This document shows positions 1-35,716 of a DNA stretch of 35,716 nucleotides, one piece after another; positions within the stretch are counted from its first letter, which is position 1; each line of letters begins with the position of its first letter. Source of the DNA: Rhodothermales bacterium (GTDB lineage Bacteria; Bacteroidota; Rhodothermia; Rhodothermales; UBA10348); assembly GCA_028284865.1 (NCBI GenBank), contig JANQQV010000001.1:1-35716 (forward strand). Direction: 5' to 3'. The notes beneath the pieces were generated by a model. It made no database searches. It was not told the origin of the DNA and saw nothing but the letters and a program-made list of their open reading frames with translations. The position numbers and the translations under genes were made by a program.

Positions 1-1
1 T

Positions 2-112
2 GCTGGTGTAGACCTGGATCTGTCGGGCACGCGCCTGCAGGTCGACTACGCTCTGCGTTCGACGGACTACTTCAGCAACGTCTCCATGATCACGGCTGCT
101 ATCGGTCTCTAG
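2..112 (+). CDS. C-terminal fragment of a probable outer-membrane beta-barrel protein (PorV/PorQ-like)
   Basis: An open frame runs in from the left edge and ends at TAG 110-112, leaving 36 codons. The fragment has alternating polar and hydrophobic residues (LQVDYALRST, then MITAAIGL), as in the closing strands of an outer-membrane barrel. The 'VDYA.R.TDYF.NV' pattern resembles the C-termini of PorV/PorQ-type proteins of the Bacteroidota, some of which serve type IX secretion. A strong terminator follows directly, which supports a real gene end. The family call rests on about 35 residues and is tentative; another barrel family is possible. Confidence 0.45.
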   Translation, partial: AGVDLDLSGTRLQVDYALRSTDYFSNVSMITAAIGL

Positions 113-155
113 ACCGTCACAGCTTGATCAGCTGACGTAAGCTGATTACCACATT

Positions 156-208
156 GCGGGGCGGATCGTGCGATCATTGATCGCAAACGATCCGCCCCGC
201 TTTGTTTT
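156..208 (+). terminator. Strong rho-independent terminator
   Basis: A perfect 14-bp stem (156-169 with 187-200, GCGGGGCGGATCGT and its complement) encloses a second inner stem GCGATC/GATCGC (170-175 with 179-184), leaving an ATT loop and an AA bulge. TTTGTTTT follows at 201-208. This ends the upstream barrel gene. The reverse direction lacks a T-run, so it should act mainly on the plus strand. Confidence 0.9.
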
Positions 209-290
209 GGTACATATCGTGATGCGTGATGCCTTACGCGCAATGCGTTGAGCGGCATTTGGTATGTCGAAAAGCATGACGCCCGGGATG

Positions 291-298
291 TACCTTTC
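291..298 (+). promoter_or_regulatory. Possible -7 box for the haem/TPR gene
   Basis: TACCTTTC at 291-298 matches the Bacteroidota -7 consensus TAnnTTTG at all but the last base. It lies 33 nt before the preferred ATG at 332. The nearest TTTG (258-261) is 29 nt upstream, too far for a good -33 element, so this is a weak call. Confidence 0.3.
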
Positions 299-331
299 GC
301 TCGATCATCAAGAATTCGGACCATCTGCAGG

Positions 332-2557
332 ATGACTTTCTGGCGCAGGACATTGTTTGCGTTTGTCGTCATGACGCCTTTCCTGATTGCGATTGGGTGC
401 TCCTCCTCGGATTCGGAGGATGTATCTGGTGCAGGTGTATCTGGTGCAGATGTATCTGGTACGAACGTATCCGGGGCTGACGGGTCAGCTGATATTGTTT
501 TCCTCAATCTGGGAGATGAAGCGGAGTTTGTAGGTGATGCGGCGTGCTTCGATTGCCATGAAGACGCTTACCGTGGCTATCAGGAGCATGGGATGGCCAA
601 TTCCATGTATCTGCATTCGGCCGACGTTGCTGTAGAAGCGTTCGGTGGTGAGATCGTAGTCGACTCCACAACAGGCCTTCATTATGAGAACGTGGCCACC
701 GATTCAGGCTACGTTCAGATTGAATTCCTGCTTGATGATGATGGAATCCGGATTCACGAACTCGCTCGTCCCCTTGAATGGGTAGTTGGCTCCGGGACAT
801 CGGCCAGAACGTATCTGACTGAGCAGGACGGTTGGTTCTACGAATTACCGATAACCTGGTACACTCAAAAAGGGAAGTGGGACTTCAGCCCCGGCTACCG
901 GATCGCCAACAAACGTTTCGATCGGAAGATTGCCGATCGGTGCATGGCCTGTCACAACAGCTACCCGGAGCCGGTCATCCAGACAAATGGCATGTACACC
1001 GATATGCCTTCCGGCATCGGCTGCGAACGTTGCCACGGTCCCGGATCTGAGCATGTGGACGCTAGACTGGTTTCTGATCCACCAGATGGGCAACCAGATG
1101 TCACAATTGTTAATCCAGTACATCTCTCGCTGGACAGGCGTCTGGATGTGTGCCAGCAGTGCCACTTGAACGGCACCGTGTCGTTGCTCCGTGACGGTGA
1201 GGATGCCTACTCCTTCCGCCCGTCTCGTGCCCTGGGAGACTACATCGCCCTTTACACTGGTTTGGAGCACGTGGAAGGAGAAGGCGAAGGTATTTCAGTC
1301 ATCTCCCAGGCGGAACGCATGAAGCAAAGTGCGTGCTTCATCGAGACGTTGAATACCCCACAGCCGATGGAATGCACGACATGTCACAATCCGCATGAAG
1401 ACTTCCGTTCGGCGGGTGATGCATACTTCAACGTGACGTGCATGACCTGTCACGCCGGCGATGACCTCGCCGGCATTGACGCCGGGTCCGCTTTGAAAAC
1501 CCATACGGTTGAGGCCAATTGTATCGATTGCCACATGCCAAAGACCGGGACGATTGATGCTCCGCACTCCAGCTTCACTGACCACTACATTCGCGTCGTT
1601 GAAGATGAAGAAATGGAGCCAGCGCGCTCTGAAGAAGCCGACGTACTGACCGCCTACTTTGAACGGGATCGTTCTGGTAGCGGCGAAGGACGTGTCTACG
1701 AAGGTATGGCGTACATCACCCGCGGATACCAGGGCGGTGATCCGGAATACCTGGATCAGGGGATTGCCATACTGGACGAGGCATTCGAAGACGGGCACAC
1801 ACTGAGCGAAGCCGTGTACCTTCACGGCTACGCGCATCTGCTCCAGGAGCGGTACGAGCAGGCCATTCCCTCACTGGAGGAGTCAGTCCGTTTGGAGCCT
1901 GACAAAGCCGAACGACTGAATGCACTCGCACAGGCCTACGAGTTTGTTGGTGATCGCGATCCGGTCCGGGTTGAACGTCTCTACCGAGAGGCACTGCGCA
2001 TTCAGCCAAAGTTGACAGACATCCGGCTGAATCTGGGCCGATTCCTTCAGGCTCGAGGGCGGGCAGACGACGCGGCTGGCGAGTATCGTCAGGTCATCGC
2101 GGATGAATCATGGAATGCCCTGGGGTACTACAATCTGGGTACCGTGGCCTTGCAGCAGGGGTTGCTGGACGAGGCGGAGACACATCTCCGACAGGCCATC
2201 CAGTTGGATCCGATGGATGGTGCGTCCCTGAGCAATCTCGGTCTGGTTCATCTGCAACGAAACGAGATCAGCCAGGCACGAGAAGTCCTCCTGACGGCTG
2301 TGGAGAGAGCACCTGAGAATGCTGAAGCTCTCGACAACCTGGGGTCGCTTTACCTGAACCTCGAAATCGAGGAAGAGGCGGTTGAATACCTCTCCAGGGC
2401 AGCAACATTGATGGCCTCTTCGGCTGACATCCATGCGAAACTGGCTTTGGCCCTGTTCCGGATTGAGCGCTACGAAGAGGCGGAACGTAGCGCTCGCCGA
2501 GCCCTATCAATAGATGCGAGTCATCCGCTGGCGACACAGATCATGCAGGCGCTATAG
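332..2557 (+). CDS. Lipoprotein with seven CxxCH haem motifs and C-terminal TPR repeats
   Basis: This 741-residue product starts with a signal peptide and lipobox (FLIAIGC, Cys at about 22), so it should be a lipid-anchored envelope protein. The ATG at 332 is preferred over an in-frame TTG at 248 because it puts the signal peptide at the N-terminus. Seven CxxCH sites begin at residues 72, 204, 231, 274, 348, 370 and 397 (CFDCH, CMACH, CERCH, CQQCH, CTTCH, CMTCH, CIDCH), which implies covalent c-type haems as in cytochrome c554-like proteins. From about residue 455 to the end there are tandem TPR units (for example ALGYYNLGTVALQQG), a protein-binding scaffold. A VSGA-type repeat lies just after the lipobox. 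It likely transfers electrons in the periplasm or at the surface; donor and acceptor are unknown. It converges on an FG-GAP/ASPIC-UnbV gene. Confidence 0.88.
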   Translation: MTFWRRTLFAFVVMTPFLIAIGCSSSDSEDVSGAGVSGADVSGTNVSGADGSADIVFLNLGDEAEFVGDAACFDCHEDAYRGYQEHGMANSMYLHSADVAVEAFGGEIVVDSTTGLHYENVATDSGYVQIEFLLDDDGIRIHELARPLEWVVGSGTSARTYLTEQDGWFYELPITWYTQKGKWDFSPGYRIANKRFDRKIADRCMACHNSYPEPVIQTNGMYTDMPSGIGCERCHGPGSEHVDARLVSDPPDGQPDVTIVNPVHLSLDRRLDVCQQCHLNGTVSLLRDGEDAYSFRPSRALGDYIALYTGLEHVEGEGEGISVISQAERMKQSACFIETLNTPQPMECTTCHNPHEDFRSAGDAYFNVTCMTCHAGDDLAGIDAGSALKTHTVEANCIDCHMPKTGTIDAPHSSFTDHYIRVVEDEEMEPARSEEADVLTAYFERDRSGSGEGRVYEGMAYITRGYQGGDPEYLDQGIAILDEAFEDGHTLSEAVYLHGYAHLLQERYEQAIPSLEESVRLEPDKAERLNALAQAYEFVGDRDPVRVERLYREALRIQPKLTDIRLNLGRFLQARGRADDAAGEYRQVIADESWNALGYYNLGTVALQQGLLDEAETHLRQAIQLDPMDGASLSNLGLVHLQRNEISQAREVLLTAVERAPENAEALDNLGSLYLNLEIEEEAVEYLSRAATLMASSADIHAKLALALFRIERYEEAERSARRALSIDASHPLATQIMQAL
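422..481 (+). repeat. Four 15-bp tandem repeats coding VSG(A/T)x
   Basis: Four consecutive 15-nt units related to gtatctggtgcagat encode the pentapeptides VSGAG, VSGAD, VSGTN and VSGAD. They sit at residues 31-50 of the haem/TPR lipoprotein, just after the lipidated cysteine. They probably form a flexible tether between the membrane anchor and the haem domain. The copy number could vary by slippage. Confidence 0.85.
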
Positions 2558-2623
2558 GCGTCTGCGTCGGCAGGGTATTTGAACGCGACGCCAAGCCACT
2601 TGTCACCGTCTGTCGACCGACCG

Positions 2624-4501
2624 TCAGTATCCGAGTACCACAAACGGTCTGCTTTCGTCGGACCAACTGCCGGCTACGCTAACTTTGAGCAGGTAGAGAC
2701 CAGCGGCCCACGAGGACGTATCCAATCGAATCTCCTGTCGGCCAAAGCCAGCTTGACCGGATGCCATACGTCGGCCAAGCGCATCATAAACCGTCCACGT
2801 CTGTGCCCAATCGGTACTGGCTGGAATCCATTCCGAGGGAGAATCAGCCGGGACGGATTCAAGGATGAACGAAACGTGGTCTCGAGCCGGATTGGGATAA
2901 ACGGCCGTCGAGGATTCTGGTAATGAGAGCTCTTCCGTGTTCGTGGCAATCAGCGTTCCCGTGCCCTGAACCAACGTGCGCAACGTGGAAGCTGGGCCGC
3001 CTTCCCATCGTTCCGTCATCCCACCTGGCCAGATCACTTCGATGGCATCGTAAGATGTCAATGACCCCAGCCCGAACATGGCCGGCTGGATGTTCTGACC
3101 CAGGAAATCTACCCCGTTGTGGAATCGCTTCTGTTCGCCTTTTGCCGTGAACAGCGTGATTTCGGAGCCGAAGCCTTCAAGATTGGCCGACGAACCCTGC
3201 AGCCCGACTTTGAGCCAAGTGTTGGTTGTGCCGGGATGGGTAAGCAGATACAGCGGCTCATCCCAGTTGGTAATAAGCAAATCCGGATCGCCATCATTCT
3301 CAACGTCAAACACCAGCAGACCGTGCGACTCAGCACGTCCGTCAGCCTGGCTGCTTGCCGAAGCATCTTCAAAACGGAAAACGCCGATATCCGCCTTTCT
3401 GTTCTTGAAGTAGCGGTTTGGCGTACCCCGTTCGATGAGCGCACCGTTTACCACGAACAGGTCCAGGTCGCCGTCCAGATCGCCATCGAACATCTCCGTT
3501 CCCCAGGCCCAATCCGTGTTGGCAATACCCTCTGCCTGAGCCGTGTCAATTAGTGGCCCTACGGCTGCGCCCAGGAAGAACGTATTCAACAGCATGTCGC
3601 CGCCGCGAACTGCATTGTTCGTGACGTAAAGGTCTGGAAAGCCGTCTCCGGATGCATCTCCAAGGGCGAGGCCCATGCTTTCGCCCGGGTCGCCGAGACC
3701 CCATTCGGATGTGCGGTCAGCGAACTGGCCGTTCTTGAGGTTGATGAACAGCGTGTTTGGGCCGAAATCATTCGCCAGATACAGATCTGGCCATCCGTCC
3801 CTGTTTACATCCCAGGACATGCTCATCCATGTCCGGTCTTCCAGATCCATGCCCGTGGACTCGCTGATGTCCTCGAACGTCCCGTCTCCGTTGTTTCGAT
3901 AGAATCGATTGGGCCCATTCCAAGAGCTGAGGTAGAGATCAAGGTATCCGTCCAGATCGAAATCGAACCAGGTGGCCCCGGCCGTCTCGAAATCATCTGT
4001 GGTGCCATCAGCAGGGTTCAGTCCGGCATCGGTCGCCACGTCGGTGAACGTGCCATCACCGTTATTCCGGAAAAGCACTTCTGGTCCGACATGGGTCAGC
4101 AACAGGTCCGGATCGCCATCGCGATCGTAGTCCGCCCAGGCCACGGAGAACTTGTTTCCGAAGACCTTCGCCGGGAGATCTGGGAGGAAATCCACCTGCG
4201 CGCCGGCGGACGCGGTGACATCTTCGAATGTGCCGTCTCCATTATTCCGGAACAGGCGATTCCATGAGCGTGGGTTGAACGGATCGTGTTTCCACCGGGC
4301 CGCGATATACAGATCCTGATCCCCGTCGCCATCATAGTCTGCAGTTCCGACCCCATGCCCTTGCCACATCGCGTCGAGACCGGCGTCATATGTCCGGTTT
4401 TCAAACACCTGACCCGCAGCATCAGGGACCACCACAAGCCAGCTCATCAGACAGCACGCGGCCGTCAGAATTGCGGGGACTATATGGTTTTGGTTGGTCA
4501 T
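2624..4501 (-). CDS. Secreted FG-GAP/VCBS repeat protein with ASPIC/UnbV domain and type IX sorting tail (CRTAC1-like)
   Basis: The 625-residue product has a signal peptide (AILTAACCLMSWLVVVPDAAGQ). From about residue 35 to 390 it carries repeated FG-GAP/VCBS units with calcium-loop motifs such as DYDGDGDQDLY, DYDRDGDPDLL and DGDLDGDLDLF, predicted to form a beta-propeller. Residues about 424-514 match the ASPIC/UnbV domain (WLKVGLQG...GFGSEITLF...IEVIWPGG). The last 90 residues are a Por-type sorting domain (VYPNPARDHVSF, VYDALGRRMASG, WAAGLYLLKV), so export by type IX secretion to the cell surface is expected. Such proteins often lie beside TPR or cytochrome genes, as here. The function of the family is not well defined; surface binding or adhesion is a guess. 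Confidence 0.9.
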   Translation of the reverse strand: MTNQNHIVPAILTAACCLMSWLVVVPDAAGQVFENRTYDAGLDAMWQGHGVGTADYDGDGDQDLYIAARWKHDPFNPRSWNRLFRNNGDGTFEDVTASAGAQVDFLPDLPAKVFGNKFSVAWADYDRDGDPDLLLTHVGPEVLFRNNGDGTFTDVATDAGLNPADGTTDDFETAGATWFDFDLDGYLDLYLSSWNGPNRFYRNNGDGTFEDISESTGMDLEDRTWMSMSWDVNRDGWPDLYLANDFGPNTLFINLKNGQFADRTSEWGLGDPGESMGLALGDASGDGFPDLYVTNNAVRGGDMLLNTFFLGAAVGPLIDTAQAEGIANTDWAWGTEMFDGDLDGDLDLFVVNGALIERGTPNRYFKNRKADIGVFRFEDASASSQADGRAESHGLLVFDVENDGDPDLLITNWDEPLYLLTHPGTTNTWLKVGLQGSSANLEGFGSEITLFTAKGEQKRFHNGVDFLGQNIQPAMFGLGSLTSYDAIEVIWPGGMTERWEGGPASTLRTLVQGTGTLIATNTEELSLPESSTAVYPNPARDHVSFILESVPADSPSEWIPASTDWAQTWTVYDALGRRMASGQAGFGRQEIRLDTSSWAAGLYLLKVSVAGSWSDESRPFVVLGY

Positions 4502-4562
4502 GAATGCGTCAGAAAGCTGACTGCCGGGGAAGGATTGAGAGCTCCATTCCGGTCACCTTCAT

Positions 4563-5546
4563 TCAAACAGACTCGCTCAACGGCTCGAGTCTTCTTGAAA
4601 GCTCGGTGGCAATCAGTGCTGCGTGGTGGCGACCATTTTCAATGAACCACCGACTCGTGTGGCGGCCACCGCAGACCGTTCCTGCAATGAACACGCCTTC
4701 CCGGTTGGTTTCATGCGTATCAGCGTCAAACGAAGGTGTATCCGTCTCATCGTCTTCGATCGCGACGCCGAGGTGATTCAGAAACGTATAGTCAGGGTGA
4801 TACCCTGTCAGGGCGAGCACCACGTCATTCTTGATCTCGATCGGGCCGTCGGGCGTGTTCACCTCGAGTCGATCCTCGTGAATGTGAGTCACTTGAGCAC
4901 TGAAGTGGGCCTTAATCGAGCCTTCTGCAATTCGGTTGACCAAGTCAGGTCGGATCCAATATTTGACGGTCGGCCCAACCTCAGGTCCGCGAATGACCAT
5001 GGTAACCCGGGCTCCGCGACGATGGCATTGCAGAGCGGCCAGCGCAGCTGAATTCTTGGCTCCGATGATGCACACGTCCCGACCGGTATAGGTAAATGCC
5101 TCCCGGAAATAGTGGGTCACTTTCGGCAGGTCTTCGCCTGGGACATTCAGCATGTTGGGCTGATCGAAGAAACCCGTGGCAACGACGACGGCTGCACAAT
5201 GGATGGTGCGCTTGTCCGTCACAAGTTCGAAACGACCGAATTCGCCCGAAAGATCAGACACCCGCTCGTAGAGCAGCAGCTCCAGCTCTTCGTTCTCCGC
5301 AACGCGTCGATAGTAATCGATCGCCTCTTCGCGGATCGGCTTGTAGCGCGAACTCACGAGAGGGTGTCCACCGATCTCGATCAGGTCAGGCGTGGAGAAA
5401 AACTCCATGTTGGTGGGATAGCCGGTCAACGAGTTGACCAAGGCGCCCTTGTCGACGGTCACACACGAGAGGCCAGAGCGCTGCACTTCTATGGCACACG
5501 CCAGCCCCACAGGGCCCGCTCCAATTATGACGACATCTGTTTGCAT
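4563..5546 (-). CDS. ypdA: YpdA-family FAD/NAD(P)-binding oxidoreductase, putative bacillithiol disulfide reductase
   Basis: The 327-residue product begins with an FAD-binding Rossmann motif (VVIIGAGPVGLACAIE, residues 5-20) and has a second nucleotide-binding motif near residue 160 (VCIIGAKNSAALAAL). The segments LTGYPTNMEFFSTPDLIEIGGHP and GTVCGGRHTSRWFIENGRHHA are typical of YpdA rather than thioredoxin reductase, and there is no CxxC redox pair. In Firmicutes YpdA (Bdr) reduces oxidised bacillithiol with NADPH; that role is assumed here by family. It starts 3 nt after tadA ends and is the third gene of an arcA-tadA-ypdA unit. A YfiT/BstA-like gene at 28201-28758 supports a bacillithiol-type thiol in this organism. 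Confidence 0.85.
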   Translation of the reverse strand: MQTDVVIIGAGPVGLACAIEVQRSGLSCVTVDKGALVNSLTGYPTNMEFFSTPDLIEIGGHPLVSSRYKPIREEAIDYYRRVAENEELELLLYERVSDLSGEFGRFELVTDKRTIHCAAVVVATGFFDQPNMLNVPGEDLPKVTHYFREAFTYTGRDVCIIGAKNSAALAALQCHRRGARVTMVIRGPEVGPTVKYWIRPDLVNRIAEGSIKAHFSAQVTHIHEDRLEVNTPDGPIEIKNDVVLALTGYHPDYTFLNHLGVAIEDDETDTPSFDADTHETNREGVFIAGTVCGGRHTSRWFIENGRHHAALIATELSRRLEPLSESV

Positions 5547-5549
5547 CTT

Positions 5550-6044
5550 CTACGCGCCGTGAGGGAGGTCCCGTTCACGCTTTTTCTGGAAGAACGAGGT
5601 AAGCAGATCCGCGCAGCGGTGCTCTTCCACGCCGGAAACCATATCAACGTAGTGATTCAGTCGTGGGTCCTGTGGAATATTGTATAGCGTCGACGCGGCA
5701 CCCGCTTTGTCGTCAAACGCGCCGAAAACAACCTGTTTGAGCCGGGCCAAAACGATTGCCCCAGAGCACATCGGGCACGGCTCCAGGGTGACGTAGAGCG
5801 TGGCGTCGGTGAGATGCTTGGACTCGAGGCGGTCGCAAGCCGCCGTGATGGCGATGATCTCGGCATGAGCCGTTGGGTCTCCCAGGCGCTCGACCTGATT
5901 GAACCCCTTACCCACGACAATCCCGTTCTGGACCACGATGGCCCCGACAGGTACCTCGTCTGCTTCAAACGCCTTCTCTGCCTCCCGGATAGCCACTTTC
6001 ATCCAGCGGCGATGGTCGGCCATGAGCTGATCAAGAGCCGTCAT
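5550..6044 (-). CDS. tadA: tRNA-specific adenosine deaminase TadA
   Basis: The product (164 residues from this start) converts A34 to inosine in tRNA-Arg(ACG), allowing it to read three Arg codons. The zinc/catalytic motifs HAEIIAI (HAE) and PCPMCSGAI (PCxxC) are present and the length is normal. I chose the ATG at 6042-6044 because it overlaps the arcA stop as ATGA, a classic coupling signal; an in-frame ATG at 6078-6080 would overlap arcA by 40 nt. The next gene, ypdA, begins 3 nt downstream, so the three genes are probably cotranscribed. There is no evident functional link to the neighbours. Confidence 0.93.
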   Translation of the reverse strand: MTALDQLMADHRRWMKVAIREAEKAFEADEVPVGAIVVQNGIVVGKGFNQVERLGDPTAHAEIIAITAACDRLESKHLTDATLYVTLEPCPMCSGAIVLARLKQVVFGAFDDKAGAASTLYNIPQDPRLNHYVDMVSGVEEHRCADLLTSFFQKKRERDLPHGA

Positions 6045-7282
6045 CCGTTGGACTGTCTGTGAATCGGCATGGTCATGCATCGAGGTCCTCCTCGACCGCG
6101 GGACAGTTCATAGCCATCCAGCTTGATAGCCATCTTCTCGCCCGGCACGAAATCGCTGGACTCGTGGTAGGTCAGGAAGCCTTCGGCGGTTACGACCCGG
6201 TAACCCTGCTCGGCCATTTCGGCGAAGGTACGCTCGTTGCGATCGTATCCAAGTACGACTCCAGGGGCGACCGCAAAAAGATTCGCGCCGTCCGTCCACT
6301 GCTCCCGTCGCTGTCCAAGTGGATCCGCACCACCACAAGGCATGAACAGCATCTCATGGCCCATGTGATGCTCGAGAGCCTCGTGAAGGGTCTCCCACAT
6401 ACGGGCAGCAAGCGATACATCGCTTCCGTTTCGGGACAGCGTGGCGACATTGTTCAGGCCATGCAGGCCAATCAGTGGAGGGAAGGCCACGCACTCGTCC
6501 GGCGATGCGAACGTGAATACGGTGTCCAGGTGCATGCACGAGCGCTCGTGCGGCATGCTGACCATGATCACATTTTCGATCTGCGTCCGCTCGAACAAGG
6601 CGCGAGCAACAGAAACCAGGCCTCCAAATGAGGTGCGCTCTGAATTACCGATGATCACCGTGTCATCGGATGCCACCAACAAATCACCTCCTTCAAAGGT
6701 CACACCTTTTGGAAGCTTGATGATGTGGTCGCTCCAGTCAGCAAACGACGGGTGATGATGCACCACCACGTTGATGATGATGCTCTCCCGCGCGCGTGCC
6801 GACGTAGCTGCGTGGCTGAGAACGATGTGATCGCCGACGACGGCCGCCAGGTCCCGCATGAACATCAAGTTCGGGATGGGCTGGGCTTCGATCTTCAGCG
6901 GCGACACACCAGTCAGCGCGAAGTGGCAGAGTTCATCGGGAGAGAGGCGCTTGAGGTCGGCCTCGAATGCCTGCAGGTTGCTTCCATGAGAAGCTTCGCA
7001 GAGCAACTCGACAAACCGGAAGCGGGCTTCCTCCTGATCGAATGATTCCCGAAGGAGTGTAGAAATCTGGAGGACGCCGTTCTCCTCTCCGATCACCTTT
7101 TCGAAGACCGCACACATCAGCTCATGCTCCTTACGGGCATGACTCAGGAACAGAATATCTTCGAACAGGAGCGCTTCACGGTCCAGGGGAGAGACCATCT
7201 CCATTTCTGCACCGGGCGTGTGCACAATGACCTGGCGGAGATGATCAGTTTCGGACTGGACGCCGAAGGTGACTGGGCGCAT
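6041..7282 (-). CDS. arcA: Arginine deiminase
   Basis: The product (413 residues from this ATG) hydrolyses L-arginine to citrulline and ammonia. The hallmark segments of true arginine deiminases are visible in order: LRQVIVHTPGAEME near the start, IPNLMFMRDLAAVVG, EGGDLLVASDDTVIIGNSERTS, HLDTVFTF, and the C-terminal SRGRGGPRCMTMPI carrying the catalytic cysteine. The start at 7280-7282 gives a typical N-terminus; an ATG at 7343-7345 would add 21 proline-rich residues. No ornithine carbamoyltransferase (arcB) or carbamate kinase (arcC) lies nearby, so its place in a full ADI pathway is not shown. Its stop overlaps the tadA start. Confidence 0.92.
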   Translation of the reverse strand: MRPVTFGVQSETDHLRQVIVHTPGAEMEMVSPLDREALLFEDILFLSHARKEHELMCAVFEKVIGEENGVLQISTLLRESFDQEEARFRFVELLCEASHGSNLQAFEADLKRLSPDELCHFALTGVSPLKIEAQPIPNLMFMRDLAAVVGDHIVLSHAATSARARESIIINVVVHHHPSFADWSDHIIKLPKGVTFEGGDLLVASDDTVIIGNSERTSFGGLVSVARALFERTQIENVIMVSMPHERSCMHLDTVFTFASPDECVAFPPLIGLHGLNNVATLSRNGSDVSLAARMWETLHEALEHHMGHEMLFMPCGGADPLGQRREQWTDGANLFAVAPGVVLGYDRNERTFAEMAEQGYRVVTAEGFLTYHESSDFVPGEKMAIKLDGYELSRGRGGPRCMTMPIHRQSNG

Positions 7283-7375
7283 GAAGCAATGGGTTTGGGT
7301 GGGGGTTGGATTCCAGGAAGATGGGTGTCCTGGGAGGAACGACATTGAGGGCTATGGCGGGCCGCTCCAGACGTG

Positions 7376-8716
7376 CTATTGCACGCGCAATGATACGAAA
7401 TTCACCACCGGAAGGCCCGTTCCAGCGGCGTCGAACCCACCCACAAAAGCGATGCGCCCATCGGGCATCAGTGTCGAAGAACTGCCAAAAAGGGGCACTA
7501 TCTCGTTCTGGAGCCCTTGGGGGAATCTGAAAGAACGCTCTGCGGATTCCACATGGATTTCGCCCGAACTAAGGGGTGTGTCGTTTTCGAGCGGTCGCCC
7601 TCCAAAGTGCGCGATATGGCCGGGCGCGAACGCCACGCTGGCATGTCGAATACGGGGCGTGTTCATTGCAGGCCAATCGGATAGTTCGATGCCGGCAGGC
7701 GCATCGAAATCAACGACCAGGGACGTGCCCTCTTCGCTTTCATCCAGGACAATTCCTGTGACCAGAAATTGGCCGGGCTGAGCGCCTGATGTGGTCAACA
7801 GCGGCTCTTGGGTATGTCCGGCAACAGGGAGAATGAACGGGCCGATGGCCGGTGAGCGGGCAATGAGCGAATCATTCCTTAGTTGGAACGTCCGCATATC
7901 CCTGCGAATGCCCAATTCGGGTTCTGGGGTGTAACGGATATCTCCGCGACCTCCGAGGACAACCAGGAACAGCTCTCCTCCAATATTCCGGAGGACGGAA
8001 GAGTGATACATCCGACGAATCGGTGGGCCTTCCACGGGGATCTCCGTGAAGAAGCCGGTCTCGGGATCGTAGATCTCAGCCGTTTCGATCAGCTGGTCGG
8101 TCGACTCAATATTTCCGAAGTCACCGCCACCCACAAGCAGGATGCGATCGTCTGGGAGCATGTTGGCCGAGTGGCCGACACGTGGTGCAACGGACTGTCC
8201 GCGGGCGGGGCTGAATCGATCGGACCCCGATCTCAAAGTCCACGCGTCAAATCCTCCCGGGCCTCCGGGCACGACGCTGCCTCCAATGAGGACCAGGTCC
8301 CCGTTGGAGGTGACGCTGGCTGTATGTCCGCCGATGCCCGTCAACAACGGACGGCGACCCGTCGTGGACTCTACTTCCCATGTCACGTGAAGGATGTCTA
8401 CCGTATCCACGGAAGTGGGGGAGTCCTCGACCACGGATTCAATCAGGAATCGGTTCAATCCGGGATTGAGGTCGAGCTCTGCTGTCCAGCGATCTCCGCT
8501 GGGATTGGCAAACTCGATCGACCCTGCAGAAACGCTTGAGACGTCGCGGACGCTGGTCACCTCCAGTTCGAGCATGACCCGGTCGGTATCGAGGGCCTGC
8601 GTCACATCAGGTGACAAAACCGCTACCTCAGCAGCGCCGACTTCCTGAAAAGGGCGGTCGCACGCCGTGAGCGTGGCGCAGAGTACCAGCAGAATGATGT
8701 TGGTCAAATTTGACAT
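7376..8716 (-). CDS. Kelch-like beta-propeller lipoprotein
   Basis: The 446-residue product begins with a lipoprotein signal (NIILLVLCATLTAC, Cys at about 19). After an N-terminal beta-rich segment it has repeats with the Kelch pattern: GHTASVTSNGDLVLIGG, GHSANMLPDDRILLVGGGD followed by AEIYDPETGFF, MYHSSVLRNIGGELFLVVLGGRG, and SSSTLMPDGRIAFVGG near the end. This suggests a propeller anchored in the outer membrane. No catalytic motif is evident and the function is unknown. It lies 37 nt after truA and 93 nt before arcA on the same strand. Confidence 0.8.
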   Translation of the reverse strand: MSNLTNIILLVLCATLTACDRPFQEVGAAEVAVLSPDVTQALDTDRVMLELEVTSVRDVSSVSAGSIEFANPSGDRWTAELDLNPGLNRFLIESVVEDSPTSVDTVDILHVTWEVESTTGRRPLLTGIGGHTASVTSNGDLVLIGGSVVPGGPGGFDAWTLRSGSDRFSPARGQSVAPRVGHSANMLPDDRILLVGGGDFGNIESTDQLIETAEIYDPETGFFTEIPVEGPPIRRMYHSSVLRNIGGELFLVVLGGRGDIRYTPEPELGIRRDMRTFQLRNDSLIARSPAIGPFILPVAGHTQEPLLTTSGAQPGQFLVTGIVLDESEEGTSLVVDFDAPAGIELSDWPAMNTPRIRHASVAFAPGHIAHFGGRPLENDTPLSSGEIHVESAERSFRFPQGLQNEIVPLFGSSSTLMPDGRIAFVGGFDAAGTGLPVVNFVSLRVQ

Positions 8717-8753
8717 GTTCGAAGAATAATGCAGACGGGCAGTCCGGAATGAC

Positions 8754-9530
8754 CTATGGTGCCGGGTGGTCGGATTCCAAGGGCGAATCGTCGGGGTATG
8801 AGACCGCTTCCAGGGTCAGTCCATGAGGAGGAGCCGCGAATCCAGCTCGGGTTCGGTCTTTTGCCCTGAGAATCTCCACCACATCCTCCGGCTCGCGTTT
8901 GCCCTGACCGACTTCGATCAGCGTGCCGACGATGGCGCGTACCATGCCATGCAAAAACCGGTCGGCCCGGATGACAAAGTCCGAATGACCCTCTTTGCCT
9001 TCGACCGCCTCCCAACGGGCGTAGTCAATGGTGCAAACCCGGTTTTCGGTTTCGGATTGCGTTCGGCAGAATGAAGAGAAGTCGTGTCGGCCGAGTAGGT
9101 GTGCAGCTGCCGCATTCATGCGGTCGAGTTCTGGGGCCGGTCGGATATGCAACCGGATGGCGTTTTCGAAGGCGAATGGCAGCGTTCCTATCCGGTACCG
9201 GTATTGTCTCGAGCGCGCATCGTAGCGGGCATGAAAATCGTTGCGGACAGGTTGAAGAGCCCGCACTGCGATGGAATCCGGCAGCAATCCATTCAGGGAG
9301 GAAAGCAGCTTGAATGTGTCAATTTCCGCGTCTACTGAGAAGTGGGCAACCTGTCCGGCGGCGTGTACCCCTGTATCCGTGCGTCCTGATCCCGTGATGG
9401 AAATCGGGAATCGCAGTGCCGTTTTGAGGGCGTCCTGAATGGCTCCCTGAACGGTCGGGTCTTCCGGCTGAATCTGCCATCCGTGCCAGTCCGTTCCGAT
9501 GTACTCTATGTCCAGACGATAGGTGGGCAC
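8754..9530 (-). CDS. truA: tRNA pseudouridine(38-40) synthase TruA
   Basis: The 258-residue product is the normal length for TruA, which makes pseudouridine at positions 38-40 of the tRNA anticodon arm. Family motifs are clear: YIGTDWHGWQIQP, the catalytic-Asp segment GSGRTDTGVHAAGQVAHF, and FLHGMVRAIVGTLIEVGQGK towards the C-terminus. The gene is transcribed away from aroK; the 61-nt gap contains a good -7 box facing truA. Confidence 0.96.
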   Translation of the reverse strand: MPTYRLDIEYIGTDWHGWQIQPEDPTVQGAIQDALKTALRFPISITGSGRTDTGVHAAGQVAHFSVDAEIDTFKLLSSLNGLLPDSIAVRALQPVRNDFHARYDARSRQYRYRIGTLPFAFENAIRLHIRPAPELDRMNAAAAHLLGRHDFSSFCRTQSETENRVCTIDYARWEAVEGKEGHSDFVIRADRFLHGMVRAIVGTLIEVGQGKREPEDVVEILRAKDRTRAGFAAPPHGLTLEAVSYPDDSPLESDHPAP

Positions 9531-9576
9531 TTCTTCGAACTTCTTCGTTGCGGCGTACCTTCAAGGGAATCTGCGG

Positions 9577-9584
9577 CAAAGGTA
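9577..9584 (-). promoter_or_regulatory. -7 box of the truA promoter
   Basis: Read on the minus strand, this is TACCTTTG, a full match to the Bacteroidota -7 consensus TAnnTTTG, 46 nt before the truA start. No TTG lies at the expected -33 distance. On the other strand of the same gap TACCTTCA (9556-9563) could serve aroK, so the two promoters would overlap. Confidence 0.5.
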
Positions 9585-9591
9585 GCGAATC

Positions 9592-10134
9592 GTGATCACT
9601 GAGAGGATCTTTCTGACGGGCTTCATGGGATCGGGCAAGTCGACGGTTGCACCCCGGCTGGCTCGGGGTCTAGGATATGACGTGCTTGACCTGGATCAGG
9701 AAATCGTGCGGACCACCGGACTTTCTGTGCCGGCGATCTTCGAACTCTACGGCGAAGAGCGATTCCGCAGTGAAGAGAAAGCGCAGCTGCACCTTTCCCG
9801 TGAGCGATCCAACGTGGTGGTCTCATTGGGAGGAGGTACGATCGTCGATCCCGACAACTTGGCATGGTGTCTGGCGAACGGGACGGTGGTCTATCTGCGC
9901 GGGTCTGCCGCTTTTCTGGCCAGCCGACTGGCGAACTCGAAGCGGGATCGGCCACTCTTGTACGACGACCATGGAAAGCAGCTGACGGCGAACGCATTGC
10001 GGGAGCGTGTGGGCAGCCTGCTGGAACAGCGCAAGCACATGTACGAACAGGCTCATATAGCTGTGGACATCGATGCCTCGCCCGTTTCCAAAGTCGCCCG
10101 ATCCATCAGGGATCACATTCGATCAACCGCGTGA
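9592..10134 (+). CDS. aroK: Shikimate kinase
   Basis: The 180-residue product phosphorylates shikimate at O-3 with ATP, the fifth step of the chorismate pathway. It has the Walker A motif GFMGSGKST (residues 9-17), the shikimate-binding DLDQEIV segment, FRSEEK, the SLGGGTI glycine loop and the RPLLYD lid region. The start codon is GTG at 9592. It ends inside the next ORF, sharing 62 nt with the longest possible recQ start. Chorismate made through this step feeds the trp operon further along. Confidence 0.96.
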   Translation: MITERIFLTGFMGSGKSTVAPRLARGLGYDVLDLDQEIVRTTGLSVPAIFELYGEERFRSEEKAQLHLSRERSNVVVSLGGGTIVDPDNLAWCLANGTVVYLRGSAAFLASRLANSKRDRPLLYDDHGKQLTANALRERVGSLLEQRKHMYEQAHIAVDIDASPVSKVARSIRDHIRSTA

Positions 10135-11431
10135 CGCTGAGCTGACGTCCGGACCAGTCTCGGAAAAAGAAGATCTGCCAGCCGCTCGGAGCGTGCTTCA
10201 GGCTGTATGGGGCTATGCCGATTTTCGGCCTGCCCAGATTCCCGCGCTTCGGGCCATCCTGTCCGGCCGGGACGGACTGATCCTGATGCCTACGGGAGGA
10301 GGGAAGTCCATCACTTTCCAGGTGCCAGCACTGGTACGGGGCGGTTTGACACTGGTCATCTCCCCGCTCGTTTCCCTGATGCAGGATCAGGTCGCGGCGC
10401 TGGCCGGCCGAAGCGTCCCCTCATTCGCATTGTGCGGCAAGATTGAACCGGGCGTGGGTGCGTTCCTGATTCGAAGGATTGAGGCGGAAGCAGCCTTCAT
10501 CCTGTATCTCGCTCCGGAACGGGTGGGTACCCGTTTGCTGACTCAGATCATTTCCCGAACACGGCCTCGGCTCCTGGTGATTGACGAAGCACATTGCATC
10601 TCCTCTTGGGGACATGACTTTCGACCTGCTTACCAGAAGATATTCCGACTTCGCGAACAGGTACTCAAACTGCACGGCTCGCCGCTGCAATGTGTGGCAT
10701 TGACAGCAACGGCGACTCCGCGAGTGGCTCGAGATATTTGCCGCTCATTGCGCCTACGCCAGCCATTTCGGACAATGGCGACTTTTCGCCGGGACAACCT
10801 ATCGTTTGTCGTGAAACGATGCGTGGATCCGACCCAGGAGGTTGTCGCATTGCTCGCACAAGAGGCTGGAACGGCTATCGTCTACGATACATCGCGCGAA
10901 GGGACGGAGGTGTGGGCGGAGAAATTGCGCCGGCGGGGTATACGCGCAGCAGCCTACCATGCAGGGATGCCAGCCGATGAGCGCCTGGATGTTCAACGGG
11001 AATGGCTGCGCGGCGTGTCGCGTGTGGTGGTAGCTACAAATGCGTTCGGGATGGGGATCGACAAGCCGGATGTCAGACTGGTCATTCATGTCGGTATCTC
11101 CGATTCGCTCGAAGCGTGGTATCAGGAAGCCGGGCGGGCCGGCCGGGACGGCCGGCCCGCCCTCTCCATTGTTTTCGATTCCCCTGATGCGCGAACGTCG
11201 CGGGAATCCCTGTTCGGGAGCGGGCTCCGGGCCACGGATTTCAGACGCCGGGCGCGATTCAGGGCGATGGTGCGGTGGCTGGATCGACAAGCATGCCGCA
11301 ACTGGGGCGTGTTGGGATACTTCGGTGAGGCAGCGCCGGAAAGGTGCGGCAACTGTGATCAATGCCGTCCAAACATTTTGGCGGAGTGGCAGGATCAGCG
11401 GATGGCCGCGATGTCGATGGCTCGATCGTAG
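10073..11431 (+). CDS. Short RecQ-family ATP-dependent DNA helicase
   Basis: The 452-residue product has the RecQ helicase motifs in order: YADFRPAQIPAL (motif 0), LMPTGGGKSITFQVPA (Walker A), SPLVSLMQDQV (Ia), VIDEAHCISSWGHDFRPAY (DEAH box and aromatic loop), ALTATAT (III), YHAGM, VVVATNAFGMGIDKPDVR (V) and WYQEAGRAGRDG (VI). It ends with a zinc-binding segment (C...C...CGNCDQC) and lacks the winged-helix RQC and HRDC domains of longer RecQ proteins. The ATG at 10073 overlaps aroK by 62 nt; a GTG at 10193 just before the helicase core is an alternative. The unwinding function is well supported, the biological role is not. Confidence 0.93.
   Translation: MPRPFPKSPDPSGITFDQPRDAELTSGPVSEKEDLPAARSVLQAVWGYADFRPAQIPALRAILSGRDGLILMPTGGGKSITFQVPALVRGGLTLVISPLVSLMQDQVAALAGRSVPSFALCGKIEPGVGAFLIRRIEAEAAFILYLAPERVGTRLLTQIISRTRPRLLVIDEAHCISSWGHDFRPAYQKIFRLREQVLKLHGSPLQCVALTATATPRVARDICRSLRLRQPFRTMATFRRDNLSFVVKRCVDPTQEVVALLAQEAGTAIVYDTSREGTEVWAEKLRRRGIRAAAYHAGMPADERLDVQREWLRGVSRVVVATNAFGMGIDKPDVRLVIHVGISDSLEAWYQEAGRAGRDGRPALSIVFDSPDARTSRESLFGSGLRATDFRRRARFRAMVRWLDRQACRNWGVLGYFGEAAPERCGNCDQCRPNILAEWQDQRMAAMSMARS
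11132..11162 (+). repeat. Perfect 13-bp all-GC inverted repeat inside recQ
   Basis: GGGCGGGCCGGCC (11132-11144) is followed by a 5-nt loop and its exact complement (11150-11162). Every paired base is G or C. It lies in the codons of helicase motif VI (GRAGRDGRPA), so amino-acid constraint explains part of it, but the exact symmetry depends on codon choice. A GTTTT stretch lies about 10 nt further on. Confidence 0.9.
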
Positions 11432-11724
11432 ATGGCCACGAGACGCTCCGGGTCGCTCGACAGTGCGGTCACCTTTTCCTGGAAGGACGTCTCGTCGAGG
11501 CCGTTGGCCCGCAGGACTGAGTCCCTTCGGGCATCATCCCGGGCAAACACCTCGTTTTCCATGGCATTCAGCGCGTCCACATCCGCACCGTGCAGATCGA
11601 CGAGCAGCACGGCGAAAGCGGAATCTGCCGCCGTCAAAGTCGTCTCAAGCGGATCGTCGGGAGCCGAGCACCCGATCAGAGTGCACAGCAAGGCGACGAT
11701 CAGTAGGGAACGGGATTCAACCAT
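11395..11724 (-). CDS. Small lipoprotein of unknown function
   Basis: The 109-residue product starts with a lipoprotein signal (SRSLLIVALLCTLIGC, Cys at about 19). The rest is acidic and mostly helical, rich in Asp and Ala, with no domain I recognise. I chose the ATG at 11722-11724 because it places the signal at the N-terminus. It begins 16 nt after the DUF4837 gene on the same strand, so the two are probably cotranscribed. Its last 37 nt overlap the 3' end of recQ on the other strand. Confidence 0.72.
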   Translation of the reverse strand: MVESRSLLIVALLCTLIGCSAPDDPLETTLTAADSAFAVLLVDLHGADVDALNAMENEVFARDDARRDSVLRANGLDETSFQEKVTALSSDPERLVAIYDRAIDIAAIR

Positions 11725-11740
11725 TACGACGGAGTCACCA

Positions 11741-12880
11741 TCAATCAGCGGCCACGTCGTTGGCTTCCGTCTCGGCAGCCATGACGTCGTTCGCGTTCTG
11801 GAACGTGTGGGCAATGGTCTCCATGTGACGGAGGAATTCGCGTTTGTCGAATCCTGGCGCGAAGACCATTCCGTCGATCATGTACAGGCGACGCGAGTCA
11901 TCATCGTAGAACGTGTAATTGACAAACGGTCCGCCCATGCCCCATTCGGTCAGGTCGCCATCCTCTTCGCGATCCACCATGTGCCACAGGCCACGCGTTT
12001 CGAATGCGTAACGACCGAGGAAGTCAATGTTCTCGCTGATCAGCTCGCGCCGATAATCGATCATCACGAAGCCGTCCACGTTGCCCCGGATATGGGTCTC
12101 GGTCAGACGATCGCGAGCAGCGTTGATCCAGGTCGGATTCAAGTTCGCCGGGTTGAAATCGTCGATGTAGTAGACAAACAGGCTTCGCCAGGAGTTTTGA
12201 TCGACCACGCGGCGCAGCCAAACAAAGTCGGTGGTATCGATGGCCGAGAAGTAATCGTGCTGGACTTTGACCTTGAACTCATGCTTGTCGAGAAGCGCCT
12301 GCTCCATGTCGAACTGCCGCCCTCGTTCAAACATGTCCAGCTCCACACGCTGACGGGTGATGTCATTGAACTGGTACTGGATGTCTTCGCCACGGGCTTC
12401 CAGCTCTGCAATGATGCTTTCAGCGGTCTGTCCAAAGACATAGATGACCTGCTGGCCTGATCGCCAGAGATCACGGCGCGGAACGATGGTAACCGTACCA
12501 CTCTGAATGGCTGCGAGCGCCTCGGCGTCCAATCGCGAGCGAAGGAATTCCGCTTCACGCGTCGAATCGGCCAGCGGCGCGACGACCAGAATGTTCTTCT
12601 GCTTCTGGATGGTGTCCAGAATCCGGTTTGACGTGAGCGTCATCCGCTGGAGATGGAAGGCCCGCTCGGGAGCAGGAAGCGTCCCCAGGTAAGGAGCCAC
12701 GTTGCCCCGGATGGCATCACCCAATGCGCCGTTCCAACTCGCCGAATCGGTAACAACCACGACATCGCCCTCGCGACCAACCGCTGCAGGTCGATACTCA
12801 AGCGTTTCGCAACCGACACCCAGAAACAGGGTGGCAAGGAGCAGGAATGGAATCAGGGAACGACTGGATGCAGTGCGCAT
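11741..12880 (-). CDS. DUF4837-family lipoprotein
   Basis: The 379-residue product has a lipoprotein signal (IPFLLLATLFLGVGC, Cys at about 24). The body matches the DUF4837 family of Bacteroidota: a nucleotide-independent N-terminal half (GDVVVVTDSASWNGALGDAIR) and a conserved C-terminal segment (YAFETRGLWHMV, then MGGPFVNYTFYDDDSRRLYMIDGMVFAPG). The function of the family is unknown. It follows trpA by 96 nt without a clear terminator between, so it could be read as the distal part of the trp transcript. Confidence 0.82.
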   Translation of the reverse strand: MRTASSRSLIPFLLLATLFLGVGCETLEYRPAAVGREGDVVVVTDSASWNGALGDAIRGNVAPYLGTLPAPERAFHLQRMTLTSNRILDTIQKQKNILVVAPLADSTREAEFLRSRLDAEALAAIQSGTVTIVPRRDLWRSGQQVIYVFGQTAESIIAELEARGEDIQYQFNDITRQRVELDMFERGRQFDMEQALLDKHEFKVKVQHDYFSAIDTTDFVWLRRVVDQNSWRSLFVYYIDDFNPANLNPTWINAARDRLTETHIRGNVDGFVMIDYRRELISENIDFLGRYAFETRGLWHMVDREEDGDLTEWGMGGPFVNYTFYDDDSRRLYMIDGMVFAPGFDKREFLRHMETIAHTFQNANDVMAAETEANDVAAD

Positions 12881-12976
12881 GGGCGTCAGGAATTGGAAAA
12901 TCAGTTGTGCTTCAACACGGATACCGCCCCAGCGGTTCGGTAGCCAGGATCGGGGTTTAAAGAACGCGACAGAACG

Positions 12977-13807
12977 TCAGGAACGGGTTCCGCTCTTGAG
13001 ATCCGCGACAAATGCAGTGACAGCCGCCAGTCGTTCTGCACGGGATCCCGCTTCGCCGTCCCAGACATCTGCGACGAGATTGACGAGTGCCGAGCCCACA
13101 ATGGCGCCGTCCGCTTCCGAGACCATGGTCCGGACGTTTTCGGCGGACCGGATTCCGAATCCAACCATGAGCGCATTCTCCCGGACCGTTTGCTTGACAC
13201 GTCGCAGGTAGTCAAGGATGGGCGACGCATCCCCGGTGTTGGCACCGGTGACCCCGGTGACCGAGACCGCGTAGACAAATCCGGATGAAAGACGATCAAT
13301 GTGCTCAAGTCGGGCGGTGGGCGTCGTAGGGGAAACCAGACAGACGGTGTCCACGCCATGTTCGGCTGCCGAGCGGAAAAACGGTGATTCCGGATCGGGG
13401 AGCACATCAGGCAGAATGACACCCTCTACTCCAGAAGAGCGGGCATCGCGGAAAAAGTTGCTGATCCCGTACTGCATCACCGGATTGCCGTATCCCATGA
13501 GTAGTAGCGGGGTGTCCGATCTGGAGGTGAAATCCCGGGCATACTCCAGTGTCTTCGCCATCGTGACTCCTGCCTCCAGCGCACGCGCGCTGGATCGCTG
13601 GATCGGAATGCCTTCTGCGAGCGGATCGCTGAACGGCATGCCCAGCTCGATGAAGTCGGCGCCCCCGGCGTCGATGGCGTCGAGCAGATCCGGGGTGGCA
13701 TTAAGATCAGGGAAGCCACTGGTGATGAACATGCCCAAAGCCTTTTCGCCGCGTTCGGCAAGGCCACGCAGGTGGGCTGACAGGCGACTTTCGACGTTTA
13801 CAGCCAT
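12977..13807 (-). CDS. trpA: Tryptophan synthase alpha subunit
   Basis: The 276-residue product cleaves indole-3-glycerol phosphate to indole, which is channelled to TrpB. The catalytic Glu lies in FIELGMPFSDPLAEG, matching the family's 'ELG.PfSDP.ADGP' segment with Glu-Gly in place of Asp-Gly; the second catalytic acid and the phosphate-binding GFGI segment are also recognisable. The start ATG overlaps the trpB stop by one base (TGATG), which indicates translational coupling of the two subunits. Confidence 0.96.
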   Translation of the reverse strand: MAVNVESRLSAHLRGLAERGEKALGMFITSGFPDLNATPDLLDAIDAGGADFIELGMPFSDPLAEGIPIQRSSARALEAGVTMAKTLEYARDFTSRSDTPLLLMGYGNPVMQYGISNFFRDARSSGVEGVILPDVLPDPESPFFRSAAEHGVDTVCLVSPTTPTARLEHIDRLSSGFVYAVSVTGVTGANTGDASPILDYLRRVKQTVRENALMVGFGIRSAENVRTMVSEADGAIVGSALVNLVADVWDGEAGSRAERLAAVTAFVADLKSGTRS

Positions 13808-15006
13808 CAGAGTGCCCCCGCGATTGTCTGCATGTCCTTGTCCCCGCGTCCAGAGCAGTTCAGCACGATGAGTTCATCTGGTGACGTCTCCGGTGCGATC
13901 CGGGCCAGGCCCGCAATTGCGTGCGCCGTTTCCAGCGCCGGAATGATGCCTTCCGTCTCGGAGAGCAATTTGACTCCTTCCATGGCCTCGTCGTCAGTGG
14001 CCGAGAGATATTCTACGCGGCCGGTCTGTTTGAGCCATGCATGCTCGGGACCGACACCGGGGTAGTCGAGTCCGGCGGAAATGGAGTGTGCCAGATCCAC
14101 CTGGCCTTCGGCGTCCTGGAGGAGGTAGCTCAAGGCTCCATGCAGGATGCCCGGCTTTCCAAGTGTCAACGTAGCGGCGTGACGCCCATCGAGGCCCTCT
14201 CCGGAGGCTTCAACGCCGATGCAGCGCACATCCGGATTGTTCAGGAACGGATGGAAGATGCCGATGGCGTTGGAGCCGCCACCCACACACGCAATGAGGA
14301 TATCGGGATCCTGACGACCTTCCTTGTCCTCAAGATCGACCTTCACTTCCTCCCCGATGATGGTGTGGAAGTCCCGCACCATGGCCGGGTAGGGATGCGG
14401 TCCAACGACGGAGCCGATGATGTAAAAGGTATCCCGGACGTTGGTGACCCAGTCACGAATGGCCTCGTTGGTGGCATCCTTGAGCGTTTGCGAACCGCTT
14501 GTGGCGGGCCGCACTTCGGCACCGAGCAACTGCATGCGATGCACATTCAGCTTCTGCCGCTCGATGTCCTCGGCACCCATGTACACGACGCATTCCATGC
14601 CGAAGCGCGCGCAGACAGTAGCCGTCGCGACTCCATGCTGCCCAGCACCCGTTTCCGCGATGATGCGCGTCTTGCCCATACGTCGAGCCAGCAGGATCTG
14701 ACCGATGGCATTGTTGATCTTGTGGGCACCGGTGTGACAGAGATCCTCACGTTTGAGGTAAATGCGACCGCCGCCGAGTCGCTCTGTGAGGCGCTCGGCA
14801 AAGGTCAGTGCAGTAGGCCGACCCACATAATCGCGCAGCAATCCATGGTACCGGGCCTGGAACGCTGGGTCCTTCTTGGCGTCGCTGAACGCCTCGGTGA
14901 GTTCTTCGAGGGCAGGCACCAGGATTTCTGGCACAAAGGCTCCCCCAAAATCACCGAAATAGCCGCGAGCATCGGGCTGCGCTGTGGTCAGTGTTTCTTC
15001 AATCAT
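13807..15006 (-). CDS. trpB: Tryptophan synthase beta subunit
   Basis: The 399-residue product condenses indole with serine using pyridoxal phosphate. The PLP lysine is in [13 protein letters not shown] (Lys at about residue 93), and the phosphate-binding loop GGGSNAIG is present. Length and the N-terminal [15 protein letters not shown] segment fit the standard TrpB1 class that partners TrpA. It follows trpF after 119 nt and overlaps trpA by one base. A long open frame on the opposite strand is a codon-bias shadow. Confidence 0.98.
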
Positions 15007-15125
15007 CCGGAATACGGAATGGTCTGAGTGATTGGATGAATGGATATGGGGCGGGGGACTACGCTTTGCGTCGGGTCGGTCGAGTCAGGATCCTCTGATC
15101 GAGCCGCTGCAAATCGACGCCATGT

Positions 15126-15764
15126 TCAACGGTTGGCGACTTCTCCGTGTACGGATCTGACGAAACGGTCGATCGCCTCAAAATCTTTCTGCCCGGGTTT
15201 TTCCTCAACGCCGCTGGCTACGTCAACACCCCAGGGATCCAGCTGCTCGAGGGCCAAGTGGACATTGTCAGGCCCGAGACCGCCTGCCAAGAGCCATGGT
15301 TTAGGAAATTCCACACCACTCAGGACGGACCAGTCGAACACCTCACCCGTTCCGCCGGCGGCGGTGGCCGAACCCGTGTCGACTAGAAAACGATCCACCA
15401 CATCGGCGTAGGCCGAAAGCGCCAGCTCGATTTCGCTGGCGGAGGTCCCCGGGAAAATGCGGAGCGCCTTGATCACAGGCTTCTCGATTCGCTCGCAAAA
15501 TGCAGGCGATTCGCTGCCATGAAGCTGAACCCAGTCGAATCCGGTAGCGGCTACCGTCTGATTGACAGTATCCGCTTCAGCATCGACGAAAACGCCGACC
15601 GACTCCACGCCGTGCAGCCAAGCAATGATGTCCCGGGCGAGGCCGGCCTCAACGTATCTCGGACTGGGTTCGTGCTGGATGAACCCCAGCAGGTCCGCTC
15701 CGGCGCCAGAAGCATACCGGGCGTCGGGCAGATTGGTGATTCCGCAGATTTTGATGTGCGTCAT
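15126..15764 (-). CDS. trpF: Phosphoribosylanthranilate isomerase
   Basis: The 212-residue product performs the Amadori rearrangement that follows phosphoribosyl transfer to anthranilate. Family landmarks are present: the catalytic Cys in IKICGIT at the N-terminus, WVQLHG, the catalytic Asp in FLVDTGSATAAGGTG, LAGGLGPDNV and GVDVASGVEEKPGQKD. The start overlaps the trpC stop as ATGA. It is a separate gene here, not fused to trpC as in E. coli. Confidence 0.96.
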   Translation of the reverse strand: MTHIKICGITNLPDARYASGAGADLLGFIQHEPSPRYVEAGLARDIIAWLHGVESVGVFVDAEADTVNQTVAATGFDWVQLHGSESPAFCERIEKPVIKALRIFPGTSASEIELALSAYADVVDRFLVDTGSATAAGGTGEVFDWSVLSGVEFPKPWLLAGGLGPDNVHLALEQLDPWGVDVASGVEEKPGQKDFEAIDRFVRSVHGEVANR

Positions 15765-16558
15765 GACAGTTGATCGAGCACGTTCGCAACAGCTTGACCG
15801 GGGTCAGCTGCTCGCATGAATGATTCTCCGACCAGGGCAGCGTCGATACCCGCCTGATGAACCTTGCGGAAATCATCGACGGAATGGAGACCACTTTCGG
15901 CTACCCGTGTCAGTGCATCAGGCAGCATGGTCAACGTCTCGATGGCGCTGATCAGATCCACCTCGAACGTCCGCAAGTCGCGGCTGTTCACGCCAACGAG
16001 ACGAACGGTGTCCAGATCGACACGGTCGAGCTCACGCGGGTCGTAAATCTCCACCAGCGCGTCCAGGCCGAGCTCCGAAGCGGCCGCGTGCAATTCGGCC
16101 AACTGGGACTCTTCAAGGCAGGCAGCAATCAGCAATATTGCATCTGCGCCCCAGGCGCGTGCTTCGAAAACTTGATAGGGATCGATGATGAAGTCCTTCC
16201 GGAGCACAGGTAAGCTGACCGCGGCGCGCACCTGCTTCAGGTAGTCAGGATGCCCCTGGAAGTGCAGCGGCTCGGTGAGAACCGAAAGCGCCCCGGCACC
16301 GCCGGATTCGTAGGACAACCCTAGAGCCGGTGGATTAAAATCCTCTCGAATGACACCTTTTGAAGGCGAGGCTTTCTTGATCTCCGCCAGGATGGACAAT
16401 CCATCTTGCCTGAGGGCATCAATCAGGGAAAGCGTGTCGCGTTCAAATCCGGGATAGCTTTCCAGGCCTGCCACTGAAACGTCACTCTTTCGCTGCGCAA
16501 TGATCGTGCGGGTATCGTCGACGATGCGCCCTAGTATGGTATCGCGATAGTCCAGCAT
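15761..16558 (-). CDS. trpC: Indole-3-glycerol phosphate synthase
   Basis: The 265-residue product closes the indole ring from the TrpF product. Motifs include LAEIKKASPSKGVI (catalytic Lys), SVLTEPLHFQG, LRKDFIIDPYQVFEARAWGADAILLI (catalytic Lys and substrate loop), VGVNSRDL and VAESGLHS. I chose the ATG at 16556-16558, 2 nt after the trpD stop; the longer frame back to 16693 overlaps trpD by 133 nt and is not family-like. The stop overlaps the trpF start. Confidence 0.95.
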   Translation of the reverse strand: MLDYRDTILGRIVDDTRTIIAQRKSDVSVAGLESYPGFERDTLSLIDALRQDGLSILAEIKKASPSKGVIREDFNPPALGLSYESGGAGALSVLTEPLHFQGHPDYLKQVRAAVSLPVLRKDFIIDPYQVFEARAWGADAILLIAACLEESQLAELHAAASELGLDALVEIYDPRELDRVDLDTVRLVGVNSRDLRTFEVDLISAIETLTMLPDALTRVAESGLHSVDDFRKVHQAGIDAALVGESFMRAADPGQAVANVLDQLS

Positions 16559-16560
16559 GG

Positions 16561-17589
16561 TCAAGAGGCCAGCCGTGGAGCTTCCTGGCTCACCCGGATC
16601 AGGGTATCCAGCGTATTGAGAGCATTGCCCGAGTCGATACTCGCGGCTGCCTTTTCGATGCCCTCCGACGCAGAACCGACCACACCAGCGCACAGCAATC
16701 CGTACGCGGCATTCATCAGGACGATATCTCTGGGTGCGCCTGGATTGCCTTCCAGAACATGTCTTAGGATGACGGCGTTTTCCTTGGCATCGCCACCGCG
16801 AATGGCGGCGTGATCGGCACGGATCAAGCCGAATTGTTCAGGCGTGATGATCTCGTCCTTGATCGGGTCGTCCTTGCCCGAAAAGTGGAAAATCCGGGTC
16901 TGCGAGGAGATCGAAATCTCATCCATTCCGTCTTCGGCATGCACGCAGACGATTGATTCACTTCCCAGTGTCTTCAGGATGCGGACCATCAACTCGGCCA
17001 CATGCCAGCTGAACGCTCCAACCAGCTGACGCTTGACGCCGGCCGGGTTGCACATCGGGCCGAGGATATTGAAGGCGGTCCGGACACCGAGGGCACGGCG
17101 CACAGGCTGAACGTGCCGCATGGCTGGGTGGAAATAGGGAGCGAACTGGAAGGCCATGCCTGCATGCTCCAGGCAGAACTCGATGCCTTCCTTGCCCAGT
17201 TCTGTAGCCACGCCCAGCTCTTCGAGCACATCTGCCGAGCCACACGTAGACGATACCGAGCGATTGCCGTGCTTGGCAACCGGAACGCCGGCTCCAGCGC
17301 AAACAAATGCCGTGGTGGTGGAGATGTTGAACGATCCGCTTCTGTCGCCGCCAGTCCCGACGATGTCGATGGCATTGTCCGGCGCGTCGACTCGAACCGC
17401 GAATTCCCTCATAGTCGAGGTCATCCCGGCCAGTTCTTCGGGTGTTTCTCCACGTGCGCGCAGTCCCAGGAGGAAGGCAGCTATCTGCTCCGTGGAGGCC
17501 TCTCCAGAGAGCATCAGGTACATGGCGCGGGACGTGTCTTCCCGGCTGAGGGGTTTGTGCTCAGCCAGGGCAGTAAGAAGTTCTTTCAT
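16561..17589 (-). CDS. trpD: Anthranilate phosphoribosyltransferase
   Basis: The 342-residue product transfers phosphoribose from PRPP to anthranilate. The PRPP-binding glycine loop is clear (DIVGTGGDRSGSFNIST, about residues 79-95), as are KHGNRSVSSTCGSADVLE and ILGPMCNPA. It is a stand-alone TrpD, not fused to the glutamine amidotransferase, which is the separate gene 6 nt upstream. The spacing to trpG and trpC (6 and 2 nt) supports one transcript. Confidence 0.97.
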   Translation of the reverse strand: MKELLTALAEHKPLSREDTSRAMYLMLSGEASTEQIAAFLLGLRARGETPEELAGMTSTMREFAVRVDAPDNAIDIVGTGGDRSGSFNISTTTAFVCAGAGVPVAKHGNRSVSSTCGSADVLEELGVATELGKEGIEFCLEHAGMAFQFAPYFHPAMRHVQPVRRALGVRTAFNILGPMCNPAGVKRQLVGAFSWHVAELMVRILKTLGSESIVCVHAEDGMDEISISSQTRIFHFSGKDDPIKDEIITPEQFGLIRADHAAIRGGDAKENAVILRHVLEGNPGAPRDIVLMNAAYGLLCAGVVGSASEGIEKAAASIDSGNALNTLDTLIRVSQEAPRLAS

Positions 17590-17595
17590 GGCCGA

Positions 17596-18195
17596 TCAGA
17601 CGGGGTCTGTTGATGCCTGACGATGGGAGGCGACGCGGTTCATCCAGTTGGCAACCATGGCCGGCCCCTCTTCGGTCAGCAGGCTCTCCGGGTGGAATTG
17701 GATGCCTTCGACAAGTCCATTCTCGTGACGCAAACCCATGATCGTCCCGTCCTCGCTTCTGGCACTCACGTGCAGGCAGTCGGGCATCGACTCGGGATTG
17801 ATCACGAGCGAGTGGTAACGCGTGGCCGTACACGGATCCGCAACCTGGGCGAAGACTCCTTTGCCGTCATGATGGACTTCACTCGTCTTTCCGTGCATCA
17901 GTCGAGGGGCGTAGGTGACTTCGCCACCGAAGACCTCGCCGATGGCCTGATGTCCCAAGCAGACACCCAGAATGGGGAATTCGGAGCCGAACGTACGGAT
18001 GACATCACACGTGATTCCTGCATCGGCAGGTCGGCCAGGTCCTGGCGAAATCAGGATGCCATCGGGCTTCAGGGATCGGATTTCCCCTATTGTGATCTCG
18101 TCATTGCGGACAACGCGCAGATCATCCGTGTCCTTGGCCACAAGGTGGACCAGGTTCCAGGTGAAGCTGTCATAGTTGTCGATGATGAGAATCAT
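17596..18195 (-). CDS. trpG: Anthranilate synthase glutamine amidotransferase component
   Basis: The 199-residue product is a class I glutamine amidotransferase that supplies ammonia to TrpE. The N-terminal IIDNYDSFTWNLV, the nucleophile in LGVCLGHQAIGE (Cys at about 81) and the His-Glu pair in GIQFHPESLLT are all present. In some bacteria the same subunit also serves PabB in folate synthesis; this cannot be judged here. It lies 13 nt after trpS and 6 nt before trpD. trpE, its partner, is on the far side of trpS. Confidence 0.96.
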   Translation of the reverse strand: MILIIDNYDSFTWNLVHLVAKDTDDLRVVRNDEITIGEIRSLKPDGILISPGPGRPADAGITCDVIRTFGSEFPILGVCLGHQAIGEVFGGEVTYAPRLMHGKTSEVHHDGKGVFAQVADPCTATRYHSLVINPESMPDCLHVSARSEDGTIMGLRHENGLVEGIQFHPESLLTEEGPAMVANWMNRVASHRQASTDPV

Positions 18196-18208
18196 GCGGG
18201 GTGTGCGA

Positions 18209-19228
18209 CTAATAGGTCGTAATCAGGCCGACGGCCTCCCTGATTCGCTCCATGTAGGTTTCTGCTTGTTCGCGGCCTTTGCGCCCGCCTTCCCGAAGGA
18301 CGTCTTCGACATACGATGGGTTGGCTTCGAGTTCCCGCCGTTTGTCGCGGGCCTCGGCAAACGTCTCGTTGATCAACCCGAGGAGTTCTTTCTTCGCGTG
18401 CCCGTATCCGTATCCACCAGCACGGTAGGCAGCGGCGACCTCTTCGCGTTTCGCATCGTCAGCAAAAAGCTTGATGAGGGCGAATACGTTGCAGGTTTCC
18501 GGGTCCTTGGGCTCTTCGAGTGGGGTGGAGTCCGTGACGATGCTCATGACCGCCTTTTTGAGCGTCTTGCCCTCGTCAAAAATGCCGATGGTGTTTCCGT
18601 AGCTCTTGGACATCTTCCGGCCATCCACGCCCGGGACCACCGCTACCTCATCAAGGATGTAAGGCTCGGGAATCGGCAGAACCGGCGCATCTTGTCCAAA
18701 GCGATCATTGAAACGGATGGCCAGATCGCGACAGATCTCGAGATTCTGCTTCTGATCCGCACCAACAGGTACACGTGTACCGCCATACACAAGGATGTCG
18801 GCGGCCTGAAGGATCGGATAGTTGAACAGACCGGCGTTGGCTGGCAGGCCCTGGGCCACCTTGTCCTTGTAGGAAACGCCTTTCTCAAGCTGGGAGACCG
18901 GCGTGAGCGTGTAGAAAATCCATGCCAACTCGTTGACCTGGGGTACATCGCTCTGAAGGAACAGGTGGGATTTGTCCGGATCGAATCCAAGTGCCAGGTA
19001 GTCCAGCGCGACGTCGAACGAGTACTTCTTCAGCGCCTCTGCATCGTGCAGGGTCGTCAAGGCGTGGTAGTTGACGATGAAGAAGTACGATTCCACAGTA
19101 GCGTGCAGCTCAATGTGCTGCCGGATCGCACCGAAATAGTTTCCCAGATGCAGGGTACCCGACGGCTGGATGCCGGAGACCACTACGGATTGGAAGGATG
19201 CGTTCGGATCGGTGGGGGAGTCACTCAT
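18209..19228 (-). CDS. trpS: Tryptophanyl-tRNA synthetase
   Basis: The 339-residue product charges tRNA-Trp. Class I signatures are present: SGIQPSGTLHLGNYFGA (HIGH-like) and GRKMSKSYGN (KMSKS), with PILQAADILVYGG and VGADQKQNLE between them, all as in bacterial TrpS. It sits inside the trp operon, between trpE (143 nt upstream) and trpG (13 nt downstream), on the same strand. That puts synthesis and charging of tryptophan under shared control. Its ATG overlaps the stop of a 24-codon ORF in the leader. Confidence 0.97.
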   Translation of the reverse strand: MSDSPTDPNASFQSVVVSGIQPSGTLHLGNYFGAIRQHIELHATVESYFFIVNYHALTTLHDAEALKKYSFDVALDYLALGFDPDKSHLFLQSDVPQVNELAWIFYTLTPVSQLEKGVSYKDKVAQGLPANAGLFNYPILQAADILVYGGTRVPVGADQKQNLEICRDLAIRFNDRFGQDAPVLPIPEPYILDEVAVVPGVDGRKMSKSYGNTIGIFDEGKTLKKAVMSIVTDSTPLEEPKDPETCNVFALIKLFADDAKREEVAAAYRAGGYGYGHAKKELLGLINETFAEARDKRRELEANPSYVEDVLREGGRKGREQAETYMERIREAVGLITTY

Positions 19229-19299
19229 GAAATCGGTTGCCAGTCACAGATCTGGGGGCCACGAAGATACCCACGAACGCGTCTGCTGCGCTTGAACAT
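19225..19299 (-). other. Possible 24-codon leader ORF overlapping the trpS start
   Basis: An ATG at 19297-19299 opens a 24-codon frame with a very basic N-terminal half (MFKRSRRVRGYLRG) and a single Trp codon at position 20. Its TGA overlaps the trpS ATG as ATGA. The location before a Trp-tRNA synthetase gene makes a regulatory leader worth considering. However, an open frame this short is not unusual by chance, one Trp codon is weak evidence, and no Shine-Dalgarno is visible. Confidence 0.3.
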
Positions 19300-19325
19300 T
19301 GGATTGAAAACTTGGGCTCCTGAAC

Positions 19326-19373
19326 GCGCGAGAACACCTTGACTCGGCTGATGTCTCGCGCAAGATCCGAGTT
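19326..19373 (-). promoter_or_regulatory. Interleaved inverted repeats after trpE: possible pseudoknot or alternative hairpins
   Basis: On the minus strand, straight after the trpE stop, ACTCGG (19372-19367) pairs with CCGAGT (19347-19342), and GCGCGAGA (19361-19354) pairs with TCTCGCGC (19333-19326). The arms alternate, so the two stems either form an H-type pseudoknot or exclude each other. There is no T-run after the second stem, so it is not a standard terminator. A role in setting trpS-trpG expression is inference. Confidence 0.4.
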
Positions 19374-20856
19374 AGAGCAGGTCGGAGGCCGCAACGTTCA
19401 TGGCCGTCCGAAGGGCTCGAGCCTTGTTCAGGGTCTCCTCGTATTCGCTCGCCGGGACGCTGTCAGCGACAATACCCGCTCCGGCCTGCAAATAGACCAT
19501 GTCATCGGTGACCAGCATCGTCCGGATGGTGATGCAGGTGTCCAGGTTGCCGCGGAAATCCAGGTAGCCGACGGCACCTGCGTAAGGTCCTCGGCGGGTC
19601 GTCTCGAGCTCATCAATGATCTCCATGGCCCGCACTTTTGGGGCTCCAGAGACCGTGCCAGCCGGAAAACAGGCTTTCAGCGCATCCATCGCGTTCTTGC
19701 CCTCCCTCAGGCGGGAAGCCACAGACGACACGATGTGCATCACGTGCGAGTAGCGCTCGATGAATGCATAGCGTTCGACATCGACCGAACCCCATTCGCT
19801 GACGCGACCCAGATCATTGCGTCCGAGGTCGACCAGCATCAGGTGTTCTGCCCGCTCCTTGCGGTCGGCCAGCAGATCCTCAGCCAGGGCACTGTCTTCA
19901 TCATGGGATGCACCGCGAGGGCGAGTCCCGGCAATGGGCAACAATTCAGCCCGACCCTCCTCAACACGAACCAGAACCTCAGGCGAGCTTCCGACCAGGC
20001 GAAAGTCACCGAAATCGAGATAGAACAGGTATGGGGAGGGATTGACCTGTCGCAGAGCCCGATACAGATTGAACGGGTCGCCGGAATAGGGCGATCCGAG
20101 ACGCTGGCTCAAGACGACCTGGAAGATGTCGCCTTCAGTGATGTAGTGCTTAGCCTTCTCAACCGCCTGCTCGAATGCTTCCCGAGTCATGTTCGATTGC
20201 ATGTCCCCATGCAAGGCTACCGTGCCGGTCTCAGGTCGTGAAGCCCCGGAAAACAGGGTTTCCATGGCATCCAGATCCTGCTTCGCCTCCTCCCATGCAG
20301 CTTCCAGGTCCGAATCGGGATCGACAAACACCGCACGAATCAGGACAAGCTGGTGTTTGACGTGGTCGAAGGCACAAATCGTGTCGTAGAACGCCCAAAG
20401 CGCATCTGGCACATCGATATCGGCATTGTGACGATCGGGAATCTCCTCGATCAACCGGATGCAGTCGTAACTGAAAAAGCCGACGGCGCCTCCCGTGAGT
20501 CGGGGTAAATCAGGGAGCTGGATTTCGCGATACTCCTCGATGCTGTCCTGAAGGACGTCGAAGATATCCACCTCGACGATGCGTGCTTCCTCGCCAGTGA
20601 CCGAAATCTCGGTCCGATTGCCCATCGCCTTGGCCACCCGATAGGGATCGCGCCCGAGGAAGGAATAGCGGGCCAGCTTTTCGCCGCCTTCAACGGATTC
20701 CAGCAGGAATGGCATGTCGGCGCCTCGGCGCAAATGCAGGAACGCGCTCACCGGAGTCAGCAGGTCCGCGCTACGACGACGATGGACCGGGACAATGATC
20801 CGGTCATCTCCCTGGCGATTCGTGTTTACCAGATCCTGGAATACGTCAAAAGTCAT
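19372..20856 (-). CDS. trpE: Anthranilate synthase component I
   Basis: The 494-residue product converts chorismate to anthranilate with ammonia from TrpG. The N-terminal domain has the LLES motif of the tryptophan feedback site (FLLESVEGGEKLARYSFLG), so end-product inhibition is expected. The chorismate-binding domain shows LLPIAGTRPRG, EHLMLVDLGRNDLGR, VSGAPKVRAMEIIDELE and GAVGYLDFRGNLDTCITIRT. It starts 3 nt after mscS ends, so it is likely expressed from the mscS promoter. The next operon gene is trpS, not trpG. Confidence 0.97.
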   Translation of the reverse strand: MTFDVFQDLVNTNRQGDDRIIVPVHRRRSADLLTPVSAFLHLRRGADMPFLLESVEGGEKLARYSFLGRDPYRVAKAMGNRTEISVTGEEARIVEVDIFDVLQDSIEEYREIQLPDLPRLTGGAVGFFSYDCIRLIEEIPDRHNADIDVPDALWAFYDTICAFDHVKHQLVLIRAVFVDPDSDLEAAWEEAKQDLDAMETLFSGASRPETGTVALHGDMQSNMTREAFEQAVEKAKHYITEGDIFQVVLSQRLGSPYSGDPFNLYRALRQVNPSPYLFYLDFGDFRLVGSSPEVLVRVEEGRAELLPIAGTRPRGASHDEDSALAEDLLADRKERAEHLMLVDLGRNDLGRVSEWGSVDVERYAFIERYSHVMHIVSSVASRLREGKNAMDALKACFPAGTVSGAPKVRAMEIIDELETTRRGPYAGAVGYLDFRGNLDTCITIRTMLVTDDMVYLQAGAGIVADSVPASEYEETLNKARALRTAMNVAASDLL

Positions 20857-20859
20857 GAA

Positions 20860-21783
20860 CTACGGCAGAATGTCGTCTTTTGAGGGCAGATCGTTGAACT
20901 GCCGTGCGTCGGGTGGACGCATGTTCAGAGCGTGGTGGGCGAGTTCGATATCCGGGTGAACGCGGAAGTCATCCAGCATCATCAGGTTGAGCGCATGCTC
21001 TGTTCCCCTTCGCATACGGGCTTCGCACAGATACCGCAACGTCAGTTGGACCCCGTCCGGGACGATCCGTACGTACACGAACGGTGTCAGGATCGAGTAG
21101 TGGATCAGGAATTCGCGATCGATCTCCTGAATTTCCTTGCGAGCCTGCTGTTCCACAATGGCCGCAGACTCTTCGGCATATTTCATCATGATGTCCCGAG
21201 CCGCACGCCAGTTGCTTCGGAAGGTCACCGTGACCGGGATCTCGTTCCAGATGAATTTGAACGAGCGCGTGTAGTTGTACAGCGCGTAGAGGTAGATCCA
21301 GCTGTTCGGGATGTGGACGATGCGGCCTGTGCTCTGGTCGGCGTCCACCCAGCCCCTGATCTCCATCAGCGAGGTCCGAAGAACCCGGATATCAATCACA
21401 TCACCCGAAACCCCATTGATTTCGATGCGATCGCCCTCCTTGAAAGACCCCATGAGCTTGATGCGCGCCCATCCACCGATCGAGAGCAGTACCTCCCGGA
21501 GCGCGATGGCCATACCAGCTCCGATCACCGTCAGGATCGTGAGCAGGTCTCCGAATCCAGGTGACCACACCATGGCTATCGAGACCACGGCCAGGAATAC
21601 GACCAATCGGCGCACCGACTTGGTCGAGCGGTAGATCCGTTCAGGGGAGTGGATGTACTTCCGCGACAGTCGGTAGCTGACCTGAACAATGATGAACGCG
21701 ATCAGGATGATTCCGACGGTCAGGAAGAGGTCGGAGTACACCTCATTCTGAAGCAATTCGCTCAAAGAAACCTGATCGAGCAT
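20860..21783 (-). CDS. mscS: Small-conductance mechanosensitive channel (MscS family)
   Basis: The 307-residue product has three predicted membrane segments (about residues 18-38, 62-80 and 85-105) followed by the soluble MscS beta-domain. The pore helix and its exit are recognisable: TVIGAGMAIALREVLLSIGGWARIKLMGSFKEGDRIEING. MscS channels open under membrane tension to release solutes on osmotic downshock. It lies 3 nt upstream of trpE and heads the minus-strand trp run, a pairing without an obvious functional reason. The symbol is by family, since paralogues are common. Confidence 0.9.
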   Translation of the reverse strand: MLDQVSLSELLQNEVYSDLFLTVGIILIAFIIVQVSYRLSRKYIHSPERIYRSTKSVRRLVVFLAVVSIAMVWSPGFGDLLTILTVIGAGMAIALREVLLSIGGWARIKLMGSFKEGDRIEINGVSGDVIDIRVLRTSLMEIRGWVDADQSTGRIVHIPNSWIYLYALYNYTRSFKFIWNEIPVTVTFRSNWRAARDIMMKYAEESAAIVEQQARKEIQEIDREFLIHYSILTPFVYVRIVPDGVQLTLRYLCEARMRRGTEHALNLMMLDDFRVHPDIELAHHALNMRPPDARQFNDLPSKDDILP

Positions 21784-21979
21784 GGCGGTAGTCCGGATTC
21801 ATGGCCCGCACGCGAGACGTCTCGAACGAGCTCTGAATCGGGTTGGTGCGTGTTCACTTCCCAATCTATGAAAACCGTCCGCGATTGAGGCAGAAAAGGC
21901 TTGAATCCGCCGTGAGGATCATTCTGACGGAGCTTGGGTACTCGCCGTAATACCCCACACGGATCCTCCCATTCCACAG
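21784..21979. promoter_or_regulatory. Divergent intergenic region between mscS/trp run and DsbA-like gene
   Basis: This 196-nt gap must carry promoters for both directions. The best minus-strand candidate is TAGATTGG (21868-21861), one mismatch from TAnnTTTG, without a TTG at the right distance. I see no clear plus-strand promoter, no Trp-codon-rich leader ORF and no terminator-antiterminator pair. Confidence 0.3.
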
Positions 21980-22654
21980 ATGCTTCGACTTTCAAGTCTC
22001 TCCGCGCTGCTCAGCGTATTTCTGCTCTCGGTCGTCCCGTTCGGAAACCCTCTTGTATTGACGGACGATGTCCCACCGCAGACCGCTGTTGACGAGTGCT
22101 CCTACAATCAGGAGTTAGCCCCGGTGGAGGATTTTACCTCCCTGATTTCGATTTCGGATCCGTACATGGGCAATCTGGATGCGGACGTCACCGTGATTGA
22201 GTTCTTCGACCCCAATTGTCCTCATTGCGCGACATTCCACCCGATCATGAAACAGGTCGTGGAAGACAGCGGCCAGCATGCTCATTTCTACATGGTCCCA
22301 TTCCCGCTGTGGCAGTATTCACTCATGCAGGTTGAGGCGCTGTTTGTAGCTGCACAGGACGGTCTGTACTTCGAAATGCTGGAAGCTCAGTACGCCCACC
22401 AGAAACAAGGTGGTATGTCGATGGAGGAGCTGACCGTTCTGGCTTCTGATATCGGACTGGACCCAGAAATTTTTCGTCAGCGTCTTGAGCGAGGATTGAA
22501 CCAGCCTCAGATCCTGGAGCGTCGCAAGAAGATTGTCGATACCGGATTGCGGGGTACTCCGAGTGTGATGATCAATGGTCGGTACGTGGCCAGCGATTCG
22601 AAATCCCGGCTCTGTCTGAACGAGCTGATTGCTGAGGCCGCCACAGCCGGGTGA
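21980..22654 (+). CDS. DsbA-like thioredoxin-fold protein with CPHC motif
   Basis: The 224-residue product has an N-terminal hydrophobic signal segment (SALLSVFLLSVVPFGNPLVL), so it acts outside the cytoplasm. Its thioredoxin fold starts at about residue 55; the active site is FFDPNCPHCATFHP (CPHC at 80-83) and the cis-proline loop is GTPSVMINGR. This matches DsbA/DsbG-type thiol oxidoreductases of the Thioredoxin_4 family, which form or shuffle disulfide bonds. The partner DsbB-like protein is not in the window. A link to haem maturation of the cytochrome near 332-2557 is possible but not shown. Confidence 0.87.
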   Translation: MLRLSSLSALLSVFLLSVVPFGNPLVLTDDVPPQTAVDECSYNQELAPVEDFTSLISISDPYMGNLDADVTVIEFFDPNCPHCATFHPIMKQVVEDSGQHAHFYMVPFPLWQYSLMQVEALFVAAQDGLYFEMLEAQYAHQKQGGMSMEELTVLASDIGLDPEIFRQRLERGLNQPQILERRKKIVDTGLRGTPSVMINGRYVASDSKSRLCLNELIAEAATAG

Positions 22655-22859
22655 AGCCGAAGCGGGTGGTTTATACCGCCATCGGCGGATGATGCCGGCC
22701 CGGCGGGGTAATGTGGACGCGCGTGGGTGATGCCCACCGGCGTGGGCGCACGGCGTTCTCCCAAAAAGGCTTCGGAAAGATTTCCACGATGGGCGTTTGG
22801 CGCAGGGGGCTTTTGTAGTTTCCGCCCGCACTGCCGTCACTCCGCTTGCTCATCTGGAA
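22655..22859 (+). other. GC-rich intergenic region with several inverted repeats
   Basis: The 205-nt gap before transketolase contains CCGAAGC (22657-22663) and its complement GCTTCGG about 110 nt later, enclosing smaller hairpins such as GTGGG-TGATG-CCCAC and CGGC/GCCG. None is followed by a T-run. It may be a transcript end, a structured leader or chance pairing in GC-rich DNA. A weak -7-like TAGTTTCC lies about 45 nt before the transketolase ATG. I could not match it to a TPP or cobalamin riboswitch. Confidence 0.25.
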
Positions 22860-24896
22860 ATGCCCCACGACTCTGCCGCTCCCGTCGACTCCGCCGCTTC
22901 CCGGACATCCCTTTCTGAACGCTCCGTAAACACCATTCGCTTTCTGGCCGCAGATGCTGTCCAGAGGGCGAATTCTGGCCACCCTGGCATGCCCATGGGT
23001 GCGGCGCCGATGGCCTATGCGGCCTGGCACCGGCACTTGGCGCTTGATCCGTCAGCCCCCGATTGGCCAAACCGTGACCGTTTCATTCTCTCGGCCGGAC
23101 ACGGATCGATGCTCCTCTACGCGCTGCTCCATTTGAGTGGCTTCGAGTTGTCGCTCGATGACATCAAGCAGTTCCGCCAGTGGGGGAGCAAGACGCCCGG
23201 CCATCCCGAAAACTTCCACACTGTTGGCGTTGAAACCACGACCGGTCCGCTGGGTCAGGGATTTGCGAATGGAGTAGGAATGGCCATTGCAGAGGCATTC
23301 CTGGCTGCCCGTTTCAACCGTCCCGGATTCGACGTGGTGGATCACCACACGATTGCGATCGTCTCCGACGGAGACCTGATGGAAGGGATTTCGCACGAGG
23401 CGGCATCCCTGGCCGGGCACTATGGCCTGGGTAAGTTGATCTACCTCTACGACGATAACGGTATCACGATCGACGGGTCCACCGACCTGGCGTACACCGA
23501 GGACGCCACCGGCCGCTTTGAAGCCTATGGGTGGCAGGTTCTGGACGTTGCCGATGGCAACGATGTCGACGCCATTGACGCGGCCATTCGTGAAGCAAAG
23601 GCCGAAACGAACAAGCCAACGCTGATTCGGGTGCGGACCATCATCGGGTACGGAAGCCCGAACAAGGAAGGAACGGCTTCCTCTCACGGCTCACCCCTGG
23701 GTCATGACGAGATTGAATTGACCCGCGAACGCCTGGGCTGGACCGCTACCGAGTCTTTCCACATCCCGAGTGATGTGGGCGAGCACATGAATGAGATTGC
23801 CAGCCGTGGTGCCACTGCTCGCGCTGAATGGGAAGGCATGATGACCCGCTATACTGAGGCGCATCCAGACCTGGCTGCTGCCTGGAATAGTTGGATGAGT
23901 GGCGAGCTGCCTGCTGACCTGACAGGCCTGATGCCGGACTTCGAGGAAGGATCGGCCATCGCAACGCGTGGAGCCAACGGAAAGGTGCTGGCTGCCCTGG
24001 ATGCGTCGATGCCAAATCTTTTGGGTGGCTCGGCCGACCTCACCGGATCCAACAAGACGGACATCAAAGGCCGTGAGGCCTTCCAGAAGGACACTCCGGC
24101 AGGGAATTACTTCTATTTTGGTGTCCGCGAGCATGCCATGGCGTCCATTTGCAATGGCATGCAGTTGCATGGTGGCCTCCGCACGTACTGCGGTACGTTC
24201 CTAGTTTTCACGGACTACATGCGTCCGTCCATTCGACTGAGCGCCTTGATGGAGCAGCCGGTGGTGTACGTCCTGACCCATGACTCGATTGGACTGGGCG
24301 AAGACGGGCCCACTCACCAGCCGATTGAGCATTTCATGGCGCTCCGAGCCATTCCGAATTGCACGTTCATCCGTCCTGCAGATGGTCCTGAGACTGCTGG
24401 AGCGTGGGTGGCGGCGCTTGAAAACACGACGGGTCCCACGCTGCTTGCCCTCAGCCGCCAGAATCTGCCCACATTGAACCCCGATACGGCTGACGTCGTA
24501 GCCAAGGTCAAGCGAGGCGCGTACGTCGTGAAAGACACGGCAGGCGAACCTGACGCTATCATCATGGCAACCGGGAGCGAAGTCGCGATTTCCGTCGAAG
24601 CCGCAGAGATGCTGGCTGGCGAGGGCGTTCATGTTCGCGTCGTTTCCATGCCAAGCTGGGAGTTGTTTGCCAAACAGGACGCAGCATATCAGAGTGAAGT
24701 CTTCCCGCCATCGGTCACAGCTCGTGTTTCGGTCGAAGCAGGTATCACGATGGGTTGGGAGCGCTGGATCGGTCCTCAGGGCTCGTCGGTCGGCATCGAT
24801 CACTTTGGCGCCTCTGCACCTGCTGAAGAGCTGTTCGAACAGTTCGGTTTCAGCGCAGCCAACGTCGCGAAACACGTCCGGAACGTCCTGGCCTGA
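22860..24896 (+). CDS. tkt: Transketolase
   Basis: The 678-residue product moves two-carbon units between sugar phosphates in the pentose phosphate pathway, using thiamine diphosphate. The full-length architecture is visible: [14 protein letters not shown] and [17 protein letters not shown] near the N-terminus, the TPP/Mg segment [13 protein letters not shown] with DDNGITIDG, the catalytic Glu in [11 protein letters not shown], and [17 protein letters not shown] in the pyrimidine domain. The ATG at 22860 gives a normal start; an upstream TTG at 22797 adds 21 residues unlike the family. Confidence 0.97.
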
Positions 24897-24930
24897 TCCG
24901 ATTCGCCAGTTAGCCATCGTCCTTGTAGCG

Positions 24931-25329
24931 ATGCTGGCGACTTGGGGGGCATTGCCGGCCAATGCCCAGGAAGCGGTGCCCGACTCGGTCGCGGCGACGC
25001 AAGTATCGACTCGTTCTGATTGGGCTTGGCGCCCTGTCATTGCCGTAAATGGTATCCGAGTGGATTACATCTTTTATGCGGCCAACGGGCGAGCGGACAA
25101 TGGTGTGGTGCTGAAAGTCAGCAACGAGACGGATCAACCGATGCGGTACCGGTTCACGCTGATCCTTCGGAATCCCGAGCAGGAATACGAGGAAGAAGTG
25201 TCCGGCGTGGTGCAGGCGGGGACGCTTGTGACGGGCGACCAGGAGGGACTGTATTTCGCGCCATTCGGGCCAGATGGGTCTGTGGGTGAGATAGGATTGC
25301 GCGGGTACGCATTCGAGCCGGTCGAGTAA
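24931..25329 (+). CDS. Small exported protein of unknown function
   Basis: The clear part is a signal peptide ending ...ALPANAQ and about 115 residues with a beta-rich pattern (NGIRVDYIFYAANGRADNGVVLKVSNETDQPMRYRF, given here as a description of an Ig-like strand layout). I recognise no family with certainty. From the ATG at 24931 the signal peptide lacks a basic N-region. Extending the frame to ATT at 24901 restores one (Arg then LAIVLVAMLATW), and that codon is 5 nt after the transketolase stop. So a non-standard start at 24901 is likely. It is probably cotranscribed with tkt. Confidence 0.65.
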   Translation: MLATWGALPANAQEAVPDSVAATQVSTRSDWAWRPVIAVNGIRVDYIFYAANGRADNGVVLKVSNETDQPMRYRFTLILRNPEQEYEEEVSGVVQAGTLVTGDQEGLYFAPFGPDGSVGEIGLRGYAFEPVE

Positions 25330-25374
25330 GGATCCCGTAGATTCTGGACATCGCTTCGTCCAAATCGAAAAGCC

Positions 25375-27093
25375 ATGCTATCTCGTCGCGCCTTCATCGA
25401 ATCGGCCTCCCTGGCTGGACTTGCCTCTTTCGTATCCCCAAGCGAACTCTTTCCATCAGAATCGGGTCAGGATGCCTTCATGACATCCGTCTCGAAAGCT
25501 GGTGATATCACGCTGGAGACCATCGAGGCGGCCGAAACCGTGGCCGGCCTTTCCTTCACAGCGGAGGAAAGGGAGTTGATGCTTGAAGGATTGCAGCGAG
25601 CAGTTGCCGATTATGATGCCATCCGGGCGGTGGATCTGCCCAACAGCGTTCCCCCGTCTATCCGGTTCGACCTGCGCTATTCCGGTGTTTCGATACCCAG
25701 TCTTCCTGCGCGCGTGCCCGCTGCATGGCAACCCTCGAAAGATCTTGAGAGGCCGTCTAGCGACGAAGCCCTAGCCTACCAGACAGTACCGGAGTTGGCC
25801 GCCCTTTTGCGGTCTCGTAAGGTGACGTCCATGGAGTTGACCGAGCTCTACCTGGCACGGCTGAAACAATATGACCCGGTATTGGAGTGCGTCGTTTCGC
25901 TGACAGAAGAGCGAGCCCGTAGGCAGGCGGCTGCGGCCGATGCCGAGCTCGATGCCGGGTCCTGGCGAGGCCCGCTTCACGGGATTCCGTGGGGGGCAAA
26001 AGACCTTCTAGATGTGGAGGGATACCCAACGACCTGGGGCGCAGCGCCTTACCAGTCCCGAGCATCGGGCCCCGACGCTGAGGTTGTTCGGCGGCTGGAC
26101 GAGGCCGGCGCCGTTCTGGTCGCGAAACTCACCCTTGGAGCATTGGCCATGGGTGATGTCTGGTATGGTGGGCGTACCAACAACCCATGGAATATTGAGC
26201 GCGGATCGAGTGGTTCTTCGGCTGGTCCCGGTGCGGCTGTAGCAGCCGGTTTGGTGGGCTTTGCGATTGGATCGGAAACGCTTGGATCGATCGTGTCCCC
26301 GTCCACCCGGAATGGGGTAACGGGGCACCGCCCAACGTATGGGCGCGTCAGCCGCAACGGAGCCATGGCGCTGAGCTGGACCATGGATAAACTGGGTCCG
26401 ATGTGTCGAAGTGCGGCGGGCTGTGCGCTGGTCTTCGACGCCATCCACGGCCACGATCCGGGTGAACCCGATACGGTCACGACAGGGTTCGACTGGCCCA
26501 TCTCCCGTAACGTCCACGACGTTCGCATCGGGTACCTGGACGGGGCGTTTGATCGCGAACAGGACCAGGCCGTCCTCGACCAATTGTCCAGCGCGGGTCA
26601 TTCATTGAAACCCGTTTCCTTTCCTGAAATTGATCCGTCACCACTGATCTTGATGCTCCGCGTCGAAGCGGCAGCGGCCTTTGATCATTTGACGCGTTCC
26701 AATCGAGACGACGAGTTGGTACGTCAGGACGCCGGCGCGTGGCCGACTTCGTTCCGCCGCGCTCGATTCGTACCCGCGGTCGAGTACGTGAATGCCAGTC
26801 GGGTTCGAACCCTTCTCATGCGTGAGATGACGAAGTTATTCGAACAGGTCGACGTCCTGGTGATGCCTTCATTTGGCAACCCTGGATTGTCCATCTCGAA
26901 TCTGACCGGACATCCGTGCGTGACGATGCCTCATCACTTTGCCGAGGTGGAAGACGCCACCGTTGCGGAACGGCGGAATCCTCAGTCCATCACGTTTCTG
27001 GGCGGACTGTATCGCGACGACTTGGTTCTTGCCGTGGCTGACGCTTGGCAGCAATCGACGGATTATCACTTGCGTCGCCCGCCGATCCGATAG
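25375..27093 (+). CDS. Amidase-signature-family hydrolase with twin-arginine-like N-terminus
   Basis: The 572-residue product has an N-terminal SRRAFIESASLAGLASF segment that resembles a Tat signal, so export is possible. After an unassigned stretch of about 120 residues comes the amidase-signature domain. The Ser-cisSer-Lys triad can be placed at Lys209 (WGAKDLLD), a serine of the GSSGSSAGPG loop near 278, and Ser305 (ETLGSIVSPS). Related enzymes (aspartyl/glutamyl-tRNA amidotransferase A, fatty-acid and peptide amidases) act on many amides, so the substrate cannot be told. It is not gatA: there is no gatC/gatB neighbour and the export signal argues against it. The next gene begins 24 nt on. 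Confidence 0.87.
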   Translation: MLSRRAFIESASLAGLASFVSPSELFPSESGQDAFMTSVSKAGDITLETIEAAETVAGLSFTAEERELMLEGLQRAVADYDAIRAVDLPNSVPPSIRFDLRYSGVSIPSLPARVPAAWQPSKDLERPSSDEALAYQTVPELAALLRSRKVTSMELTELYLARLKQYDPVLECVVSLTEERARRQAAAADAELDAGSWRGPLHGIPWGAKDLLDVEGYPTTWGAAPYQSRASGPDAEVVRRLDEAGAVLVAKLTLGALAMGDVWYGGRTNNPWNIERGSSGSSAGPGAAVAAGLVGFAIGSETLGSIVSPSTRNGVTGHRPTYGRVSRNGAMALSWTMDKLGPMCRSAAGCALVFDAIHGHDPGEPDTVTTGFDWPISRNVHDVRIGYLDGAFDREQDQAVLDQLSSAGHSLKPVSFPEIDPSPLILMLRVEAAAAFDHLTRSNRDDELVRQDAGAWPTSFRRARFVPAVEYVNASRVRTLLMREMTKLFEQVDVLVMPSFGNPGLSISNLTGHPCVTMPHHFAEVEDATVAERRNPQSITFLGGLYRDDLVLAVADAWQQSTDYHLRRPPIR

Positions 27094-27117
27094 CCGCTCC
27101 CTTTATCCCTTGCCGCC

Positions 27118-27762
27118 ATGTCATTCGAGCGTCTTCCTGGGCACCCTGGATCCTGGCCTGAAGCCCAGCAGGATTGGCTTCAGGTACTCGATGCGTCGGG
27201 GTATCAGCCAGATGCAGAACGGCCCTTTCAGCCGCAAACGTTAAAACAGGTGTTCACCCAAGTGATGGATCTGGGGCGACGGGCGGGGCGGCTCGCTCAA
27301 GTCATGGCGTTTCTGGGGCATCAGGAGGCCCGATTCCGTCAGCTTCGTGAACAGATCGGCATTGAGCGCGCCGCCCCGCCCGAAGACCTTTCGCCCGTGG
27401 CCGTGGTGGTAGAGACACCTTCCGGCTGGTTTGCTCCGGGAGGCTGGGTGCCGGATATCATCGATCGAGCAGCTGGTCGCGACGTTCTGAACACAAGCGG
27501 AGGTGAACCACGCGAGGTTGATCTGCCTGCTTTGTCTACCATGTCCATCGCTCACCTCTTTGTCCTTTCGGGGAGCGATGCGGAAAGACGATCGCAGATC
27601 GAGGGAATTCGCGAACTGGACGGGAAGGAGGCATCCTTTGAGGTGCATGTGGTCCGAAAGCCGCTGATCTGGCTTCATCCAGGCCCCAAGCTGGCCAGTG
27701 CGGTATTTGAGGCCGCTTCACGAATCCATGACCGCCCGGACCTATTTTCCGGAAAGGCCTGA
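27118..27762 (+). CDS. BtuF-like (periplasmic binding protein type II) fragment: helix plus C-terminal lobe only
   Basis: The 214-residue product has no signal peptide. The segment QTLKQVFTQVMDLGRRAG...AFLGHQEARFRQLREQIG matches the backbone helix of BtuF-like cobalamin/haem/siderophore-binding proteins, and GWFAPGGWVPDIIDRAAGRDVLN with the ending HPGPKLASAVFEAASRIHDRPDLF matches their C-terminal lobe. The usual N-terminal lobe of about 100 residues is absent, and the 24-nt gap to the amidase gene has no room for it. It may be a cytoplasmic family member, a decayed binding protein or a separate domain use. A TonB receptor lies about 1 kb downstream on the other strand. Confidence 0.65.
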   Translation: MSFERLPGHPGSWPEAQQDWLQVLDASGYQPDAERPFQPQTLKQVFTQVMDLGRRAGRLAQVMAFLGHQEARFRQLREQIGIERAAPPEDLSPVAVVVETPSGWFAPGGWVPDIIDRAAGRDVLNTSGGEPREVDLPALSTMSIAHLFVLSGSDAERRSQIEGIRELDGKEASFEVHVVRKPLIWLHPGPKLASAVFEAASRIHDRPDLFSGKA

Positions 27763-27828
27763 TGTGCGATGGGCGCTCGTTCGCTTGACATCAGGTCCCA
27801 TCCCCGGAAACCAATCTTCCCCGATCTC

Positions 27829-28179
27829 ATGTCGCACACCTTCTACCTGGTCCTGCACATCGTCGGACTCGTCCTGCTGACCGCCTCTCTCGGCGGCATG
27901 CTGATCCATCGTCAAACGGGCAGCGGTGATCGTCCGAAAATGCTCGCCATCGTGCATGGCATCGGCGCGTTCTTGCTGCTTCTGGCCGGATTCGGCATGC
28001 TCGCTCGCCTTGGAATCATGTGGCCCTGGCCGGGTTGGGTGGTTCTGAAAGTCGTCCTCTTCGTCATCCTGGGAGTATTTCCAACCATCTCGAGACGCTT
28101 TGATGCCGGCATCGGCTGGTGGGTGGCCATCCTGCTGATCCTGTTGGCTGCCTGGACGGGTATTACAAAGCCCTTCTGA
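27829..28179 (+). CDS. Small four-helix membrane protein
   Basis: The 116-residue product consists almost wholly of four predicted transmembrane helices: FYLVLHIVGLVLLTASLGGM, an IGAFLLLLAGFGMLARLG segment, VVLKVVLFVILGVFPTI and GWWVAILLILLAAWTG. A histidine in the first helix and one before the second (AIVHGIGAF) recall SirB-like or haem-binding membrane families, but I cannot assign it. The ATG at 27829 is preferred; an upstream frame to 27769 adds 20 polar residues. It lies between the BtuF-like gene and the YfiT-like gene, with 21 nt to the latter. Confidence 0.75.
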   Translation: MSHTFYLVLHIVGLVLLTASLGGMLIHRQTGSGDRPKMLAIVHGIGAFLLLLAGFGMLARLGIMWPWPGWVVLKVVLFVILGVFPTISRRFDAGIGWWVAILLILLAAWTGITKPF

Positions 28180-28200
28180 TTTCCACTCCTTCAGAATAAC

Positions 28201-28758
28201 ATGTCAGAAGCTTCCGCCACGTTCTCTGATCCGCGTTACCCGATCGGACCCTTCACCTACGCCTCTGAATTCGGTCCGGGCGACCGTGAGGCATGTATCT
28301 CTGCCATCGCTGCCCTGCCTGCGGCTTTGCGGGCGTCCTGCGACGACCTCAACGAGGAGCAGTTGGACACGCCTTACCGCGAGGGAGGGTGGACGGTGCG
28401 TCAGCTGGTGCACCACGTGTTTGACAGCCATGCAAACGCCTTCATCCGGTTCCGTCTCGCCCTTACCGAGGATCATCCGCGGATAACGGCCTACAACGAA
28501 GCGGATTGGGCGAAGCTGCCGGACACCTTCGACGTGCCCATCGGTGTTTCACTGGATTTACTCGACGGACTCCATCGCCGCTGGGTCTCAATGTTAAACG
28601 CAATGTTGAACCAACTCGGTGATTCCGTCTGGTCTCGAACACTGGATCACCCGGAAAACGGGACGATGAGCCTGGACATGCTACTGCAGATGTACGCATG
28701 GCATGGGGCGCACCACACGGCGCACGTGACACGTTTGCGGGAAGCGAAAGGCTGGTAA
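28201..28758 (+). CDS. YfiT/BstA-type DinB-fold protein, putative bacillithiol S-transferase
   Basis: The 185-residue product matches the YfiT family of Bacillus: DPRYPIGPF near the start, YREGGWTVRQLVHHVFDSHANAFIRFRLALTED, and the C-terminal WHGAHHTAHV. The three metal-binding histidines are in LVHHV and WHGAHHTAH. Members of this DinB-like group have been described as metal-dependent hydrolases and as bacillithiol S-transferases that detoxify electrophiles. The presence of ypdA in the same window fits the bacillithiol reading. Its thiol partner in this organism is inferred. Confidence 0.83.
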   Translation: MSEASATFSDPRYPIGPFTYASEFGPGDREACISAIAALPAALRASCDDLNEEQLDTPYREGGWTVRQLVHHVFDSHANAFIRFRLALTEDHPRITAYNEADWAKLPDTFDVPIGVSLDLLDGLHRRWVSMLNAMLNQLGDSVWSRTLDHPENGTMSLDMLLQMYAWHGAHHTAHVTRLREAKGW

Positions 28759-28773
28759 TTTGCCTGCGCGAGA

Positions 28774-31050
28774 TCACTGCTTCCAGGTCAACTGAATGGT
28801 GAATCGGCGCGGTTCGCCCAGGATGGCAGGTCGGTCGACGTAGTGATATTCCAGCACGTTCTGGACCAGAACGCCGAATCGGAATGAACCGTGATCGTAC
28901 GATGCGCGCACGTCGAGCACGCGCGTGTCCACCATCTGGTCGGCATCCGTGACGAAACGGGCGAAATCGGTCTCGATCCGATCAGGTTCGCTCAAGAATC
29001 GGTAGTCGGCGCCTGCCCTCAGTCCGCCTGCGACAGTTGCTTCGACGGAGCCCACGATCTGATGCTCTGGCCGGAAGGGAAGGGGTTCGCCCGTATCATT
29101 TTCCTCCGTGGCCAACCAGGTATGGCCAAGCGAAGCCTTCCACGTCCCGCGAACCGCTTGCCACTCGAGCATGACTTCGCTGCCGCGAATGGTGGCCTCG
29201 TCCAGGTTCACGAATTGGAAAGCCTGCTCCTGAGGCACCAGCCGGGGTTCGATGAAGCGCTCGTACTGGTTGTGGAATAGCGACAGGTCCCACGAAACGG
29301 CACCCCACGATGCTTCCCGCGAAACGCCCCGCCACCCGATCTCGAAGCTGCGGCTGATTTCAGGTCGGAGCTCCAGATTCCGGATGATGGGCAGGAATTC
29401 CCGGTTGTCCGTGAATCGTTCGGCGAATGAAGGCACCCGGAAACCGTCCCCGACGGCCGCTCGGAGTGTGTTGTTGGTCCAACCCGTCCAGGCGACACTG
29501 ATCTTGGGGCTCACGCGGGCCTCGGAATCCGAAGCGTCAATCCGATAGTGGTCCAGTCGAAGGCCGCCAACCAGCTGCCACTCTTCGTTGACTTGCTGTT
29601 CGCCATGGACGAAAGCGGCCATCTCGGGCTGACCACCGAGGCGATCACCGTCGTTGGTCACAAAGAAGGAGCTTTTCGTGGTCAAGGCGTCGCGGGACAG
29701 ACCGAGCGTCACACGTCGACTGGAAGAGGGGATCCAGTTTGCCTGCCATTCGCCGCCGTATCGAGCACCGAGGGTACCTTCCTGGATGTCTTTGCGCTGG
29801 CCCGTCTGGTCGTCGATGGGTTGGACGAGGGTCCCGAATCCGCGCAGTCGCAGCTCATGATAGAATGACGCGTTCACGAAATGTCGAATGACAGGCAGAA
29901 ACGAGATCTGCCGCACGAAATCATCGGGAGCGCCATTCGGGGAGGAGGCGGGGTCTGGTGTGTCACCAAAGGAAATCCGCCCGGGAGTGAGCGGGTTGCG
30001 AGCCGATTCCCAGAAAATGAAGTTGTCTCGCTGCCGGGCCATGATGCCGAGAAGCGTCTCCACCCTAAGCGATGATGTGGGTTGCCATGCGGCTTTACCG
30101 AATGCATGGAGCACGTCCCTTCCCGAAAGCGCCGTGTAGCCTGCATCTCGCCTGAATGTCACGCTGGTCCACCACGCCAGCGAAGGCGAGGAGCGCCGGG
30201 CGTGGGAAGCGGATACACCCCAGAAAGGCCGGTATTCGTCGCCATGAACCCAACCATTTCGCCAGACCTCGTGCCGAACCGGATCCCAGACGCCAGCGAA
30301 TGACCGGATTTCGGTGGCCTGGCGAACGTCGGGCAGGTCCCGGGTGATTACGTTGACTACACCGCCGAGGGCGCCGCCCCCGTACAGGGCTGATCCCGGA
30401 CCCTTCAAGACTTCGATCTGCTTGATTTCGGTCGCCGGTAGCGCCTCCAAAGGCACGCCATCCGAGTCGGGGGTCAATAGCGGCATCCCATCGAGCATCA
30501 GCAAAACGCGGCTACCTGTGTTGTACGCGAATCCGCTTGATCCCCGGACGTTGATTTGATTGCCCAGGATGTTGACGCCGGATACGGTTCGCAGGGCCTC
30601 GTCGAGCACAACGGTGTTACGGCTGCTGAGGTCTTCAGCAGAAAGCACGGAAACGGAAACCGGTACCGAGAGCGCAGGCTGTTCTCGACGTGATGCCGTG
30701 ACCACCACTTCGTCCGAGAGCAATGTCTTGAAGGCCATCACCACGTCCACAATGGTTGTGGCTCCCGGGACGATGCGAACCGTCTGCGTCTGGGTAAAAA
30801 AACCAATCGCCGAGAATCGTAGTACGACAGTCCCCGCATCGAGGCCATCCAGCAGATACCGACCGTCTTGATCTGCCGCCGTGCCCAGGTTGGTGCCTTC
30901 CACCAGAACGTTGACGCCGGGCAGTGGCAAGCCATCCTCATCCGTGACCCGACCTTCGATCTGTTGCGACCATGCCGAGCTGGACCCCAGAACTGCGACC
31001 AGCATCAAGCTGCTCAGCAATCGGGCGATATGACACCGTGCATGCATCAT
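28774..31050 (-). CDS. TonB-dependent outer-membrane receptor with CarboxypepD-reg-like N-terminal domain
   Basis: The 758-residue product has a signal peptide ending at about SSAWSQ, then a carboxypeptidase-regulatory-like domain (IEGRVTDEDGLPLPGVNVLVEG...). The plug domain follows (VVVTASRREQPALSVPVSVSVLSAEDL; IEVLKGPGSALYGGGALGGVVNVIT, about residues 115-240), and the rest is a beta-barrel ending in a short aromatic tail (FTIQLTWKQ). It imports a large or scarce ligand using TonB energy; iron complexes or cobalamin are typical, but the substrate cannot be read. Its ATG overlaps the stop of the upstream lipoprotein gene (ATGA), so the two are coupled. Confidence 0.94.
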   Translation of the reverse strand: MMHARCHIARLLSSLMLVAVLGSSSAWSQQIEGRVTDEDGLPLPGVNVLVEGTNLGTAADQDGRYLLDGLDAGTVVLRFSAIGFFTQTQTVRIVPGATTIVDVVMAFKTLLSDEVVVTASRREQPALSVPVSVSVLSAEDLSSRNTVVLDEALRTVSGVNILGNQINVRGSSGFAYNTGSRVLLMLDGMPLLTPDSDGVPLEALPATEIKQIEVLKGPGSALYGGGALGGVVNVITRDLPDVRQATEIRSFAGVWDPVRHEVWRNGWVHGDEYRPFWGVSASHARRSSPSLAWWTSVTFRRDAGYTALSGRDVLHAFGKAAWQPTSSLRVETLLGIMARQRDNFIFWESARNPLTPGRISFGDTPDPASSPNGAPDDFVRQISFLPVIRHFVNASFYHELRLRGFGTLVQPIDDQTGQRKDIQEGTLGARYGGEWQANWIPSSSRRVTLGLSRDALTTKSSFFVTNDGDRLGGQPEMAAFVHGEQQVNEEWQLVGGLRLDHYRIDASDSEARVSPKISVAWTGWTNNTLRAAVGDGFRVPSFAERFTDNREFLPIIRNLELRPEISRSFEIGWRGVSREASWGAVSWDLSLFHNQYERFIEPRLVPQEQAFQFVNLDEATIRGSEVMLEWQAVRGTWKASLGHTWLATEENDTGEPLPFRPEHQIVGSVEATVAGGLRAGADYRFLSEPDRIETDFARFVTDADQMVDTRVLDVRASYDHGSFRFGVLVQNVLEYHYVDRPAILGEPRRFTIQLTWKQ

Positions 31051-31514
31051 CGAGGCGGGAAAAGCGGCGGGTTATCGAAATCAACAACCACCGAAACGGT
31101 GACCGTGCCGCCGCGGGGAACGGTGAATACGCCTCCATCCGATTCTACCAGGCCAACTGGTCGCCAATCGAGCAGCTCTGGTCCATATTTCTGGGCAACA
31201 CCAGAATAGAAGTAGGTGCCGGCCTGGACGTTCTCGAGCCTGAATTCGTGTCGATCCACTCCTGTCGGCAATCCCTGGCTTATGGCCATTTCATTCAGAC
31301 GGAAAAAGTCAGTGGTGTCCTGAGGCACGAATCGCATGGCGATGAAGCGCAGATCTTCCAACTCGGCCTCTGATGGCCAGCTGTCCGTGTACACGATGGT
31401 GCCCTGGATCGTCCCCGTGCCATCATCTTCAGGCGGTTGAAGGCCTGAATCGCATGCTGCCAGGAAGAGGCAGGCCACGATCGGAAGAGTGATATGCCGT
31501 CCGAGTTGGGTCAA
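31047..31514 (-). CDS. Lipoprotein coupled to the TonB receptor
   Basis: The 155-residue product has a lipoprotein signal (ITLPIVACLFLAAC, Cys at about 21) and a beta-rich body containing TIQGTIVYTDSWP and FRLENVQAGTYFYSGVAQ, a layout seen in small Ig-like or carboxypeptidase-regulatory-like surface domains. No named family is certain. The start is TTG at 31512-31514; no better start keeps the signal intact. Its stop overlaps the receptor start, so it is probably an accessory lipoprotein of that transporter. A perfect inverted repeat lies 13 nt upstream. Confidence 0.8.
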   Translation of the reverse strand: MTQLGRHITLPIVACLFLAACDSGLQPPEDDGTGTIQGTIVYTDSWPSEAELEDLRFIAMRFVPQDTTDFFRLNEMAISQGLPTGVDRHEFRLENVQAGTYFYSGVAQKYGPELLDWRPVGLVESDGGVFTVPRGGTVTVSVVVDFDNPPLFPPR

Positions 31515-31526
31515 GAGGTACCGGGC

Positions 31527-31546
31527 GTGAGTGATTGGTCACTCAC
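31527..31546. promoter_or_regulatory. Perfect 8-bp inverted repeat, candidate operator
   Basis: GTGAGTGA (31527-31534) and TCACTCAC (31539-31546) flank a TTGG spacer, 13 nt upstream of the lipoprotein start codon. On the minus strand TACTTCTTG (31559-31551) just upstream is a degenerate -7 box, so the repeat would cover the transcription start. It may be a repressor site for a dimeric regulator or a 5'-UTR hairpin. No regulator gene is adjacent. Confidence 0.5.
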
Positions 31547-31705
31547 CAGTCAAGAAGTAGAAAAACCGAAGCCGAGTGGATTGGATAGTACAGCAACAAC
31601 GTACTGCATTCAATGCCTGCTGGCGGCACCGAAACGCAAAGCCCGAAATTGGCCGTCTCAGCTACCTTTCTGGCCCTGAACCTCCGATTGTGAAGGTCGA
31701 ATCCG

Positions 31706-31737
31706 TTTGGACTGGGCTGGAAACGACCCTATATTTG
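31706..31737 (+). promoter_or_regulatory. Bacteroidota-type promoter of queA
   Basis: TTTG at 31706-31709 and TATATTTG at 31730-31737 are separated by 20 nt, an exact match to the Bacteroidota primary-sigma consensus TTTG-N19-21-TAnnTTTG. Transcription would start near 31743, about 70 nt before queA. The 5' leader has a GGGAGG/CCTCCC hairpin (31751-31756 with 31771-31776). Confidence 0.85.
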
Positions 31738-31812
31738 CGGTCCTTTTTTGGGGAGGTTCACCCGCCCTTTCCTCCCGTCACATTTCGATCCCATCAAGCC
31801 CCGTAAGGCCGC

Positions 31813-32859
31813 ATGAAGCTCACCCAGTTCAAGTACGAGTACCCGAAGAACCTCATTGCCAAATATCCCGCAGAGCCCCGCGATTCGTCGCGATTGATGG
31901 TGCTCAATCGGGCAGACCAAACTATCGAACATCGCACGTTCTCCGACATCGGAGAGTACTTCAAGAAGGGCGATGTGATGATCGTGAACAACACGAAGGT
32001 GTTTCCCGCCCGACTGTTCGGCAACAAAGAGAAGACGGGTGCCCGTATCGAGGTTTTCCTCCTGCGTGAGTTGAATCCCGAAAGCCGCTTGTGGGACGTG
32101 ATTGTTGATCCAGCCCGGAAAATCCGGATCGGCAACAAGCTCTACTTCGAGAATGGCCTGATCGCCGAGGTCATCGACAACACGACATCGCGCGGACGTA
32201 CGATCCGTTTCGTGTTTGAAGGCAGCAACGAAGAGCTCTACGACAAGATTGACGAGATCGGGGAGACTCCGATCCCGCCATATCTCAAGCGTGACGTCGA
32301 GCCTGAGGACCGGGAGCGGTACCAGACGATGTTCGCTGCGGAACGCGGTGCAGTTGCCGCTCCGACGGCTGGCTTGCACTTCACGCCCGAGCTGATCGGT
32401 TCGCTGGAGAAGAAAGGAGTCGATGTTCTGCCTGTCACGCTCCACACGGGTCTCGGTACATTCCGCCCTGTTGAGGTCGAAGATCTGACCAAGCACCGGA
32501 TGGATAGCGAGTTCTACCATGTCACGCCGGAGGTCGCCGAGCGCGCGAATGTTGCACTGGCTTCGTCAGACAACACGGTCACGGCCGTGGGAACGACGGT
32601 GGTTCGTGCCATCGAGTCGAGCCTGTCCGCAGCCTACAACCTGAAGGCGAATATTGGTTGGACTGACAAATTCATCTATCCGCCCTACGACTTCCACATC
32701 ACCGAGCGACTGATCACGAACTTCCACATGCCCCGAAGCACGCTGATGATGCTGATCGCCGCGTTCGCTGGGTATGACTTCATGCGCGAAGCGTACGACG
32801 TCGCCATCAAGGAGAAGTATCGTCTGTTTTCCTTCGGCGATGCCATGCTCATCGTCTGA
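31813..32859 (+). CDS. queA: S-adenosylmethionine:tRNA ribosyltransferase-isomerase QueA
   Basis: The 348-residue product transfers and isomerises the ribosyl part of SAM onto 7-aminomethyl-7-deazaguanine in tRNA, giving epoxyqueuosine. The family landmarks are all there: [64 protein letters not shown], and [20 protein letters not shown]. Length and N-terminus are normal. It has its own strong promoter and is followed after 53 nt by ispD, which may share the transcript. Confidence 0.97.
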
Positions 32860-32912
32860 TGAGTTCGAACAGGGCGTCGCTGGCGTGACGTTCCTCCATC
32901 AACACCATTCCC

Positions 32913-33668
32913 ATGTCATCGAACGGACAGGTTGCGGTCATCATTCCAGCTGCGGGTCAGGGTACCCGGTTGGGAGGACACCGCAAGCAGTTCCGCGTCC
33001 TGGGAGGCCGATCCGTACTGGTTCAGACTCTCTTGGTCTTCGAGCGGCATGCTCAGGTGGATCACATTATCGTCGCAACGCCGTCTGATGCCGTCGAGCC
33101 GTTGGGTGTCGAGTTGCGTCGCGTTGGCATCACGAAACTGTTGAATGTGGTCGCCGGTGGCGATTCGCGCCAGGCATCGGTGCACGCGGCACTTGCTGCC
33201 GTCCCGGAAGAGGTCGATGTCGTACTGATACACGATGCCGTTCGCCCCTTCGTACGCATGTCATCCGTACAGCGGGTGATCGATCAGACCCGTGCCACCG
33301 GAGCGGCTTCATTGGCGCTGGGAATCACGGATACCGTCCGCCGGATTGAAGCGGAAAACGGCGAAGTGCGTTTCGGTGAAACCGTGCCCCGCGAAGAACT
33401 CGTTCGGGTCCAGACGCCGCAGGGTTTCCGTACGTCCTGGCTGGTTGAAGCTCACCAGAAAGCGGAATCCGAAGGTTGGTCGGCAACCGACGATGTCCAA
33501 TTGGTCCAGCAGCTTGGTCACCCGGTTGTGCCGGTTCCGGGAAGCACGATGAACATGAAAATCACAACGCCCGAAGATTGGGAGACTGCCGTCCGGTATT
33601 GGCCCGATTGGAAGGAAGTGCTTGCCATGGAAGAGCGCGAACAGATTGTGGGGCAGGAGACCCGTTGA
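32913..33668 (+). CDS. ispD: 2-C-methyl-D-erythritol 4-phosphate cytidylyltransferase
   Basis: The 251-residue product joins CMP to methylerythritol phosphate in the non-mevalonate isoprenoid pathway. The nucleotide-binding signature AVIIPAAGQGTRLGG...KQF is near the N-terminus, and VLIHDAVRPFV and TPQGFRTSWL follow in family order. The ATG at 32913 puts this motif at the expected position. ispF follows after 3 nt, so two steps of the pathway (the third and the fifth) are coexpressed. Confidence 0.97.
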   Translation: MSSNGQVAVIIPAAGQGTRLGGHRKQFRVLGGRSVLVQTLLVFERHAQVDHIIVATPSDAVEPLGVELRRVGITKLLNVVAGGDSRQASVHAALAAVPEEVDVVLIHDAVRPFVRMSSVQRVIDQTRATGAASLALGITDTVRRIEAENGEVRFGETVPREELVRVQTPQGFRTSWLVEAHQKAESEGWSATDDVQLVQQLGHPVVPVPGSTMNMKITTPEDWETAVRYWPDWKEVLAMEEREQIVGQETR

Positions 33669-33671
33669 CTC

Positions 33672-34148
33672 ATGCGTGTAGGTTTCGGCTATGATGTGCA
33701 TCGATTGGTAGAGGGACGACCCCTGATTCTGGGTGGAGTCACCATTGACCATTCAGTTGGCTTGGACGGTCATTCCGATGCTGACGTCCTCTTGCATGCC
33801 ATCACGGACGCCATCCTGGGCGCTGCAGCCATGGGCGACATCGGCAGCCATTTCCCTGACACGGACCCTGCATTCAAAGGAGCCGACTCCATGGAGCTCC
33901 TTCGGGAGGTCGTCCGTCGCGTGGGCAAAGAAGGGTTTCAACTAGTGAATGTGGATGCCACGGTGGCTGCTCAAGCGCCCAAGCTGCGCCCTCACATTGA
34001 CGAGATGCGACGTCGCATAGCTGAGGGCGTTGGCCTGGACGTTGGCGCCGTTTCGGTCAAGGCCACGACGACCGAAAAGCTGGGCTTCGTCGGTACGAAG
34101 GAAGGAATGGCCGCTTACGCGGTCTGCTTGATCGATTCGGCTTCCTGA
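33672..34148 (+). CDS. ispF: 2-C-methyl-D-erythritol 2,4-cyclodiphosphate synthase
   Basis: The 158-residue product cyclises CDP-methylerythritol 2-phosphate with release of CMP. The zinc ligands are in GFGYDVHRL (Asp8, His10) and [23 protein letters not shown] (His at about 42), and the C-terminal [19 protein letters not shown] loop binds the CDP part. Length is standard. It is not fused to ispD. Its TGA overlaps the next ATG (TGATG). Confidence 0.97.
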
Positions 34149-34768
34149 TGGGCGATTTGCTGCTCGAAATCGTGGAATGGATGGCGTCCCTGCCACCGAT
34201 CTGGGCGTATGGGATCGTGCTCGGAATTGCCTGGCTGGAAAACGTGGTACCTCCCATTCCTGGCGATATGGTGGTCGTGTTTGGCGGCTACATGGCTGGA
34301 TTGGGGCTACTCAACGCTCCATTGGTGATTCTTCTAGCAACACTGGGCGGCACCCTGGGCTTCATGACGATGTATGCGATCGGACACAAGGTTGGTGTGG
34401 GGCTCCTCGATCCTGAGCGCTACCGATGGCTTCCCAAGAACCGCATTGTGACCGTTCGAGACCGATTGAAGAAGCAAGGCTTTTTCCTCGTCGCTGCGAA
34501 CCGATTCCTCAGCGGATTGCGATCCGTCATTTCGTTGACGGTTGGAATGGCCCACATGGATGCCCGCAAAACCTGGTTCTGGAGCACGATCAGCTCCCTG
34601 GCCTGGTGTGTCCTCTTGACCGTTGCAGGTGTGATTGTCGGAGAGAACTGGGAAGTGGTTAGTGGGTATTTGCAGGCATGGGGAGGCTTCGTCCTTGCGC
34701 TGATTGCGGTATTCGTCGTCGTCCAGCTGATTCGATTCCGACGAAGCCGGGCAACGAACGACGAATGA
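34148..34768 (+). CDS. DedA-family (VTT-domain) membrane protein
   Basis: The 206-residue product has four to five predicted membrane segments. DedA landmarks are ENVVPPIPGDMVVVFGGYMAG in the first re-entrant region and AANRFLSGLRSVISLTVGMAHM in the second, with a basic C-terminus. DedA proteins are membrane transporters; several members are linked to recycling of undecaprenyl phosphate or to phospholipid flipping. The overlap with ispF (isoprenoid precursor synthesis) is compatible with a polyprenyl carrier role, but that is inference. Confidence 0.9.
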   Translation: MGDLLLEIVEWMASLPPIWAYGIVLGIAWLENVVPPIPGDMVVVFGGYMAGLGLLNAPLVILLATLGGTLGFMTMYAIGHKVGVGLLDPERYRWLPKNRIVTVRDRLKKQGFFLVAANRFLSGLRSVISLTVGMAHMDARKTWFWSTISSLAWCVLLTVAGVIVGENWEVVSGYLQAWGGFVLALIAVFVVVQLIRFRRSRATNDE

Positions 34769-34837
34769 GGCTCAGGAGCCGGCTCACGTCGGGTTTTGGG
34801 GCGTAACAGTTTCACGGATGGTTCATGACGCAGAGAG

Positions 34838-34868
34838 TTGACTTGCGCTGGGGCCCTCCCTAACTTTT
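34838..34868 (+). promoter_or_regulatory. Promoter of the tRNA cluster
   Basis: TTG at 34838-34840 and TAACTTTT at 34861-34868 (followed by G) are 20 nt apart, close to the Bacteroidota consensus. The start would lie near 34875, about 95 nt before the first tRNA. The rest of the gap after the DedA gene (34769-34837) shows only a weak GGCTC/GAGCC hairpin. Confidence 0.65.
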
Positions 34869-34968
34869 GTGTCTGTCCAAAAACCACAGTGCGATCGGGC
34901 CACGCGGCAAGGCATGGCGCGTTTACGCTGAGGACGAGGGCAGAAAAGGCGTCTCCAATAGGAGTCTC

Positions 34969-35041
34969 GCTGGCATAGCTCAGCTGGTAGAGCAGCTGAT
35001 TTGTAATCAGCAGGTCGGGGGTTCGAGTCCCTCTGCCAGCT
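34969..35041 (+). tRNA. tRNA-Thr (TGT)
   Basis: The acceptor stem is GCTGGCA with TGCCAGC and the discriminator is T. The D arm AGCTCAGCTGGTAGAGC, the anticodon stem GCTGA/TCAGC with loop TTTGTAA (anticodon TGT) and the T arm GGGGGTTCGAGTCCCTC all fold. CCA is not encoded. First of four tRNAs ahead of tuf. Confidence 0.96.
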
Positions 35042-35048
35042 CGATTGG

Positions 35049-35063
35049 TCAAGGTTTCCTTGA
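35049..35063 (+). other. Small hairpin between two tRNA genes
   Basis: TCAAGG and CCTTGA flank a TTT loop, with two further pairs possible outside, in the spacer between tRNA-Thr and tRNA-Tyr. It may help processing of the joint precursor; no T-run follows, so it is not a terminator. Confidence 0.4.
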
Positions 35064-35111
35064 TCGATAAGCTTGATCGGATTCATCGTCAGGTGGTCCG
35101 CAATACATATT

Positions 35112-35194
35112 GGACGGGTACCGAAGCGGTCAACCGGGCTGGACTGTAAATCCAGTGTCTTTCGACTTCGGAGGTTCGAATCCTCCCCCGTCCA
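35112..35194 (+). tRNA. tRNA-Tyr (GTA)
   Basis: A class II tRNA of 83 nt with the long variable arm of bacterial tRNA-Tyr. The acceptor stem is GGACGGG with CCCGTCC and the discriminator is A. The anticodon stem CTGGA/TCCAG holds the anticodon GTA. It reads the Tyr codons and is a possible substrate for the queuosine made via queA, whose gene lies about 3 kb upstream. Confidence 0.96.
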
Positions 35195-35244
35195 CACTGC
35201 ACTGCGCCGTGCGCGATGCGCCAGGCGCTGAGCAGACTGCGTAA

Positions 35245-35320
<76 letters not shown>

Positions 35321-35362
35321 TGGTCCTCTGTTCGGCAGCAGGGCCGGTCGACCCGACGCAGT

Positions 35363-35434
<72 letters not shown>

Positions 35435-35637
35435 CAAACACGATGCTGGACTGTGCATCCCCCGGAGTGTCGAGCTCAACGCCTCGGGATCAGAAGTTCG
35501 GAAAAGCACCGTGCGCCTCGCGGCATCGTTCGCAGGGCGGGAGAGAAGCCAGAGTTGGCCTTTCTCACCTGACGGTCCAAACAGGACCACTATTTAATGA
35601 GACACCTGCAGGTAGCAACTCCAATAGGTATTCCAAC
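35435..35637 (+). promoter_or_regulatory. Leader region of tuf
   Basis: The 203-nt gap between the last tRNA and tuf has no credible gene. It holds a small hairpin GGTCC/GGACC (35574-35578 with 35584-35588) and an AT-rich TATTTAAT at 35591-35598, but no element pair that fits the promoter consensus. tuf may therefore be read through from the tRNA promoter. Confidence 0.35.
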
Positions 35638-35716
35638 ATGGCAAAGGAAACTTTCCAGCGTAACAAGCCTCACGTGAACGTCGGTACGATCGGTCACGTT
35701 GACCACGGCAAGACGA
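35638..35716 (+). CDS. tuf: Elongation factor Tu, N-terminal part
   Basis: The frame opens at ATG 35638 and runs off the right edge after 26 codons. It encodes [20 protein letters not shown] followed by VDHGKT, the invariant N-terminus and G1 (P-loop) motif GHVDHGKT of EF-Tu. EF-Tu delivers aminoacyl-tRNA to the ribosome. The order of four tRNAs then tuf is common in Bacteroidota. Confidence 0.97.

Follow-up and report, generated by a model that had tools for sequence, protein, structure and literature searches.

A predicted seven-haem TPR lipoprotein and its convergent ASPIC/UnbV neighbour in Rhodothermales: an optional and possibly docking pair

Closest described systems

Multihaem c-type cytochromes differ in haem number, with nine haems in OcwA, ten in MtrA, four in cytochrome c554 and five in NrfA. 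The 741-residue protein considered here (P0001) resembles all four in its CxxCH-rich domain, which has detectable sequence kinship with theirs. Unlike them, it has seven haems, a TPR solenoid and the features of a predicted lipoprotein, and its Cys335 is unmatched in the OcwA-type structure 6i5b. The gene that faces it encodes a member of ASPIC/UnbV, a large family for which we know of no settled function; the FG-GAP beta-propeller of such proteins is of the calcium-binding type. Like UnbV_ASPIC proteins and cartilage acidic protein 1 (CRTAC1), the neighbour combines an FG-GAP propeller with an ASPIC domain. It differs from CRTAC1 in bearing a type A sorting domain of the type IX secretion system (T9SS), and in this clade its gene may adjoin that of a haem-TPR lipoprotein.

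Two described gene arrangements are similar in part. FG-GAP/CRTAC1 genes lie beside genes for hydrazine synthase subunit homologs in clades I-III, according to excerpts of PMC12758564; as far as those excerpts go, the partner proteins and the operon differ from ours, and no such gene was seen beside the pair described here. Excerpts of PMC12618676 describe cognate shuttle barrels for type B cargo that are often encoded beside the cargo. In relatives of our locus, the gene for a large surface protein is likewise followed directly by a barrel gene, as in the SprB/SprF type of cargo and shuttle in those excerpts. Unlike SprF, however, this barrel belongs to the PorV/PorQ family, a TonB receptor gene accompanies the two, and a dependence on secretion is putative here. 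Among the titles and abstract openings of the open-licence literature, we found no report of a haem-TPR/ASPIC pair or of the triad together with a cytochrome.

The convergent gene pair

The stretch of DNA analysed (the window; 35,716 nucleotides) is an entire contig, C7, of a Rhodothermales genome of 3.48 Mb in 28 contigs (G000). Its first features are as follows.

2-112, plus strand: 3' end (36 codons plus stop) of a gene for an outer-membrane barrel of the PorV/PorQ family, truncated at the contig boundary
156-208, plus strand: terminator-like hairpin with a 14-bp stem (156-169 / 187-200), a 17-nt loop and the tail TTTGTTTT
332-2557, plus strand: seven-haem c-type cytochrome with a C-terminal TPR solenoid, predicted lipoprotein, 741 aa (P0001)
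2624-4501, minus strand: FG-GAP / UnbV_ASPIC (CRTAC1-type) protein with a type A T9SS sorting domain, 625 aa
4563-5546, minus strand: YpdA-type putative bacillithiol disulfide reductase (TIGR04018, 438.5 bits)

P0001 contains seven CxxCH motifs, with their first cysteines at 72, 204, 231, 274, 348, 370 and 397. It matches the Pfam models Cytochrome_C554 (35.7 bits; cut-off 20.8) and Cytochrome_C7 (29.7 bits; cut-off 24.8) as well as many Pfam TPR models, corresponding to about eight TPRs; the NCBIfam matches listed (25 of 27) are all under the cut-off. The AlphaFold model has a mean pLDDT of 86.5 and shows 17 consecutive helices from residue 451 onward. By eye, Cys23 is a putative lipobox cysteine after a signal peptide. 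The motif is weak, with alanine at -3; an alignment of 24 rows has Cys23 in at least 90% of them, and relatives of P0001 have better lipoboxes.

A profile of the haem domain matched several cytochromes of known structure: 6i5b, which we take to be OcwA (7.6e-16), chain A of 6r2q, presumably MtrABC (4.7e-14), cytochrome c554 1bvb (4e-13), MccA (1.3e-9) and nitrite reductase 1gu6 (0.0007). No MtrB-type porin was found beside the cytochrome, the neighbouring barrels in relatives matching PorV/PorQ and TonB-receptor models. Foldseek searches of the P0001 model against the PDB and viral models were set aside. The 50 matches listed for each database are mostly TPR-type or helical-repeat proteins with a few others, and none is a cytochrome by title, so the searches are uninformative on the haem domain.

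The 625-residue protein has five FG-GAP_3 stretches (132.9 bits) and an UnbV_ASPIC match of 33.7 bits (Pfam cut-off 23.4; 38.3 bits in the genome search). Its C-terminal region matches Por_Secre_tail (30.1 bits; cut-off 27) and the TIGR04183 sorting domain at residues 534-611 (28.6 bits; cut-off 23). The CRTAC1 structure 9etn was its sole PDB sequence match at E <= 0.01 (7e-19). Given that the genome encodes SprA (1932 bits) and PorU (965 bits), a type IX export route is present, and the propeller is predicted to be exported by it. The two genes lie tail to tail with a gap of 66 nt. A first-pass annotation of the window had described them as a convergent pair of a seven-haem TPR protein and a T9SS-tailed FG-GAP/ASPIC-UnbV protein, a description that is confirmed by the motifs, the Pfam and NCBIfam scores, the AlphaFold model, SprA and PorU. 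Because 47 of 48 homologs keep seven CxxCH motifs and the convergent pair recurs in four further Rhodothermales genomes (G004, G006, G010 and G025), the pair is not a chance arrangement.

A seven-haem TPR family across bacteria

A homology scan of genome contigs recovered 223 relatives of P0001, of which the best 80 were kept. These best 80 span Rhodothermales and other Bacteroidota, Ignavibacteria, Marinimicrobia, Calditrichia and KSB1, and they include Gemmatimonadetes, Acidobacteria, Planctomycetes, Myxococcota and one betaproteobacterial genome. Among them, the closest named relative of the pair is JAURNP010000151.1 (L145), from a Rhodothermales MAG.

The haem number is nearly constant. 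Exactly seven CxxCH motifs occur in 47 of the 48 homologs from 14 genomes of other phyla, which were selected regardless of haem number, and in 98 of 100 proteins of a second set, which includes P0001 and was pre-filtered for at least six motifs. In the alignment of this pre-filtered set, Cys335, Ser333, His241, His355 and His418 are present in 100 of 100 proteins, and His412 and Met88 in 93 of 100. Cys335 and the conserved His241, His355 and His418 fall outside the CxxCH motifs. By these conservation counts, the conserved histidines are too few to cap seven haems. In the one alignment made to 6i5b, Cys335 is not paired with a cysteine. P0001 thus belongs to a widespread family of seven-haem TPR proteins, for which we found no name and whose extra cysteine is invariant.

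G000 itself has a second seven-haem TPR paralog on another contig (C26). Six loci (L090, 4277-18322; also L096, L197, L202, L209 and L214) have this paralog or a relative of it upstream of genes for pyruvate kinase and PorW/SprE. A choice-of-anchor B protein is encoded near the haem-TPR paralog in L090 and L197, and an eight-CxxCH protein in L090 and L202.

Three loci of Marinimicrobia (L167, L168 and L181) have, after the haem-TPR gene, a gene for a small protein and then a triad of TonB receptor, surface protein and barrel genes. By eye, ABC-transporter-like genes precede the haem-TPR gene, and the N-terminus of the L167 protein resembles a membrane anchor rather than a lipobox.

Conservation of the locus in Rhodothermales

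The search covered the genome of the window and 59 relatives, and 51 of these 60 had a match at E <= 1e-40. Conservation was counted over 46 loci from the 45 genomes whose best match reached 428 bits or more; G003, G009, G018, G032, G033 and G054 were dropped for weaker or partial matches. Upstream and on the same strand, a PorV-like gene is present in 30 of 40 visible loci. The order in relatives is a TonB-dependent receptor gene, a gene for a surface protein of about 1100 residues and then the PorV/PorQ-like barrel gene, with the surface protein in 26 of 39 visible loci and the receptor in 20 of 39, several of the misses being contig ends. The C-terminus of the surface protein has weak matches, under the cut-offs, to PorZ and T9SS sorting models, and its AlphaFold model is poor (pLDDT 49.5). 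On the other side, the YpdA gene lies within 3 kb downstream in 28 of 46 loci, contig ends not removed, and within 200 nt of the cytochrome gene in 21 of 46. In many ASPIC-free relatives it comes directly after the cytochrome gene.

A hairpin of at least 12 pairs with a T-rich tail follows soon after the PorV-like gene in 23 of 30 loci, the window included. Of 1200 size-matched random windows drawn from these loci, 28 contained any qualifying hairpin and 9 contained one of at least 12 pairs. No such hairpin follows the PorV-like gene in G002, G008, G058, G049, G022, G030 or G039. The standard hairpin scan permits loops of 3-8 only, and the hairpin of the window is not in its list. Given this recurrence of the hairpin relative to random windows, the cytochrome gene is most likely its own transcription unit, separated from the triad by a predicted terminator. 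We considered the triad and the cytochrome as one operon and demoted this possibility because of the hairpin (23 of 30 loci) and because ypdA is retained to a similar degree.

The ASPIC gene is a minority feature of these loci. It lies within 6 kb of the haem-TPR gene in 6 of the 40 loci with a visible downstream side and is absent from 34. The two genes are convergent in G000, G004, G006, G010 and G025; in G015 the arrangement is divergent, and the PorV-like gene and the cytochrome flank two ASPIC genes. By kinship, all six ASPIC-adjacent loci belong to the window's family (21 visible loci), with 0 of 19 visible loci outside it. G001 and G002 fit the same layout, with a cytochrome gene that ends at a contig end and an ASPIC gene that ends close to one, but the linkage there is unproven.

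In a tree of 36 ASPIC proteins, the cytochrome-adjacent ones fall in one supported clade, except for the second copy of G015, and this clade also includes the non-adjacent proteins of G022 and G033. The three other ASPIC loci of G000 and nine loci of the nearest non-adjacent relatives have no TPR neighbour (0 of 12), so ASPIC can stand alone in the window's clade. Among 11 further ASPIC loci, viewed with flanks of about 1.5 kb, a haem-free TPR protein adjoins in two (L068 and L070).

ASPIC neighbours in other phyla

Fourteen genomes of Planctomycetota, Acidobacteriota and Myxococcota, hand-picked from the 21 loci of these phyla in the homology scan (best 80 of 223), hold 243 ASPIC places and 48 haem-TPR homologs. 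Of the loci, L219 and L212 come from a single MAG, and L194, L195, L210, L211, L223 and L224 were left out. Of the 48 homologs, 7 have ASPIC within 600 nt and 11 have it within 3 kb, against density-based expectations of 0.185 and 0.90. Because ASPIC was known beforehand in L198, L207, L212 and L221, the 15 first-scan loci were also removed for a separate count, which gave 4 of 33 within 600 nt (0.139 expected; Poisson P 1.4e-5, a value that assumes independent loci, an assumption violated by paralogs of one genome) and 7 of 33 within 3 kb (0.67 expected). Two of the four have the convergent layout of the window, both in G069.

As a control for the TPR part alone, we used 95 merged TPR loci (matches at E <= 1e-8) more than 1.5 kb from a haem-TPR match in the same 14 genomes. 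A listed ASPIC place lies within 2 kb of 19 of these 95 loci (1.71 expected) and of 5 of the 48 haem-TPR genes (0.58 expected; Fisher P 0.16), both groups being scored against 150 listed of the 243 ASPIC places. Within single genomes, ASPIC is near 4 of 8 TPR loci and 2 of 4 haem-TPR genes in G066, and near 10 of 28 and 2 of 6 in G069. The TPR proteins of the 19 ASPIC-adjacent loci, the ones checked for CxxCH content, have no such motif except for one protein with a single motif. These 19 loci include five convergent pairs and three single-frame TPR-ASPIC fusions, the latter in Acidobacteriota genomes (L294, L300 and L305). Three Acidobacteriota genomes (G065, G066 and G069) account for 17 of the 19. 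In the Planctomycetota genomes ASPIC is near 0 of 13 TPR loci, too few to tell; two haem-TPR genes of G061, a member of this phylum, do have ASPIC nearby.

Because the TPR proteins of the 19 ASPIC-adjacent control loci are essentially haem-free, ASPIC neighbours TPR proteins generally in these genomes, and the candidate association of ASPIC with haem proteins specifically is undercut (19/95 versus 5/48). The link may follow the TPR arm rather than the haems, in Acidobacteriota at least. The reading in the first-pass annotation is partly supported. Co-occurrence above background, which that annotation had set as one of its own tests, is borne out (7 of 48 against 0.185, and 4 of 33 against 0.139 expected), although in Rhodothermales the neighbours are a minority (6 of 40). 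The annotation had also suggested that the two could form an electron-transfer or binding module. A joint electron-transfer role is unsupported as such: haem-free TPR loci adjoin ASPIC as often, and the neighbouring therefore gives an electron-transfer module no special support.

Possible functions of the pair

We suspect that P0001 is a membrane-anchored redox lipoprotein related to OcwA, MtrA, cytochrome c554 and NrfA, in which the seven covalent haems would form an electron-carrying or catalytic domain and the solenoid of about eight TPRs would dock partner proteins. The convergent gene would supply an FG-GAP beta-propeller exported by the type IX system. Where both genes meet, the TPR arm may bind the ASPIC propeller or the surface target of the propeller, and the haem domain would have a separate redox function that most members use without an ASPIC neighbour. 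We thus favour an optional TPR-ASPIC docking pair over a dedicated electron-transfer module, with a probability of roughly 0.38; the contact, the location and the redox role are ones that we infer. Contact needs an outward-facing lipoprotein or binding before export, which counts against docking, as do the absence of ASPIC in 34 of 40 Rhodothermales loci, the 0 of 12 loci of the clade with a TPR neighbour and the weight of Acidobacteriota (17 of 19 loci) in the TPR control. The ASPIC/UnbV counts suggest a testable class of partners for this family, namely TPR solenoids, haem-bearing or haem-free. A wider possibility is that TPR solenoids across phyla take ASPIC/UnbV proteins as ligands or cargo and that in Rhodothermales such a docking pair was placed on a redox lipoprotein, the exported propeller thereby bringing a seven-haem reductase with a cysteine-tuned active haem to the cell surface; this seems quite improbable to us.

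One alternative is that the cytochrome gene is a transcription unit of its own, flanked by a terminated gene set upstream and a convergent gene downstream, that an ASPIC gene was inserted or kept between it and ypdA in one family, and that the two proteins never meet. We hold this plain neighbourhood and TPR-ASPIC docking about equally likely, and either explains the pairing better than electron transfer does. The hairpin upstream (23/30 versus 28/1200) and the convergent orientation argue against a shared transcript, the region is syntenic, with YpdA (28/46) kept about as well as the PorV-like gene (30/40), and the cytochrome-adjacent ASPIC proteins share their clade with the non-adjacent ones of G022 and G033. 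Left unexplained by plain neighbourhood are the TPR-ASPIC fusions, the pair of ASPIC genes that separates the PorV-like gene from the cytochrome in G015, and the renewed adjacency of the two families, also in other orientations, in Planctomycetota and Acidobacteriota. A different doubt concerns the haem domain, which could be an enzyme rather than a wire, with the invariant Cys335 at a catalytic haem. Several sulfur-handling cytochromes have a cysteine at the catalytic haem; Cys335 and Ser333 are in 100/100 proteins, the conserved histidines are too few to cap seven haems, and Cys335 is without a cysteine counterpart in the 6i5b alignment. We consider this rather unlikely, in that the haem ligands would be assigned from conservation alone and an invariant cysteine may be structural.

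It is less probable still that the cytochrome serves as redox lipoprotein in a complex with the triad, for uptake or reduction at the outer membrane, ASPIC being incidental. The upstream PorV-like gene (30/40), surface protein (26/39) and TonB receptor (20/39) are consistent with such a complex, and the Marinimicrobia loci L167, L168 and L181 carry the triad downstream of the cytochrome, with a surface protein that scores 366-427 bits, against 135-152 for the other triads of G000. Side-by-side shuttle and cargo genes are also known for type B cargo in the excerpts of PMC12618676. However, the three Marinimicrobia loci have one common layout and may be a single lineage, a terminator-like hairpin lies between triad and cytochrome in 23 of 30 loci, and the retention of the triad is much like that of ypdA on the opposite side. 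Moreover, the PorV-like gene is missing at this place in nine genomes whose upstream DNA is visible, and surface-protein/barrel sets without a cytochrome exist (on C15, and as triads on C22 and C23).

Contig ends and further triads

The partial barrel gene at the start of the window encodes a product 97% identical to residues 325-360 of a G006 protein, and its G004 ortholog matches the PorV/PorQ family model NF033709 (114.7 bits; cut-off 90). G000 holds two copies of the surface-protein/PorV-like barrel gene pair (window 2-112, C18:4-3631, C15:4-3555 and C3:93192-93299), and these seem to have interrupted the assembly inside the PorV-like gene. The ends of C7 and C3 have exactly 99 bases in common, as do the ends of C18 and C15, a pattern consistent with a break in the assembly at a repeat. 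Judging by synteny, the window probably continues upstream into C18, the join being unproven. In a homology search of G000, neither C3 nor C15 gave a match to P0001.

Elsewhere in G000 there are more triads with no adjacent cytochrome, each made up of a TonB receptor, a surface protein (1143-1208 aa) and a PorV-family barrel (L130-L132; C23:328486-329933, C23:390578-392034 and C22:207981-209397). The triads of G000 are a repeated T9SS-linked gene set. At C9:153558-158139 (L129), three tandem proteins of about 550 residues show kinship to the surface protein over its first 454 residues. Near the far end of the window, at 34969-35435, is a cluster of four tRNA genes (Thr, Tyr, Gly, Thr).
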